Assembly (NCBI GenBank): GCA_029263455.1
Contig: JAJCXM010000022.1
Location: 124,001 to 188,000, forward strand
Direction of reading: 5' to 3'
From: Holophagae bacterium
GTDB lineage: Bacteria; Acidobacteriota; Holophagae; Acanthopleuribacterales; Acanthopleuribacteraceae
Length of the DNA: 64,000 nt
Made by a program: the position numbers and the translations under genes. The notes beneath the pieces are model-generated. The model was given only the letters and a program-made list of their open reading frames with translations. It ran no database searches and was not told the DNA's origin. This document shows positions 1 to 64,000 of this stretch, piece by piece. Numbering within the stretch: the stretch's first letter is position 1; every line of letters starts with the position of its first letter.

Positions 1-783
1 AACAAGCGGTGAAGATTCTTTTTGGATCACTACCTGTAGTTCATCGGCTGTTAGAAATAGATCCTTTTTTAGTCCGCGGATAAATTTTTCGATGGGTGGA
101 TGCCATTGAAAAAACGATTCGCCTAACAAGTTGAGCTGAATAGTCACTTGATGTTGACCGTTAGCGCAAGCCACCAACTCCAACGACTCGTGCTCCATGA
201 GTTTAACCAGGAGTTTGGCGAAGAGATAAAATTCACTTTCTTCAAATCGCATCAAAGTGCTGGGAAAGCCTTTGATCGACATCTTCTTTTCGGCTGCCGA
301 ACGCGCGCCCATACGCGCCTCACGCCACGCTTTTCGGTCTCGTTGTGCGAGGGCTGTTTGGCTATTGGCCATGAATTCTAACCAACGAGTCGATATTCCG
401 ATGTCTTCCAGTTGGTCTCTGTAGCGTAGAACCAGTGCGCCCAAATCGAGCTTCTCGGGGGGTATGTGCCGAACCAGTGCCGTTAAACGATGGCGATCGA
501 AACGTTGCCAAACAAATTCAGGCTGTTTTTTAGGCCAACCCTGAGCGCGCAGGAAAATTGCCATCATATGATGGCAGAATGCTGTGTTACGAGCATCTGA
601 ACAGCTACATTTCCATGAACTTGGCCGGCTATCAGTAATTTCTACCTGACAGTAATGGCCGCCGCGATCTTCTTCGACAAATCCGAATAGAATGTGTCGT
701 GCAAAATCGAAGAATTTGAGCCGACCGGCCTCGAGATATTCCTGCGCACGCCGAAAGCACGCCGGGTCGCCAAAATTTGTCAT
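1..783 (-). CDS. SWIM zinc-finger protein, N-terminal part (cut by window edge)
   Basis: An uninterrupted minus-strand reading frame starts at ATG 783 and stays open for 261 codons to the left edge. Residues 59-72 carry a SWIM zinc finger, CxC-x8-CxH (C59, C61, C70, H72). After it comes a helical, basic region without an enzymatic motif. In bacteria this arrangement is common at the N-terminus of SNF2-type helicases and related nucleic-acid proteins, but no helicase motif lies inside the window, so that identity is inference. It is divergent from pyrC with an 85-bp gap. Confidence 0.6.
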   Translation of the reverse strand, partial: MTNFGDPACFRRAQEYLEAGRLKFFDFARHILFGFVEEDRGGHYCQVEITDSRPSSWKCSCSDARNTAFCHHMMAIFLRAQGWPKKQPEFVWQRFDRHRLTALVRHIPPEKLDLGALVLRYRDQLEDIGISTRWLEFMANSQTALAQRDRKAWREARMGARSAAEKKMSIKGFPSTLMRFEESEFYLFAKLLVKLMEHESLELVACANGQHQVTIQLNLLGESFFQWHPPIEKFIRGLKKDLFLTADELQVVIQKESSPLV

Positions 784-820
784 GCGGTCTCCTGTCGCGG
801 TCGCTGATAATAGCAGTTCA

Positions 821-849
821 GCGACACCTGATCGAGCATCCTCTATAAT
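821..849 (+). promoter_or_regulatory. Putative sigma70 promoter of pyrC
   Basis: A perfect TATAAT at 844-849 lies 17 bp after GCGACA (821-826, a partial match to TTGACA). The predicted transcript start is only about 12 bases before the pyrC ATG, leaving just enough room for the AGGAG at 856-860. Confidence 0.45.
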
Positions 850-868
850 TCTTCTAGGAGCGTTCAAT

Positions 869-1879
869 ATGCGTGATTGGGTAATGAGAGCCGCCGACGA
901 CCTGCACGTCCACCTTAGAGACGATGTACGAAGCAGCGCAGCGATACAAGCCATTCGTTTAGGTGGAAGTAGTCGGGTTTTGGCAATGCCAAATACGCAA
1001 CCCGCCATTCTTTCTGGCGCCGATGCGGTCAAGTACCGGGATTGGTTACACCGTCAAGGCTTAGACGTTGAGTTGTTAATGACGATTAAGTTAACCGCCG
1101 ACACGACACCTGAAATCATCATTGAGGCAGCCAGGCTAGGCGCTGTTGCTGGCAAACTGTATCCGTTAGGCGTAACAACCAACTCAGAGGATGGGCTCCA
1201 GGATCCTATGTTTTTGGCGCCTGTGTTTGAAGCAATGCAACAGGTTGACATGGTGCTTTCATTACACGGCGAGGTACCGGGCGTTTTTGTCATGGATGCT
1301 GAGTCGGCCTTTTTGCCACATTTAGATGAGATCAATTCCTGTTTCCCAAACTTAAGGGTTGTTCTGGAACACATCACCACCAAAGACGCGGTGGATTTTG
1401 TAAAGAAAAGCGCTTCTTCGTGCTTAGCGGCCACCATCACCGATCATCACTTAGAGATAACCCTCAGTGATGTGGTGGGTAGCCGAATCAGGCCGCACCA
1501 TTTCTGTATGCCAGTTGCCAAACGGCCCGACGACTTGAAGGCGCTGATCGAGGTGGTGCGATCAGGCGATCCAAGATTCTTTTCTGGCAGCGATTCGGCT
1601 CCTCACCTCATACATGACAAGCAGTCAGACTGCGGCTGTGCCGGCATTTTTAGTTCGCCGTATCATATGCAAGTGCTGGCTTCCATTTTTTCGCGTTGTG
1701 ACATGATGCCTCGGCTCGAGGCATTCACTTCGCAACATGGGGCAAACTTTTATGGTCTGGACGTCAATTCACAACAAATATGTTTAAAACCTAAGAGTTG
1801 GAAAGTGCCTGATCGTTTTGGCGGGATCGTGCCATTTATGGCGGGCAAGATGCTCGATTATGAATTGGAATGGCTCTAG
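869..1879 (+). CDS. pyrC: Dihydroorotase, class II
   Basis: Catalyses reversible cyclisation of N-carbamoyl-aspartate to dihydroorotate in cytosolic pyrimidine synthesis. The 336-residue protein has the short class II (E. coli PyrC) layout: metal-binding HxH at 13-15 (LHVH), the carboxylated lysine K96 in AGKLYPLG, H133 and H168 as further metal ligands, and catalytic D242 in FFSGSDSAPH. I start at ATG 869 because AGGAG (856-860) precedes it and the family begins just before the HxH; an upstream in-frame extension to 692 would overlap the divergent gene and has no family support. It stands alone, with no other pyr gene nearby. Confidence 0.93.
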   Translation: MRDWVMRAADDLHVHLRDDVRSSAAIQAIRLGGSSRVLAMPNTQPAILSGADAVKYRDWLHRQGLDVELLMTIKLTADTTPEIIIEAARLGAVAGKLYPLGVTTNSEDGLQDPMFLAPVFEAMQQVDMVLSLHGEVPGVFVMDAESAFLPHLDEINSCFPNLRVVLEHITTKDAVDFVKKSASSCLAATITDHHLEITLSDVVGSRIRPHHFCMPVAKRPDDLKALIEVVRSGDPRFFSGSDSAPHLIHDKQSDCGCAGIFSSPYHMQVLASIFSRCDMMPRLEAFTSQHGANFYGLDVNSQQICLKPKSWKVPDRFGGIVPFMAGKMLDYELEWL

Positions 1880-1958
1880 GCAAGGGTTTGCTTGTATGTC
1901 TATCGGGGTTGGGATATGTTAAGCGCTCTTAAACGCGGGATGAAGTCTGGGGTGTTTT

Positions 1959-3740
1959 ATGTTTTGGTGTGACGAATTATTGAAGCGATTGGATAACGGG
2001 CTTGACGTCCAAATTATCAATGACTCCAAAACGCCATCTGGTCGCGTTCATGTAGGTGCGCTGCGTGGTGTGTTAATTCACGACGCTGTTTTTCGTGTTT
2101 TAAAAGAAGAAAAAGTCGCGGTTAGATATCTTTACGGCGTAGACGACTATGACCCCTTAGATGAATTACCTGCGGGAAATAAAGAATTTTTTGCCCCGTA
2201 CCTTGGCATGCCCTTATGCAATGTGCCTGCGCCTCCAGGATCAGATGCGCCAGACATTGCCCATTACTTCATTTCCGAGTTTTTTGATGTCTTCAAAGAG
2301 TTAGGTGTGGAGCCCGAAATCTATCACATGCGTGATGTTTACCGAGCGGGTCGTTTCAATGAAGCCATCGATCGGATATTACGCAATGCCGAAAAAGTCA
2401 GACAGATATACCTACGAGTAAGTGGCTCCGAACGTGCCGAACATTGGTACCCGTTCCAAGCCATTTGCGAGTCTTGTGGTCGAATCGGAACATCTGAAGT
2501 TTTTGATTACGATGGTAAAGAAGTTAGTTACCGCTGTCGAACCGATCTCGTTTCTTGGGCGACCGGTTGTGGATACGAGGGCAAAATCTCGCCTTTTGAT
2601 GGAAACGGGAAGTTACCGTGGAAATTGGAGTGGGTCGCCAAGTGGGCCGAATTCCCCGTGAGCATAGAAGGCGCAGGTAAGGATCACAGCACCAAAGGTG
2701 GGTCCCGAGATGTATCAGGCAGGATTTTAGGTGAACTGTTCTCGCTGAAACCGCCCGTCAATATTCCCTATGAGTTTTTTCTTGTTGGTGGCGCCAAGAT
2801 GAGTTCGTCAAAAGGACTAGGCGTATCGGCACGTGAAATGGCCGATTTTTTACCACCCGAGTTATTGCGGTTCCTTATGATCCGGCCGCGACCGAACAAA
2901 CCGGTCAATTTCGAGCCTGACGAGATGAGCATCAACAAGTTGTTCAACGAATATGATCGTTACCACCACAAAGTGACTGGCGAAGAGCAGGAACCTTCAC
3001 TTGAAGACAGGCGTATTTATGACCTGTCCGATATCCGTAAGCAGTCAGACTATTATGCCGAAAGTTTTCAAACTGTGACGGCCTTGGTGCAGATGCCTCA
3101 CCTTAATGTTGAAGAAGAGGTGGCTAAACGTAAAGGAAGCCAGCTGACTGCCGTTGAGAAAGACCGCTTAGCCGATCGCGTGAAGGCAGCCTCGTATTGG
3201 TTGAATCACTACGCAAAAGATGACGAAAAGTTGGTCTTGCAGCCGGCTCTACCTGAAAGCGCTGAAAGGCTCAGTCATACACAGCGAGCGTTCCTACATC
3301 AGTTGGCCGACAGGCTACCTGAGGTGGATTGGGATGAATCGTCGATCCAGGGACTGACATTCGAAGTGGCAAGACTTACGCCGCTTAAACAAAGCATGGC
3401 TTTTGCCGCCATTTACTGTGTGCTTTTGGACAAAAGCGCGGGCCCCAAGGCCGGTAATCTTTTGGCCTTCTTAGATCGTGCCTTTGTCACAAATCGATTT
3501 CTAGAAACATCGTTTGATATGTCGGCCTACCTGAACGAAGCGGCTATGTCTTACGCTGAGTTTGATGAATGGTCGGCGGTTAATGAATCTAAGATTAGTT
3601 CGGTATCTGTAGATGAGGAAATCAAAACCGAATTTGTGGGCATTCGATTTACCTCGAAAGAACGAGTACAACGTATTTGGGTCAAAGCAGCGACTGAGGC
3701 CCAGCTCACCAAGATACGCAAACGATGTGAAAAGGAGTAA
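1959..3740 (+). CDS. lysK: Lysyl-tRNA synthetase, class I
   Basis: Charges tRNA-Lys with lysine in the cytosol. The 593-residue protein belongs to the class I (Rossmann) LysRS type rather than the common class II enzyme. It has a HIGH-like HVGA at 31-34 within TPSGRVHVGALRG, KMSSSK at 280-285, and cysteine pairs around residues 169-210 that could bind zinc. The C-terminal half is helical, as in the anticodon-binding part of the family. Class I LysRS is typical of archaea, spirochaetes, many alpha-proteobacteria and scattered other bacteria. The next gene starts 2 bp after its stop, so the two are probably cotranscribed. Confidence 0.93.
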   Translation: MFWCDELLKRLDNGLDVQIINDSKTPSGRVHVGALRGVLIHDAVFRVLKEEKVAVRYLYGVDDYDPLDELPAGNKEFFAPYLGMPLCNVPAPPGSDAPDIAHYFISEFFDVFKELGVEPEIYHMRDVYRAGRFNEAIDRILRNAEKVRQIYLRVSGSERAEHWYPFQAICESCGRIGTSEVFDYDGKEVSYRCRTDLVSWATGCGYEGKISPFDGNGKLPWKLEWVAKWAEFPVSIEGAGKDHSTKGGSRDVSGRILGELFSLKPPVNIPYEFFLVGGAKMSSSKGLGVSAREMADFLPPELLRFLMIRPRPNKPVNFEPDEMSINKLFNEYDRYHHKVTGEEQEPSLEDRRIYDLSDIRKQSDYYAESFQTVTALVQMPHLNVEEEVAKRKGSQLTAVEKDRLADRVKAASYWLNHYAKDDEKLVLQPALPESAERLSHTQRAFLHQLADRLPEVDWDESSIQGLTFEVARLTPLKQSMAFAAIYCVLLDKSAGPKAGNLLAFLDRAFVTNRFLETSFDMSAYLNEAAMSYAEFDEWSAVNESKISSVSVDEEIKTEFVGIRFTSKERVQRIWVKAATEAQLTKIRKRCEKE

Positions 3741-3742
3741 CG

Positions 3743-4300
3743 ATGGTTTTGACACCCTCTAGCCAAGTGCCCTTGGGTTCAGAGGCGCCGAATTTTGAAC
3801 TAATTGACCCACGTGATCAGGTGGTCAAGAGCCTGGAAACGTTGAAGTCAGCCAACGGTACCTTAATCATGTTCATCTGTAACCATTGCCCGTTTGTGAA
3901 ACACGTGGTTGATGGCTTAGTTACGCTTGGAAATGACTATATGGCCAAAGGCATAGCTGTGATCGCGATTAACTCTAACGACGTTGAAAATTACCCTGCT
4001 GATAGTCCAGAGTTGATGGCCAGTCTCGCTGTGTCCAAGCAATTCCCGTTTCCGTATCTTTACGACGAGAGCCAGGCGGTGGCCAAATCTTACCGGGCTG
4101 CCTGTACGCCCGACTTCTTTTTGTACGATGGCCAGAATCGCTTGGTATATAGAGGGCAACTAGATGACTCGCGTCCTGGCAACGGAATTCCGGTTAGCGG
4201 ACACGATTTAAGGTTAGCTATGGATGCGCTGCTTGGCGGACAACCAATCGCTGAGCTTCAACATCCTAGCATCGGCTGCAACATTAAGTGGAAAATGTAG
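3743..4300 (+). CDS. Thioredoxin-fold redox protein (AhpC/TSA-TlpA type)
   Basis: The 185-residue protein has a thioredoxin-like fold: an early GSEAPNFEL segment typical of AhpC/TSA proteins, then a CNHCPFVKH active-site motif near residues 50-58 (CxxC), and a cis-proline region (ACTPDFFLYD). This subgroup is cytosolic and lacks a signal peptide. The likely role is thiol-disulfide exchange or peroxide reduction; the physiological substrate cannot be read from sequence. An AAGGAG lies just before the ATG, inside the end of lysK, and implies translational coupling. Confidence 0.85.
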   Translation: MVLTPSSQVPLGSEAPNFELIDPRDQVVKSLETLKSANGTLIMFICNHCPFVKHVVDGLVTLGNDYMAKGIAVIAINSNDVENYPADSPELMASLAVSKQFPFPYLYDESQAVAKSYRAACTPDFFLYDGQNRLVYRGQLDDSRPGNGIPVSGHDLRLAMDALLGGQPIAELQHPSIGCNIKWKM

Positions 4301-4474
4301 GGTCGACTGTTTTTTAGGGTTTGAATTGTCGATTTCGGGCCAAATTTGCCACAACTGGCGACCTTAAGACACATCACTGCACATCTATTCATAGGTCTGG
4401 TACGCGATTTGCTCAATTGGGTATGTGTAAAGACCTGTCAAATCGTTAATCCCTTGGGGGACGCCATTCGGATC

Positions 4475-5155
4475 ATGAGCAAGGTCCTTGTAATTGAATA
4501 CGCCAACGAGGTCGGAAGTGCTGTTCAGAGGCTACTTTCGGTGAATGGCCACGATGTTGTTGTGACCGATGAAGGGCTCGATGGATGGGTTCGATTGAGC
4601 GAGGATCACTACGACTTAATGATCCTAGACGTTCAAGTGGTTGAATCCAACCCCTTGGATTTTTGCCGTCGAGCAAAAGAGCGTAAACCTCACATGCCTC
4701 AGCTGGTTATCTCAAATCGAGGTGAAGCACCGGACGTCATTCGTGCGCTCGAAGCGGGCGCTTCTGGCTATTGTGTTAAGCCAGTCAACCCCTTTGAACT
4801 GGTGGCGAGAGCAGAAGCGTTGATTCGCTTGAAACACGACCTCGAATGGAGTGAGAAAATATACCGATTTGGGGATAACCTGGTCGATTTGCAGACATTC
4901 CATGTATTTAGAAATGGGAAGTTTGTCGACTTGTCTGGAGTTATTCTAGATTTACTCAAACACTTGGTACGCAATGAAGGCGAACTCATTAGTCGCGAAG
5001 CTTTGCTTAAGGAAGTGTGGGGCTGTAATGGTCCAAACGTCACGCGAACGGTTGACGTGCATATATCTAAGTTGAGGCGTAAAGTTGAGCGGGATCCTCG
5101 TAATCCGCGTCATATCGTGACCGTTCAAGGTAAAGGCTATCGCTTCGTTAAGTGA
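4475..5155 (+). CDS. OmpR/PhoB-family response regulator (orphan)
   Basis: The 226-residue DNA-binding regulator has a receiver domain (about 1-115) with phospho-acceptor D52 in LMILDVQVV and conserved K102 in YCVKPVNPFE, followed by an OmpR-type winged helix (about 130-226) ending RHIVTVQGKGYRFVK. I start at ATG 4475; an in-frame extension to 4346 has no homologous content. The acidic pair that normally binds Mg2+ after beta-1 is altered: the segment reads VLVIEYANEV, leaving one glutamate. No histidine kinase is adjacent. Its stop overlaps the convergent truD stop region by 8 bp. Confidence 0.88.
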   Translation: MSKVLVIEYANEVGSAVQRLLSVNGHDVVVTDEGLDGWVRLSEDHYDLMILDVQVVESNPLDFCRRAKERKPHMPQLVISNRGEAPDVIRALEAGASGYCVKPVNPFELVARAEALIRLKHDLEWSEKIYRFGDNLVDLQTFHVFRNGKFVDLSGVILDLLKHLVRNEGELISREALLKEVWGCNGPNVTRTVDVHISKLRRKVERDPRNPRHIVTVQGKGYRFVK

Positions 5156-6137
5156 CGCTAGGCGGATGCAGCCATTGGTTCTCACTAAAGTTCGGCCATT
5201 GCCAGAATGGATCGCTCAAACATTTTGCGCGAAAGATGGCCATTAGAACGACGGTCGCATAACAACCCGACCTTAACTTGAAACTCAAATGTGTGTTGCC
5301 ATGATCGTTTTGGCAGGTTAGCTCCCATGTTTGAGACCACAATAGCCGCCGCGATCCTTGGCCTGATTTTCCGCGGCGCACGAAATCTGCAGGACTAAGC
5401 CCATATCGGCTCAAGAATTGTTGCTCTAAGTCGTGTTCTGGGCATGCCATCTTTGCTCCAAACATGGGCCCTGTTGGCACAATTTCCCCAGTTTCTAAAC
5501 GCGATTTCAAGGTCGTATCTGAGGAGCTCCAAAAAGTCTTCTTTGAATTGGGGAACCCGTAAATATCACCCTCAACAAAGTGGGGAGATTCTTTTAGGCG
5601 CCATTGTAAGTAAAGGTTGAAAAAAGTTGCCTGGACTTGAGAGAAGGCGTCTCTCCGGGCGCGTTCAACCCAGGGCTTGGGATTATCCAAATTGGCGGGA
5701 TCAAAGCGACCGAACCGTTGCCCGCCATAAAAGTTGGGGAATTTAAACTCGGCGTTTAGCGGTTGATCGTCAATTGGGCCGCCAAGCGTCAACTCAAAAT
5801 GGTTAAGGCGTACATGGCCTAAAGATAATCCGTGGGCGTGGTATTGGAGATCCAAAATGCGCAGCTGAGGGTGATCGCTCGGCTCTCTTATAGCTGGAAT
5901 TCGAGGATAAGACAGCCATTGCCGCGCGGTCGCATCGCGATCCTTTTTGCCTGCATGTTTGATGTGGTCAATTGGCACACCTAGCTGTTCGCTCAGCATT
6001 CGTTTTGCCGCTGCGGTTGAAATACCCTTTTTTTCGATAAACACAAAGACGTGATCACCGCTGCCAGACGGCTGGAAAAATAGCTCTTCTGTCACGCGAA
6101 AAGTGTCCGCGGACTGTTGAAAACTAAGTGTCGGCAT
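5148..6137 (-). CDS. truD: tRNA pseudouridine(13) synthase TruD
   Basis: Converts U13 of tRNA-Glu to pseudouridine. The 329-residue protein carries the TruD signature AGKKDRDATARQW with catalytic D66, and the PNFYGGQRFG motif that matches the family's PNYFGxQRFG. Length is close to the E. coli enzyme (about 350). The ATG overlaps the last 14 bp of ribF, so translation is probably coupled. It is the last gene of the carD-pgpA-ribF-truD group. Confidence 0.92.
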   Translation of the reverse strand: MPTLSFQQSADTFRVTEELFFQPSGSGDHVFVFIEKKGISTAAAKRMLSEQLGVPIDHIKHAGKKDRDATARQWLSYPRIPAIREPSDHPQLRILDLQYHAHGLSLGHVRLNHFELTLGGPIDDQPLNAEFKFPNFYGGQRFGRFDPANLDNPKPWVERARRDAFSQVQATFFNLYLQWRLKESPHFVEGDIYGFPNSKKTFWSSSDTTLKSRLETGEIVPTGPMFGAKMACPEHDLEQQFLSRYGLSPADFVRRGKSGQGSRRLLWSQTWELTCQNDHGNTHLSFKLRSGCYATVVLMAIFRAKCLSDPFWQWPNFSENQWLHPPSVT

Positions 6138-7089
6138 CGATGAGCGCTAGTACTTCGGAGGCTATATGGGGCGCATTTCGATCGCTCGCTTGGCGACGTT
6201 GCTGTAAGTCATGCCCAATCTGTTCAATAAGCACCTGTCGACTGGAGAAACGTTGTTCAGGACGAATCCAATCGTTAAAGGCTAATAGAGCGCGAGTACC
6301 ATACAAATCATCCTGATAGTCCAATATGTGAGTCTCGATATGGCGCACCGAATCATTGTGCAAGGTGGGACGTACTCCGATGTTCGTGATGGAACGACGC
6401 CATGCTTGATTGACGTACATCCATGTGGCGTAAACGCCATTACAAGGGACGACTTCGCTATCGATCTCCAAATTGGCTGTCGGGAATCCCATATCACTGC
6501 CCAGCTTCGCGCCTGCGACGATGGTGCCCGTCACAAAAAATGGCCGTCCCAATAAGTTGTGGCATTCGGACATGTGACCCTGTGCAATTTCATGGCGCAA
6601 CCGAGATGACGAAAGGGTGCCGTGCTTGTCTTTTACTTCGGGCACAGCCATACAGACGTAGCCATATTTGGGCGCTAAATCATGGAGCATTTGTATATCG
6701 CCGGCGCGTTGATTCCCGAATCGAAAATCCTGCCCTACATACAATCGTCGTATTTTAAATGCACAGCACATTTGTTCTACAAAAGCCTCTGGCGAGGTTG
6801 ATGCCAGCGCTTGATCAAAAGGGAGCTCTATATAGTGGTCGACGCCGTGATGTTCCAATAGCGCAAGCTTCTGGTCCCTATTCTGAATCAATTTGGGTGC
6901 TTTTTGTGGCGCCAAAATACGTAGAGGATGTGGTGAAAAACTTAATACCGCTGTTTTGAAGCCGCCCTCGAATGCTTCCTTGCGCGCTTGGGCTATGACA
7001 AATTGATGGCCTTTGTGCACGCCATCGTAGTTGCCAATCAAGAGACACAATTCGTCACCAATCGCTTGGCCAAAAACAGTGATGTTCAT
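6124..7089 (-). CDS. ribF: Bifunctional riboflavin kinase/FAD synthetase
   Basis: Makes FMN from riboflavin and FAD from FMN. The N-terminal nucleotidyltransferase domain has GNYDGVHKGHQ (family GNFDGVHxGH) near residues 18-28 and a late SSSRLRHEI. The C-terminal flavokinase domain begins around residue 180, with LGRPFFVTGTIVAG and GFPTANLEI. At 321 residues it matches the usual 310-330. Its ATG overlaps the pgpA stop by 4 bp. Confidence 0.95.
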   Translation of the reverse strand: MNITVFGQAIGDELCLLIGNYDGVHKGHQFVIAQARKEAFEGGFKTAVLSFSPHPLRILAPQKAPKLIQNRDQKLALLEHHGVDHYIELPFDQALASTSPEAFVEQMCCAFKIRRLYVGQDFRFGNQRAGDIQMLHDLAPKYGYVCMAVPEVKDKHGTLSSSRLRHEIAQGHMSECHNLLGRPFFVTGTIVAGAKLGSDMGFPTANLEIDSEVVPCNGVYATWMYVNQAWRRSITNIGVRPTLHNDSVRHIETHILDYQDDLYGTRALLAFNDWIRPEQRFSSRQVLIEQIGHDLQQRRQASDRNAPHIASEVLALIDADT

Positions 7090-7550
7090 CCGGTGAACCA
7101 GCGATATGCAAACATAATCGAAGCCGCCACCATGCCAGCCAATACGTCATCTGCCATGACGCCCCAACCCTCGGGCAAATTCCCGGAACGCCCAATAAGG
7201 TGTGGCTTCCAGATATCAAAGATACGGAAGAGTGTAAACCCGAGAGCGAGCTCCATCAGGCTTGTTCCTGAACCAAGGAACGTTATCCCAATTCCGGCTA
7301 TTTCATCGATCACAACCGTCTGTGGATCGTGACTCCCCATGTCGCGTTCCACTAGGGTTGACACCCAGACACCGATGAAAACGAGAGCTAAGCAAACGAG
7401 ACCTTCGCCCAAGAGGTTAAGTCTAGGCCAAAGCAGCCAAATAAGTACGGTCCCAACGACTGAACCCGCTGTGCCGGGCCCTTTGGGTACATATCCAGCA
7501 CCCAGTCCCGTCGCGATTGGGTAAACCATCCAGCGCGTTACTGGGTGCAC
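7086..7550 (-). CDS. pgpA: Phosphatidylglycerophosphatase A
   Basis: Integral membrane phosphatase that dephosphorylates phosphatidylglycerol phosphate in phosphatidylglycerol synthesis. The 154-residue protein has the family signatures GYVPKGPGTAGS near the N-terminus, VIDEIAGIGI in the middle, and GVMADDVLAG near the C-terminus, separated by hydrophobic helices. It lies 14 bp downstream of carD and overlaps ribF, so the four genes are likely one transcript. Confidence 0.93.
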   Translation of the reverse strand: MHPVTRWMVYPIATGLGAGYVPKGPGTAGSVVGTVLIWLLWPRLNLLGEGLVCLALVFIGVWVSTLVERDMGSHDPQTVVIDEIAGIGITFLGSGTSLMELALGFTLFRIFDIWKPHLIGRSGNLPEGWGVMADDVLAGMVAASIMFAYRWFTG

Positions 7551-7564
7551 AGATTTATGTCAGC

Positions 7565-8173
7565 CTAGGTCGTCGCGGGTGTTTCGGTTTTTGTATCGGA
7601 ACTTGCTTCGGTAGTTGTTTCGGTATTGTTATCTTCTGCTTCAGCCGCTTCAGCCGCTTCGGCTGCCGGATCTTCTTCAGGTGACCTCAAGATGGCTTTG
7701 TCTAGGGAATCACCAAGCAATGCATTTGCTTTATCCGAGTCCAGAGCGTTAACGATGGAAATCTCGTCAGCTAGGCGTTTGCGAATCTGGTCGTACATTC
7801 GCTTTTCTTCAAACGTTGCTTTGGTTTTGTGGATCAAGTTATGGATGGTGGTCACTACCAAGCCCATATCTTCGAAATCACCGGTCTGGCGTAACAGCTC
7901 AAATTTGCTTTTACGGTTCTTGTGGTGAAGTTTGGTTAGTTTGTGGTCGGGCACAAACGCGTCCAGTGCCACCTCTAGCTCTTTAGGGCTCAGAAGGCTT
8001 CGTACACCGACTCGTTTAACGTTGCCTTCCGGGATACTAATTTTTGTTTTGCCATCAAATGAGACAAGATCAAAAAAGTCGATCGCACGGCCGTACATTT
8101 CTTTATGGGATTGCTTTTGGATGAGAAATACGCCACCTTTGGGGTAGAATACGTGATCTCCAAGGTTGAACAT
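7565..8173 (-). CDS. CarD/CdnL-type RNA polymerase-binding regulator
   Basis: CarD-type proteins bind the RNA polymerase beta subunit through an N-terminal Tudor-like domain and stabilise open promoter complexes with a C-terminal helical domain. The N-terminal segment FNLGDHVFYPKGGVFLI and the helical part (about 70-160) fit the family. The protein is 202 residues, longer than usual because of a low-complexity acidic Ala/Glu/Thr tail from about residue 163, encoded partly by imperfect 9-bp repeats. It contains no tryptophan, although characterised CarD proteins use a conserved Trp to wedge the DNA minor groove. GAGGT precedes the ATG. Confidence 0.87.
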   Translation of the reverse strand: MFNLGDHVFYPKGGVFLIQKQSHKEMYGRAIDFFDLVSFDGKTKISIPEGNVKRVGVRSLLSPKELEVALDAFVPDHKLTKLHHKNRKSKFELLRQTGDFEDMGLVVTTIHNLIHKTKATFEEKRMYDQIRKRLADEISIVNALDSDKANALLGDSLDKAILRSPEEDPAAEAAEAAEAEDNNTETTTEASSDTKTETPATT

Positions 8174-8202
8174 TCAGGTACCTCGCTACAAACGGTCCTG
8201 CG

Positions 8203-8232
8203 ATGATAGCATTTTTGGACCCTTTTTTGCAA
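8203..8232 (-). promoter_or_regulatory. Putative sigma70 promoter of carD group
   Basis: On the minus strand TTGCAA (8232-8227) is followed after 18 bp by TATCAT (8208-8203). A leader of about 25 bases would contain the GAGGT before the carD ATG at 8173. Confidence 0.5.
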
Positions 8233-8289
8233 GGGTTAAGGCGCTCTCTGCGTATTGTGCGATCCTGTAAGTGTTTTTAAAATAAGAGC

Positions 8290-9390
8290 TTATACGTGGC
8301 GAGCGACCATATCCCGGTTGATGAGCAGCGTTTTGACACCTTTATCTTGCTTGACTAAGTACGAGCTCTGGGGGTCAAACTCCACCCCTCGTAGGACTCG
8401 CTTAAATAGGCTGCGCAAAGCCCGTGCCCCAATTCGATGATTTTCATAGGCCCGTTCTGCTAAGAGCTGCAATCCTTCTTTTGTGATCTGTAAATCAATA
8501 CCAAGCGATTTGAAATAGGCTTGAGACTCTTTGAAAACCGCATCTTTGGATTCCAAAAAGATACGCATGAGGCCGTGAACGCTGAGGTCGTTAAGGACAA
8601 TGATCTCGTCGAATCGACCCAAGAACTGAGGGGTCATGCCGTATTCAAACATGTCCTCATAGCGCACGTAGTCGTGGAGGGAGAAATGTTCCTTTTCTTG
8701 GACATCGTCCTGGTGATCATTGACGATGTATTCCTGGACTAACTGATCTCGGTGTTCGCCGCTTGAAACTCGACGGTAAACCGCGTCGTAAAGGCCTTCA
8801 AAAGCACCGCCACATATGAACAGGATACGGCTTGTGTCGACAATAACTTGAGTGTTCTCTAGTTGGCCTTCCTTTTTGACGGTTAATGGCAACGTCAGTT
8901 TCTCGCCCTCGATAAGGGTTAAAAGTGCCTCTTGCGCCTGAATGCCGCGTGGGTTTGATTTGTCGCCCACGATGGCACGAATCTTATCGACCTCGTCTAA
9001 GAACACGACGGAGTTTTCGATTAGATTACGGAAGCGTTCAGCATCCACTTCGTCGCCCATGATTCGGTGGGCGTTCTGCTGTAATCTAGATATGATGATG
9101 CTTGACTCGAGCTGGCTCGTTTCATCGTCGGCAACGACATTCGCGTTCAAGCGGATGGTATTGGTGAATTTGGAAAGCCGCGGATCGTCGGCGAACATTC
9201 TCTCAATGTTACGCATAATCGTCGTCTTGCCCGTACCACTATTGCCAATCAGAAGGATGTTGCCAACATTGATATGCGCCATGTGTTTATACAATGACAC
9301 CGCGATCTGCTGAAGCGCTGTGTTCTGGTCGATCACGGCTTGGGATAAGCGAGCAAAAAGTTCCTTTGGCGAATTGACTCCGGCAGTCAC
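8290..9390 (-). CDS. ClpX-like AAA+ ATPase without zinc domain
   Basis: The 366-residue AAA+ protein is closest in motif order to ClpX: Walker A GNSGTGKTT (49-57), Walker B VVFLDEVDKI (128-137), then QAQEALLTLIEG, ILFICGGAFEGL, an arginine-finger region FLGRFDE and sensor-2 GARALRS. Compared with ClpX it lacks the N-terminal cysteine zinc domain, the GYVG pore loop (the region reads NANVVADDETSQ) and any IGF-type ClpP-docking tripeptide. It is therefore a divergent paralogue, probably a ClpP-independent remodeller or regulatory ATPase. The GTG start overlaps the upstream CDGSH gene stop by 4 bp (GTGA). Confidence 0.8.
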   Translation of the reverse strand: MTAGVNSPKELFARLSQAVIDQNTALQQIAVSLYKHMAHINVGNILLIGNSGTGKTTIMRNIERMFADDPRLSKFTNTIRLNANVVADDETSQLESSIIISRLQQNAHRIMGDEVDAERFRNLIENSVVFLDEVDKIRAIVGDKSNPRGIQAQEALLTLIEGEKLTLPLTVKKEGQLENTQVIVDTSRILFICGGAFEGLYDAVYRRVSSGEHRDQLVQEYIVNDHQDDVQEKEHFSLHDYVRYEDMFEYGMTPQFLGRFDEIIVLNDLSVHGLMRIFLESKDAVFKESQAYFKSLGIDLQITKEGLQLLAERAYENHRIGARALRSLFKRVLRGVEFDPQSSYLVKQDKGVKTLLINRDMVARHV

Positions 9391-9638
9391 GTGATTTCAT
9401 CCACCAATAAGTTATGCGTGCCATCGCAAAGAGGTTGGTTACTAGACTGTTTGCAACCGCAGAAATAGACCGTTTCGTCAGCGACAGCTTTATACATGAT
9501 GGGCAAGATATCGGTTTCCCGGTGCGACCCATCACATAGCGGCTGTTCTTGGCTGAGTCCACATGCACACCATGCATAGCGTTTGTCTTTCGTCACTTTA
9601 AAGGCGTAGGGTTCTGGCTGGGCGATTAATGGATCCAT
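9387..9638 (-). CDS. Tandem CDGSH iron-sulfur protein
   Basis: The 83-residue cytosolic protein has two CDGSH zinc-finger-like motifs: CACGLSQEQPLCDGSH and FCGCKQSSNQPLCDGTH. In this family three cysteines and one histidine per motif ligate a redox-active 2Fe-2S cluster. I choose ATG 9638 because a GAGGT lies about 6 bases upstream; an in-frame start at 9701 would add 21 residues without family similarity. It is coupled to the ClpX-like gene. Its partner and pathway are unknown. Confidence 0.85.
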   Translation of the reverse strand: MDPLIAQPEPYAFKVTKDKRYAWCACGLSQEQPLCDGSHRETDILPIMYKAVADETVYFCGCKQSSNQPLCDGTHNLLVDEIT

Positions 9639-9693
9639 AATGACCTCACTGCGTTCGGTTGTGCACGTGATTGAGTCTACTACAGCCAGCCGT

Positions 9694-9721
9694 TTGGTCA
9701 AAAAATAAGCTGTGGTACAAT
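9694..9721 (+). promoter_or_regulatory. Putative sigma70 promoter of the OPT transporter pair
   Basis: TTGGTC (9694-9699), a 16-bp spacer and TACAAT (9716-9721) lie 35 bases before the first gene of the pair. Confidence 0.5.
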
Positions 9722-9755
9722 CCGCCCCCAGTCAGGTCTTTCGGGGGAGATGCTC

Positions 9756-9944
9756 GTGCAAAGTCACATGCTCAATATGCTTTTGACCGCGCTCATCTTA
9801 AGCGGTTCTTTTCATGCTCTTTACTTCAACAAAAAGCAGCATTCGTGGCACCATCATTTTTTTCTTTATTTTTCGATTTTGTTCTTAGGCGGTATAGCCT
9901 TTGCCTGGTTTATGTTTGTGACTGAACCGGCAGGCTATTACTGA
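9756..9944 (+). CDS. Small two-helix membrane protein
   Basis: A 62-residue protein with two hydrophobic segments (about 5-20 and 34-54) separated by a short basic, His-rich loop (KKQHSWHHHF). I take GTG 9756 as the start because GGGGGAG at 9743-9749 is then 6 bases away; the ATG at 9750 would touch it. I do not recognise the family. It sits 6 bp upstream of the OPT transporter, on the same promoter, so an accessory or regulatory subunit is possible, but that is inference. Confidence 0.55.
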   Translation: MQSHMLNMLLTALILSGSFHALYFNKKQHSWHHHFFLYFSILFLGGIAFAWFMFVTEPAGYY

Positions 9945-9950
9945 TATGTT

Positions 9951-11507
9951 GTGATCCGCAGAAGGGACGTTCTTGGTCTTTGTTACGCGCTAATTCTGGG
10001 CGTACTTCTCGGCTTGGCAAATATCTATCTAGGTCTGAAATTAGGCTTCACTGTCGGTGTAGCGTTGCTTACCGTTTTTGCGTTGGCAGGTAGTAATCAT
10101 CTACTGCTCTTCATAAATCAGCGCTGGTCAGGCTTTTCAAAAATTGAATATGCGTGTTACCAGTCCCTTGCTTCGGCTATGAGCTACGGGGCAGGCACGG
10201 TATTAGCTACGGCGTTTGCGGCCATTGTGATGGCCAAGCAAATGCCTGATCACCCTTGGCTAATTGCACTTTGGTTATCGGCCATCTGTGGATTGGGAAG
10301 CCTTGTTGCCTTTTCAATTCGCGAAAAGATGTTAGCCAACTATTCGTTCCCTTCAGGTCGAGTTGCTGGTGAGAGTGTTTTACATATTTTGCAAGGTCGC
10401 AGCGTCCGCCAGTTTTTTGTCGTTTTTAGCCTGAGCGGACTGTGGACGTTGATTAAGAGCCTGACGGGATGGATTCCAGAGGTCTTCTTATCCATTCGAC
10501 AATTTGGGTTCAGTTCATCACCAATGCTGTGGGGTTTGGGCGCCATCTTGGGGATGCGGACGTGTCTGTCGATGTTTCTGGGCGGCATTCTGGCTTTTGT
10601 CTTACTACCGTATGCTTTGGGTGCAGAATCAGAGAAGACGATCCAGTGGATGTCGGTATCGGCCATGGTGGTAGCCTCGGTGGGCGAACTATTGATGCAA
10701 TCGTTGAGACGCAAACGCGTCGAGCAATCCGAGACTGATTATTCCCCACGATCACTCTATGTATGGTTGCCATTTGTGTTGGTTATTGCCGCCGTTTCCC
10801 TCGCCATTTTTCGCATCAGTTGGCAATTGTTGTTGATTGCTATCTTGGCCATTCCTGCCTTTGCCCTCGTATCAACAAGGGTGACGGGTGAGACCGATGT
10901 GGTACCGACGGGCGCCTTGGGTAAACTCTCTCTGCTGCTGTTTGGTCTCATTCCGGGGCTGGGATCCGGCGCTATGGTCGGAACGGCCATTTTGGCAGGC
11001 ACATCCGCTGCGTCCAGTGATTTCATGACGGATTTGCGTTGTGGCGACATGTTGTCATGTCCGCCCATAAGACAGTTGCGTTACCAACTCGTTGGTGCCG
11101 TAGTAGGTCCCTTCATCTTTGTACCCATTGTTTGGTATGCACTTATGTCGAGATACGAACTGGGAGGACCAGAATTTCCGGCTCCTGCTGCCCAGATCTG
11201 GCTCGATGTTTGGGCGCTTACCCGTGATGTCGGCCTTTCGGACCCCAAAATAAGCTTCGCCTTGGGATGGGGTGCTTTAGTTGGCTGCGTTGGCATGGCC
11301 TTTAGCCAATTTCACGTCCTCAAAAAATGGATGCCGTCAATTGTGCCCATGGCATTCGCCGTCTTTTTGGATCCAGTAACGCTATTAACTTTGTTGGCTG
11401 GCGCGATTATGGGACGTCTAATGGGGCGCCGAATTTGGGACACAGCCATCGCTATGGTCGCCGGAGAATCCATCTTCATTTGGTTTTCATTTCCTTTTCT
11501 TGGCTAG
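9951..11507 (+). CDS. OPT-family transporter
   Basis: A 518-residue polytopic inner-membrane protein with about a dozen hydrophobic segments. The opening ALILGVLLGLANIYLGLKLG matches the oligopeptide-transporter (OPT) signature, in which a conserved Asn-x-Tyr-x-Gly-Leu-Lys follows the first helix, and NYSFPSGRVAGESV resembles the family's FPSG-containing loop. OPT proteins import peptides or metal chelates; the substrate here cannot be told. The start is GTG 9951. It is shorter than many bacterial members (about 600 or more residues). Confidence 0.8.
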   Translation: MIRRRDVLGLCYALILGVLLGLANIYLGLKLGFTVGVALLTVFALAGSNHLLLFINQRWSGFSKIEYACYQSLASAMSYGAGTVLATAFAAIVMAKQMPDHPWLIALWLSAICGLGSLVAFSIREKMLANYSFPSGRVAGESVLHILQGRSVRQFFVVFSLSGLWTLIKSLTGWIPEVFLSIRQFGFSSSPMLWGLGAILGMRTCLSMFLGGILAFVLLPYALGAESEKTIQWMSVSAMVVASVGELLMQSLRRKRVEQSETDYSPRSLYVWLPFVLVIAAVSLAIFRISWQLLLIAILAIPAFALVSTRVTGETDVVPTGALGKLSLLLFGLIPGLGSGAMVGTAILAGTSAASSDFMTDLRCGDMLSCPPIRQLRYQLVGAVVGPFIFVPIVWYALMSRYELGGPEFPAPAAQIWLDVWALTRDVGLSDPKISFALGWGALVGCVGMAFSQFHVLKKWMPSIVPMAFAVFLDPVTLLTLLAGAIMGRLMGRRIWDTAIAMVAGESIFIWFSFPFLG

Positions 11508-11523
11508 ATTACCACTTCTAACT

Positions 11524-11552
11524 TGTGGGTCCCAATCAGCTGGGTTAGAATA
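11524..11552 (+). promoter_or_regulatory. Putative promoter and leader of metK-ahcY
   Basis: TTGTGG (11524-11529), a 17-bp spacer and TAGAAT (11547-11552) precede a leader of about 100 bases. I looked in the leader for a SAM or SAH riboswitch and could not support one. Confidence 0.35.
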
Positions 11553-11657
11553 CGCAGCCTGTGTCGTCTATATCATGGTATGTCGAAGCCACGGCCCTTT
11601 TGAATTTGATGCCGATAATCGACCGGCCGGCGCGAATTTCCAGCTGAGGAGTGAAGC

Positions 11658-12776
11658 ATGACGTTTCTGTTTTCATCAGAATCGGTTACTGAAGGACACC
11701 CTGACAAGATTGCTGATCAGGTTAGTGATGCGGTCCTAGACGCTTGTTTGACACAAGACGCCATGAGTCGAGTCGCTTGCGAGACCTTTGTAACCACCGG
11801 TCTGGTACTCGTTGGCGGTGAAATCACAACCAAGGCCCTGATTGATGTACCTGAACTCGTGAGATCAACGATTCACGACATTGGGTACACCAGTTCTGAC
11901 ATGGGTTTTGATGCGGCAAGCTGTGCCATTATCGCCACTCTAGACCGCCAGTCGCCCGACATAGCGATGGGGGTTGATCGGCTCGGTGCCGGAGATCAAG
12001 GGCTGATGTTTGGATATGCCTGCATAGAAACCGACGAATTGATGCCTTTACCCATTCACATGGCACATCAACTTGCACGCCGTCTAACGGAAGTCCGAAA
12101 AGACGGAAGGCTCGCCTATTTGCGGCCAGACGGAAAAACGCAAGTCTCCGTGCGCTACGAAGATAATCGTCCTGTGGCTGTGGATACCGTCGTTGTCTCT
12201 TCACAGCACGATGAACAGGTCGAAATGGATCAGTTACGACATGACATTATTGAGCATGTCGTTAAACCAGTCTTACCATCGCACATGCTTCACGAAAACA
12301 CCGTTTTCCATATCAACCCAACCGGTCGCTTTGTCATAGGTGGTCCGATGGGAGATGCTGGATTAACTGGACGAAAGATAATCGTTGATACATACGGTGG
12401 TTGGGCTCGTCATGGTGGCGGTGCCTTTTCCGGCAAGGATGCTACAAAAGTAGACCGATCTGCCGCCTACGCGTCACGCCATGTGGCTAAGAACTTGGTG
12501 GCCGCAAATCTGGCTACCCATTGCGAGATTCAACTCGCCTATGCCATTGGCGTTGCAGAGCCTGTTTCTATCAATGTTGATACGTTTGGGACTGGTAAGC
12601 GTCCAGATTCGGAATTGGTCGCCCTGATTCGCAAACATTTTGATCTAACCCCTAAAGGCATTATTGATCGCCTTGATTTAAGAAAACCAGGATTCAAACG
12701 CGCCGCAGCTTATGGCCATTTTGGTCGCCCTGAATTTACCTGGGAAAAAGTCGATATGGTTGACGTACTCGCTTAG
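11658..12776 (+). CDS. metK: S-adenosylmethionine synthetase
   Basis: Makes SAM from methionine and ATP. The 372-residue protein shows the family motifs [17 protein letters not shown] near the N-terminus, [12 protein letters not shown], and [20 protein letters not shown] followed by the lysine-rich [25 protein letters not shown] precedes the ATG. The gene ends in one copy of a 14-bp tandem duplication (12762-12789) that includes its stop codon. With ahcY immediately downstream it forms a methyl-cycle pair. Confidence 0.96.
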
Positions 12777-12789
12777 ACGTACTCGCTTA
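12762..12789. repeat. 14-bp exact tandem duplication at metK stop
   Basis: GACGTACTCGCTTA occurs twice in a row (12762-12775 and 12776-12789). The metK TAG stop spans the junction (12774-12776), so the second copy is untranslated spacer before ahcY. It looks like a recent slippage duplication. Confidence 0.9.
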
Positions 12790-12807
12790 ACTGAAGAAGG
12801 AGAAGAC

Positions 12808-14115
12808 ATGGGTTCAGTCGTTCAAGACTATAAAGTAAAAGATATTACGTTGGCCGATTATGGCCGGCTCGAAATAGAAATTGCTGAAAAAGAAATGCCA
12901 GGACTGATGGCGTTACGCGCGAAATATGGCTCGACGAAGCCGTTGGCAGGTACACGGATTGCCGGTTGTTTGCACATGACAATTCAAACGGCGGTGCTGA
13001 TCGAAACCCTTGTTGAATTGGGCGCCTCCGTGCGCTGGTCATCTTGCAATATCTTTTCTACCCAAGATCATGCGGCAGCCGCCATTGCTGCTGCTGGTGT
13101 CCCCGTTTTTGCCTGGAAGGGTGAGACGGATGAAGAATATGAATGGTGTATAGAGCAGACATTGCGCTGGGAAAATGGCAAATTCTTGAACATGATTCTT
13201 GATGACGGCGGCGATTTGACCGCCATCGTACACGAGCGCTACGCAGATCAAGTGGCTGGCATTCGGGGAATCACAGAAGAAACAACCACAGGTGTGCATC
13301 GTCTCTATCAAATGCACGAACGTGGAGAGTTGAAGATTCCAGCGATCAATGTCAACGACTCCGTGACCAAATCGAAGTTTGATAATTTGTACGGATGCCG
13401 AGAATCCTTAGCTGACGGATTGAAGCGGGCCACCGATGTCATGGTGGCCGGTAAAGTTGTGGTCATTGCCGGCTACGGTGATGTTGGTAAGGGCTGTGCC
13501 CAATCAATGCGTGGCTTTGGGGCCCGAGTTCTGATTACGGAAATTGACCCTATCTGCGCCTTGCAAGCCGCCATGGAAGGTTATCAAGTCCTGACAATGG
13601 ATGAAGCTGCACCTATCGCAGATATCTTTGTAACTTCAACCGGTTGTAGCGAAGTCATTACGAGTCGTCACTTAGACGCCATGAAAGACAATGCGATTGT
13701 TTGTAACATCGGTCACTTTGATTGCGAAATCGACATCGATTATCTGGTCAATCGTGCCGATATTGAAGAAGTTGAGATCAAACCTCAGGTCGACAAGTTT
13801 GTGTATCCCGATGGTAAAACCGTTGTCATCCTTGCCCGCGGGCGTCTTGTCAATTTGGGTTGTGCCACAGGTCACCCATCTTTTGTAATGAGCAACAGTT
13901 TCACCAACCAAGTCATTGCACAAATTGCACTGTGGGAGAGTCCCGATGAGTATCCTTTAGGCGTTCACGTTTTGCCCAAAGCGCTCGATGAAGAAGTTGC
14001 TCGGTTGCACTTGGCCAAACTGGGTGTGAAATTAACGCACCTAACTCAAAGCCAAGCGGATTATTTGGGCATCCCTAAAGAGGGTCCATTCAAACCCGAA
14101 TACTACCGTTATTAA
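12808..14115 (+). CDS. ahcY: S-adenosylhomocysteine hydrolase
   Basis: Hydrolyses SAH, the product of SAM-dependent methylation, to adenosine and homocysteine using bound NAD. The 435-residue protein has the N-terminal substrate domain ([26 protein letters not shown]), the NAD-binding Rossmann motif [14 protein letters not shown], and the C-terminal KPEYYRY that closes the neighbouring subunit's site. AGAAGGAGA precedes ATG 12808; the longer in-frame start at 12712 lies inside metK and is rejected. Confidence 0.96.
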
Positions 14116-14122
14116 CCTTTTT

Positions 14123-14146
14123 GCGGCATAGCTTCGGCTATGCCGC
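14123..14146. terminator. UUCG-capped hairpin between convergent genes
   Basis: A perfect 10-bp stem (GCGGCATAGC / GCTATGCCGC) with a TTCG loop lies between ahcY and the convergent hydrolase and reaches into the hydrolase stop codon. There is no T tract on either side, so it is either a weak bidirectional terminator or a 3'-end stabiliser. Confidence 0.6.
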
Positions 14147-14913
14147 TAACTGGTCGTTTGCGGTAACCGCTGTGTGCTTGCTTCATAGGGTAGCCAGGCC
14201 CCTTCTTTCTGCGCCAGTCGGTTGGCAATAACCCAAAGCGCAATAGGGTTGTGACCAAGGCCTTGATGGCTTCCTGGCACGCGCACGTTTTCGTTGATAT
14301 CTGTCTCTTCATCTAAACAACTACGCCATGAAACGATGCCATCGGACTTTGTATAAATGGACGTCGAAGGCATTGGAGGCGGTAGCTTGAGACGAGCAAA
14401 AACGTCGACTTTCACATCGGCCAATGAATGACCACTTAAGGCTTCATATAACCAGCGGATATTGGTCGCACCGACTGGGTCCCTAAAAGGACTGCCTAAG
14501 GTGATCACGCATCGAACCAGCTCTGGGTGCGCCTTCGCAATCTCACGCGCATACACGCCACCCAAACTCCACCCAACTAAACTGACTTTACGCTGATGAT
14601 CACGATGGATTTCTTGAAGATGCTGCACCACGCCTGTATCTTGCTGAGGAGATTCCGAAGGGTTGATGTGATTGCCAAAATTGATTCCTTGTTGCCAGCC
14701 ATATACGCGGTAACCGAGTGTATTCAAGAATCGTCGAAGCGGCCTTGTCACCAAGTCGCCCGTCATAAAACCCGGTAATACCATCACTGGGTGTCCGTCC
14801 CCTTTGCTTGCGCTCCGTAAGAACGGATATGCCGCATAGTAACTTCCGAGTTCAAAGATCCAACGACCTTCGAGCAATAAGTTCCAAACCGACGGCGGCT
14901 TCATCTCATTCAT
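14146..14913 (-). CDS. Alpha/beta hydrolase (lipase-like)
   Basis: The 255-residue alpha/beta-hydrolase has the nucleophile elbow GWSLGG (S116) and an oxyanion segment VMVLPGFM near residue 43; a later D and H (GSHQGLGHNP) can complete the triad. Its start overlaps the wax ester synthase stop by 4 bp (ATGA). A role in releasing or remodelling acyl esters made by its partner fits the context, but the substrate is inference. No signal peptide is apparent. Confidence 0.8.
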   Translation of the reverse strand: MNEMKPPSVWNLLLEGRWIFELGSYYAAYPFLRSASKGDGHPVMVLPGFMTGDLVTRPLRRFLNTLGYRVYGWQQGINFGNHINPSESPQQDTGVVQHLQEIHRDHQRKVSLVGWSLGGVYAREIAKAHPELVRCVITLGSPFRDPVGATNIRWLYEALSGHSLADVKVDVFARLKLPPPMPSTSIYTKSDGIVSWRSCLDEETDINENVRVPGSHQGLGHNPIALWVIANRLAQKEGAWLPYEASTQRLPQTTS

Positions 14914-16358
14914 GTTGATTCATCTTCCAATGCGTTGATGGCCGCTTCCAATTCATTGGCAGATTCCCATATGTACCTCGTAAAACGATCGAGATCTGGC
15001 ATGACCTTTGGTGAACTTAAAGGACTAATCGTCAACATGTCTTGATAGCTAAAAACGACCATGGTCAATCCGATGCCATCAACGATCGGTGCCATGCCCA
15101 TGCTTGCTATCATTTTGTGGCCTGCAAGGTAAAGTGGAATGCGAGGTCCCGGTACGTTGGTGATGATGCAATTAAATAGCGGCCGATGGCGGTTGGCGAG
15201 CTCGGTTCTGGTATATACACGGGCTGCTTGTCCTGCCAGTCCGTAAGGAACAAGTTCCCCATATTGCATGATTAAGTTGGCATCAACAGCTTGATGGCTT
15301 GACTTGCTTCTCAGCATGTTCTGATGGACTTGATTCAAACGCTCAATGGGGTTTTCTATGTCTGTGGCTAACTGAACGAGGGTGGCGTTTACTTGGTTGC
15401 CAAGACTGTCTTTCTTGTCGGTACTCCTGGTAGATATTGGTACCATGGCCACTAGCGGCGAATCTGGGAGTTTGTTGATTTCCGACAAATAACGGCGCAG
15501 GGCTCCCGCACAAATTGTCAAAACCACATCGTTGACGGTGCAACCGGCCCGATTCTTTATCGCCTTGATGCGTTTCATGTCCAAAACAGCGGTGTTCCAG
15601 TTCCGGCTACGGCTAATTGCGGCATTAAAGGGCGTTGCTGGTGCGGTAAATGGGATGGCGGACAGGTCGCGGCGAACGACTCTTGAAAAAGTGCCCGACT
15701 TTATGGTTGCCTGTGCCGTTTCAAACAAGATTCCTGGAAGTTTGAATGGCCGTCGAATAAAGTCTGTTGCGCTATGTGCGATCAGTTCAAGCGCTGAAGG
15801 TAAGGGCTCAGTAGGTTTGGGCTCTTTCGACTCGTATGTGCTGGTCTCCGCCGTGGCATCAAAAAGAGCACTCATGACGGTATTGCCAGACATGCCATCA
15901 ATAGCTGCATGGTGAATCTTACTTATGATCGCTACTGATCCTGTGGGAACCTGAGGAATAGCTTCCAAACCCTCCACGAATACAAATTCCCATAGGGGCT
16001 TGTTGCGGTCTAATTGCTGGGCGAAAACACGTGAGCACAATCGCCGCAATTGTTTCCAGCCCCCTGGTTTTGGAAGAGCTGTATGGTGAAGGTGATCGTC
16101 GATATTGAAATCTGGGTCATCGACCCAGAAGGGACGATCCATGGAAAACGGCACCTCTACCAAACGCTGTTGGAATGTTCGAATCCTGTCTAGTCGGGAA
16201 ATTAAATGTTCGCGGAAACGTTCAAATCCCAACGAACCATCAAGGATACAAAGACTGCCAACATGCATGGGCATATGCGGCTGTTCCAAATACAGAAAAG
16301 CCGAGTCGAGTCCCGACATTGCCTGCAGCGAACGATTGGTTTTTAGGAATTCAAGCAC
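14910..16358 (-). CDS. Wax ester synthase/diacylglycerol acyltransferase
   Basis: WS/DGAT enzymes join fatty acyl-CoA to fatty alcohols or diacylglycerol to make storage wax esters or triacylglycerol. The 482-residue protein has the catalytic HHxxxDG motif as HHAAIDG at 149-155, the family opening MSGLDSAFLYLE, and a late NCIITNVPGPRIPLYLAG. The far start is GTG 16358; ATG 16319 (residue 14) agrees better with the family N-terminus, and neither has a convincing ribosome site. Typical of actinobacteria and some marine proteobacteria. Confidence 0.9.
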   Translation of the reverse strand: MLEFLKTNRSLQAMSGLDSAFLYLEQPHMPMHVGSLCILDGSLGFERFREHLISRLDRIRTFQQRLVEVPFSMDRPFWVDDPDFNIDDHLHHTALPKPGGWKQLRRLCSRVFAQQLDRNKPLWEFVFVEGLEAIPQVPTGSVAIISKIHHAAIDGMSGNTVMSALFDATAETSTYESKEPKPTEPLPSALELIAHSATDFIRRPFKLPGILFETAQATIKSGTFSRVVRRDLSAIPFTAPATPFNAAISRSRNWNTAVLDMKRIKAIKNRAGCTVNDVVLTICAGALRRYLSEINKLPDSPLVAMVPISTRSTDKKDSLGNQVNATLVQLATDIENPIERLNQVHQNMLRSKSSHQAVDANLIMQYGELVPYGLAGQAARVYTRTELANRHRPLFNCIITNVPGPRIPLYLAGHKMIASMGMAPIVDGIGLTMVVFSYQDMLTISPLSSPKVMPDLDRFTRYIWESANELEAAINALEDEST

Positions 16359-16426
16359 AAATACAAAACTAACACAGGCCTTCGTGCAGCGCGAGAATCA
16401 AATAAAAATCACTAATGTTCAACGCT

Positions 16427-18190
16427 TCAGTTAGGGCGATTCGTTGTGCCAATAAGACTTTCAGGCACGCAGAAATGGGTAACGCTGATGGAAGGGTTAT
16501 AGCCCTTTTTGCGAGGATAGGGATAAATCGTGCGTGTTCGCGACGTATAGTCATCCAAACATGAATAACCAGCAAGTTCTGCGCACCTTCGCCAACTGAA
16601 TACGGCGTCTAGTCCGGGCCGTTCGTCTGCTGATCGTAGCCCCTGGCCAGATAGTTCATGTACGTAGCGGAAACCAGCGTGATAAGTGTTCCACGCAGTA
16701 TTGATCAAATCCTCATCGGTTAAGGCAGACTCCTCTGTGAAAATCAATATGATGCCCGCCTGATGGTAACCCTTGAAGACTTGAACCATTCGCTCATTAG
16801 TTTGTTGACGTACCTCGTGGAAACCGTTGCCAACCATCATGACAGCGCCTTTCGTGCTTAATCCAGCCGCTTGAACGGATTTCACTACTCGTTGAGGTTC
16901 GGCGATATCGGCTTGTCGAATAAAAGACATGTTGCTGGGCAGCTGGCCAAGACTTTGTGCCTCAACAGCGCGGTCAATTGCGGCATCTTCAAGGTCGGCA
17001 CCGAAGTAGGAAATCGTCTCTTCTCCATTACGTTCAAAACGCTGTCTTGTGGCTTCGCCTCGGCCCACAGCATGCTCGATAAAGACAAGAAAACGATGAC
17101 CGGTATCCTTACAAAAGCGATCGAGGGCGTCGTTAGCAAGGGCAAAGGTCTTCCTGTTAGCGTCCTGGCTAGCGCCTACATTGGCGGCCCTGTTGACCCA
17201 CACTTTACGTTCTTCGCGGCCCAAAAATTGTTGTAAGCGACAAAGGTACGGATAATAGGTACCTATGATGCCAAAGGGTCCCGGACCTCGGCTGAAAACC
17301 CGAGCACCCAGTTCAGTGACACATCGGTTGAGATCGATGATTCCTGAGGCTAACAGCACCCTTTCCATGCCATCGCTGATGGTAACGACGTCCTGAACAA
17401 ACACGCCCAATTGAAAGCTTGAGCTTAAGTTCCTGGCGCGTAATGCAAGTACCAGTGGCAATAATCGATAACCGATTTCAATTTCGTCATCCAGCGCAAT
17501 CCAGCTTGATTGGCGGACTTTTTCCTTTGGCAAACGAAAGAAGGACTCTACTAGGGGATTCTCCTCCCTCGTCGCCAGCCAAGTTGATACTTGTGACGTC
17601 ATATCGGTCAGATATTCTTCAGGCAACGGGTCGATGGTCTTGAATAGATCGATAATGCTGGGCTCATCGATAAGGCGAAAGCCGTCATCGCCAAGGCTCA
17701 AATAACCTCTACTACGCATAAACTTTAAGTCCATTGTCAGTTGGGCGGTATCAAATTCGCGCTCGGACGCAGGGTTGATGGCCTGACCATGCACGAGTCT
17801 CGTCGTTAATCCGAGTTTCATATGTGCGGACAAGATGTGTCGTAAGAGCCAAAGGTCAGGTGGTGCCGTGATGCCTGCCGTGTAGATTATGTTGCGAACG
17901 ACGCGGATGGCTCTGGCTATCGATTCAACCGTTGCCGACCTCATGTCTTCGATCTCAGCTAGTACCTTTTCCAATTTATTCAACCAGTCGAGCACCAGTA
18001 GACCTTTTTGAAATAGATGCGGCACCTCTTCAATCATCAGATTGAAACTTGATTCACAAACATAGGGAAAGCCTGCGCTTGAGGTGCCTGTCTGACCCGT
18101 CACAATCTCGATCAAATGTCGCTTTTGCGGTATGCCATCCAGCAGGGCGTGGTCCAAGAGGTAGGGCGCAATCTCGTCCGCTTGTTTCAT
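16427..18190 (-). CDS. Methyltransferase-like protein with N-terminal helical/winged region
   Basis: A 587-residue soluble protein. The C-terminal half looks like a class I SAM-dependent methyltransferase: FIEHAVGRGEATRQRF (371-386) in motif I position, YFGADLEDAAIDRA (395-408) as beta-2 with an acidic residue, RQADIAEP, and MMVGNGFHEV (451-460) as motif IV. The N-terminal half is helical and may contain a winged helix (about 110-185), as in O-methyltransferase-like proteins. Motif I deviates from GxGxG, so activity is uncertain. GAGGAG precedes the ATG. It is not clearly linked to a pathway; the neighbours are the wax ester genes and, divergently, lpxB. Confidence 0.5.
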   Translation of the reverse strand: MKQADEIAPYLLDHALLDGIPQKRHLIEIVTGQTGTSSAGFPYVCESSFNLMIEEVPHLFQKGLLVLDWLNKLEKVLAEIEDMRSATVESIARAIRVVRNIIYTAGITAPPDLWLLRHILSAHMKLGLTTRLVHGQAINPASEREFDTAQLTMDLKFMRSRGYLSLGDDGFRLIDEPSIIDLFKTIDPLPEEYLTDMTSQVSTWLATREENPLVESFFRLPKEKVRQSSWIALDDEIEIGYRLLPLVLALRARNLSSSFQLGVFVQDVVTISDGMERVLLASGIIDLNRCVTELGARVFSRGPGPFGIIGTYYPYLCRLQQFLGREERKVWVNRAANVGASQDANRKTFALANDALDRFCKDTGHRFLVFIEHAVGRGEATRQRFERNGEETISYFGADLEDAAIDRAVEAQSLGQLPSNMSFIRQADIAEPQRVVKSVQAAGLSTKGAVMMVGNGFHEVRQQTNERMVQVFKGYHQAGIILIFTEESALTDEDLINTAWNTYHAGFRYVHELSGQGLRSADERPGLDAVFSWRRCAELAGYSCLDDYTSRTRTIYPYPRKKGYNPSISVTHFCVPESLIGTTNRPN

Positions 18191-18278
18191 GGTAGCTCCT
18201 CAGTGAACCCACATTATCTAAGTGACAGCGCTTAAACACAATCGACAACTTCAAAGGCTGTGCTAGACTCGGTTCCCC

Positions 18279-19394
18279 ATGAAGAAGCTCTTTCTGGTCG
18301 CAACCGAAACTAGCGGTGACTTTTTAGGTAGTAAACTGCTTCAGCATTTGCATGTGACTGCCCCAAACCTAAAGTGTTTTGGCGTGGGTGGCGATGGCAT
18401 GATTGAACAAGGTCTTGATCCCATTTATCGGGTCTCTGACTTTAATGTGATGGGTTTGGTTGAAGTCCTGTCCAAACTGAAACAACTGAAACGTCAATTT
18501 AACCGTCTTGTTGCTTGGGTTCGAAGAGAAAAACCGGACGCGATTGTGCTTATCGACGCGCCTGATTTTAATATGCGTTTTGCGAAGGCCGTAGCCGACC
18601 TCAAAATTCCTATCATCTATTATGTCGGCCCACAAGTTTGGGCGTGGCGCCCGCAACGGGCGGCACAATTGGCTGATTTGGTTGACCATATCCTTCTACT
18701 CTTTCCATTCGAGGCTCCGTTCTACGAGAATCTGCCGGTCAAAACAACAGTCGTCGGTCATCCTCTAATCGATGAACTGAGCAGCTATAAACGCGATGTC
18801 CTTGTCCGAAAGGAACTAGGCTTTGACGCTGAGCAACCCCTAATCGTCCTTGCCCCTGGATCGCGTAAACGAGAAATTTCGTCGCTTTTCCCAGTCATGG
18901 TTGAAGTTATCAGGAGTCGGCCCAATTGGCAGTTTGGTGTTGCGTTGGCTCCGACCATAGAACGAACCGTCATTATGGAGATGCTAGGCGATCTATCATC
19001 TCGTGTCAGATTAGGTTCCATGCGCGCTATGATGGCCCAAGCCGATGTTGGGGTTGTCGCTTCTGGAACGGCTACTTTAGAAGCAGGATTGATGGGAATT
19101 CCCATGGTTGTGGGTTATCGATTAAGCTCACTCACCTATTTATTGGCGCGTCGCCTTGTCAAGATCCCCTACGTTGCTTTGGTCAATATTGTCCTAAATG
19201 AATATGCTGTGCCTGAACTCATTCAACAGGACTACAACACCCTTCGTGTCTTAAGTGAAGTGGATGTTATGATCGAGAATCACGAGCAGCATCGTAAGGT
19301 GTGCAACCGATTGAAACGAATACCTGATGTTTTGGGCGGCGTTGGCGCAAGTGAACGCGCAGCACACATTGTGGCAGGTTATCTGAATTTATGA
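18279..19394 (+). CDS. lpxB: Lipid-A-disaccharide synthase
   Basis: Condenses UDP-2,3-diacylglucosamine with lipid X to form the lipid A disaccharide at the inner membrane. The 371-residue protein shows the LpxB segments FGVGGDGMIEQG, NVMGLVEVL, YYVGPQVWAWRPQRA and LAPGSRKREIS. No Shine-Dalgarno sequence is visible before the ATG. A weak TCGACA-N16-TAGACT lies just upstream (18242-18269). The stop overlaps msbA by 4 bp. It opens the lpxB-msbA-yicC-gmk-rpoZ-coaBC group. Confidence 0.95.
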   Translation: MKKLFLVATETSGDFLGSKLLQHLHVTAPNLKCFGVGGDGMIEQGLDPIYRVSDFNVMGLVEVLSKLKQLKRQFNRLVAWVRREKPDAIVLIDAPDFNMRFAKAVADLKIPIIYYVGPQVWAWRPQRAAQLADLVDHILLLFPFEAPFYENLPVKTTVVGHPLIDELSSYKRDVLVRKELGFDAEQPLIVLAPGSRKREISSLFPVMVEVIRSRPNWQFGVALAPTIERTVIMEMLGDLSSRVRLGSMRAMMAQADVGVVASGTATLEAGLMGIPMVVGYRLSSLTYLLARRLVKIPYVALVNIVLNEYAVPELIQQDYNTLRVLSEVDVMIENHEQHRKVCNRLKRIPDVLGGVGASERAAHIVAGYLNL

Positions 19395-21256
19395 TGAAGT
19401 TACTGCGACTCGTTACGCCTTACCGACTAAAGTTTTCAGCTGCCCTGTTCGCATTGATCATGGCGGCCATATTTACGGCTGCATTAACCGCGACGGTCAA
19501 GCCGCTTTTTGATAATGTTCTCGCAACCACACCAAAGGTGAATGAGGAACCTAGCCGTGTTGACGAAATCTTTAAGTACCAGGAAGAGATGCTTGAGGAT
19601 TTCAAGCATTGGCTCGACGGTCTTGGTTTTTCGATGGATCGTGTAGGTGTGGGTGAGTCTGGCCTTGATTTAGAGAACCCGCTGCCATGGGCCATGTTGG
19701 TCCTAGTGATTTTCACTTGCCAGGCTATTTTTGAGTTTTTGGGATCCTATGGCTTAGGGCGAATTGGACTCCATGTGGTCGTTGATGTGCGTCAGAGACT
19801 CCTGCAACATGTCCTGTCTATGCCTCTGAGTTTCTTTAAGATATATGGCACTGGCGACGTATTGTCGCGAGTCAATAACGATGTTGCCCGCATCCAAAAC
19901 GCGATCTCGGTTAAGTTAGGTGAAATGGTCAAGGAAGGTGCAGCGGCGACAGTCGTCGTCATTCTCCTTTTTTGGATTAGCGCCAAGGTATCATTGACGC
20001 TTTTTGTATTGGTCCCCTTAATTGGGATGCCGATTGTCGTGTTTACCCGCAAGATCAAGAAGAACGCTCAGAAGTCGCAGATCGCGTTAGGTAAACTGTC
20101 CGGACATCTAAAAGAAGTGCTTGTCGGCATCCGCATCGTCAAAGCATTCAACCGCGAAGCCTTTGAAGCGAAACGGCTGCAAGGGGATAACCAGACATTT
20201 CTCAAATATGCCCTGCGCGAATTAATGATCGTGGCTTTGACGACGCCAGTCATTGGTCTTGTCGGTATGTTGGTGATTGTCACCTTTGTTTCGTTTGGTA
20301 GCTATGTCGTGCAGACCACCAATTTGTCGTCCGGCGATTTCTTGGTTTATGTTCTTTTTGTTTATCAGCTTTACCAACCGATCAAGCGTATGGCGCGTGC
20401 CAACAGCGAGTTACAACAAGCCGTTGGTGTGTTACCGCGCATCGAAGAAATCATGTCATGGGAAAACAATATCCATGACCCAGAGTCGCCTGTTCGTCAT
20501 GAAAACTATCCTAATGTTCACCGCATCGAGTTTGAAAACGTTTCTTTTCATTATGACCGTGTTGATGACCCGGCATTGATCGACGTCAGTTTTGCCATAG
20601 ATCGGGGCAAAACGGTTGCCTTGGTTGGGGCTTCTGGTAGTGGCAAATCAACGCTCGTCAATCTACTTCCGCGTTTTTATGACCCTTGTTCTGGTGCCAT
20701 CTATTTTGATGGTATTGCCATAAGTGCCATGACAAAGAAGGACTTGCGAGACCTTATTGGTGTGGTCACTCAAGATACAATCCTCTTTGATGACACTGTT
20801 CATGACAATATTGCTTATGGTGTAGAAGCAACCAGGGAACAGGTTATCAAAGCCGCCGAACAGGCGTTCGCACATGAATTTATCCAGCAACTTGAACAGG
20901 GATACGATACTTTAATAGGCGAAAGTGGAAACCGCCTTTCTGGTGGCCAGCGCCAGCGTATATCCATCGCGCGTGCCATTCTAAAAGGCGCACCTATTTT
21001 GATTCTCGACGAAGCAACATCGGCGCTAGATACCGAAAGTGAACGTGTGGTTCAGATGGCGCTAGATAACTTAATGACTGAGAAAACAACTTTTGTTGTC
21101 GCCCACCGCCTTTCAACTATTCGCAGAGCGGACCTAATCCTAGTGATGGATCAAGGTCGGGTTGTCGAGCGCGGTATACACCATGAATTAGCACAGGCTG
21201 AAGGTCCGTACCAAAAACTTATAGAATTACAAGACGAGGGTATACATGCTCTTTAG
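19391..21256 (+). CDS. msbA: Lipid A export ABC transporter (permease-ATPase fusion)
   Basis: A 621-residue half transporter: N-terminal transmembrane domain (about 1-330) and C-terminal ATPase with Walker A VGASGSGKST, signature LSGGQRQRIS and Walker B ILILDEATSALD. MsbA flips core-lipid A across the inner membrane. The identification as MsbA rather than another ABCB exporter rests on similarity plus direct coupling to lpxB. There is a longer than usual first loop (residues about 40-95, acidic) between the first two helices. Confidence 0.9.
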   Translation: MMKLLRLVTPYRLKFSAALFALIMAAIFTAALTATVKPLFDNVLATTPKVNEEPSRVDEIFKYQEEMLEDFKHWLDGLGFSMDRVGVGESGLDLENPLPWAMLVLVIFTCQAIFEFLGSYGLGRIGLHVVVDVRQRLLQHVLSMPLSFFKIYGTGDVLSRVNNDVARIQNAISVKLGEMVKEGAAATVVVILLFWISAKVSLTLFVLVPLIGMPIVVFTRKIKKNAQKSQIALGKLSGHLKEVLVGIRIVKAFNREAFEAKRLQGDNQTFLKYALRELMIVALTTPVIGLVGMLVIVTFVSFGSYVVQTTNLSSGDFLVYVLFVYQLYQPIKRMARANSELQQAVGVLPRIEEIMSWENNIHDPESPVRHENYPNVHRIEFENVSFHYDRVDDPALIDVSFAIDRGKTVALVGASGSGKSTLVNLLPRFYDPCSGAIYFDGIAISAMTKKDLRDLIGVVTQDTILFDDTVHDNIAYGVEATREQVIKAAEQAFAHEFIQQLEQGYDTLIGESGNRLSGGQRQRISIARAILKGAPILILDEATSALDTESERVVQMALDNLMTEKTTFVVAHRLSTIRRADLILVMDQGRVVERGIHHELAQAEGPYQKLIELQDEGIHAL

Positions 21257-22133
21257 TATGACAGGATTCGGCGAAGCATCTTTTGAGAACAGTCGTATTC
21301 AAGTCGGTTTTCGGATTCGCGGGGTCAATCACCGCGGTCTGGATATTAACTTACGCCTGCCTCCGGAGCTGGCGTACCTGGAAACCGCGCTCAGAAAGTG
21401 TGTGCAAGACAAACTTTTTCGGGGTCGAGTCGATATTCATACGGAGTTCAGGTTTCTCGATGACGAAGTGATGCCGCCGGCCCGTTTGGATGAAGGCAGA
21501 CTGAAGCAGCTATTGAAAATCGCTGAACGACTGCTTTCAACGCCACAAGTCTGCGGGCCGATTGATGTAAATACCCTGATTCGCATGCCTGAATTGATGA
21601 TTGTGGACCGAACAGGATTCAAGTTGCCGGCGAAAGATGAAATTCACCTCTTCACGACCATGGAATTGGCCTTGGAAGGGTTTCTAACTAGCCGGCGCAA
21701 TGAAGGCAAGCACTTGGAGGCAGACTTGAACCAACGCATGCAAACGGTGTGCGCGGTTAGCGAACAAGTTGCCCCCATCATCGACGCAAGACGCGATCAG
21801 TTGATGGACCAAATGCGAAAGCGGCTTGACCTCATTCGTGGGGACCTGCAGTTAGATGAAACCCGCCTCTACCAGGAAGTGGTGTATTGGTCAGATCGCT
21901 TGGATGTTTCAGAAGAAGTAACGCGTTTGCTGGCCCACCTCTCCAGCATAACCCTTGAACTGGAACAGCCATCTAGGCCTGCAGGAAAGCGATTAGAATT
22001 TATATGCCAAGAAATCCTACGTGAAATCACGACACTTGGAAATAAAGCAAAACTTGATGAGATTTCTGCTTTGGTCGTGACCCTTAAGACGGAGATGGAA
22101 AAAATTCGTGAACAGTTGGCCAATATTGAGTAA
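21246..22133 (+). CDS. yicC: YicC-family endoribonuclease
   Basis: A 295-residue protein of the YicC/YloC family, reported to be an endoribonuclease that influences RNA turnover. It begins with the invariant MTGFGEA and VNHRGLDINLRLP and ends with the conserved GNKAKLDEISALVV region and a helical tail. It overlaps the msbA end by 11 bp and the gmk start by 26 bp. The yicC-gmk-rpoZ order is widely conserved. Confidence 0.92.
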   Translation: MLFSMTGFGEASFENSRIQVGFRIRGVNHRGLDINLRLPPELAYLETALRKCVQDKLFRGRVDIHTEFRFLDDEVMPPARLDEGRLKQLLKIAERLLSTPQVCGPIDVNTLIRMPELMIVDRTGFKLPAKDEIHLFTTMELALEGFLTSRRNEGKHLEADLNQRMQTVCAVSEQVAPIIDARRDQLMDQMRKRLDLIRGDLQLDETRLYQEVVYWSDRLDVSEEVTRLLAHLSSITLELEQPSRPAGKRLEFICQEILREITTLGNKAKLDEISALVVTLKTEMEKIREQLANIE

Positions 22134-22752
22134 CGAGCCAGGAGTTGTTTGGATCGTATCGGCGCCGTCTGGGGCGGGCAAGACGACCTTACTCGCACAG
22201 TTGTTGGCGTGTCTACCTAACGTGGTCTTCTCTGTTAGTCACACAACGAGGCAACCTCGGCCGGGCGAGCAGGACGGCATTGAATATCATTTCGTTAATC
22301 GCGGCCATTTCGAGCAAATGATCGAGACAGATCAATTCCTTGAGTGGGCTGAATACAATGGCAACTTGTACGGCACCTCTTACGCGTTCTTGCGTCAACA
22401 ATCGGACATGGGGTTCGATATCGTTTTAGACATTGAAGTGGTGGGTGCCGCACAAGTGCGTAAGAAACTACCGGAATCCCGAGCTATCTTCATACTTCCG
22501 CCGAGTTTTGATGTCTTAGCTACCCGTCTCTCGGCACGTAAGACAGATTCAGCCGACGCCATCACCAATCGCCTCAAAGTTGCTAGCTGTGAAGTTCAAC
22601 ACGCAAAGACGTATGACTTCGTTGTCGTCAACGACCAACTTGGCGACGCATTAGAGCAATTGGTTGCGATATTCGTCGCTGATCGACTTAGCGCGCATCG
22701 CCAAGAGCCACAAGTGGACCGCATACTTGAAAGTTTTCGTAGTTTGCAGTAG
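22108..22752 (+). CDS. gmk: Guanylate kinase
   Basis: Phosphorylates GMP to GDP. The 214-residue protein has the P-loop SAPSGAGKTT near residues 18-27, SVSHTTRQPRPGEQDGIEYHF for GMP binding and FLEWAEYNGNLYGT. The start is taken at GTG 22108, inside yicC; a TTG at 22126 is an alternative that keeps the whole domain. Neither has a strong ribosome site, consistent with coupling to yicC. Confidence 0.94.
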   Translation: MNSWPILSNEPGVVWIVSAPSGAGKTTLLAQLLACLPNVVFSVSHTTRQPRPGEQDGIEYHFVNRGHFEQMIETDQFLEWAEYNGNLYGTSYAFLRQQSDMGFDIVLDIEVVGAAQVRKKLPESRAIFILPPSFDVLATRLSARKTDSADAITNRLKVASCEVQHAKTYDFVVVNDQLGDALEQLVAIFVADRLSAHRQEPQVDRILESFRSLQ

Positions 22753-22775
22753 AATACAAGGTTCGTGTGTATTCT
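22751..22775 (+). other. Inverted repeat between gmk and rpoZ
   Basis: AGAATACA (22751-22758) and TGTATTCT (22768-22775) form an 8-bp stem with a 9-base loop directly after the gmk stop, followed by TCTT. It could attenuate or process the transcript before rpoZ. Confidence 0.45.
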
Positions 22776-22798
22776 TCTTAAGAGGTGATGCTATTTCT

Positions 22799-23008
22799 AT
22801 GCCCATCCCCGAAAAAATTGGCAGCAAATACCGAATGATCGTCTTGGCTGGTCAACGCGTTGCCCAGCTACAAAAAGGTGCCCAGCCACGGGTTACGCCG
22901 TTTGAAAAGGAAAAGAACACGCGGGTAGCAACTCGCGAAGTGATGCAGGGCAAAGTTGCCTATTCCAAAATCAGCGAAGAAGAAATAGCGGCCAGCAAAC
23001 TAGCCTAG
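22799..23008 (+). CDS. rpoZ: RNA polymerase omega subunit
   Basis: A 69-residue small subunit that assists beta' folding in RNA polymerase. The segment KIGSKYRMIVLAGQRVAQLQ matches the conserved omega core, with the RVTPFEKEKNTRVATREV region and KISEEEI tail. ATG 22799 is chosen because AGAGGTG at 22781-22787 precedes it and the protein then begins at the usual place. It sits in the standard gmk-rpoZ-coaBC order. Confidence 0.9.
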   Translation: MPIPEKIGSKYRMIVLAGQRVAQLQKGAQPRVTPFEKEKNTRVATREVMQGKVAYSKISEEEIAASKLA

Positions 23009-23030
23009 CTACTTTTTCGTCAGGGCCGTT

Positions 23031-24221
23031 ATGATCACCAGCAAACGAATCCTACTGGCGGTGAGCGGTGGTATTGCTGCATACAAAGCTGCTGAACTGG
23101 CACGCTTGTTGGTGAAAAGCGGACACCACGTCATTCCCGTAATGACGGAGTCCGCATGTAAGTTTCTGGGACCTCTTACTTTAGAGGGCGTTACTGGCCA
23201 GCGAGTTAGAATCGCTGTTGATGATGGACCCGGATCAATGGACCATATCCACGATGTGCGATCCATTGATTTAATGGTCATTGCACCGGCAACGGCCCAT
23301 ACAATATCTAAGATGGTACATGGTGCTGCGGATAACTTTTTGACCGCTAGTTATTTGGCTCATGTCGGATCGACACTTGTGTGTCCGGCAATGAACGCCG
23401 CCATGTTGGCGCACCCAGCAACACAGCGCAACCTAACTCAATTGAAGAATGATGGTGTTCATCTGTTGATGGGGGAGGCGGGATCACTTGCCTGCGGGGA
23501 AGAAGGACATGGGCGTTTAGCTGAACCCTCACATATCGAAGAATATATCCAGGTCCTTTTGGGAAAAAAGTGGCCGTCGTTGGTGGACAAGAACGTGCTG
23601 GTAACCGCAGGGCCGACGTACGAGGATCTTGACCCAGTTCGTTTTCTCGGCAATAGGTCGAGCGGAAAAATGGGTTACGCACTGGCTAAAGCCTTTCGTG
23701 ATGCAGGGGCGAATGTGACGTTGGTTAGCGGGCCTAGTCATGAAATTGCACCTCAATTTGTGGAAGTAATTGCTGTGCGGTCCGCGGCACAAATGCATAG
23801 CGCCCTAATGGATCGTATATCCGACTCTGATGTTTTGATCATGAACGCCGCCGTTGCCGATTATCGTCCTGTCTACCGCCCGCAAAAGATAAAAAAATCA
23901 GACTTTGACGGGACACTTGTATTGGAACGAACGACAGATATCCTTGCTGAAGTCGGCGCGTCCAAACCGGACCATCTGTTCGTCGTGGGCTTTGCTGCGG
24001 AAACCCATCAAGCGCTCGAATATGGCAAACGAAAACTGGTCAGCAAAAAAGTAGATGCCGTGGTCGTCAATGTGGTCGGGCCTAAAGACCGAGGTTTCGC
24101 AGCTGATCAAAACCAAGCCACGGTTTTGTGGCGTGATGGCGGCGTGGACAATCTGGAACTCAAAGACAAAGGGCAGCTTGCCGATGACATCGTGGCGCTC
24201 TTAGCTCCACGTATCAAGTGA
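23031..24221 (+). CDS. coaBC: Phosphopantothenoylcysteine synthetase/decarboxylase
   Basis: Bifunctional enzyme of coenzyme A synthesis. The N-terminal flavoprotein (CoaC) has SGGIAAYKAAELARL, the PAMN motif (CPAMNAAML) and the substrate-clamp cysteine in ACGEEGHGRL. The C-terminal CoaB domain starts near residue 185 with VTAGPTYEDLDPVRFLGN and SSGKMGYALA. The length of 396 is typical. Its last 21 bp overlap the convergent small gene at 24201. Confidence 0.95.
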   Translation: MITSKRILLAVSGGIAAYKAAELARLLVKSGHHVIPVMTESACKFLGPLTLEGVTGQRVRIAVDDGPGSMDHIHDVRSIDLMVIAPATAHTISKMVHGAADNFLTASYLAHVGSTLVCPAMNAAMLAHPATQRNLTQLKNDGVHLLMGEAGSLACGEEGHGRLAEPSHIEEYIQVLLGKKWPSLVDKNVLVTAGPTYEDLDPVRFLGNRSSGKMGYALAKAFRDAGANVTLVSGPSHEIAPQFVEVIAVRSAAQMHSALMDRISDSDVLIMNAAVADYRPVYRPQKIKKSDFDGTLVLERTTDILAEVGASKPDHLFVVGFAAETHQALEYGKRKLVSKKVDAVVVNVVGPKDRGFAADQNQATVLWRDGGVDNLELKDKGQLADDIVALLAPRIK

Positions 24222-24437
24222 TAGCCTAACCAGTTCATGGGGAAATCTATCGCTTAAAAAATCGATTGTGGCCTCGATTTGCTGTTCTTGAGACGAATCG
24301 TAAATGAGTGTCAATTGTCCTTTTGAGTTCGACTCCGTTGTCGCTAAATATAGACCGTCCAACGTAGGCATTAGTGATGTGATGATATTGGCTACCCTGG
24401 GTGAGACTTTAAGTTGCACCCGTTGCTCGCCTTTCAT
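24201..24437 (-). CDS. Small protein, DUF4911-like
   Basis: A 78-residue protein with alternating helix and strand pattern (KVSPRVANIITSLMPTLDGL, then GQLTLIYDSSQEQQIEATIDFL). The pattern resembles the small DUF4911 proteins of delta-proteobacteria, but I recall that family only loosely. The ATG overlaps the mltG stop by 4 bp, which supports it as real and cotranscribed. Function unknown. It overlaps the end of coaBC by 21 bp on the opposite strand. Confidence 0.6.
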   Translation of the reverse strand: MKGEQRVQLKVSPRVANIITSLMPTLDGLYLATTESNSKGQLTLIYDSSQEQQIEATIDFLSDRFPHELVRLSLDTWS

Positions 24438-25441
24438 CGTTGGAATTGGCGAACGGCGCGAGTGTGTTCGTTAAGTGTTTCACTGAAGTAGTGGCTGCCG
24501 TCGTTTTTTGCGACAAAATATAAATAACGATGTTCCGCTGGGTTTAGCGCAGCTTCAAGTGCCGCATAGCCAGGACTAGCGATGGGTCCAGGTGGCACAC
24601 CTGGAGATACATAGGTGTTGTAAGGATGATCGAATTTGATATCACTGCGGTAAATCTTGCCGCGATATTTGCCTTCTAATTTCAACGCATAAATAATGGT
24701 CGGATCACACTGCAACAACATACCTCGATTTAGGCGACGGTGAAAGACACCCGAGATCAGGTAGCGCTCTTCTCGTCGAGCAGTTTCCTTTTCGATGAGC
24801 GACGCCAGCGATACCCACTCTCGTACGGTCATGTTCAGATTAGCTAGTTCAGATCTAAGTAGCTGTGTTTTGAGTCGAAACTGATTGAGGACGCTCTTCA
24901 CGATGCTGTCAGGCGTGGCTTCCGCCGGGAAGAAATAAGTTTCCGGTAACAGGTAGCCTTCTAGTGATTGGGCTTGGCTGTCTAGATCACTGATTTCGGA
25001 ACCTGACTGCAAAAGCGCCATGAATTCTTGCCGATCACCCCACCGAGATTGGCCCAGCAATTCGGCCATCTCCCATATGTCCAAACCCTCGGGGATCGTC
25101 AATTTGAAAAGGACCACTTCACCGCGGTGGAGGGTGTCGATCAAATCCCAAGGTGATATCTGGTCGGGTAACTCGTAGGTTCCGCTCTTGACCAAAATCT
25201 CCGGTCGAAAAAGGCGAATAGCCAAATGGACCATGTCCGGGTTGGGCGCAAGATCTCGGTGATGGAGCATGTGCAATACTTCGCGAAGCGATTGGCCCGC
25301 ACTAATCTTGATGATGCGACTGTCTGCCGGTATGGGCCTTACGTCAAACAACTGGTGGTATTGATAGGTGACAAACCATGTTGCCAGAACTATGTGGGCC
25401 AGCACCAAGCAAGCCAATGACCATCGAACAAGAATCCGCAT
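24434..25441 (-). CDS. mltG: Endolytic peptidoglycan transglycosylase MltG
   Basis: Inner-membrane lytic transglycosylase that cuts nascent glycan strands. The 335-residue protein has an N-terminal membrane anchor (about 8-28), a LysM-like region and the catalytic YceG domain with SLASLIEKETARREE (the Glu in EKET is catalytic), LLQCDPTIIYAL and the NTYVSPGVPPGPIASPG motif. It follows the phosphatase gene after 6 bp. Confidence 0.94.
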   Translation of the reverse strand: MRILVRWSLACLVLAHIVLATWFVTYQYHQLFDVRPIPADSRIIKISAGQSLREVLHMLHHRDLAPNPDMVHLAIRLFRPEILVKSGTYELPDQISPWDLIDTLHRGEVVLFKLTIPEGLDIWEMAELLGQSRWGDRQEFMALLQSGSEISDLDSQAQSLEGYLLPETYFFPAEATPDSIVKSVLNQFRLKTQLLRSELANLNMTVREWVSLASLIEKETARREERYLISGVFHRRLNRGMLLQCDPTIIYALKLEGKYRGKIYRSDIKFDHPYNTYVSPGVPPGPIASPGYAALEAALNPAEHRYLYFVAKNDGSHYFSETLNEHTRAVRQFQR

Positions 25442-25447
25442 CGTTGA

Positions 25448-25921
25448 TTAACGAATGTGCATCTTTAGCGAATGAGAGAGACATTGGCTGCCAGACAAGA
25501 CAACCACAAACACATGATCGTATTCGGTCTCACTGATTTCGTCGCATGGGCACCCTAGCCGTTGGATTAGATCAGGTATGGTATTGGAGTGACCGACAAC
25601 TAAAAGGAACGACCCTGTGCCTTTGACCCGTGAAATTAATTGCTCGGGCTTGGATGCGGGGATTACCTCGACGTCTAAATCATGCTGAGCCGCAATGGGT
25701 TCGGCTGTCCGTCTGGTACGTAAGAATTCCGACGAAATGACGCCATCGAAAGGCACATCGAGCATTAATCGATTGAGCTGCTTCACTCGCTCCAAGCCCA
25801 ATATTGACAAATCGGGGTCCTCTACTTCGGTTATCTTTTCGGCGTGCCTGACGAAATAAATGACCTTCAGTTGCTCGTCGGATCCAATTAAGCCTAATAA
25901 GGCAAATATCCATAAATGCAT
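25448..25921 (-). CDS. SixA-like histidine phosphatase, possibly exported
   Basis: The 157-residue histidine phosphatase-superfamily protein has the RHG-type catalytic motif as FVRHAEK, a second arginine region SEFLRTRRTAEP, and the second catalytic His in LLVVGHSNTIPDL. The first 18 residues are hydrophobic and could be a signal or anchor (MHLWIFALLGLIGS). Substrate unknown; the family includes phosphohistidine and sugar-phosphate phosphatases. It lies 4 bp after the rhomboid-like gene and 6 bp before mltG. Confidence 0.8.
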   Translation of the reverse strand: MHLWIFALLGLIGSDEQLKVIYFVRHAEKITEVEDPDLSILGLERVKQLNRLMLDVPFDGVISSEFLRTRRTAEPIAAQHDLDVEVIPASKPEQLISRVKGTGSFLLVVGHSNTIPDLIQRLGCPCDEISETEYDHVFVVVLSGSQCLSHSLKMHIR

Positions 25922-25925
25922 AAAT

Positions 25926-27731
25926 CTAGTTACCTGCCCCTAAAAACACATCCATATTGCGCTGATAAGCGTCCAGATCAATATGGTCTCGAAAATCGCG
26001 GAACCGAGTCACAGGCATGCCTTCAGGCGCGTAACGCCGTATCAACGACCATGTGTCTTCGAATCCTAATGACTCACCATCTTCTCTTGTAATCAATATC
26101 TGATTGCTGGTGAAGTTGCAAGAAAACACCTTTCGCTTGAACCTCAAAATGATGCTTCCCCTATATCCGCGGCTGGCTGAAATCATATGTCCACCATAAA
26201 GCGCGATGATAGCTGTCCAAGGCACATCTTGATTAGAACCGCCTTCCAGTTGTAAACGGATGTGATCGTTGGTGACGGCCAATAATTCTATGTTCACTTG
26301 GGCGCCTATTTGGTGAAAGCTGGTGTAGTTGAGGATGGTCTCGTCTTCCTGAGACTTTTGGCTAAAGAATTCATTGATGCGATCTACCAGGTCGGCACAA
26401 ACCTCTTTGGGTTCCAACCAGCCGCGAACCTGTAAAAGATACTGTTGGTCAGGCTCTTTACTTGACAAGAACATGTTGACAATTTTGGTAAATAGAAAGT
26501 GAATTTGAGCGTCGTCAATATTGGGGTGGTCTTTGAACACAGGCACAAGCTTGCGAACCAGGGCAAATTGATTTTCCTGAATACCCAATTCAATGGTTGT
26601 TTCCAATGCCGCGGCAGGGATTCCACGCCCCTTAAATGCAACTTCATCTACAACAGGCAGGATGCGAGCTAGATCTTTGCTCGGCATGACTTGGCGTACG
26701 GCGGTCAAGAAACAGCGATCGGACAGTTCATTTTCGTTATGGCGCCACGCCAGTTCGCCTATTCGCAACAGCTGATCGAGCGTGGGCCCTTTATCGACTA
26801 ATCCTGCCAACGCGTCGCGGGCCTCACTATACTTCTCGTCACCAAATAACATCTCAATTCTTGCCAAATTGTTGTCAACAACCGTTTCTGGGTCTGATGC
26901 ATCTCGTCTTTCCCGATTAGGGACCATTAACAAAATAAACAACCACGCCACCGCTAACGCTGGAACAACCCATACGTATGACCAAGAAAAATCATCGAGA
27001 TACGGTGTCCACCGTGAGTGGGAGAAGGCAAAAAGCAGTCCGAAAAAGATGGCAAAAACGACAAAGGGTATTTTGATCTGGTGATGAAATGAGCGAATTA
27101 ACCAACCTCTTATATTCATGGTCAAGACAGCAGTTGGGGCCACGAATAAAGTTAACAAAACGATGGTCGCTAAGGAGAAAGACCAGGCCATCGAAGGCGG
27201 AGGCCAAACACTGCTGTCAGTCGGCATGATTGATATAGCTGTGGCTGTACCAATATAAATAACGATCGCTACGACATGATGATAGACATGTTCAAAAAGA
27301 AATCCGGCCAAGGGTAAGAAAATCAGGGTCAAGATCAAAATGAAAACGCTATGCGACATGACCAGATTGGGACCTAGGTTTCCGAGTCCATTGTTACGAT
27401 CGCGATGTAAAGGGGCTTTAACGATGGCCAAGGCCTGGTATGACACTTTGACACTTTCTGAAACGACGCTAAGGTATTCGGGGTCATCTAGAACACTGGG
27501 ATCGTTGCGAGCTTTTATGGAAAACTCATGACTGATCAGGCCTTGGTCAACATCCCAATCGAGCGCCTCGAAAAGTCGCGTTTTGAGTTCAACCTGACGG
27601 TCAAAGACACGCTTGTGCTCAGGTACGTATACGAAAAAGTGGACAAGTAAACAGATTACCGTTAGCGAGATAGCCGCCCACGGCGGGATACTCATGTGCG
27701 TCTTTGAGTCCGACGATGGATAAATAATCAT
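25926..27731 (-). CDS. Rhomboid-like membrane protein with helical-repeat C-terminus
   Basis: A 601-residue protein. Residues 16-34 and five or so hydrophobic stretches between 125 and 270 form a membrane domain; the rest (280-601) is soluble, with helical repeat-like segments (about 285-460) and a beta-rich end. The order of helices (PPWAAISLTVICLLVHFF, then SHSVFILILTLIFLPLAGFLF with a long acidic loop between) recalls rhomboid proteases, but the catalytic GxS is not present (PPPSMAWS at 177-184) and the conserved HxxxN is lost. If rhomboid, it is a pseudoprotease. First gene of the mltG group. Confidence 0.5.
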   Translation of the reverse strand: MIIYPSSDSKTHMSIPPWAAISLTVICLLVHFFVYVPEHKRVFDRQVELKTRLFEALDWDVDQGLISHEFSIKARNDPSVLDDPEYLSVVSESVKVSYQALAIVKAPLHRDRNNGLGNLGPNLVMSHSVFILILTLIFLPLAGFLFEHVYHHVVAIVIYIGTATAISIMPTDSSVWPPPSMAWSFSLATIVLLTLFVAPTAVLTMNIRGWLIRSFHHQIKIPFVVFAIFFGLLFAFSHSRWTPYLDDFSWSYVWVVPALAVAWLFILLMVPNRERRDASDPETVVDNNLARIEMLFGDEKYSEARDALAGLVDKGPTLDQLLRIGELAWRHNENELSDRCFLTAVRQVMPSKDLARILPVVDEVAFKGRGIPAAALETTIELGIQENQFALVRKLVPVFKDHPNIDDAQIHFLFTKIVNMFLSSKEPDQQYLLQVRGWLEPKEVCADLVDRINEFFSQKSQEDETILNYTSFHQIGAQVNIELLAVTNDHIRLQLEGGSNQDVPWTAIIALYGGHMISASRGYRGSIILRFKRKVFSCNFTSNQILITREDGESLGFEDTWSLIRRYAPEGMPVTRFRDFRDHIDLDAYQRNMDVFLGAGN

Positions 27732-27821
27732 GGCTTCACAGTCTTATACTTAAGTTCGTTACACTCATCATCGCATATGTGTTAACGAATCGAAACCACA
27801 CGCTTGGTGCGTTGGCTCACA

Positions 27822-28145
27822 TCACACGGCAAATGATGTACCGCACCCACATGATTGTGTTGCATTGGGGTTTGAGAATTTGAAACCGCGGTTGAGCAAA
27901 TCGGACGCAAAATCAATGTGCAGTCCAGAAATGTACGTAATAGACTTTGCATCAATCACAATTGGCACACGTTCTTTGTTGAATTGATGGTCGCTTTCAT
28001 TAGCTTCGTTCGCGAAATCCATCACATAGGTAAAACCGGAGCAACCGCCGCCCTTGACACCCAGACGAATTGCCTCAGAACCCTTGCCCTCTTCCTGCAG
28101 TATTCGCACTAGTTCATTTTGAGCTGGTTCGCTTATTGTGATCAT
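27822..28145 (-). CDS. A-type iron-sulfur carrier (IscA/ErpA family)
   Basis: A 107-residue Fe-S carrier with the three conserved cysteines: GGGCSGFTY in the middle and SCGCGTSF at the C-terminus. It hands clusters assembled on a scaffold to client proteins. I start at ATG 28145 because AAGGAG lies 9 bases upstream and the family begins with ITISEPA; an upstream in-frame codon at 28187 is unlikely. It is downstream of the cysteine desulfurase (62-bp gap) and probably shares its promoter. Confidence 0.9.
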   Translation of the reverse strand: MITISEPAQNELVRILQEEGKGSEAIRLGVKGGGCSGFTYVMDFANEANESDHQFNKERVPIVIDAKSITYISGLHIDFASDLLNRGFKFSNPNATQSCGCGTSFAV

Positions 28146-28207
28146 TTCTCTGTCTCCTTGCCTCAATGGCAATAAGGATTTTATCACGTTTCGGTCGAAT
28201 GGTGAAT

Positions 28208-29338
28208 TTAGGTGAGTTTACTAATCAACTTTGAGAAACGCTCAAGTGTTTGGTTAATGTCTGTCTCACTGGTAGAACGCCCAAGTCCAAACCTAATCGC
28301 GCACTGTGCTCGTTCTGGATCGCTGCTTAGTGCCCTAATCACATGGGAAGGTTCGCCTGTACCTGAACTGCAGGCGGATCCTGCGGAAAGAGCAATGTCG
28401 TGCGCCTCCAGTAATATCTTGGCACTCGGGATCCCCATGAAGGAAACGTTGAGATTACCTGGAAGCCTAAGGCTCTGATGGCCGTTGATGATTGCTTTGG
28501 GATAAATACTTTTCAAGCCTTGCCACAGGCGGGTTCGCAGCTCGCCTAATCTTTTACTTTCCTGGCCTACCTCATCAAACGCAAGTTCTGCGGCCTCTGC
28601 GAATCCGACGATGCCTGCCACGTTGAGTGTTCCCGCCCGCCGTCCGTTCTCTTGCCCGCCACCAACCTGTTGGGCCATTATGCGCACGTTCGGGCGTCGT
28701 CTGATGACAGCAACACCCACTCCTTTGGGTCCGTAAAGTTTATGTGCTGAGAGCGATATCATATCGACATGGGACCAATCGACGCTCAACTTCCCGTAGG
28801 CTTGGACGCCGTCACAATGAAAAGCAATACCGCGTTCGTGAGCGATCTCCGCGAGCAGGTCAATGGGCTGAACGACGCCTATTTCGTTGTTGGCATACAT
28901 GACGCTTATCAGTACAGTTTCTTGGCGACATGCTTGTGCAAGGTGTTGTGGATCAATTAAGCCATTGCTGTCGACGTCAAGATACGTGACTGCACCACCC
29001 AAAGTCCGCCAACGCTCGGCAACATCAACAACCGATCGATGCTCAGTTGTGCAAGTGATCAGGTGGTTGCCTTTACGCGCGCGTTTTTGCAATAGACCAA
29101 GGATGAGCATATTGTTAGATTCGGTTGCGCCTGAGGTGAAGACCAACTCATCTGGGACAGCAGCCAATGTACCAGCCAAACGCTCACGCGCATGCTCCAC
29201 GGCGGCTTCCGCTTGCCACCCCCAGCGATGGCTTTGACTTGAGGGGTTCCCGTAAGCGTCGGTCAAATAAGGCATCATCGCATCCAGCACTCTCGCATCG
29301 AGCGGCGTGGTTGCATGATGGTCCAAATATACTGCCAT
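28208..29338 (-). CDS. iscS: Cysteine desulfurase (IscS/NifS family)
   Basis: PLP enzyme that takes sulfur from cysteine for Fe-S cluster assembly. The 376-residue protein begins VYLDHHATTPLD, has the PLP lysine in LSAHKLYGPKG and the catalytic cysteine in SAGSACSSGTGEPSHV. No IscU scaffold gene lies in the window. A strong promoter overlapped by a palindrome lies directly upstream, suggesting dedicated regulation of this gene pair. Confidence 0.94.
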   Translation of the reverse strand: MAVYLDHHATTPLDARVLDAMMPYLTDAYGNPSSQSHRWGWQAEAAVEHARERLAGTLAAVPDELVFTSGATESNNMLILGLLQKRARKGNHLITCTTEHRSVVDVAERWRTLGGAVTYLDVDSNGLIDPQHLAQACRQETVLISVMYANNEIGVVQPIDLLAEIAHERGIAFHCDGVQAYGKLSVDWSHVDMISLSAHKLYGPKGVGVAVIRRRPNVRIMAQQVGGGQENGRRAGTLNVAGIVGFAEAAELAFDEVGQESKRLGELRTRLWQGLKSIYPKAIINGHQSLRLPGNLNVSFMGIPSAKILLEAHDIALSAGSACSSGTGEPSHVIRALSSDPERAQCAIRFGLGRSTSETDINQTLERFSKLISKLT

Positions 29339-29348
29339 GAGCTCACCT

Positions 29349-29373
29349 AATTAGGACCAAACTTGTCCTAATT
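29349..29373. promoter_or_regulatory. Palindromic operator upstream of iscS
   Basis: AATTAGGAC and GTCCTAATT form perfect 9-bp arms around 7 bases. The site covers the predicted transcription start and ends 11 bp before the ATG, a position suited to repression. The organisation recalls IscR/Rrf2 control of Fe-S genes, but no such regulator is in the window. Confidence 0.7.
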
Positions 29374-29374
29374 G

Positions 29375-29403
29375 ATTATAGGTAAGCCGAATGCACCTGT
29401 AAA
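29375..29403 (-). promoter_or_regulatory. Strong sigma70 promoter of iscS operon
   Basis: On the minus strand TTTACA (29403-29398), a 17-bp spacer and a perfect TATAAT (29380-29375). The predicted start point falls inside the 25-bp palindrome. Confidence 0.75.
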
Positions 29404-29414
29404 GCCACCTTGTC

Positions 29415-30491
29415 TTACTGGAGCTGCTTATAAATGAGCGGTGCTCTTTCGCGAATTGCGCGCATTGGTAACATCATGTTTCTCCCTGACTCGACCATCA
29501 ACATACCAACCAGATCACCGTGGATGCTTAAGATAGGTGTGCCGGAATGCACAGCCTGAAAGGAACTATCAAGTTGAACTAATGTCGCGCTGGATTCGAT
29601 CAGCGAATCGGCAACGATTTTCGCTTGTTCGGGGTATATCTGCTGGGCACGCATGAGACAAACCCACACCAATTCGCCGGTTTTGGGGTACGAGTCGAAA
29701 TCTGGCTCAGCTGGTAATGAGCTACTAAGGTCTGTTTGTAGTAACACGGCCGCAATGCCCGGTGCTTCAAGCGTGAGTTGAGCTTGGCTGCGGCTGCCAT
29801 CCAATAATGACGTTTGTGGCAAGATGACCAGTGTGTCTTGAGTGAAGCTTCCACCCTTGGTGACGGTACTCCGCTTGCGTTCAAAGGCTCCAGCCACGCT
29901 CTGTTGAGAGGTCAAGGCTTTGCCATCCTCGGACATCAAGATACCGGCACCAAAGTTGCCCTCGACGTCAACTTCGAGATAATAAGCGGAACCTAATTCT
30001 TGTATTTGTTCGTAGGCGAGCACTTCGCGATCGATGATTTCATAGGGGTCAATCTCTTCTTCATCGGGTTCTTGGTCACGACTAGCTTTGAGCGCTTCCA
30101 CCAAGAAAGAGGGGTCTGTTGCTTCTGGCTCTTCTTCGTCCTTAGCTGCGAGTTCAAGAGTTGGAACGTGTTGAATCGGCGGCGGCGGCCAAATACTATT
30201 GGCGACACTTGTCCCAAAGACAAGCGTCAACAGGAATATGAATAAACCAACTCCGGGCACAGCCCACCACCAATGTTGCGATCCTGACGAGACGGCCTGG
30301 GTCTCAATTTTTAAGCCATTGCGGCGTAAGAGTTGGGAAATGCGGTGCCAACTCTTCAGTTCCTCGCCTTTAAGTACAAGCTTCCCCTCATTGGCACGTA
30401 GCAACAGCGTCAGTGGAAATTGGCACTCGGGACAGGATTCTAAGTGTTGACTGCAGTCTGAACCGCAGTCAGGGCAAAAGCTGTTGCTCAT
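29415..30491 (-). CDS. Zinc-ribbon membrane protein with HtrA-like pseudoprotease domain
   Basis: The 358-residue protein opens with a zinc ribbon (FCPDCGSDC and SCPECQ, residues 5-23), then one membrane helix (about 76-98), an acidic Pro/Glu linker and a C-terminal trypsin/DegP-like domain (about 165-358). FGAGILMSEDGKALT matches the DegP GSGVIIS-type strand, but the His position reads SQQSV and the Asp position GIAAVL, while the serine is kept in HSGTPILSIHGDLVGML (S316). Two of three triad residues are lost. I start at ATG 30491; the first in-frame start, 30566, would overlap the upstream gene by 98 bp. Confidence 0.6.
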   Translation of the reverse strand: MSNSFCPDCGSDCSQHLESCPECQFPLTLLLRANEGKLVLKGEELKSWHRISQLLRRNGLKIETQAVSSGSQHWWWAVPGVGLFIFLLTLVFGTSVANSIWPPPPIQHVPTLELAAKDEEEPEATDPSFLVEALKASRDQEPDEEEIDPYEIIDREVLAYEQIQELGSAYYLEVDVEGNFGAGILMSEDGKALTSQQSVAGAFERKRSTVTKGGSFTQDTLVILPQTSLLDGSRSQAQLTLEAPGIAAVLLQTDLSSSLPAEPDFDSYPKTGELVWVCLMRAQQIYPEQAKIVADSLIESSATLVQLDSSFQAVHSGTPILSIHGDLVGMLMVESGRNMMLPMRAIRERAPLIYKQLQ

Positions 30492-31098
30492 ATTGTTGGG
30501 CTCGCTGAATAAGGTGAATATTTCGTTGTGCGCAGAGGGTAAAAAAACTTGCAGCCAAAAAGACAAATAGGAGTGCTATTGCGACTGGTGCAATCAACTC
30601 GCTAGGTAATTTCGTGGGTTGCCCTAGGCGCGCGATGTTGGGCAAAGACCGTGCAGGTTGTGGTGGTTCTGGTTGCACGATTGGGATCGGCTGTGTGTCA
30701 AAACCCTCGTTATCCGATTCGTCTTCTTGCTGCGGTTGCGAGGACGGTTGGGTGGGATTCTCTTGTCGATCAAAAAACTGTCGTTTCTGTGGATTGTCGT
30801 GTTGAATTAAACGAATATTCTTGATCCAGGCGAAGGTGTTGAGAATGCTCCCGTCCGGGCTGTATTGCCAGAAGTTGTGGGGCAGCCATAGGTTCTCGCC
30901 ATGGGTAATGAAATCACGACCTACATTGCCCTCTACGATATCTTCCATCATTTGTAGGAACGCAGTGCGTTGTGAATCTTGTAAATCATTCGCCAGCACT
31001 ACTAGCCAATAAAATGGCTCCCCGCAAAGGGGACAGGCGTCCACGGGGTGGTCAAAAAAATGTTGGCAAATGTCGCATTGATACTCAAGTTCAAACAT
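30469..31098 (-). CDS. Zinc-ribbon protein with C-terminal membrane anchor
   Basis: A 209-residue protein of unknown function. Residues 8-26 hold a zinc ribbon (CDICQHFF and CPLCGEPF), then a soluble region of about 90 residues, a Gln/Pro-rich acidic linker (110-165) and one C-terminal membrane helix (about 168-190) near the end. It overlaps the next gene, which also has an N-terminal ribbon and a membrane helix, by 23 bp. The pair is probably functionally linked. Confidence 0.65.
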   Translation of the reverse strand: MFELEYQCDICQHFFDHPVDACPLCGEPFYWLVVLANDLQDSQRTAFLQMMEDIVEGNVGRDFITHGENLWLPHNFWQYSPDGSILNTFAWIKNIRLIQHDNPQKRQFFDRQENPTQPSSQPQQEDESDNEGFDTQPIPIVQPEPPQPARSLPNIARLGQPTKLPSELIAPVAIALLFVFLAASFFTLCAQRNIHLIQRAQQYEQQLLP

Positions 31099-31161
31099 AG
31101 CTCATCTCAGGTGGATGTGCGGGCGATTGTAGCATACAGAAAATATCCAACGCTGGTTGGG

Positions 31162-32625
31162 TTACGCGTGGCTTGACATTTCTGCGTTGAGTCTTTCAAT
31201 GAGTAGCTGATTAACCAGATTTGGGTTGGCTTTGCCCTTCGTTTCGCGCATGATTTGACCCACTAAGAACCCCAACACTTTGGTTTTGCCGGAACGATAT
31301 TGTTCAACCTGGTCTTCGTATTGACCCAGTGTTTTCTCAACAATACCGATAAGAATGGTTTCATCTTTAATCTGAACCATGCCGTGTTCAACCAACAATT
31401 TGTCGGGTGCCTTGCCTGTGTCGAACATCAGACGGAACAATTGTTTGCCCATTTTCCCACTAATCTCACCGCCCTCAATCAAAGCCACCATTCGACCCAA
31501 ATCAGTGGCGGCGATGGGACACCTGTCGATGCCATGATCGAGTCCCTTCAACTCGCGTAGCAGTTCCGTCAACATCCAGTTGGCGACCAGTTTGGGTGAA
31601 CAGTTGTGTCGCAAGGCGGCTTCGAAATAGGCGGCCAAGTGTTTGTCGTTCGTTAGGATGTGTGCGTCTATTTGTGGCAGCTCAAAATCTTCAATAAAGC
31701 GTTTGCGTTTAACTTGAGGCAGCTCTGGTAAGCGGTTTGCCAGCTCTGAATTGGCCGCCTGATCAAGGACAATGGGCAAGAGGTCTGGGTCTGGAAAATA
31801 GCGGTAGTCGTGGCTTTCCTCTTTGCCTCGCATGACTCTCGATCGCTGGCTTTCTGCATCCCATAAAAGCGTCACTTGATCAACGACTCCACCTTGCAAA
31901 ACAACGGCAATTTGGCGATCTATTTCGTGTTGAACCGCGCGTCTGACATGATTGAACGAGTTGAGGTTCTTCATTTCGGTTCGCGTGCCTAGTTTTTTCT
32001 GGCCGATGGGTCGGATAGAGACGTTCGCGTCGCAACGCAAGCTGCCTTCCTCCATGTTGCCGTCGCATATTTCCAGGTATTGCAGAATGGACTTTAGTTC
32101 GGTTAGATATTCGTAGACCTCATCTGGCGAGCTCAAATCGGGTTCAGTTACGATTTCGAGCAGAGGAATGCCAGCTCGATTGAGGTTAATATATGTTTTG
32201 TTTTGTGACTGCGGCATGCCATCGTGAACGGATTGTCCCGCATCTTCTTCCAAATGAGCGCGCGCGATTCTGACATTCTTTTTGCCCCCATTTTGTAAGC
32301 TAATCTCCAGATGGCCATTTGAAACGATGGGCTGGTCGTACTGAGAGATTTGATAGCCTTTGGGCAAGTCAGGGTAGAAATAGTTTTTGCGCGCAAAAAC
32401 AGAGTGGTCATTGATTTGGGCGCCAACAGCGTGCCCAAACTTCGCTGCAAACGTGATCACTTCACGGTTCAATACGGGTAATGAGCCAGGCAGTCCAAGA
32501 CAGACAGGGCAAGTCTGATCGTTGGGTTCAGCGCCGAATTCGGTGGCGCAAGAACAGAAAATTTTGGTGGCGGTAGCTAGCTGGGCGTGTACCTCTAACC
32601 CAATGACCGCTTCATATCCGTGCAC
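31162..32625 (-). CDS. gatB: Asp/Glu-tRNA amidotransferase subunit B
   Basis: Subunit of the GatCAB complex that converts misacylated Glu-tRNA-Gln (and Asp-tRNA-Asn) to the amide forms. The 487-residue protein starts YEAVIGLEVHAQLATATKIFCSC, has NRAGIPLLEIVTEPDL and RTEMKNLNSF, and ends in the helical YqeY-like tail (GFLVGQIMRETKGKANPNLV). gatA and gatC are not in the window. It lies 12 bp downstream of the lipoprotein gene in the mla operon. Confidence 0.96.
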   Translation of the reverse strand: MHGYEAVIGLEVHAQLATATKIFCSCATEFGAEPNDQTCPVCLGLPGSLPVLNREVITFAAKFGHAVGAQINDHSVFARKNYFYPDLPKGYQISQYDQPIVSNGHLEISLQNGGKKNVRIARAHLEEDAGQSVHDGMPQSQNKTYINLNRAGIPLLEIVTEPDLSSPDEVYEYLTELKSILQYLEICDGNMEEGSLRCDANVSIRPIGQKKLGTRTEMKNLNSFNHVRRAVQHEIDRQIAVVLQGGVVDQVTLLWDAESQRSRVMRGKEESHDYRYFPDPDLLPIVLDQAANSELANRLPELPQVKRKRFIEDFELPQIDAHILTNDKHLAAYFEAALRHNCSPKLVANWMLTELLRELKGLDHGIDRCPIAATDLGRMVALIEGGEISGKMGKQLFRLMFDTGKAPDKLLVEHGMVQIKDETILIGIVEKTLGQYEDQVEQYRSGKTKVLGFLVGQIMRETKGKANPNLVNQLLIERLNAEMSSHA

Positions 32626-32637
32626 GTTAAAGCCTTT

Positions 32638-33078
32638 CTACGGTGTTCCGATCCGAATGAACTCTTTATAAGTTTTATAGTCTGTCCCTTCGTGGTCTGG
32701 GGCAAGTATTATGCTTAGCGCATCCAACGTATCTGCGTGGTCAATTTTCTCGAAGAACTCGAACGCTTTGGTTGATCGGTGCCCAATAGTGGAAACATCT
32801 AAGCTGGTACGTTTACGCCAAAACTCAACTTCTTCGGCGTCATAGGCAATGATATCCACGGTGAGATCGTGAAGTTTCAGGGTGCCAGCTAAATTCTGAA
32901 CTCTGATCTCCAATCCCAACTCGCCTTTCAATTGGCTAACGGTGAAATCGTACTCGATCTGGTATTGACGCCGAAAAGTGCGAACCTCATCTGCTGGATC
33001 GGGTCCCGATCCGCATCCTGATAAACCGATTAATAAAACAATTGCTCCTGAGGCCATAAGCCCTATGTATTTATTCAA
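32638..33078 (-). CDS. Lipoprotein of the mla operon
   Basis: The 146-residue lipoprotein has a signal peptide with lipobox LSGC near residue 22. The mature part is a mixed helix-strand domain without a motif I recognise. TTG 33078 is the likely start because AGGAGG lies 6 bases upstream; it overlaps the mlaD stop by 8 bp. Position suggests an auxiliary lipoprotein for the MCE transporter, as found near many mla loci, but that is inference. Confidence 0.75.
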   Translation of the reverse strand: MNKYIGLMASGAIVLLIGLSGCGSGPDPADEVRTFRRQYQIEYDFTVSQLKGELGLEIRVQNLAGTLKLHDLTVDIIAYDAEEVEFWRKRTSLDVSTIGHRSTKAFEFFEKIDHADTLDALSIILAPDHEGTDYKTYKEFIRIGTP

Positions 33079-34177
33079 CGTCGCCCTCCTCGTTCTCGTC
33101 TTGCAAGAGACTATCGCCTTTTTTGCGTTTGCGTTGGATGTACCATTTCGATAGGCCCGAGTGTTCTAAGCCGTAAACGACCTGATAGATTCCTTGATAT
33201 AAGGCAGGATCGTTAACGATTAACGAAGCCGTCCCATCGCCTTCATCGACCTTCTCCAAAATGGAGGCCAGATGATGGGTTATTTTTTCGATATCTGCGG
33301 CTACGCGATCGCCGTACTCTTTGTCTTGTGTCAATCGATAAAGCAATCCTTGGGATTGGGTTGTAGCGGTGACGAACTCTTGCATATCTTTTAGTAAGGT
33401 GGTGGCTCGCTCCCGAATTTCTGCAGAGAACTCCGGATCACGAGTCAATAGAGCCATCGCATTATCATTGCGCTGTAAATCTTCGGCAAGGGTTGCAAGA
33501 CCTTTCATCGCGTCACCTAGCTCCTTGCGAAAACTAGCTCCAGCAACAGGATCATTCAGCAAAACGCCTGCGATACTTTCCTTGTTTTCAATCTCGTCAA
33601 GGATTCGTTTCAAGCCATCTGCTAAAGACGCAGCTAGTTCAGGGTCGCGGATTAGGCGCTGAAGCACGCCGTCGTTCTTAGCTAATTGACTCAATAACAG
33701 TTTAAGGTTCTCGGTCATGTCGGTGACGTCGGAGACTAGATCTGTGCCTTGGCGCAGTAATTTATCGACATTCAAAGTCTTAACAACTGCCTTAATGAAT
33801 GCACCTTCTGCTAATTGCGGTGCTTGGTAATCGGGTGTTGCCATAAGGATGTACTTATCGCCAAGTACCCCTTTTGATTTGATGTCCGCTAACGTTGAGG
33901 TGCGGATGTGTGTCCTAACGGACCGGTGCACAGCGATAGTAACGATGACGCTGACATTGATGTTCGTTTCAGTTTGCTCCTCCAAAACGATTTTGGAGAC
34001 ACGCCCAATTGGAACGCCGTTAAAGTGAACGGGACTATTTGCTTCTAGTCCATCGACTCGGAAAAAACGGATCTGATACTTCACGTTCTCTTGGAAATTA
34101 CCCACATAAAAAACAGTGGTCGCCAAGATAACTAGCGAAATAGCGAAAAACAAGCCAACTCGAATCTCTTTAGACAC
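33071..34177 (-). CDS. mlaD: MlaD-type MCE-domain lipid transport protein
   Basis: MCE proteins bind and shuttle phospholipids between membranes. The 368-residue protein has a membrane anchor at about 7-27 (VGLFFAISLVILATTVFYVG), an MCE domain (about 37-115, HFNGVPIGRVSKI), and a long helical C-terminal part, unlike the shorter MlaD of E. coli. GTG 34177 is chosen because AGGAGA lies 5 bases upstream; it overlaps the mlaF stop by 8 bp. Confidence 0.88.
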   Translation of the reverse strand: MSKEIRVGLFFAISLVILATTVFYVGNFQENVKYQIRFFRVDGLEANSPVHFNGVPIGRVSKIVLEEQTETNINVSVIVTIAVHRSVRTHIRTSTLADIKSKGVLGDKYILMATPDYQAPQLAEGAFIKAVVKTLNVDKLLRQGTDLVSDVTDMTENLKLLLSQLAKNDGVLQRLIRDPELAASLADGLKRILDEIENKESIAGVLLNDPVAGASFRKELGDAMKGLATLAEDLQRNDNAMALLTRDPEFSAEIRERATTLLKDMQEFVTATTQSQGLLYRLTQDKEYGDRVAADIEKITHHLASILEKVDEGDGTASLIVNDPALYQGIYQVVYGLEHSGLSKWYIQRKRKKGDSLLQDENEEGDVE

Positions 34178-34910
34178 GGTCGTCTCCTTGGAAGTATGCG
34201 CGAAGTTTGGGGTGCGTTGATTGACGAGCTTGCTCGATCGTACCAATGAATACCATACAGCCTTCATCCAAGAACGCAAGCCGATCTGCACAACGATAAA
34301 CCGTTGGCATATCGTGCGTGACAATCACGGAACTAATTTGAAGGTCCTTTTGCATCTTGCGTATCAGTTCATTAATCGTGTGTGTCGTTAGTGGGTCGAG
34401 CCCGGTCGTCGGTTCATCGTAGAGAATCAATTCAGGTTGATTGATAATTGCCCTGGCTAGTGCGACACGCTTCATCATACCGCCGGAAAGACTGCCCGGG
34501 AACAAATGCTCGATTTCTTCCAAGCCCACCTTTTTGAGGGCATCTTTAACTTGGGCAAGAATATCCTGTGAACTCATGTCTGTGTGGGCTTTGAGTGGAT
34601 AGGCGAGGTTCTGGTACACGTTCATCGAATCGAATAGCGCGCCGCCTTGAAACAAATAACTGACTCTAGTGCGGATAGGGTAGTAGCCTTTTTCTGGCAG
34701 TTGGGTAATGTCGTTGCCGTCAAAGTAAATCTTGCCTTTGTCAGCCGTAAGTAAACCAACCAATAACTTGAGCATGACGGACTTACCAGAACCACTGCCA
34801 CCTAGAATAACCAGATTCTCACCGCGGCGAATATCGAGGTCGATGCCCCGCAAAACGTGGTTGTCCCCAAAATGCTTGTGGATTTGCTCAAGGCGATAAA
34901 TCTGTTCCAT
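34170..34910 (-). CDS. mlaF: MlaF-type ABC transporter ATPase
   Basis: The 246-residue ATPase energises the MCE transporter. Walker A GGSGSGKSVM (37-46), signature LSGGMMKRVALARA and Walker B ELILYDEPTTGLDP are all intact. Flanked by mlaE and mlaD with 1-bp and 8-bp overlaps. Confidence 0.93.
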   Translation of the reverse strand: MEQIYRLEQIHKHFGDNHVLRGIDLDIRRGENLVILGGSGSGKSVMLKLLVGLLTADKGKIYFDGNDITQLPEKGYYPIRTRVSYLFQGGALFDSMNVYQNLAYPLKAHTDMSSQDILAQVKDALKKVGLEEIEHLFPGSLSGGMMKRVALARAIINQPELILYDEPTTGLDPLTTHTINELIRKMQKDLQISSVIVTHDMPTVYRCADRLAFLDEGCMVFIGTIEQARQSTHPKLRAYFQGDDRV

Positions 34911-35659
34911 TAGGTAATCATAATAAATAGTTTAGTTAGGAAAAAATCACTGATGAGAATGACTATGGATGCAGAAACAACGGTTTGAGTGGTTGCTTGG
35001 CCAACACCCTCGGCACCGCTTTCCACGCGCATCCCGTTATGGCACGCGATGATGCCTATGAAATAACCGAAGAAAAACGTTTTGCCAAGTCCGCTTGCCA
35101 CATCATTAACAGAAAGTGCTTGCATCACGCGCGACATGAAAAAGTGGCCATCAACTTGAAGCTCAAATGAGGCAATAAACAGGCCACCAATGATGCCTAT
35201 GAAGTTGGCCAAGATGGTTAACAAGGGTAGGCAGATAATACATGCAACTAGGCGTGGAACAACCAGCCTGTAAACAGGGTTGGTGGCCATCGATCGCATC
35301 GCATCCAATTGTTGTGTGGCTTTCATCGTACCCAATTCGGCGGTAATGCCTGCCCCAACTCGGCCGCCCACAAGCAGTGCCGTGAGCACAGGCCCCAGTT
35401 CACGTACGATGCTTAAACTGACAAGGTCACCAATGAATACATCTGCGCCAAAGGCGGAAAGGGCGTAAGCCGCTTGCAGCGCAAGCACCATCCCGGTGAA
35501 AAGGGCCGTGATGTTTGTGATACTCAACGATTGCACGCCGATGTGGTGAAACTGGCGCATCCATTCCTTAAATTGGGGCCTGCGTGTCACTAAACATTGA
35601 GCGAACTCAAACGTGAGTATGACGATTTGACCTAAGTTTTGGAAGATTCGGCTATACAT
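34910..35659 (-). CDS. mlaE: MlaE-type ABC transporter permease
   Basis: The 249-residue integral membrane permease contains the family segments FTGMVLALQAAY, LVGGRVGAGITAELGTMKATQQLDAM and PRLVACIICLPLL. I start at ATG 35659; an in-frame GTG at 35734 adds 25 residues of no similarity. It is first of mlaE-mlaF-mlaD-lipoprotein-gatB on the minus strand. Confidence 0.92.
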   Translation of the reverse strand: MYSRIFQNLGQIVILTFEFAQCLVTRRPQFKEWMRQFHHIGVQSLSITNITALFTGMVLALQAAYALSAFGADVFIGDLVSLSIVRELGPVLTALLVGGRVGAGITAELGTMKATQQLDAMRSMATNPVYRLVVPRLVACIICLPLLTILANFIGIIGGLFIASFELQVDGHFFMSRVMQALSVNDVASGLGKTFFFGYFIGIIACHNGMRVESGAEGVGQATTQTVVSASIVILISDFFLTKLFIMIT

Positions 35660-35877
35660 ATGGCCCACGTATTTTGGGGTCGAGTCGGCACGGCATGTTA
35701 ACAGACCCTTACGATAGCGGCAATGGATCCCCACGCTTTGGACTACAACTCTAGCGAGTCATTTGTTATTATGGCCGACTTGGCGCGTGTAACTTAAATT
35801 TTTCGCGTCGCGACGCTGAACCTACCAAGAGCAGTCAAGCCTGGTTGTCAGGTGGAAGCGATGAGAGGGAGTCGGTT

Positions 35878-37188
35878 GTGACCAATGTCGCAGTCATAGG
35901 TGCCCAATGGGGTGATGAAGGAAAAGGTAAAGTCGTTGATGTCTTGGCCGAGAAGTTTGGATGCGTGGTTCGTTTTCAAGGTGGCAACAACGCCGGTCAC
36001 TCTGTCCACTTTGGCGGCCAGCAATTTGCCCTCCATTTATTACCAAGTGGGATCTTTTGTAACCAAACCCATAATCTGATTGGTAACGGTGTTGTGGTTG
36101 ATCCCAGCGCGTTGATCCGTGAAATCGATGAACTAAAAGAACGCGGAATCGAAGTGACTCCTGACCGATTGAAAATAAGTAATCGCGCACACTTAGTATT
36201 GCCTTATCACCGCATCATTGATCAGTTTCGTGACGCGTCTCCTAACCAACGCAAAATTGGAACGACAGGCAAAGGCATTGGTCCAACTTATGAGTGGAAG
36301 GCTGCACGGCGTGGTATTCGCTTCTGTGATACGCACGATAAAGACGACTTTAGCGAAAAGGTTCGGACGGAGTTGGACTTAGCCCAACGCTTGAATCTCG
36401 GTATAGTTGAACTTCAGCAGTTGCATCTGGATGCGCTGATGGCCGAAGTTTGGCCAGCGATCCATCGCTTGCAGGACTATGTGGTAGATGGTGTCGAATT
36501 CTTGGCCGGTTTAGTTGAGAAAAATGTACCCATTCTATTTGAAGGTGCCCAGGCAACACTTCTGGATATTGATTTCGGCACCTATCCCTATGTCACGTCG
36601 TCCAACTCTTGCGCATTAGGCATTGGCGCGGGAGCTGGTGTTCCTGCGCGGGCGATCGATCGTGTCGTAGGCATAACCAAAGCTTATGCTACTCGAGTCG
36701 GCGAAGGCCCTTTTCCAACGGAATTGCTCGATGACGTAGGCAGTGCGTTAAGAAAACACGGCAAGGAATTTGGCACCACAACTGGACGTCCAAGACGATG
36801 TGGTTGGTTAGATTTGGTTGCCCTTCGATACGCCCAACGTCTCAATGGGTTTGACTGCCTCGCCTTAATGAAGTTAGACATTTTGGATTCATTTGAAAGA
36901 CTATATGTGTGTGAGGCCTATCGTATAGATGGACGTGAAACGCGTGTATTCCCTGCGTCTCTACAACAGTTACAAAATGCAGAGCCTGTTTACCGCGAAC
37001 TGCCCGGCTGGAACGAAGACACATCAACGATTAGACAATTTGGGCAACTGCCCACAGCTGCACAGGATTATGTAAAAGCGATAGAGTCGTATGTCGGGTG
37101 TAGCGTCGATTTGGTTTCAGTTGGACCTGACCGCGAGGAAACGTTACTACGTTCAGATGGCTTGTTCTCAGATCTGTATAAACGCTAA
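35878..37188 (+). CDS. purA: Adenylosuccinate synthetase
   Basis: First committed step from IMP to AMP (GTP-dependent). The 436-residue protein has the N-terminal GAQWGDEGKGKVVD motif, GNNAGHS, TGKGIGPTYEWKAARRGIR and GTTTGRPRRCGWLD. GTG 35878 is preceded by GAGAGGGA (35863-35870); a TTG at 35845 would add 11 residues before the usual start. Divergent from mlaE across about 218 bp, in which I found no convincing promoter. Confidence 0.95.
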   Translation: MTNVAVIGAQWGDEGKGKVVDVLAEKFGCVVRFQGGNNAGHSVHFGGQQFALHLLPSGIFCNQTHNLIGNGVVVDPSALIREIDELKERGIEVTPDRLKISNRAHLVLPYHRIIDQFRDASPNQRKIGTTGKGIGPTYEWKAARRGIRFCDTHDKDDFSEKVRTELDLAQRLNLGIVELQQLHLDALMAEVWPAIHRLQDYVVDGVEFLAGLVEKNVPILFEGAQATLLDIDFGTYPYVTSSNSCALGIGAGAGVPARAIDRVVGITKAYATRVGEGPFPTELLDDVGSALRKHGKEFGTTTGRPRRCGWLDLVALRYAQRLNGFDCLALMKLDILDSFERLYVCEAYRIDGRETRVFPASLQQLQNAEPVYRELPGWNEDTSTIRQFGQLPTAAQDYVKAIESYVGCSVDLVSVGPDREETLLRSDGLFSDLYKR

Positions 37189-37230
37189 TCTGCTAAACTG
37201 GCGCCCAACTTGACAATGGTGAGGTCTTTG

Positions 37231-38775
37231 ATGACGGGTCAATCGCGTATAGATGAGCTACGGGCTCGTGAGTCGTTAGCACTAAGCGGCGGCGGCGAGG
37301 CTCGAATTGCGCGCCAACACGCCATGGGTAAACTTACGGCGCGAGAACGTCTCGATCTCCTATTGGACCCTGAGAGCTTTCAAGAACTTGATATGTTGGT
37401 TGTCACGAAAACAGACGATTCTGGTTCAACTCAGTACGTGGGCGACGGTGTTGTTTCTGGTTTTGGCCGAGTGGATGGACGTGTCGTTTATGTGTTCGCG
37501 CAGGACTTTACCGTTCACGGCGGTTCCTTATCGTTTGCGAATGCCAAGAAGATCGTCAAAGTGATGAAGTTGGCTATGAAAATCGGTGCACCGATCATTG
37601 CGCTCAACGATTCGGGCGGTGCCCGTATTCAAGAAGGCGTCAAATCGCTTGCTGGCTATGCAGACATATTCTTGCTGAATACGCTGGCATCGGGTGTGAT
37701 TCCTCAAATTTCGGCCATTATGGGACCTTGTGCCGGGGGCGCTGTTTATTCACCTGCGCTAACCGACTTCATTATCATGGTGCAAGACACGTCGTATATG
37801 TTCGTCACAGGGCCCGACGTGATTCGAACCGTTACCCACGAAGAGGTAACGAAAGAGGCTTTGGGTGGTGCCCGGACACACAATGAAACTTCAGGCGTGG
37901 CGCAGTTTTCGGTCAAAGATGATCGCGCTTGCCTTGCTCTGATTCGGGAACTCTTGTCATTTATTCCTTCAAATAACCTGGACGACGCACCGCGTAAGCC
38001 AAACAGTGATCCCGTCGATCGTGCAAACGATGTTATCGCTAAAGTAATCCCTTCCAATCCTAATCAGCCATACGATATGAAAAAGATCATTGCTGACTTG
38101 GTTGATGACGGTTATTTCTTGGAAGTCCAATCGATGTTTGGCCGCAGTTTAGTGGTCGGCTTTGCGCGTTTGGATGGTCGGTCAGTGGGCATCGTTGCCA
38201 ATCAACCGGCATTTCTAGCGGGTGTTCTGGATATCGATTCATCGACTAAAGGTGCGCGTTTTGTTCGTTTTTGCGACGCATTCAATATACCCCTGATCAC
38301 ACTGGAAGATGTGCCCGGCTTTCTGCCCGGCACCAAACAGGAATTTGGCGGTATTATTCGCCACGGCGCTAAACTCCTGTATGCATTTTCAGAAGCCACC
38401 GTGCCTAAGCTAACCGTGATCACACGCAAAGCTTATGGGGGTGCTTATTGTGTGATGGCGTCTAAACATCTACGGACCGATATTAACTTTGCCTACCCAA
38501 CAGCCGAAATCGCCGTGATGGGCAGCGAAGGCGCGGTCAACATTATTCACAAGAAAAAGATCCAAGAGGCCGAGGACGGCGATGATATGCGTCGCAAGTT
38601 AACGGAAGAATACCGCGCAAAGTTCGCCTCACCCTTTGTGGCAGCCGAGCAAGGATTCATCGACGAGGTCATCGATCCGCGAGATACGAGACGCCGGTTA
38701 ATTCAGGCATTAGTTATGCTGGAACACAAACGAGAGTCACTGCCGCCCAAAAAACACGGAAATATGCCGCTTTAG
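37231..38775 (+). CDS. Acyl-CoA (propionyl-CoA type) carboxylase beta subunit
   Basis: Carboxyltransferase subunit of a biotin-dependent acyl-CoA carboxylase or decarboxylase. The 514-residue protein has GGEARIARQHAMGKLTARER, FAQDFTVHGGSLS, IMGPCAGGAVYSPALTDFI, and the second crotonase-fold site VITRKAYGGAYCVMASKH. Family members act on propionyl-CoA, methylmalonyl-CoA or other acyl-CoA. No biotin carboxylase or biotin carrier is adjacent, so the partner lies elsewhere. ATG 37231 is chosen because GGTGAGGT precedes it. Confidence 0.9.
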   Translation: MTGQSRIDELRARESLALSGGGEARIARQHAMGKLTARERLDLLLDPESFQELDMLVVTKTDDSGSTQYVGDGVVSGFGRVDGRVVYVFAQDFTVHGGSLSFANAKKIVKVMKLAMKIGAPIIALNDSGGARIQEGVKSLAGYADIFLLNTLASGVIPQISAIMGPCAGGAVYSPALTDFIIMVQDTSYMFVTGPDVIRTVTHEEVTKEALGGARTHNETSGVAQFSVKDDRACLALIRELLSFIPSNNLDDAPRKPNSDPVDRANDVIAKVIPSNPNQPYDMKKIIADLVDDGYFLEVQSMFGRSLVVGFARLDGRSVGIVANQPAFLAGVLDIDSSTKGARFVRFCDAFNIPLITLEDVPGFLPGTKQEFGGIIRHGAKLLYAFSEATVPKLTVITRKAYGGAYCVMASKHLRTDINFAYPTAEIAVMGSEGAVNIIHKKKIQEAEDGDDMRRKLTEEYRAKFASPFVAAEQGFIDEVIDPRDTRRRLIQALVMLEHKRESLPPKKHGNMPL

Positions 38776-38789
38776 CAAAATCCTCATTC

Positions 38790-38820
38790 TTGACTGCGGC
38801 GTTTGCGTACACCCTATAAT
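38790..38820 (+). promoter_or_regulatory. Putative promoter of sensor kinase
   Basis: TTGACT (38790-38795), a long 19-bp spacer and TATAAT (38815-38820); the start codon is 31 bp further. Confidence 0.5.
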
Positions 38821-38850
38821 GGGCATATTCCAGACGCGGGGCTCTCGTCG

Positions 38851-41592
38851 ATGAGACGTATCAAAGAATGGCTACTCGCCTACCGCGAGAGCATTGGTTT
38901 TTCGTTCTTAGTCACGCTGATCATTATCGGCTTGATGAACGTCATCCACGTCATCACTTACTTGAAGCCGACTGACGGTGCAATTTGGGATTTTCAAAAC
39001 GACACGCTTGTGGTGGTGGAAACGGACTTGTCCGCAGAAACAAGCTTACAAGTCGGCGACCGTCTCTTGGCTATCGATGATACCGATATCGAGAATATAA
39101 GTACCTACGAAGACAAACTTTATGGGGTTCAGATTGGCTCGAAGCACTTGTATGTGCTGGATCGCAATGGTTCGCGTTATGAACCTTGGGTGCCTATTCG
39201 TGGCGTGAAAGATGTCGCGCCTCATTACTACATGTTTGCGGTTACTGGCTTCATATACTTGATCTTTTTGTTGATCATCTTGAGCCAAGACGTGGCCGAG
39301 AGCCCTAGGCGTTGGTACATTGTCTTTGCTCTATGTGTCTTCTTAGCCTTTGTCTTCCATTTCACAGAACGATTTACGCCTCTTGACTGGATCAGCTATG
39401 TTCTCGATTATTTTGGGCGCGTGCTGCTGCCTTCTGCGCTTTTGTCAATTGCTTTGGCGCAAACCATTCACGATAGGCTTCGTTGGACGTTGCAGCCTCT
39501 ACACTGGGTACCTTCGGGACTCCTTGTCTTGGTGATGTTCCTTTGGTTCCCGCAGGTCAACCTAGCAGGAACCTTTTGGGGCGAAGAGTTTTATCATTCA
39601 ATTCAAGACATTCAACGTGTGTGGAGCGGTACGTTGTTGGTGGTGGCGCTCATTCTCTTTGTGCTGCCCTGGAACCGAGTACCTACTCGCTTGCGTCCCT
39701 TTTGGCTAGTTTCGTGGTTGCCATATACTCTGGAGATCTGGAATGTTCAATATCCAGGTGGTGGCTTGATGGCTGGGCTGGCCCCTGCATTAACGCCTCT
39801 GGCGCTCCTGATTGATTGGAGCCAAAAGGATGTTCTCTATTTAGGAAGAATTGGCAAGAAGTCCATCGTCTATGTGTCCGTTGTGCTCTTGCTGTTCCTG
39901 GGCTTCTTCTTATTTATCGGAATTTTTCAAGCCTTGTTGGGATCAAGCGTGAGCCGTGAGGGACAAATAATGATCTCTGCCTTTGGGATTATGTTTGCCG
40001 TCGTCTCATACGACCCCTTGCGTAGGTTGGCAGAGAATCTACTAGGACGCATGGTGTATGGGAAACGCTTTGAAGCGGTTCGTCATCTATTGGACTTCTC
40101 AGAGTTCAACCGGGCAGACACCAATATCCTCGCTTTTGTTGAAGGACTTACAACCCGGATTGAAACAGCGTTTGGATTCGAGAGCGTTCACGGTTATTAC
40201 CGTTCCCGTGAGCACCGCTATGCGTTGGTAGGGTCGCAAGACACATTCCTTGAATTTCGGCACCTACCTGGCGAATTAATGACCGGCGCGTTGGCTCGAG
40301 GTCCAGAGGTGATGATGGCTTTGCGCACTCATCATCCGGTCGAGCTCAATATTGCACAACAATATTTTTTTGGAATTAGAGTTCACGGCGAAGTGTTGGT
40401 TTTGGTTTCACTGCCAGCGGGGGCTCAAGATCCAAGACTGAACCCAGATGACTTAAGGCTACTAAATAGTCTCGTCAATCAATGCGAAGTACTGCTTGAA
40501 AATATGGAGCTCTACCGAACCCTAAATGAAAAAGTACTAAGCATAAATAAACTCAAAGAATTTAACGAAAACATCATTGAGTCTTCAAGGGTCGGGATAT
40601 TGGCTACCGACGAAATGGACCATTATGTTTCTTGCAACCGTGCCTTTATCGAATTAGTAGGCGCATCACGGAATGATCTGATGGGATCTTCGTTTGAGGT
40701 GCTTTTGAGGACGGAGACGATCGAGAGCCAACACTTTGTGGGTGCGACTGAATTCATTGAAGGCCAGTACCGCAATATTAGTGGCGAAGGATTAATTCTA
40801 GAAGTGCAAAAGACGCCTCTAAAAACGAAAGACAATGAAATATATGGCACGCTTTATTTAGTAGAAGACATTCGCGACAAACGCAAAGTTCAAGACCAAT
40901 TAATGCAGCAAGAGAAACTCGCGTCGATTGGCCTTCTGGCTGCGGGTGTCGCTCATGAAATCAATACACCACTTACGGGGATTGCAGGCTATAGCCAGCT
41001 CTTAATGATGGATGAAAGCTTATCTCAGGGCCAAAGAGAGATGATCCAGTTGGTAGAAGAGCAATCGCGTCGTGCAGCCAATATCGTCAAAGAGTTGCTT
41101 AATTTTTCGCGTAAAGAGTCTGCGCCGATGGGGCCAGTCGACTTGGGTCAGGTCCTCAGCCAAACAGTCCATTTCCTCGGCCACCAAGCGGTGAAGAAGA
41201 ATGTCGAAATCCGTGTTGAAAAAACCACTGAACAGTACATTGACGGATATGCCAATCAAATTCAGCAGGTCTTCATTAACGTCATCGTCAATGCCATGGA
41301 TGCAATGCCGCAAGGTGGCGAGTTAGTGATTGACTGCGGTCAAGACGATGAACTCATCGAATTGTGTTTTTGCGATAGCGGTCATGGCATATCGCCCGAG
41401 ATACGTTCTCGAATATTCGATCCTTTTTTTACAACAAAAGAAGCAGGTAAGGGTACCGGACTCGGACTCAGTGTCGTATACAACATTATGCGGGATCATC
41501 AAGCAAGCATCGAAGTGGACGCAAGTCCCGACGGTGGAACCATTGTGCGCCTTGTTTTTCCCCGTTCTGCCCTCATCGAAAACCAAACTTAA
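38851..41592 (+). CDS. Membrane sensor histidine kinase with PDZ-like sensor region
   Basis: A 913-residue kinase. A first helix (about 15-38) leads into an extracytoplasmic region (40-120) with a PDZ-like stretch (LQVGDRLLAIDD). Several helices follow (about 125-380), then a GAF-like region (420-550), PAS (570-690), HisKA with H702 in AAGVAHEINTPLTG, and the HATPase domain with N814 (IVNAMDAMPQGG) and GTGLGLSVVYNIM. I start at ATG 38851; an in-frame TTG at 38803 lies ahead of the -10. The NtrC-type regulator follows 26 bp downstream and is its likely partner. Confidence 0.88.
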   Translation: MRRIKEWLLAYRESIGFSFLVTLIIIGLMNVIHVITYLKPTDGAIWDFQNDTLVVVETDLSAETSLQVGDRLLAIDDTDIENISTYEDKLYGVQIGSKHLYVLDRNGSRYEPWVPIRGVKDVAPHYYMFAVTGFIYLIFLLIILSQDVAESPRRWYIVFALCVFLAFVFHFTERFTPLDWISYVLDYFGRVLLPSALLSIALAQTIHDRLRWTLQPLHWVPSGLLVLVMFLWFPQVNLAGTFWGEEFYHSIQDIQRVWSGTLLVVALILFVLPWNRVPTRLRPFWLVSWLPYTLEIWNVQYPGGGLMAGLAPALTPLALLIDWSQKDVLYLGRIGKKSIVYVSVVLLLFLGFFLFIGIFQALLGSSVSREGQIMISAFGIMFAVVSYDPLRRLAENLLGRMVYGKRFEAVRHLLDFSEFNRADTNILAFVEGLTTRIETAFGFESVHGYYRSREHRYALVGSQDTFLEFRHLPGELMTGALARGPEVMMALRTHHPVELNIAQQYFFGIRVHGEVLVLVSLPAGAQDPRLNPDDLRLLNSLVNQCEVLLENMELYRTLNEKVLSINKLKEFNENIIESSRVGILATDEMDHYVSCNRAFIELVGASRNDLMGSSFEVLLRTETIESQHFVGATEFIEGQYRNISGEGLILEVQKTPLKTKDNEIYGTLYLVEDIRDKRKVQDQLMQQEKLASIGLLAAGVAHEINTPLTGIAGYSQLLMMDESLSQGQREMIQLVEEQSRRAANIVKELLNFSRKESAPMGPVDLGQVLSQTVHFLGHQAVKKNVEIRVEKTTEQYIDGYANQIQQVFINVIVNAMDAMPQGGELVIDCGQDDELIELCFCDSGHGISPEIRSRIFDPFFTTKEAGKGTGLGLSVVYNIMRDHQASIEVDASPDGGTIVRLVFPRSALIENQT

Positions 41593-41618
41593 CATTCACA
41601 CGAGGTATATCTAATCCT

Positions 41619-42995
41619 ATGGAATCTAAACCGAAAATTCTGATCATTGAAGACGAGAAGGTCGTCCAAGATATCTTGCGACGTTTATTGCGACCGAAAG
41701 GCTATTTGTTGACGTTCATTGACCGTGGCGATGAAGGGATTCGGCGGCTTAAACAAGATCACGATTTTCAGTTGGTGATTACCGACTTGATGTTGCCTGG
41801 CGCTTCAGGACTTGATGTTTTGGCTACCGCAGGTGACCGTGATCCGGAACTACCTGTAATCGTGATTACGGCGTACGCGACCGTTGATTCAGCGGTTGAT
41901 GCCATGAAGGGTGGCGCTTTCGACTACCTGACAAAGCCATTCAACAACGAAGAAGTAATGCTGGTTATTGAAAAAGCTCTTGAGACTCGCCGACTGGTCG
42001 ATGAGAACCGAAGCCTTAAACGCGAACTCAACAAGAAATACGGATTCGAGAATATCATTGGCCGTTCAAAAGTGATGATGGATGTATTTGACCTCATTAG
42101 CCAAGCTGCTCCCTCGAATGCCACGATTCTTATCCGAGGTGATAGCGGTACTGGCAAGGAACTTATTGCGCGAGCGATCCACCACAATAGCCCTCGAAAA
42201 GACCACCCCTTTGTCACCCTAAATGCTGGTGCCATCCCGTCGGAACTCTTAGAAAGTCAGCTGTTTGGCCATGTGAAGGGCTCTTTCACAGGTGCTACGG
42301 GTGATAAGAAGGGTTTGTGCGAAGTCGCGGATACCGGTTCGCTGTTCTTGGATGAGATTGGAAACATCTCTCTTGAGTTACAGGCCAAGCTATTGCGCGT
42401 GATACAAGAAAAGGAAATCATGCCGGTGGGTTCAACTACGATCATGAAGATCGATATCCGTCTAATTTGTGCCACAAACGCGGATCTTGAACGAATGGTG
42501 TCTGACGGACAGTTTCGCGAGGATCTGTATTACCGCTTAAACGTCATTGAAATCGCATTGCCATCCTTGCGTGAGCGCATGGAAGATATGCCTCTACTCG
42601 TCGATCACTTTATTGGTAAATACCAAACAGAAAACAGCAAATCCATTCATAGAGTTGAACCGGCATTTATGGAAGTACTGGAGGCTTACCACTGGCCAGG
42701 AAACGTCCGTGAGCTGGAGAACCTGATCGAGCGTGCGGTGGTTTTGTCTCGTGATGGAACCGTGGACAAGGACTTGTTACCTCCCCATTTCCTCAAGAAG
42801 GTACAGGATGGCCAAGGGTTCGTACCCAGTTTTGACTTTAGTGTGCCACTGCATCAGCAAATACAGACATTCGAACGAGCCTTAATTATTAAAGCCCTAG
42901 ATGTATGCGACGGCGTTCAAAAGGGGGCAGCGCAGATGTTAGGTGTCAAAACAACAACGCTTAATGAAATGATGAAACGCCACAAACTCCGATAA
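41619..42995 (+). CDS. NtrC-type sigma54-dependent response regulator
   Basis: A 458-residue regulator: receiver domain (1-120, acidic pair E11/D12, D56 phospho-acceptor, K106 in LTKPFNN), AAA+ domain with Walker A GDSGTGKE (174-181) and Walker B TGSLFLDEIGN, and a C-terminal Fis-type helix-turn-helix. The sigma54-contacting loop is GSFTGA (221-226) instead of the usual GAFTGA, a rare substitution. Paired with the preceding kinase. Target promoters are not known. Confidence 0.9.
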   Translation: MESKPKILIIEDEKVVQDILRRLLRPKGYLLTFIDRGDEGIRRLKQDHDFQLVITDLMLPGASGLDVLATAGDRDPELPVIVITAYATVDSAVDAMKGGAFDYLTKPFNNEEVMLVIEKALETRRLVDENRSLKRELNKKYGFENIIGRSKVMMDVFDLISQAAPSNATILIRGDSGTGKELIARAIHHNSPRKDHPFVTLNAGAIPSELLESQLFGHVKGSFTGATGDKKGLCEVADTGSLFLDEIGNISLELQAKLLRVIQEKEIMPVGSTTIMKIDIRLICATNADLERMVSDGQFREDLYYRLNVIEIALPSLRERMEDMPLLVDHFIGKYQTENSKSIHRVEPAFMEVLEAYHWPGNVRELENLIERAVVLSRDGTVDKDLLPPHFLKKVQDGQGFVPSFDFSVPLHQQIQTFERALIIKALDVCDGVQKGAAQMLGVKTTTLNEMMKRHKLR

Positions 42996-42996
42996 T

Positions 42997-43401
42997 TTAG
43001 AATTCAATAAGAGGTACGACCTCATTAATGACCATCGGGAGACTGTATTTGAAAAGTACAAAATCTGCTGATGCTTCATATTCGAGGCGTACTGTTACTA
43101 GAGTGGTGATACTTCCACCTTCACCCCAAGGTTTTCGTGCTTTTTCGACGAAGAGATCTTCAGGATCAGCGGGTATTTCCAAATCTTTCATGGAAGCCCT
43201 TATGTCGGCGCGAATTTTTTCTTCTGAACTCTTGTGTCCGGCTCGCGCAATCTTCTCGATGGAAGTTTCCAGTTTACGACGACCTTCAAGAACCGGATAC
43301 ACTTGCATGAATCCGTAAATGACCATGCCGGATACGATGACAGCAGTCAGGCACCCAAAGATTCCTTTTGACTTTTTTTCCTCTTCGCCCCAACGACTCA
43401 T
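42997..43401 (-). CDS. Small single-pass membrane protein (DUF4845-like architecture)
   Basis: A 134-residue protein with a charged N-terminus, one membrane helix (about 14-34), and a soluble tail of a long helix plus strands. The arrangement resembles the DUF4845 proteins, but I cannot confirm it. It is convergent with the NtrC-type regulator (1-bp gap) and divergent from the LpxH-like gene. A GAGG-type site (GAGGCACAGCG) precedes the ATG. Function unknown. Confidence 0.6.
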   Translation of the reverse strand: MSRWGEEEKKSKGIFGCLTAVIVSGMVIYGFMQVYPVLEGRRKLETSIEKIARAGHKSSEEKIRADIRASMKDLEIPADPEDLFVEKARKPWGEGGSITTLVTVRLEYEASADFVLFKYSLPMVINEVVPLIEF

Positions 43402-43483
43402 CGCTGTGCCTCCTCGTCCAGATATATAGCATTGACTGAGTGTTTGATTGTAACCCTATCAACTTCCTTGTTAAATTAAATTT

Positions 43484-44212
43484 ATGACGAATCTGCTGGA
43501 ACGAGACATCTTAGTCATCTCGGATGCCCATGTATCTGCGGCGCATGACAATGTCGATGACTTCTTTGACATGTTGAATGCGCTGGAACATCTTGAGCTT
43601 GATCTTGTCTTCTTGGGTGATATTTTTGACCTTTGGATTGGCATTCCGCGCTACTTAACTGAGCCGCAGCAACGATTTTTGACATGGTGCCAGAAACACA
43701 AAGATCAATTTAGGATTGGGTTTGTTGAGGGCAACCACGAATTTTATGTACATGATTTTCACCAGCACATTTTTCGGTGGAGCACCTCTGAGAGTTACCG
43801 ATCAGGGCCCGTACTTTTTGTTCATGGGGATCAGGCAAATCCCCATGATCGTAACTATCTGCTTCTGCGACGTCTCACTAAGAACAAGTGGATGCGGACC
43901 TTTGTCTCGTGGCTGCCGGGCGGAGGTTGGTTGACACAAAAAATCAAGCGCCGCTTAAAAGACACGAACAAAGCCTTTAAGATTGCCTTTCCCGAATCTG
44001 AAGTGCGTGAATATACCGAAGGTTTTGGAGATGATGGTCTAAAAATAGTTGTGATGGGACACTTCCATCAAAACTTCTCTTTTGAGACTCAATGGGGTCG
44101 GGCACTTGTCATGCCGGATTGGTGGTCAACAGGAGAGGTTGCACACATTCATCGCGGCAATCTCAAGATTGAAGTTAAGCCTTGGCAGGCCTTCGATAGA
44201 AGGCCCATTTGA
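43484..44212 (+). CDS. LpxH-like metallophosphoesterase
   Basis: The 242-residue calcineurin-type phosphoesterase has all metal motifs in order: DAH (SDAHVS, 13-15), GDIFD, GNHE, HGDQ and GHFH. Length and the basic helical insert (RRLTKNKWMRTFVSWLPGG) fit UDP-2,3-diacylglucosamine pyrophosphatase LpxH, the lipid A step before LpxB. The lpxB gene lies 24 kb away. Other phosphoesterases share these motifs, so the exact substrate is inferred. Confidence 0.75.
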   Translation: MTNLLERDILVISDAHVSAAHDNVDDFFDMLNALEHLELDLVFLGDIFDLWIGIPRYLTEPQQRFLTWCQKHKDQFRIGFVEGNHEFYVHDFHQHIFRWSTSESYRSGPVLFVHGDQANPHDRNYLLLRRLTKNKWMRTFVSWLPGGGWLTQKIKRRLKDTNKAFKIAFPESEVREYTEGFGDDGLKIVVMGHFHQNFSFETQWGRALVMPDWWSTGEVAHIHRGNLKIEVKPWQAFDRRPI

Positions 44213-44236
44213 ACGTTAAATGTAGGTCTGTTTCGT

Positions 44237-44266
44237 TTGACAAGCTTGATGATATCGTGGTACCTT
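44237..44266 (+). promoter_or_regulatory. Putative promoter of the ATP synthase operon
   Basis: A consensus TTGACA (44237-44242), 18-bp spacer and a poor -10 (TACCTT 44261-44266), 73 bp before the first gene. Confidence 0.4.
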
Positions 44267-44339
44267 GCAGCGGTTTTTTGAGCCTACATGGGCATGGCTC
44301 AACGCGCTTGTTAATCGAAGAATTCTTGGCGGGTAGTTA

Positions 44340-44798
44340 ATGGAAGATTTAATCAATTCCTTGCCGGGGCCGATGCAGCTGAATCAGACGCTGTTTATCG
44401 TTGCGGCCCTGTTTTTGGTACTCTTGGTCATTCTTAATCAGTGGATTTTTAAACCATTGGTTGCGGTGATGGATGAACGTCATAAATTAGTCGAAGAAGG
44501 TGCAGAAGCGCAGAGATCTTCAACCAAAACTGTTGAAGAGAGTTTAGCCCGCTATCAGGAGCGTCTTATAGAGGCGCGCCGGGCTGCCCAGCAAAGGCGC
44601 AATGCGATATTGAAGGAGTCAGAAATGGTGCGAGAAGAAATTTTGGCCTCGGCGAAAGAGCAATCCATGGCGCTGGTTCAAGCAGCTGCCACTGATCTGG
44701 AAACGCATGTCAAAACGGCGCGAGCCGCTTTAAAAGAAGAGTCGAGAGAATTGGCACAACACATTGTAAATTCGGTGCTTTCACGGGCCTCAGCCTAA
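44340..44798 (+). CDS. atpF': ATP synthase F0 subunit b'
   Basis: The 152-residue peripheral-stalk subunit has one N-terminal membrane helix (about 16-35) and a long charged coiled coil. It differs from the next gene product, so the stalk is probably a b'/b heterodimer as in cyanobacteria and many alpha- and delta-proteobacteria. First gene of the operon; subunits a and c are not present. Confidence 0.88.
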   Translation: MEDLINSLPGPMQLNQTLFIVAALFLVLLVILNQWIFKPLVAVMDERHKLVEEGAEAQRSSTKTVEESLARYQERLIEARRAAQQRRNAILKESEMVREEILASAKEQSMALVQAAATDLETHVKTARAALKEESRELAQHIVNSVLSRASA

Positions 44799-44846
44799 AT
44801 CACCTATTAAATTGAGATAAAACTAGTAATTCAAAGACGGGATAAT

Positions 44847-45406
44847 ATGAAGGGCAAGATAACAAGCTTAATTTGGCTGCTGTGCGCCATGCCTCTTTTG
44901 GCCTCCGAAGGTGGTGAAAGTGTGCATCTGAGCCCCGTCGTTGAGTACGGAGCAAAGACACTTAACTTCATCATTTTTGCGTGGATTCTTTATTACTTTC
45001 TGAGGGAACCAATCCGCAACTTTTTTGTCGGGCGTTTATCAAGAATAAAAGAATCCTTGGAGCTGGCTGAACGTAGCCGAGAAGAGGCGAAGCGGCGACT
45101 CGAAGAGATCGAAAGTAAAATGTCCACTCTGGACAGTGAGCTTGCTGCGATTGAAACCCAGGCCCGTGAAGATGCAGAACGCGAAAAGCAGCGCATTCAC
45201 GATGAAGCTCGCCGCGAATCACAACGAATTCTCGATCAAGCGAAAGCTGAGATTGAAAATATGCAACGCCATGCCTTGATGGATTTACGGCATTTTGTGG
45301 TCGAGTTGGCTGCAAACGATGCCGAGAGCCGCTTAAAAACCAAACTCAGCGCCAAAGATAAGACACAGGTCTTCGAAGAATTCAGCAGTTATTTGGGGGC
45401 GAAATC

Positions 45407-45410
<4 letters not shown>
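44847..45410 (+). CDS. atpF: ATP synthase F0 subunit b
   Basis: The 187-residue stalk subunit has an extra N-terminal hydrophobic segment (about 5-19, ending LLASEGG) that resembles a signal peptide, then the membrane helix (about 36-54) and a Glu/Arg-rich coiled coil. Such N-terminal extensions are seen in delta-proteobacterial type b subunits. It overlaps atpH by 4 bp. Confidence 0.9.
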
Positions 45411-47469
<2,059 letters not shown>

Positions 47470-47471
47470 AC

Positions 47472-48335
47472 ATGCCCAATCTATTGGACATTAGACGCCG
47501 CATCCGCAGCGTCAAGAACACACAGCAAATCACCAAAGCCATGAAAATGGTGGCGGCGTCGCGACTACGCAGGACCTCTGAACAGGCGATTCAAGCTCGG
47601 CCATATTCGGAGCGACTGTTCAGCGTGCATGACACGATTGTGGATCGCGTTCCTGAACTTAATGGCCCTCTATATAAACGGCGCGACGGTAAATGGTTGT
47701 TAGTCGTCATATCCTCAGATAAAGGGTTGTGCGGTGCATTTAACTCTAACTTGATGAAGGCCGCACATAAATGGCTAACTCACAAAGGCCAAGCTCAAGT
47801 AGCCGTCTTGCCAATCGGTAAGAAAGCGATTTCCTACTTCAAGAAACAGAGCTTTGAGCGAGTAACAGCCAAAATTGAGCCAATCCGCGACGTCAACCTT
47901 GAAGTTGCTGAAGAGATAGCGCGCACCATGTTGTCCATTTACGAAGGTGACGGCTGGCAAGAAGTCGTAGTGGTTTACAATAAGTTCAAGAACGTGATGG
48001 TCCAGGAAGTCACATTTTCGGAGCTTCTACCGCTAATAGGTGACTCCCGCACGTCGGACGCTGAATCAGCAACGGCAGGCGTCGAGCACTTGGCCGAACC
48101 AGATATGGGTAGTATCCTCGACCAGCTTGGGCCCAAAGTGGTACTCGCGCAAGTGTATCAAGCATTAATTGAATCAGGTGCCGCCGAGCACGCTGCTCGA
48201 ATGACAGCGATGGATTCTGCAACAAATAACGCCTCAGAAATGATCGAAAAGCTGACGCTGGACTTGAATAAGGCTCGCCAGGCTGCGATCACGAACGAGA
48301 TCATTGAAATTGTAAGTGGCGCAGCGGCACTTTAA
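47472..48335 (+). CDS. atpG: ATP synthase F1 subunit gamma
   Basis: The 287-residue rotor subunit opens with DIRRRIRSVKNTQQITKAMKMVAASRLRR and ends with the conserved AARMTAMDSATNNASEMI helix and ARQAAITNEIIEIVSGA. It starts 2 bp after atpA. Confidence 0.96.
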   Translation: MPNLLDIRRRIRSVKNTQQITKAMKMVAASRLRRTSEQAIQARPYSERLFSVHDTIVDRVPELNGPLYKRRDGKWLLVVISSDKGLCGAFNSNLMKAAHKWLTHKGQAQVAVLPIGKKAISYFKKQSFERVTAKIEPIRDVNLEVAEEIARTMLSIYEGDGWQEVVVVYNKFKNVMVQEVTFSELLPLIGDSRTSDAESATAGVEHLAEPDMGSILDQLGPKVVLAQVYQALIESGAAEHAARMTAMDSATNNASEMIEKLTLDLNKARQAAITNEIIEIVSGAAAL

Positions 48336-48367
48336 GAATAAAGAATATTAACGGACTTCAGGAGTAG

Positions 48368-49777
<1,410 letters not shown>

Positions 49778-49788
49778 CGAGGGGCGGC

Positions 49789-50190
49789 ATGAGTGCACTT
49801 CATCTTGAGATTCTGACGCCAGACCGAGTCGCCTTTGAGGGTGAAGTATCTTCGGTTTACTTGCAGGGCGAACTTGGTCGTCTTGGAATACTACCGGATC
49901 ACACACCCTTGATTTCTAACTTATCATTTGGCGTTCTTGACTGTGAACAGAACGGCCGTGACCGAAATGTGCTGTGTGGCCCTGGCTTTGTGGAAGTGAA
50001 TGACAACCGTGTATCGGTTCTCGTTAAGAGTGCAGAGTCAAAGGATGATTTGGACGTCGACCGTGCAAAGAATTCACTTGAGCGAGCTCGATCACGGATT
50101 AATTCAATGGAAAAAGACATTGATGTTCCCAGAGCGGAGGCATCGCTAGCCAGAGCGCATACGCGTTTGAAGTTTGTCGACGCTATCTAA
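49789..50190 (+). CDS. atpC: ATP synthase F1 subunit epsilon
   Basis: The 133-residue epsilon subunit has the N-terminal beta-sandwich (LHLEILTPDRVAFEGE, GRLGILPDHTPLIS) and a C-terminal helical hairpin (AKNSLERARSRINSM). It closes the operon. The next gene starts inside its last 17 bp. Confidence 0.93.
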   Translation: MSALHLEILTPDRVAFEGEVSSVYLQGELGRLGILPDHTPLISNLSFGVLDCEQNGRDRNVLCGPGFVEVNDNRVSVLVKSAESKDDLDVDRAKNSLERARSRINSMEKDIDVPRAEASLARAHTRLKFVDAI

Positions 50191-50911
50191 GGTTCAAAAA
50201 AGGCTATCCCAGCCCACGTATGGCTATCGCTTCGGCCTGGATAGCCTATTGGTTGCCGCACTTGCAGAGCAAGAAACGTTTCGAACGTTCTTGGACGTAG
50301 GTGCCGGCTGCGGCGTCATTGCCTATCTTTTGGGACATTCTGGACGAACTGGGACAGCAGTCGAAATTCAGTCAGAACTGGCCGAACACGCCCGTCTAAA
50401 CCTTAGTGGTCTTGAGATCTGTGTCTGGCATGCGGACGTGCGCAAGCATGTATGGGATGGCGAGCACTTTGATTTGGTGGCGTCGAACCCACCTTATGCG
50501 TCAAAAGAAAACGGTCGGATGAGTCCCAACTATCAGCGAGCGAGCGCTCGTATGACTTTGCATGGCGATGTGCTTGATTTTTTCGATGCAACCCAGTCGG
50601 TGGTTCATAAGCGATCGGTGTGGTGCTTCTCAATGGTCTCCCAGGACTGGCCGTTGCTTCGGACTCAGCTCCAAAAAAGGGGCTGGTTTGCTCAAATAAT
50701 TTGGTCGCTCAAGAAACCGAATCATGAGGATCCCTTTCGTCTCTTTTTGCGCATGATTAGGGACGAAGTGCGTGAGCCCGTGCGAATTGATTACACAACA
50801 ACAACAGACGTGTTGCAGCCAATTCACCCTCATATTCCTCTTTTAGACGATCTGATTCATATGCTTGGGCTTGAGAGGCGTGCAATAGGAAATGGATTCG
50901 GGTATGATTAG
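50174..50911 (+). CDS. TrmN6-like tRNA/protein methyltransferase
   Basis: The 245-residue class I methyltransferase has motif I FLDVGAGCGVIAYLLG, the acidic VEIQ, and NPPY (SNPPYASK) typical of N6-adenine or glutamine methyltransferases. The opening YGYRFGLDSLLVAAL is characteristic of TrmN6 (tRNA1-Val A37 methyltransferase). TTG 50174 lies inside atpC; the coding overlap suggests cotranscription with the ATP synthase genes. Confidence 0.83.
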   Translation: MSTLSKVQKRLSQPTYGYRFGLDSLLVAALAEQETFRTFLDVGAGCGVIAYLLGHSGRTGTAVEIQSELAEHARLNLSGLEICVWHADVRKHVWDGEHFDLVASNPPYASKENGRMSPNYQRASARMTLHGDVLDFFDATQSVVHKRSVWCFSMVSQDWPLLRTQLQKRGWFAQIIWSLKKPNHEDPFRLFLRMIRDEVREPVRIDYTTTTDVLQPIHPHIPLLDDLIHMLGLERRAIGNGFGYD

Positions 50912-50969
50912 GGCCATTCGACCAAATTTCGCGGCTCCGGTTCGACGGCCCGCGGGAGGAGCAATCGCC

Positions 50970-52163
50970 ATGAAATTAAACATCAAAGTCTTGTCCGCGG
51001 CGCTTTTGATGGGCGTCTTCTTATTCTCCAGCTGTTATCAGAGCAATGACGTGAAAATTGGAGTCATTATTCCTCAAGAGGGAAGTTTAGGTGACTACGG
51101 TTTTCAAATCATTTCGGGAATAGAGTTAGCTGAAGAAGCACTCAAGAAACGTAAGGCACAAGGCGAAGTTGTCAAGAACTACCAAATCATTTACGAAAAT
51201 GAATCGGCTGACCCCAATAAGGTCGACGTGGCATTGTCGTCTTTTGACCGCCTTAAAAACCAGGGCGTCTCAGCCATTATTGGAGCTGCTTCTTCTAGTG
51301 CAACCTTGGCGTTGGCTGAATTAGCAAACCAAAACCAGATAGTACTCTTAAGCCCCGCGAGTTCTTCTCCTGATATCAACAAAGAGGGTGGTGATTTCGT
51401 TTTTAGAAACTACCCCTCTGATACTTTAGAAGCGCAAGCCCTTTCAAATGTTATCTTTCAACGTTGCCGTTTGCAGAAAGTACTTATGGTGCGCTCGAAG
51501 AATGCCTATGCGGAAGGCATCACATTTGAATTACTGAGGTTCGCGCGCAAGAACAGCTCGACGTTACCTAATCACGTGGTGAAATTTGATTCGGACCCTT
51601 CCACGGTGGACTTTGTCGCGGCAGTTGATGCGATTGTGTTGGAGGATGCTGATGCGGTCTTTCTTGGTGGTTATACCGACACCTTGATACCATTGATTAG
51701 TGAGATACGATCGCGGAGCGAGCTAAAAGACACTTATCTATTCACGAGTTCATCCTTCCTTCCTGGCAAGGTGGTAAAGGCGTTGGGACCTGAAGTGGTT
51801 GAAGATGTGATATTCACGTCTTATGCGTGGGATCCTAATTTAGATCCGCGCACCTCTGATTTTGCTAAGGAATTTGATACGAAATTCGGAACCGAGTCGA
51901 CTATTTATGCGGCCACCGGCTATGACGCCCTAATGATATTGGTTGATGCCATTGAAGCGGTCAATCATCGGCTACCCAAAGAGACACGCTCACAACTGAA
52001 CAAAATAGAACATGCGGGTCTTTTAGGAGAAACGGATTTTAACAAGCGTGGGGACGTAACTCGTATTCCAGTCGTTTATTGGATGAAGGGCGGAGTTCCA
52101 ACGGCGCTAACTGCAGATGATATGGCTGAAATCAAACGAGCCTATCTTACCCGCGTCGAGTAG
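50970..52163 (+). CDS. ABC transporter solute-binding lipoprotein (LivK type)
   Basis: The 397-residue lipoprotein has a signal peptide ending in a lipobox (LFSSC) and a periplasmic binding protein type I fold: VKIGVIIPQEGSLGDYGFQ, AIIGAASSSATLALAELA and AATGYDALMILVDAIE. Family members bind branched-chain amino acids, amides or similar molecules. No permease or ATPase is adjacent, so it may serve a distant transporter or act in sensing. ATG 50970 is preceded by GGGAGGAG; a longer in-frame ORF from 50892 overlaps the upstream gene and is rejected. Confidence 0.87.
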   Translation: MKLNIKVLSAALLMGVFLFSSCYQSNDVKIGVIIPQEGSLGDYGFQIISGIELAEEALKKRKAQGEVVKNYQIIYENESADPNKVDVALSSFDRLKNQGVSAIIGAASSSATLALAELANQNQIVLLSPASSSPDINKEGGDFVFRNYPSDTLEAQALSNVIFQRCRLQKVLMVRSKNAYAEGITFELLRFARKNSSTLPNHVVKFDSDPSTVDFVAAVDAIVLEDADAVFLGGYTDTLIPLISEIRSRSELKDTYLFTSSSFLPGKVVKALGPEVVEDVIFTSYAWDPNLDPRTSDFAKEFDTKFGTESTIYAATGYDALMILVDAIEAVNHRLPKETRSQLNKIEHAGLLGETDFNKRGDVTRIPVVYWMKGGVPTALTADDMAEIKRAYLTRVE

Positions 52164-52176
52164 TCTAATTACAGCC

Positions 52177-52203
52177 ACAAAAAAGGGGCCATATTGGCCC
52201 CTT
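52177..52203 (-). terminator. Intrinsic terminator of the STAS gene
   Basis: An 8-bp GC-rich stem (AAGGGGCC / GGCCCCTT) around ATATT. On the minus strand it is followed by a run of six T (A run at 52179-52184 on the plus strand). It may also stop the plus-strand lipoprotein transcript. Confidence 0.82.
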
Positions 52204-52229
52204 AATCATGTTTGTTAACGATGACTGTT

Positions 52230-52568
52230 TTAAGCGAAACTCTGAAGTGCGTCTTCGGTTGAATCGTAGATTTGAAATACCGTAACTAGAGCAGTAAGCT
52301 GCAGCAATCCATATATCTTTGGTTTCAAATTAGCTAATCGGAGTTGTGCGCCGCGATTAGTGATGGTCGTATAGCTTGCAACAAGTTCACCAACGCCTGA
52401 ACTGTCCATGTAGGATACATCGTTGAGGTCGAGAATGATTTTGTTTGCGCCGTCATCGAGGACTTCTTGAATGCATTTGCGTAGACGAACGTCACCTTCG
52501 CCAATAGTTATCTTGCCTTGAAGCAGAATCAAAGTTACTGCGCCGCGTTTTTGGATGCTACTTTTCAT
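52230..52568 (-). CDS. STAS-domain anti-sigma factor antagonist
   Basis: The 112-residue STAS protein has strands and helices of the SpoIIAA type: VTLILLQGKITIGEGD, IILDLNDVSYMDSSGVGELVASY with the phosphorylatable serine in MDSSGVG. It probably takes part in a partner-switching network with an anti-sigma kinase, but no kinase or phosphatase is nearby. ATG 52568 is chosen because GGGAG is 5 bases upstream; the first ATG (52580) lies ahead of it. Confidence 0.88.
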   Translation of the reverse strand: MKSSIQKRGAVTLILLQGKITIGEGDVRLRKCIQEVLDDGANKIILDLNDVSYMDSSGVGELVASYTTITNRGAQLRLANLKPKIYGLLQLTALVTVFQIYDSTEDALQSFA

Positions 52569-52579
52569 ACAAACTCCCA

Positions 52580-52607
52580 TTGGTTCGATGTTGCTCGGTA
52601 TTATAGA
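52580..52607 (+). promoter_or_regulatory. Overlapping divergent promoter region, STAS/ruvA
   Basis: For ruvA: TTGGTT (52580-52585), 16-bp spacer, TATAGA (52602-52607). On the opposite strand a perfect TATAAT lies at 52605-52600 for the STAS gene. The two -10 elements share bases. Confidence 0.4.
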
Positions 52608-52652
52608 CCATACGACGTATACACGTAGGCGACTTTTCTTAGAGGTAGATAG

Positions 52653-53264
52653 ATGATTGGTTATCTTTCAGGCGAATTGATTGATGTATCTGAGCAACAT
52701 GCTGTGGTTAATGTAGGTGGCGTTGGCTATGAAGTCTATATCGGAAAGTCACCCTGTTTCGATCTGCCACATGTTGGCGGACACGTCAAAGTGTGGATTC
52801 ATACCCATGTTCGCGAAGATCAAATAAGTCTCTTTGGCTTCAATACCAGTAGCCAACGAAAACTATTTGTCATGCTAACTTCGATTACCGGAGTTGGCCC
52901 CAAGCTGGGATATGCATTAATAGGGCAATTTGACGAAGCCTCGCTGATATCCGCGATTGCTTCCGGCGACGCCGTGATGCTTAAATCAGTTCCGGGAGTG
53001 GGAAACAAAATGGCGGAACGAATCCTACTTGAATTGAGAGAAAAGATCGGCGGGCTGGCAGTGTTGGGATCAACCATGAATTCGATACCTGGGTCGCCGT
53101 CAACTTCGGTTTGGGGTGATCTGATCGACGCCATGCTGGGTCTAGGCTTCCCAGAGCAACGCGTTAAGAACGTGGTAAGATTACTGCAAACCGAACATGC
53201 GAGCGAACCCTTGTCGCTTGATCAACTCGTCAAAACGGCATTACAGAAAATAAACTCTTGTTGA
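52653..53264 (+). CDS. ruvA: Holliday junction helicase subunit RuvA
   Basis: The 203-residue RuvA binds Holliday junctions as a tetramer. It shows [40 protein letters not shown], and two helix-hairpin-helix motifs ([13 protein letters not shown] and [13 protein letters not shown]), then a flexible C-terminal domain III. Same length as E. coli RuvA. AGAGGTAG precedes the ATG. Confidence 0.96.
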
Positions 53265-54262
53265 ACGAACCCCAGGATCTCGAATTCGATGTAAGCCTTA
53301 GACCTAGCGGGCTTAATGAATATGTCGGACAACCGGTTTTGAAGCGTAACTTGGCTGTGTATATTTCAGCGGCCAGACAGAGACAATCCGCTCTTGACCA
53401 TGTCCTTCTGTATGGCCCTCCGGGCTTAGGCAAAACCACCATGGCACATATCATCGCTGCGGAAATGGGCGCTTCAATGCGTTCAACCTCTGGACCAGCC
53501 ATTGAACGTCCGGGCGATTTGGCTGCCATCTTGACAAACTTACAACCCCTGGATGTCCTGTTTATCGATGAGATCCATCGGTTGAGCGCATCGGTGGAAG
53601 AAGTGCTCTATCCGGCAATGGAGGACTATCAGCTCGATATCATCATCGGCCAGGGGCCAAGTGCTCGAACAGTAAAGATCGATCTTCCACCCTTTACCTT
53701 GGTAGGTGCCACGACACGGGCTGGATTGCTAACCACACCTTTGCGCGACCGCTTTGGTGTTGTGCATAAGTTGGAGTTCTACGCACCTGAAGACCTAGTG
53801 CTCATTTTGAAACGTGCCGCGCGCATCTTGCGTGTGGAACTTAGAGGTGATGGGGCGAATATGATTGCAAGTCGCTCTCGAGGTACACCACGGGTCGCTA
53901 ACAACTTGTTGAAACGCTGCCGAGATTTTGCAGAAGTTCATGGCGAGGGTGCTATCACCCAGGCAATGGCTGAAATTGGGCTCGAAGCAATGGGTGTAGA
54001 TGAAATTGGGCTGGACGAAACCCATCGTCAACTATTGAAATGTATCATTCATAAGTTTGGTGGGGGCCCTGTTGGTAGGTCAACCATAAGTGCTGCTCTA
54101 GGCGAAGAGAAAGATACGATTGAGGACGTAACTGAACCATATCTGATTCAACTTGGACTATTGGAGCGCACACCTCGTGGTCGAAAAGCCACGCCTCGCG
54201 CTTATCAGCATTTAGGCTTGAATACTAACCAAAATCAGGACTCATTGTTTTCACATGACTAA
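53258..54262 (+). CDS. ruvB: Holliday junction helicase subunit RuvB
   Basis: The 334-residue AAA+ motor has Walker [13 protein letters not shown], Walker [12 protein letters not shown], and [16 protein letters not shown], with a C-terminal winged helix [26 protein letters not shown]. The TTG start overlaps ruvA by 7 bp. It overlaps the next gene by 8 bp. Confidence 0.96.
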
Positions 54263-55940
54263 CGAATTACGACCCGAAGAATCCATTAGGCTGTTTTTTG
54301 AACAGTTTCGGCAAAATCTCATCAAGATAAGAGACGAGCTGCCCACTGCAAATCCGGCGCAACGCGCTCATTTGTTGCTGGGCCAACTCCGAGAATTCGA
54401 AAAAATGTTTGTCGAGATGGAAGGGTTACGTGAACGTAGTGATGTTGGCGCCGTCTCACTGTCTGTCCTGCGTCGAATAAGCGATTTCAAGTCATTTCTG
54501 AAATGGATCGTCGAGGAGCAACAGCTAGCAAATCTAGCTGGCTTTTATCACCGAACCAGGCAACGCGCATGGGAAAGATTCGCAGGCGAAGGCCAAATGC
54601 CCGAGCTGGAACCTTATGAATGGCTTATCAAAGGCTCATTAGCGCGCCGCGAAGAAGATGGGCTAATTCATTATTTTGTGTTTGCCTTTTCGGAACTTAG
54701 GCTGGTAGCTAGTTTTCTAACTCCTGACGTCAGTCAGTCCGAAAATATTCAGAACTTACTTTGGTATGTGGCTAAGGTTGCGCCCGTCTATTTTGGAAGT
54801 CCCATGAATAGGCCGCGCGGGCGGCTACAAAGCAATGCTGATCTTATCGCCCATGACCCAAATTTCCTGAACATGTTGGCTCTGGTGGAAAAGGCGGCTG
54901 TAACGGATGTAAGTATATTGTTGGAAGGCGAGAGCGGCACAGGTAAGGAGATGATCGCTAACTTTATTCATCAACGCTCGCCTCGTCACAAAAAGGCCAT
55001 GATAGCCGTGAATTGTGCGGCCATTCCAGCTGGGCTCATTGAAAGCGAATTGTTTGGGCACGAGAAAGGCGCTTTTACAGGCGCTTACGCTCGCCAAGTT
55101 GGTCGCATTGAGGAGGCCGATGGCGGCACGTTGTTTCTGGACGAAATTGGTGAAATGGAATTGCCTATGCAGGCAAAGCTCCTGCGGTTCTTGCAATTGC
55201 ATGAATTTCATCGCGTCGGTGGAAAACAAAAGCTTTCGGTTGATGTTCGCATTGTTGCTGCAACTAATCGGCACCTTAAGCAGGGTGTTTCGGAGGGCCT
55301 ATTTAGGGAAGATCTTTATTACCGGTTATCCGTTATGCCGTTCCGAATGCCGCCTCTACGCGAGCGCCCTTTTGATATTGCACCGCTTGTTCGCTTTTTC
55401 CTCAAGAAATATGGACAGTCTTTTGGAGTACCAAACCCGGAGATGGATCCGTTGGTGATTCAAGTGCTGTCGGCATACGACTTCCCAGGGAATGTTCGCG
55501 AATTAGAGAACCTTGTTCAGAACATGCTTGTCACCAGCCAGGGTCAGATCATAAGCATTGATAATCTGCCCGATTCAATTAGGGGTTTAGAGCCCAGAGG
55601 TAGACCTGTTTTTGAGTCCCCGGCGCGTGTGCAACGTTTTCGGCTGACCAAGAAACAAATGAAAAAATTCAGTTTGCCTTTTTCAAGAAGCGTTTCTGGA
55701 GCTCCTGTGGAATCTGAGCTACGTTGGTTTAAGAACGTGCCTAGAACAAACCTGGATCTCAAGGAAATGAAGGCCATGATACAAGATTATTCGAACACCA
55801 TGACATTGGCGCTCGAAAAGAGGTTCTTGGACAAATTACTCTCTGAGGCCGAGGGCTCGATGCCGAAGGCAGCGAAAATGGCCGGCATCAATCGCACACT
55901 GCTGTACAAGATGATCGAACGCACTAAAGAGCAACCATGA
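54255..55940 (+). CDS. Sigma54-dependent activator with novel N-terminal domain
   Basis: A 561-residue bacterial enhancer-binding protein. Residues 1-190 are a helical input region with no receiver, PAS or GAF signature that I can see. The AAA+ domain has Walker A GESGTGKE (225-232), GAFTGA (272-277) and [11 protein letters not shown] (290-300), and the end (about 525-561) is a Fis-type DNA-binding helix. The gene overlaps ruvB by 8 bp yet is followed by a near-consensus -24/-12 promoter in front of the secreted protein gene at 56056, its probable target. Confidence 0.88.
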
Positions 55941-55999
55941 GCTTGTCTCAAACCAAGAGACTTGGTCTGTAGGTGTTTGTCTTTAAAAGGGTTTTGTTT

Positions 56000-56017
56000 T
56001 TGGCCCTGATTTTGCTT
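56000..56017 (+). promoter_or_regulatory. Sigma54 (-24/-12) promoter of the secreted protein gene
   Basis: TTGGCCC, four bases, TTGCTT: the GG (56002-56003) and GC (56014-56015) are separated by exactly 10 bp, as required for sigma54. The predicted start (about 56027) leaves a 29-base leader. It follows a sigma54 activator gene. Confidence 0.75.
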
Positions 56018-56055
56018 AAGTTGTGGTGAAGTGATTGACACTGGAGTCTGACCGC

Positions 56056-57504
56056 ATGATGCGAGCGATATGCCTAACTTTTGTCTTGTTATTTGGTGCG
56101 AGCACCTTTGCCCAAGAACAAGCATTGGTTAAATTCGATTTCCTGCTTCCTTTCCCTGAACGTACTTATTCTGGGGAATGGGAAATGCGTCTTGAGCTTG
56201 CGGCCCTTGACCTTGAACCTTCTTCTATTTTGATTAAAGGTTTCGGTCCATCAGGTCAATTTCTGTTTGAGGAGGAGTTAGGGGCTTTAGCGATTCGAGA
56301 CATAACGACTTGGACGTTAGCACCTGCCAAGCAAGAACTGGTTCAATCGATCAGTCTGCAATCTGATCAACCGCTCGCTGGTGTTCTGTGGTTGACAAAC
56401 TTGGTTCGGGGACAAATAAATGGCGTGCGGTTGATTGAAGAATCAAGCGCTACGCTGCGAATGCCTCATGTGGCTCAAAATTATTTTAAGTGGAAATCTA
56501 GTTTTTCGTTGGTCGGTGAATCCGAACTCGACGCTTCCAGCAGTATCTTTTTGAATTATCTGAATTCATCGGGACGATTTGGCGAAACGGTGCAAGTCAC
56601 GGAACAACTTAGGCCACATGCCTACTTTAGGAGAACACCCTTACACGATCTGATCACCGACGAGACACCTGAAATGGGTTTGATCGAAGCGGAAACGGAA
56701 GGATTTGCCATGTCGGGATACGCAACGTATTCCCGAGTTGAAGATTCATTGCAAACATGTGCTTTGGAGTTAACAGCCGATGGTAGCGCGAGCGGCGTCG
56801 TTTTGTTTACGGGCAATTCGCCCGTGCCACACGACAATTTCTTTGTGTTCTCCAATTTCAGCGAGCAGGCAGCAACGGTGGAATTGACATTGCGCTACAC
56901 AGAATCCTTGGATGATCAGTTGGACGTGTTAACCGTATCGGAATCGCTGTCATTACCAGCTTTTTCTAAGCGTATTAGGGTTCTGGGGAGTGACTTGTTC
57001 GCGGATTACAAAGGTTTGCCTCTCTCCATGAGCTATCAATCGAATGGCGAACTAGGGGAAGATGTCTCAATTAGCGCCATCCACCTGCAGTCGGGACTAG
57101 ATGATCAAGCTTTAGCAGGATCACATTTTTCCCTGTCAGGTGAGCGCTTAAATACCTGGATGACGGCTAATGGCGCGTCTACACAGGAGTTTCAGTTTGG
57201 TAATTTTGGCGAGGCTGAAGCCGTATTCAAAATCAGCCTATACGCACAATCAGGTGAGACTTGGTCCAACCGCTTCGCGTTAGTACCAGGAAATGTTGTT
57301 TCCATATCCAGCCAACACCTAATTAACTTCTTATCATTTGATGAAGCGCTGACAGACCTTCCCGTTTTTATGACGGTCCAAGGTGTTCAACTAGCTGAAG
57401 GGGATCCTAAAGCTATGTTGGCAGGGAAGCTGACGACGTACGGCAAGAACGATTTTGCGACGATTGCGATCGATGGCATGCCCGCACCTCAATCCTCAGA
57501 TTAG
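56056..57504 (+). CDS. Secreted beta-rich protein of unknown function
   Basis: The 482-residue protein has a signal peptide (LTFVLLFGASTFAQ) and no membrane segment afterwards. The mature chain is strand-rich and seems to hold several similar beta-sandwich units (for example around 160-180, 270-330 and 370-420) with one cysteine, in the segment SLQTCALELT. I recognise no family. GGAG precedes ATG 56056. It lies under the sigma54 promoter and its stop directly abuts the convergent ATPase gene. Confidence 0.7.
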   Translation: MMRAICLTFVLLFGASTFAQEQALVKFDFLLPFPERTYSGEWEMRLELAALDLEPSSILIKGFGPSGQFLFEEELGALAIRDITTWTLAPAKQELVQSISLQSDQPLAGVLWLTNLVRGQINGVRLIEESSATLRMPHVAQNYFKWKSSFSLVGESELDASSSIFLNYLNSSGRFGETVQVTEQLRPHAYFRRTPLHDLITDETPEMGLIEAETEGFAMSGYATYSRVEDSLQTCALELTADGSASGVVLFTGNSPVPHDNFFVFSNFSEQAATVELTLRYTESLDDQLDVLTVSESLSLPAFSKRIRVLGSDLFADYKGLPLSMSYQSNGELGEDVSISAIHLQSGLDDQALAGSHFSLSGERLNTWMTANGASTQEFQFGNFGEAEAVFKISLYAQSGETWSNRFALVPGNVVSISSQHLINFLSFDEALTDLPVFMTVQGVQLAEGDPKAMLAGKLTTYGKNDFATIAIDGMPAPQSSD

Positions 57505-58905
57505 TTAGCTAAGCTCGGCTTCGTCCGATATGAGTAACATAATGTCTAAATAATCTGTCTCGGCATACTGGTCGCCTGTCTCGGCCATCTGGAATAGACG
57601 ATATAGCGTCCAAGAAGAGTCGCGTTTCAAGAACGTCTCAACCAGAATGAGCAATTCGCGAATTGCCACAAACCACGCTGGTTCACTGGCTGTGTAATCT
57701 TCATGCTTGATGGCCAACCGGTCTGGATAGATGGTGCCGTCGTAATTTGAGATTCGAAAGCAAAATTCAGGGTTAGAAATCCTTTGTTGCCTGCCTGCGG
57801 TCTCCAAATAATACTTGTACAGGCCAGGTAACTGCCGCAGGATCGAAATCGAGTCGTTTTGGCTCAGGGAGGCGTCCGAATGATGTTGAGCATGAAATGC
57901 TGGGCTGCTTTCAAAGCGTGCCGCAAGCCACTTCCTGACAAAATGAGATGTCACTGCTAGAGATGACTCTGCGAGCGTTGTCAGGTAGCCCAACTTAAGT
58001 AATCGACTTATGTAGTTGCGTTCTTGCGCCGTTTGAAAGTGCTCTAGACTTGACTTACCGCAAAATACGTCTTTCATAATATTCTTTTCGATGTCATTCA
58101 ATAAGTCAAAATTGACCTCAATGACTTGGACCAGTGACGGGTTCGTTTCCATCTCTTGGCAGACCATTTCAATATCCGGGTTCTCAAAGACATGTTTAGC
58201 TACCAGTTGAGTTTCAAATGGGTTTCCCTCTGTGAGAGTGAATATCTCCTCGGCAACACTATGCAACTCTAAGCCAGATGAAAGTAAGTCCAATGTCTCT
58301 CGGTGTTCGAGGTTGCCAATGAAGCGGGACTCAAAACCATGTAGGAATGGTGACGTGTCTAACGAGGCTACTTGATGGAGCTGTTCGAGTCTTGTCGTGG
58401 AACACAGAATCGTCCTGAGACCATTCGTATGTTGCATGATTTTCCGCATCTTGCTTAGGTAATCAGCATCCTGTCGGCCGATATTGATGAATTCTTCAGC
58501 TTCGTCAATCAACAAAATCAGATTGTCATATTTTCTTGTGATTATTCGGGCAAGTTGCTTGAGTGCTTGGTGACAAGCCATTTGGGCATTAAGCTGGAGG
58601 TCGATAGTGTTCCACTGCAAAGGGAACATGTCACGACTGTCTTCAATAGCGTCAAAAAAACTGTCCGCCAAACCGTGCGTGTCGTAGCTGCCTTGAACAT
58701 CCCAAAAGAGCGCAAAACTTGAGCCTTTGGCCTGAACTTGTTGTTCTAGTTGTCGCAATAGAGATGTTTTACCTACGCGCCGTTTTCCGATTACCCAGTG
58801 GCATGTTTCATGCGACTCAATCAAATCGTCAATGAGAGCGACACGTCCGTAGAAATGAGGGCTGGTGACCCAGCGGCCAGCAATGAATGGGTTGCGTTGA
58901 TCCAC
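57505..58905 (-). CDS. NPxIAG-type NTPase, cytoplasmic (second of pair)
   Basis: The 466-residue protein opens with NPFIAGRWVTSPHFYGR (5-21), Walker A GKRRVGKTSL (40-49) and Walker B LILLIDEAEE (129-138), as in AAA_16/STAND-like ATPases. The C-terminal part (about 270-466) is helical, with a possible winged helix (about 290-335), and there is no signal or membrane helix. The lead-in motif and ATPase resemble the 710-residue neighbour, so the two probably share ancestry. The gene starts 11 bp after that neighbour. Confidence 0.72.
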   Translation of the reverse strand: MDQRNPFIAGRWVTSPHFYGRVALIDDLIESHETCHWVIGKRRVGKTSLLRQLEQQVQAKGSSFALFWDVQGSYDTHGLADSFFDAIEDSRDMFPLQWNTIDLQLNAQMACHQALKQLARIITRKYDNLILLIDEAEEFINIGRQDADYLSKMRKIMQHTNGLRTILCSTTRLEQLHQVASLDTSPFLHGFESRFIGNLEHRETLDLLSSGLELHSVAEEIFTLTEGNPFETQLVAKHVFENPDIEMVCQEMETNPSLVQVIEVNFDLLNDIEKNIMKDVFCGKSSLEHFQTAQERNYISRLLKLGYLTTLAESSLAVTSHFVRKWLAARFESSPAFHAQHHSDASLSQNDSISILRQLPGLYKYYLETAGRQQRISNPEFCFRISNYDGTIYPDRLAIKHEDYTASEPAWFVAIRELLILVETFLKRDSSWTLYRLFQMAETGDQYAETDYLDIMLLISDEAELS

Positions 58906-58916
58906 GAATTTTGCCC

Positions 58917-61049
58917 TTAAATAAGTTCGGGGTTGAGATCATCAACCGCTTGTTGGAAATCGCGCTGTATTTCCTGAAATACGTAACGAACGTCTTCCAG
59001 CGTTATTTTACGCCGGTTCTCATTGAGAATGTGAGCGACGAGATTGACACAAATCTTTTGAATCAAATATGGCTTGCCATCAGTTAGCAACAATATTTGA
59101 TCCACCGCTTCTTTGGTGAATGAGTAGACACCTTTTACTGGCTCGGTGATTAATGTTTTGGCCTGAATGTCGCTGAAGGCTTTCAATTCTATCTGCTCGA
59201 AAAAGTTATACCAAGGGCTTCCTTCACTTTTCCAGCGTTTCGAAATGTGTATGCCGGCCATGACAGCGACGATATGTCGTGCAAATCCCTTCATGAAAAC
59301 GGATCTCAATTGTTGGTTGGTCCGTTCACTAAAACTATTCATGACGTCCACTTCGTCCAACAAAAGCACAAGCTTAGGATTCTTCTCGCAAGCCTCTTTC
59401 AGCAATTGAATTGATTTACGCAAGCGGTGCACAAACACGCGCGCATCGATTGGGCCATCATAGTCTTCGGTTTCCAGACCTCTGGCCTGAAGCGTGCCGG
59501 AAATTTCGTGGTCTAGGAATGCGAAAAAATCGATCTCTGACACACCCTGTAGGTCAATCAGCACGGGTATAAACTCATATTCATTGTCGTCAACATCAGG
59601 CAGGACCGCATGTAAACGATGCAAAAAAGACGTCTTACCTATGCGCCGCTCACCACAGATCATTAAGGAGTTGTTGTGTAAAGTGTTGAGGATCTGCCTC
59701 AGTAAGGACCTTCGACCAAAAAACATACTGTCACTGAGGACCGGGGCACCTGCAATATAGGGATTAAATCGTTCACGAAAGGCAATTCTTTGGCGTCTCT
59801 GCAAGAGAATGAAGGCAAAGAGGAGAATAAAACACAAGCCGACGATGGCGATTCGTAGGCCGACCATTAAGGTGTTGTCGTCAGGGTGACTAATATTTGT
59901 TCGATAGGACTTTGTATGGCTCTGGCTCAAATAGTCTGTAATGACCAAATCGAATTGATTGAGCCCCTCTTGGATGGGAATATCCGTTTGTGTTAATGCT
60001 GGAATCTTGAAGGTACGACGCCCCCTGATGTCCCATTCCTTGACTATCTTTTGATTCACACTGAGCTCGGCCTGTAACAGGCTGACATTGCTTGTGATAG
60101 CTGCGCTAAATTCAAATAGATCACCCACTTGATTGCTGATCCATTCAATTGACACACTTGGGGCGATGCGTGTCGTCAGGCGTTTGGCCTGTTCCGTTTG
60201 AAGTTGCAGGTCACCAATGCGTTTATCCAGATTCTCCCGTTCCTGATTTTGGTCCTGCACTCTCGCTAGCAAACTGGCATTATCGTCCTGCAATTCGTGT
60301 AGGCGTGTTTCGAGGAATTCGATTTGTTCTTGGCTGTCGTTTTGTCCCAAAGAGGATTCGTATCGCTGGATAAAAGCTCTAGCCTCGTCATTAGCTAATG
60401 GCAACATACGGTCGACGAGTTGGTAAAAGAAGTAAGCTGACTCTAAATCACCTTGGATTTCGGATGTTCGTGCCTTGGCGAGTGTATCGCCAACATCTTG
60501 CTCTATCCTTTTCTGTATGCTGGTTAAGGCTGAGTTCGTTCGTATGGCTTCCTCTGCAAAAGCGCTTAATGCCTCCAATGACTCATCATCAGGATAATCA
60601 CTCTGTAAATTTCGAATTACCTGTAAGGCACCACTATAGTTGCCGACGCTGATGAGTTCCGTGACACCGGTAATATCCGGACTGGACGCTACCGATGTGG
60701 GAGGTTCGTTACGTCCGAGATAGCCTTCATAAAGGGTGAGTTTTGAACGGACCATGTCATCTCTGTCTTCGCCATAGCGTTTAGCTTGCTCTAAATAGGC
60801 GCGTGCCTTGTCTTCATGTCCAAGAATTAGATGCGCATAGGTCAAATGATGGTAGGGGTAATACTTAATAAGTTGGACACCGTAGGTCTTTTTATTGGCA
60901 CTGCTCTCTGGGTCTAGCTTGATCGCTAGTTCAAGGGCTGCAATCGCGTCTTCGTAGTCCTCTTGTTGAAAGGCACGCATCCCCTCGTCGTAATACTCAT
61001 AAAATCTCTGATTCTGAAGAACGAAACATAGGCTAAGGATAATGATCAT
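58917..61049 (-). CDS. TPR / coiled-coil / membrane / NTPase protein (first of pair)
   Basis: The 710-residue protein begins with a hydrophobic segment (1-11, a possible signal or anchor), TPR-like repeats (20-220), a coiled coil (240-290), a beta domain (295-385) and a single membrane helix (394-416). A cytoplasmic NTPase follows: NPYIAGAPVLSDSMFFGR (429-446), Walker A GERRIGKTS (466-474), Walker B VLLLDEVDVM (561-570) and a C-terminal helical domain. It thus has probable periplasmic and cytoplasmic parts. It sits 7 bp downstream of the outer-membrane protein gene. Confidence 0.78.
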   Translation of the reverse strand: MIIILSLCFVLQNQRFYEYYDEGMRAFQQEDYEDAIAALELAIKLDPESSANKKTYGVQLIKYYPYHHLTYAHLILGHEDKARAYLEQAKRYGEDRDDMVRSKLTLYEGYLGRNEPPTSVASSPDITGVTELISVGNYSGALQVIRNLQSDYPDDESLEALSAFAEEAIRTNSALTSIQKRIEQDVGDTLAKARTSEIQGDLESAYFFYQLVDRMLPLANDEARAFIQRYESSLGQNDSQEQIEFLETRLHELQDDNASLLARVQDQNQERENLDKRIGDLQLQTEQAKRLTTRIAPSVSIEWISNQVGDLFEFSAAITSNVSLLQAELSVNQKIVKEWDIRGRRTFKIPALTQTDIPIQEGLNQFDLVITDYLSQSHTKSYRTNISHPDDNTLMVGLRIAIVGLCFILLFAFILLQRRQRIAFRERFNPYIAGAPVLSDSMFFGRRSLLRQILNTLHNNSLMICGERRIGKTSFLHRLHAVLPDVDDNEYEFIPVLIDLQGVSEIDFFAFLDHEISGTLQARGLETEDYDGPIDARVFVHRLRKSIQLLKEACEKNPKLVLLLDEVDVMNSFSERTNQQLRSVFMKGFARHIVAVMAGIHISKRWKSEGSPWYNFFEQIELKAFSDIQAKTLITEPVKGVYSFTKEAVDQILLLTDGKPYLIQKICVNLVAHILNENRRKITLEDVRYVFQEIQRDFQQAVDDLNPELI

Positions 61050-61056
61050 GTGTGCC

Positions 61057-62340
61057 TCAAAACCTATACAGAAAGGACGTAACGAGCCAATCGAAACGAT
61101 CAGACCTCACCACGGCCAGGTCAAGTTGAACCTTGTTCTTCCAGACAAATCCAAGGCCAGCTGTGTAACCCACGTTGTCGTCGCCGCGGCCAAAATTGAA
61201 AATAAAGTCCTGAATTTCGCCGACCTCGTCATCGGTTGGGCCTATGAAACGCGTTTTATGATCCGGGTCAAGGAACATACCGCTACGTAGGGCAACAATG
61301 CCGCTTTCCACTGGAATAAGGTACTCAAGTCCCAGATGAACTTCAAATACGTCGGGGCTGCGGTAGTCGTCGGGATTGAAACGCTCCGCCGAAATAATCG
61401 TAAAGTCCTGGCCTGTCAACTGCGAATAGCGAATCCAATCAAAATCGAGCAGTATAGTCATCAAATCGTTGGGCTGTAATGAGAAACCCAAATTCACGGA
61501 ATCGGGGACCTTGAATGTGATGCCAAAGCGCTGGCCATCGGGAAATTCATCAGGAGGATGTTGCGGATTGTTGACACGTTCATCAAATCGAAAAGCGGGC
61601 TGTCGTTTATAGACAAGACCGACCTTTGACTTGTCGGTCACTTCCCAAAGGCTTCCAAACGCAAGCGTTACTTTTTGACTTTGTGCCAATGCCTCGCTTT
61701 GTACGATTTCGTTGAGTGAAAAGAAGTCGCTTGAGAGACGGGTTAGATAATCATAGTCCACGGAAAGTCTGGACAATCCGACCGCGCCGCCCAAGGACAA
61801 TCGGCCCCAGCGCTTCGAGAAACTCAGCCCGTATGTGTCAATCGACATCGACACATCGTGTTGATTAATATAGTTAAATTCATAACCGCGGGTACGACTA
61901 ACCCAACGAGTCTGCTCTTCATCCTTGGTCGAACGTTGATAGTCTAAATGATTTACATAAAAAACTGACCATGCCATGTCGAACATGCCAAAGGACAAGG
62001 AAGCAAATGCTAGTTTATCGGAATCGATGCGAGTAGATTGAGCCGCGCCACTAATTAAATCGAAGGAATCGTTTTGCTGCAAGAAATCAAATTGCGTGCT
62101 ACTTGATCGATATTCAAGTGAAAATTCGGGGGCAGCAAGTACGGTCAAACCGGCAGGATTGTTGTAGGCGGCAGTTGCTTCATCGGCGAGACCCACGAAA
62201 GCGCGGCCCATCGCATTCGCCCTCGCCCCAGGCGTAGCAAAATCAAACTGAAATTCGCGGTAAATGGTTTCATCGGTCTGCGCCATTCCAAGAATTGCAC
62301 AGCTACAAACAAAACAAACCCGCCACCCACACCTAAGCAT
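61057..62340 (-). CDS. FadL/PorV-like outer-membrane beta-barrel protein
   Basis: The 427-residue protein has a signal peptide (cleavage likely after about residue 20, GMAQ), then the segment PGARANAMGRAFVGLADEATAAYNNPAGL, typical of FadL/OmpP1-type and PorV/PorQ-like barrels. It is rich in alternating strands and ends in an aromatic residue (SFLYRF), a usual BAM recognition signal. Cargo is unknown. It is the first gene of the cassette. No Shine-Dalgarno sequence is seen before the ATG. Confidence 0.85.
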   Translation of the reverse strand: MLRCGWRVCFVCSCAILGMAQTDETIYREFQFDFATPGARANAMGRAFVGLADEATAAYNNPAGLTVLAAPEFSLEYRSSSTQFDFLQQNDSFDLISGAAQSTRIDSDKLAFASLSFGMFDMAWSVFYVNHLDYQRSTKDEEQTRWVSRTRGYEFNYINQHDVSMSIDTYGLSFSKRWGRLSLGGAVGLSRLSVDYDYLTRLSSDFFSLNEIVQSEALAQSQKVTLAFGSLWEVTDKSKVGLVYKRQPAFRFDERVNNPQHPPDEFPDGQRFGITFKVPDSVNLGFSLQPNDLMTILLDFDWIRYSQLTGQDFTIISAERFNPDDYRSPDVFEVHLGLEYLIPVESGIVALRSGMFLDPDHKTRFIGPTDDEVGEIQDFIFNFGRGDDNVGYTAGLGFVWKNKVQLDLAVVRSDRFDWLVTSFLYRF

Positions 62341-62345
62341 AGGCG

Positions 62346-62373
62346 ATCATAGCACCGCGCCCATGTTTGGCAA
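62346..62373 (-). promoter_or_regulatory. Promoter giving a near-leaderless transcript for the barrel gene
   Basis: On the minus strand TTGCCA (62373-62368), 16-bp spacer, TATGAT (62351-62346), followed by five bases and the ATG. The predicted +1 is at or next to the start codon. Confidence 0.6.
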
Positions 62374-62479
62374 GATGTTTCTGTCTCTTCATTAAAGACA
62401 GAGACGTGGCGATCTAACTCCAGCCAGTGTTCAAGGTTTTACCCCTTTATTTTCAACGTTTTACGCAATCAACAATCTG

Positions 62480-62495
62480 TGGCATGGATCTCGCA
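62480..62495 (+). promoter_or_regulatory. Sigma54-like promoter candidate for the abundant secreted protein
   Basis: TGGCATG, GATC, TCGCA: GG (62481-62482) and GC (62493-62494) are 10 bp apart and agree with the sigma54 pattern apart from two transitions. Confidence 0.4.
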
Positions 62496-62655
62496 TTCTC
62501 GTTCTGCATCTTGTCCCTTGTCGAGGGACGAACTACATCAATCTATCGATCGACTCAAGGTAGGCGAATGTTAATCCCAAAAATGCATAACCCAATAGTC
62601 AATTCGAATGGTTTGGTCAATCGAACGATCACTCTGTTTATGGAGGTAACCTTTA

Positions 62656-64000
62656 ATGTTTAAGAAAGCAATGTCCCTGCTGGCGCTAACAGCATTGGGC
62701 AGCATGGTGTTTGCCAACGTAGATTTACGTACAAACATCAGAGACATCTATTATCGCGGGACATGTGAAGAGGCTGGTGCTGTCACCATGTCTGTCAACG
62801 GTAACGACTTCTTTGAAGCGTCAACCGACACACCCGTATTCATCCGAATCCGTCTTGATAAAGGCGGCAAATTGTGTGACACCTTGGTAGACTTCCAGGG
62901 TATCGATAGCTTCGGTGGAAGCCACACAAACGTACCCGTCTATCTGGCAATGCGTATTGAATCTTCATCTGGTGCCTTAATTAATGCACCTTCTGAAACC
63001 GTTTCAATCGTACGTTGGAAAGGTGGCGAAAGTGAGCTTTGGATTCGCGTTCAGTCGCCATCCTCTACTTGGGTTAACCAAGGTGGATTCATCTTCGCTC
63101 CTGACACAAGCCGTCGTGTTGCTTGGACCTTTGGTCTGACTGCACGTAGTTCATGGAATCGTAACTTCCCTGACTTCCCGGCATTCTCTAACTTGCCAGC
63201 CAATACGAATGACGTTCCTGCCATTCTTGCTGCTGCGGACACTCGTGGTTGGGCTGTATCAACTCTATTTTGTGTAGACGTTTCCAGCTCTATCTTGACT
63301 CCATGGCCAGCACTGAACTCGGAACTCGAGTTTGATACGATTTCATTTGACTCAGCTACCACACCCCCGTGGTTGGCAGAGTTTGCTTCGCAAATCAACC
63401 TGGGTAACCAGACTTCAGCTAACTTCTCGGGTGACGATACGATCGCTCGTGGAATCGATATCAACTGTTCTTTAACTGTTGATAAAGGTGGTCCTGCTGG
63501 TGCTGATCTTTGTTTGCAACCTGGTGGTCAGAACCTTCAAGCTGAAGGTCTCGTTTGCATGACCGATGGTATCGGTATCAACCTCTTCTGTGATTATGGC
63601 TGGAACCGTGGTTCTCAGATCCATGTGGAAACGCCAGTAGGCGCTCCTTATGGCTTCCAAGTAATCACTGCTGGTGGTAATCCTATCGTTGTTGGTCTTC
63701 AGTTCGGTGAAGAATTGTGGGCAGTTAATGCAACTGCAACCGCTAATGGCGGTGGCGGATTTAACTTCTACACCTTCGCTTCTGACACCTTCTCTGCAGG
63801 TGGCAACATCCTGTCTAGCTACATCATCATGTACTTCCTTGGTCCTGATGTTCCTCCAAATTTCATCAATTTGGACATCACGGCTACCGTATGTGCTTGG
63901 TACACAATTGATCCACAGAGCGTTGAACTGCAAGCTGCAGTTTATGCAACAAACCGTGGTTCATTTGTAGACGATGCTGACCTTAACTTCCAAGGTTTGA
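62656..64000 (+). CDS. Highly expressed secreted protein, partial (runs off right edge)
   Basis: The frame begins at ATG 62656 with a strong GGAGGTAAC six bases upstream and stays open for 448 codons to the right edge. It has a signal peptide (ALTALGSMVFA) and a strand-rich mature chain with eight scattered cysteines and many aromatic residues. Codon choice is strongly biased (CGT for Arg, GGT for Gly, AAC, TTC, ATC and CTG), unlike most neighbours, which suggests high expression. I do not recognise a family. Confidence 0.72.
   Translation, partial: MFKKAMSLLALTALGSMVFANVDLRTNIRDIYYRGTCEEAGAVTMSVNGNDFFEASTDTPVFIRIRLDKGGKLCDTLVDFQGIDSFGGSHTNVPVYLAMRIESSSGALINAPSETVSIVRWKGGESELWIRVQSPSSTWVNQGGFIFAPDTSRRVAWTFGLTARSSWNRNFPDFPAFSNLPANTNDVPAILAAADTRGWAVSTLFCVDVSSSILTPWPALNSELEFDTISFDSATTPPWLAEFASQINLGNQTSANFSGDDTIARGIDINCSLTVDKGGPAGADLCLQPGGQNLQAEGLVCMTDGIGINLFCDYGWNRGSQIHVETPVGAPYGFQVITAGGNPIVVGLQFGEELWAVNATATANGGGGFNFYTFASDTFSAGGNILSSYIIMYFLGPDVPPNFINLDITATVCAWYTIDPQSVELQAAVYATNRGSFVDDADLNFQGL

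Follow-up and report, generated by a model that had tools for sequence, protein, structure and literature searches.

The window, by which we mean the whole 64,000-nucleotide stretch of DNA that was analysed, carries a cassette of three minus-strand genes, followed by a divergent intergenic region that is presumed, from the layout of the open reading frames, to hold the cassette promoter:

57505-58905, minus strand: cytosolic STAND-type NTPase with a winged helix (P0001; GTG start, 466 aa)
58917-61049, minus strand: TPR–coiled coil–beta domain–TM helix–NTPase protein (P0002; 710 aa)
61057-62340, minus strand: FadL-superfamily (FadL/PorV-like) outer-membrane beta-barrel (P0003; 427 aa, signal sequence)
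62341-62655, no strand: divergent intergenic region, presumed cassette promoter

The called reading frames are separated by 11 bp (P0001/P0002) and 7 bp (P0002/P0003). The coordinates, gaps, motifs and topology that the initial annotation gave for these genes were all borne out.

The three proteins of the cassette

P0003 matches the Pfam family Toluene_X (PF03349) with 50.9 bits, above the gathering score of 29.7 (E = 1.1e-13), which confirms the FadL-like identity proposed for it. The NCBIfam model PorV_fam (NF033709) was also hit (E = 5.6e-8), at 32.7 bits against a cut-off of 90, a score that does not place the protein within PorV/PorQ. An NNPAG motif lies near the N-terminus, and NPAG is found in 26 of the 27 family barrels. 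P0003 therefore stands in the same superfamily as FadL/TodX and PorV, but its subfamily is divergent and linked to NTPases, and the same genome also has a canonical FadL at another place (G000, contig C14; E = 2.5e-89). On contig C8 of that genome we also observed a tandem pair of related FadL-superfamily barrels with no NTPases nearby (L064:6110-8784); barrels related to this pair occupy matching places in the other six genomes of the window's family.

Pfam, hydropathy and AlphaFold2 agree on the architecture that had been predicted for the middle protein, in which TPR, coiled-coil and beta domains are joined by one helix to an NTPase. Pfam matches in P0002 cover the TPR region and an ATPase_2/AAA_22 NTPase, and hydropathy analysis shows one strong hydrophobic helix at residues ~398-416, immediately N-terminal to the NTPase. 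The AlphaFold2 model consists of TPR helices, a long coiled coil (221-288), a beta domain (299-386), the TM helix and the NTPase; its pLDDT is 82.9, and its low pTM (0.50) means that the relative placement of the domains is not to be trusted. The predicted periplasmic part spans residues ~15-390 and the Orc/STAND-like NTPase residues 425-700. P0002 itself has a short N-terminal signal sequence, but orthologues carry canonical signal peptides (for example at L034, L053 and L055), and from these sequences we conclude that the TPR part of P0002 is most likely periplasmic. The structure search, which informs on the NTPase and not on the periplasmic part, returned Orc/Cdc6-like folds with Z ~18-19. 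Among the features that define STAND NTPases, Walker A (G466-T473), Walker B (D565-E566) and the GxP proline (P660) are invariant; as to the winged helix, the chain stops shortly after the lid, and the structures it resembles most, Orc/Cdc6 AAA+ cores, match it as far as the lid.

P0001 matches AAA_22/ATPase_2 in Pfam, and hydropathy analysis found no strong hydrophobic TM helix in it. Its model (pLDDT 90.9) was compared with known structures over residues up to ~396, and it most resembles the archaeal Walker-type ATPases 2qen (Z 23.4, rmsd 4.7, 312 aligned) and 2fna (Z 20.8, rmsd 5.5, 305 aligned). The NTPases of NLR proteins and CED-4 followed with Z of 15-17, a similarity that includes the winged helix. 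P0001 has the Walker A and B motifs, the GxP proline and a winged helix after the lid, as expected of a STAND NTPase. Nearly all members keep the Walker motifs and the proline, and MarR-like wHTH matches are found at the position of the P0001 winged helix in relatives.

Both NTPases of the window indeed carry the NPxIAG then F(F/Y)GR motif reported ahead of Walker A: NPFIAG...FYGR precedes GKRRVGKT in P0001, and NPYIAG...FFGR precedes GERRIGKT in P0002. In the transmembrane NTPase the motif holds family-wide, with N429, P430, A433, G434, F443, G445 and R446 invariant across 28 sequences. The cytosolic NTPase keeps the NPxIAG-type motif only in part; it is lost in paralogue B, where the sequence reads FxxNRWVRG..F.GR, and archaeal 2fna has DFFDRE at the equivalent site. 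We rejected the motif as proof that the two NTPases form a pair, because F-x-(G/D)-R is a general feature ahead of Walker A. The pairing rests instead on the conserved adjacency of the two genes.

Conservation and linkage of the cassette

Two paralogous cassettes are present in all seven genomes of the window's family, Acanthopleuribacteraceae (G000-G006), and the window holds copy A. This copy has ruvA, ruvB and a sigma-54 activator nearby in six of the seven genomes, and in all seven it lies between the gene of a secreted protein and two divergent genes. The copy A barrel is adjacent to the NTPase genes in four genomes, and an orthologous barrel lies elsewhere in G003, G005 and G006. In copy B all three genes are adjacent and in the same order in 7/7 genomes. 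In phylogenetic trees each gene falls into an A clade and a B clade that cover the same seven genomes, with the A and B barrels as sisters, from which we conclude that the whole cassette was duplicated. The distance matrices of the genes correlate (r 0.80-0.92), a figure for which shared descent accounts in part.

The flanking secreted proteins were considered separately. The one beside P0001 (56035-57504, 489 aa) is convergent with copy A in every family genome and has exactly one close copy in each. It was rejected as a fourth component, its matching domain occurring in ~18-31 places per genome; for the same reason, little weight attaches to the match (hhalign 97%) between its profile and the C-terminal half of the large secreted protein that adjoins copy B. 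On the other side, two large secreted proteins are encoded divergently from the cassette, the first at 62656-63999 (running past the window end) and the second at L036:12779-15214, which has a TGase_elicitor match (E = 9e-9). Both genes are kept beside copy A in 7/7 family genomes.

Acidobacteriota and Calditrichota were scanned with a profile of the transmembrane NTPase domain only; a full-length P0002 profile proved unsuitable, since it drew in unrelated TPR proteins from other Holophagae. The domain profile separated cleanly within Acidobacteriota, where matches all had E<1e-90 and nothing else appeared at E<=1e-40. It identified the NTPase in 12 of 396 sampled Acidobacteriota genomes (11 of 210 genera) and 4 of 40 Calditrichota, and found none in other Holophagae. 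At all 30 loci collected, the cytosolic NTPase gene is adjacent to that of the transmembrane NTPase. At 21 of the 24 assessable loci that are not of the volactin type described below, the cassette includes or adjoins a FadL-superfamily barrel, in five gene orders:

Barrel, transmembrane NTPase, cytosolic NTPase in a row: families f1, f8, f47 and Calditrichota
Transmembrane NTPase, cytosolic NTPase, barrel: family f26
Divergent barrel: family f8
Two flanking barrels: family f6
Barrel on the opposite strand: families f73 and f45 (in f45 between the two NTPase genes)

The cassette thus extends over seven Acidobacteriota families and Calditrichota, with differing orders, orientations and flanks; the two Calditrichota loci for which flanks were available (L065 and L067) have different neighbours around an intact three-gene unit. 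This adjacency in two phyla supports a real, conserved envelope-spanning cassette of outer-membrane barrel, TPR-TM-NTPase and cytosolic NTPase, and provides the conserved neighbourhood in other genomes on which the initial proposal depended.

Barrel linkage is far beyond chance, because a genome contains only ~1-8 Toluene_X matches at E<=1e-5, and the chance of finding one within a few kb is about half a percent per locus. The three genes might nevertheless be a co-inherited neighbourhood without joint function, as the unlinked copy A barrels of three family genomes would allow. We hold this to be very improbable, given the low chance expectation, the recurrence of the linkage in five arrangements and two phyla, and the retention of the unlinked barrels as orthologues. 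The barrel and the NTPases are not inseparable, however, and this counts in part against the initial proposal. Five volactin-type NTPase pairs lack the barrel, the copy A barrel is unlinked in 3/7 genomes and the related tandem barrels stand without NTPases, so that the partnership is usual and not obligatory.

Output domains in relatives

Outside the window's family, the cytosolic protein typically consists of the NTPase, a MarR-like winged helix and a Ser/Thr kinase, ~640-680 aa in all. Such proteins were found in families f8 (two copies), f47, f26 and f6 and in three Calditrichota. Their kinase domains match Pkinase with E of 1e-45 to 1e-54, and the catalytic Lys, HRD and DFG are present in all eight complete proteins. 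In families f73 and f45, the cytosolic NTPase has instead an N-terminal OmpR-type DNA-binding domain (Trans_reg_C). Fusions of this kind are encoded at L056:4237-6842, where two cytosolic NTPase genes lie in a row, and at L059:4047-5435.

In paralogue B, the C-terminus of the cytosolic NTPase is a kinase C-lobe without HRD and DFG (hhalign 98.2%, E = 3e-14). This pseudokinase relic is seen at L037:8328-9830 and at the other copy B loci (L039, L041, L043, L045, L047 and L049). Window P0001 has no Pkinase match in Pfam and lacks the catalytic Lys, HRD and DFG. A degenerate kinase at its C-terminus was considered and rejected, as profile comparison of this C-terminus with the kinases of relatives found nothing and only the winged helix matched; the last part of P0001 (~340-466, about 120 residues) is unrelated to the kinase that relatives carry there. 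Taking the kinase C-lobe of paralogue B together with the kinases of relatives, we conclude that a kinase was probably part of the cassette ancestral to those of the family and has since been lost.

A separate clade of five Acidobacteriota genomes (three of family f39, one of f86, and that of locus L034) has a bare cytosolic NTPase of ~345 aa and no barrel. In these genomes a volactin (PF25216) and a peptidoglycan amidase (Amidase_2) are encoded beside the NTPase pair; the loci are L034:5278-11463, L052, L054, L058 and L060. Volactin is an actin homologue first described in haloarchaea. In Haloferax it is a dynamic protein that acts in shape transition (PMC10869688). Relatives of this protein adjoin the same NTPase pair here, but they are bacterial and accompanied by an amidase and NTPases, and no barrel-type genome, that of the window included, has one that scores above cut-off.

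These neighbours raise the possibility of an envelope-integrity or morphogenesis scaffold, in which the NTPase pair would anchor periplasmic TPR scaffolds and couple envelope state to assembly of the wall and cytoskeleton. The association of amidase, volactin and both NTPases in five genomes and the role of the Haloferax protein in cell shape are consistent with it. We nevertheless regard such a scaffold as unlikely for the cassette, since the volactin branch is a separate clade without a barrel, the barrel-type genomes are without volactin, and the fused kinase and wHTH outputs are left unexplained.

A candidate signalling route across the envelope

On balance, our results lean towards the cassette being an envelope-spanning signal relay, made up of the barrel, a transmembrane NTPase with a periplasmic TPR/beta receptor, and a cytosolic STAND-type NTPase as output. 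In this relay, the outer-membrane barrel would sense or admit a ligand, probably hydrophobic, or report the state of the outer membrane, and would signal by contact to P0002 at its periplasmic TPR/coiled-coil/beta part. This protein would pass the signal inwards through its single TM helix to its own cytoplasmic NTPase, which may switch the partner NTPase P0001 by ATP-dependent association, P0001 carrying the output. This output would be a fused Ser/Thr kinase ancestrally and in most relatives, and an OmpR-type DNA-binding domain in some. In the window's family, where the kinase is lost, P0001 probably uses the replacement domain at its C-terminus to act on partners that the cassette does not encode.

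The exchange of outputs on a fixed sensor-NTPase core argues for signalling rather than transport or defence, and the recurrent outer-membrane barrel makes input from the outer membrane the simplest reading. Counting against the relay are the lack of a recognisable output domain in window P0001 and the unlinked copy A barrels. FadL-type barrels are usually regarded as passive channels or transporters, and the barrel might accordingly be something that the system regulates instead of its sensor.

The initial annotation had suggested an ATP-driven machine for transport, sensing or defence. Swapping of outputs (kinase, DNA-binding domain, volactin) and the STAND/Orc type of the NTPases favour signalling over the other two. 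In a transport or secretion machine, the NTPases would supply the energy for passing a hydrophobic substrate or a lipid through the barrel, and P0002 would bridge the periplasm. Hydrophobic compounds are what FadL-superfamily barrels normally conduct, and the composition of the cassette spans both membranes. We think such a machine unlikely, however: with its single TM helix the cassette lacks both an inner-membrane channel and an ABC-type domain, its NTPases are of Orc/STAND type, a kinase or DNA-binding domain is swapped on the same core, and NTPase pairs beside volactin have no barrel.

STAND NTPases with kinases also occur in conflict systems, so an antiphage or abortive-infection role was weighed. 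Kinase effectors have been described in such systems (PMC7159879), and PADLOC gave a weak match to PDC-S27 (E = 1.4e-6) confined to the NTPase region; its other matches to antiphage core proteins were likewise partial or weak, none being full-length. Against a defence role stand the synteny of copy A beside ruvAB, the vertical inheritance of both copies in 7/7 genomes, the envelope topology, the absence of a toxin or nuclease effector, and a plasmid search that gave no match. We consider defence very improbable.

Returning to the signal relay, we found no description of this composition in the open-access PMC literature, in keeping with the initial view that no such system had been described, and the combination has no named model in NCBIfam, Pfam or PADLOC. 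It is possible, though we would stop short of calling it probable, that the cassette represents a new class of trans-envelope signalling in at least two phyla. In such a system the signal would be received by a FadL-type barrel and transduced by a transmembrane Orc/STAND-like NTPase bearing a periplasmic TPR/beta sensor, and a cytosolic STAND NTPase-kinase would act as the switch. The NTPase core would be modular: a DNA-binding domain could take the place of the output, or an actin-like cytoskeleton and a wall amidase could be its partners. In the window's lineage, the kinase would have decayed and given way to a new output domain. If so, FadL-type barrels would be tied to signalling. The volactin branch connects this NTPase core with a wall amidase and a bacterial actin homologue.

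Since the components belong to known superfamilies, the cassette can be viewed as STAND-NTPase signalling extended across the envelope. The STAND class underlies NLR-type switches. P0001 resembles the archaeal MNS-type ATPases 2qen and 2fna and the NLR/CED-4 proteins in its NTPase, GxP lid proline and winged helix, but known STAND NTPases are mostly cytosolic single proteins, whereas the cassette pairs a cytosolic one with an NTPase that crosses the membrane and bears a periplasmic sensor part, next to an outer-membrane barrel. ExeA/GspA-type ATPases, which promote secretin assembly, likewise join an NTPase by one TM helix to a periplasmic part and are functionally tied to an outer-membrane pore; in them a cytoplasmic AAA_22 ATPase is N-terminal and a periplasmic peptidoglycan-binding domain C-terminal. 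P0002 differs in having the reverse order, with the periplasmic part N-terminal, a barrel that is not a secretin and a paired NTPase-kinase; it has a TPR region and beta domain and no peptidoglycan-binding Pfam match, which sets it outside that family.

Few routes for signals from the outer membrane to the cytoplasm are known in Gram-negative-type bacteria, and FecA-like cell-surface signalling is well studied. The cassette would add a surface-to-cytoplasm route assembled from unrelated parts and built on the NLR-type NTPase class. FecA-FecR-FecI consists of a TonB-dependent transducer, an anti-sigma factor and an ECF sigma factor (PMC9249621). Both systems co-encode an outer-membrane barrel, a single-pass inner-membrane protein with a periplasmic receptor part and a cytosolic output, and the flow from surface to cytoplasm in FecA-FecR-FecI is the one we infer for the cassette. 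No part homologous to FecA-FecR-FecI was found, and the Pfam matches of the three proteins include no sigma or anti-sigma family. The cassette has a FadL-type barrel in place of the TonB-dependent receptor, and two NTPases with a kinase or wHTH output in place of the anti-sigma/sigma pair.
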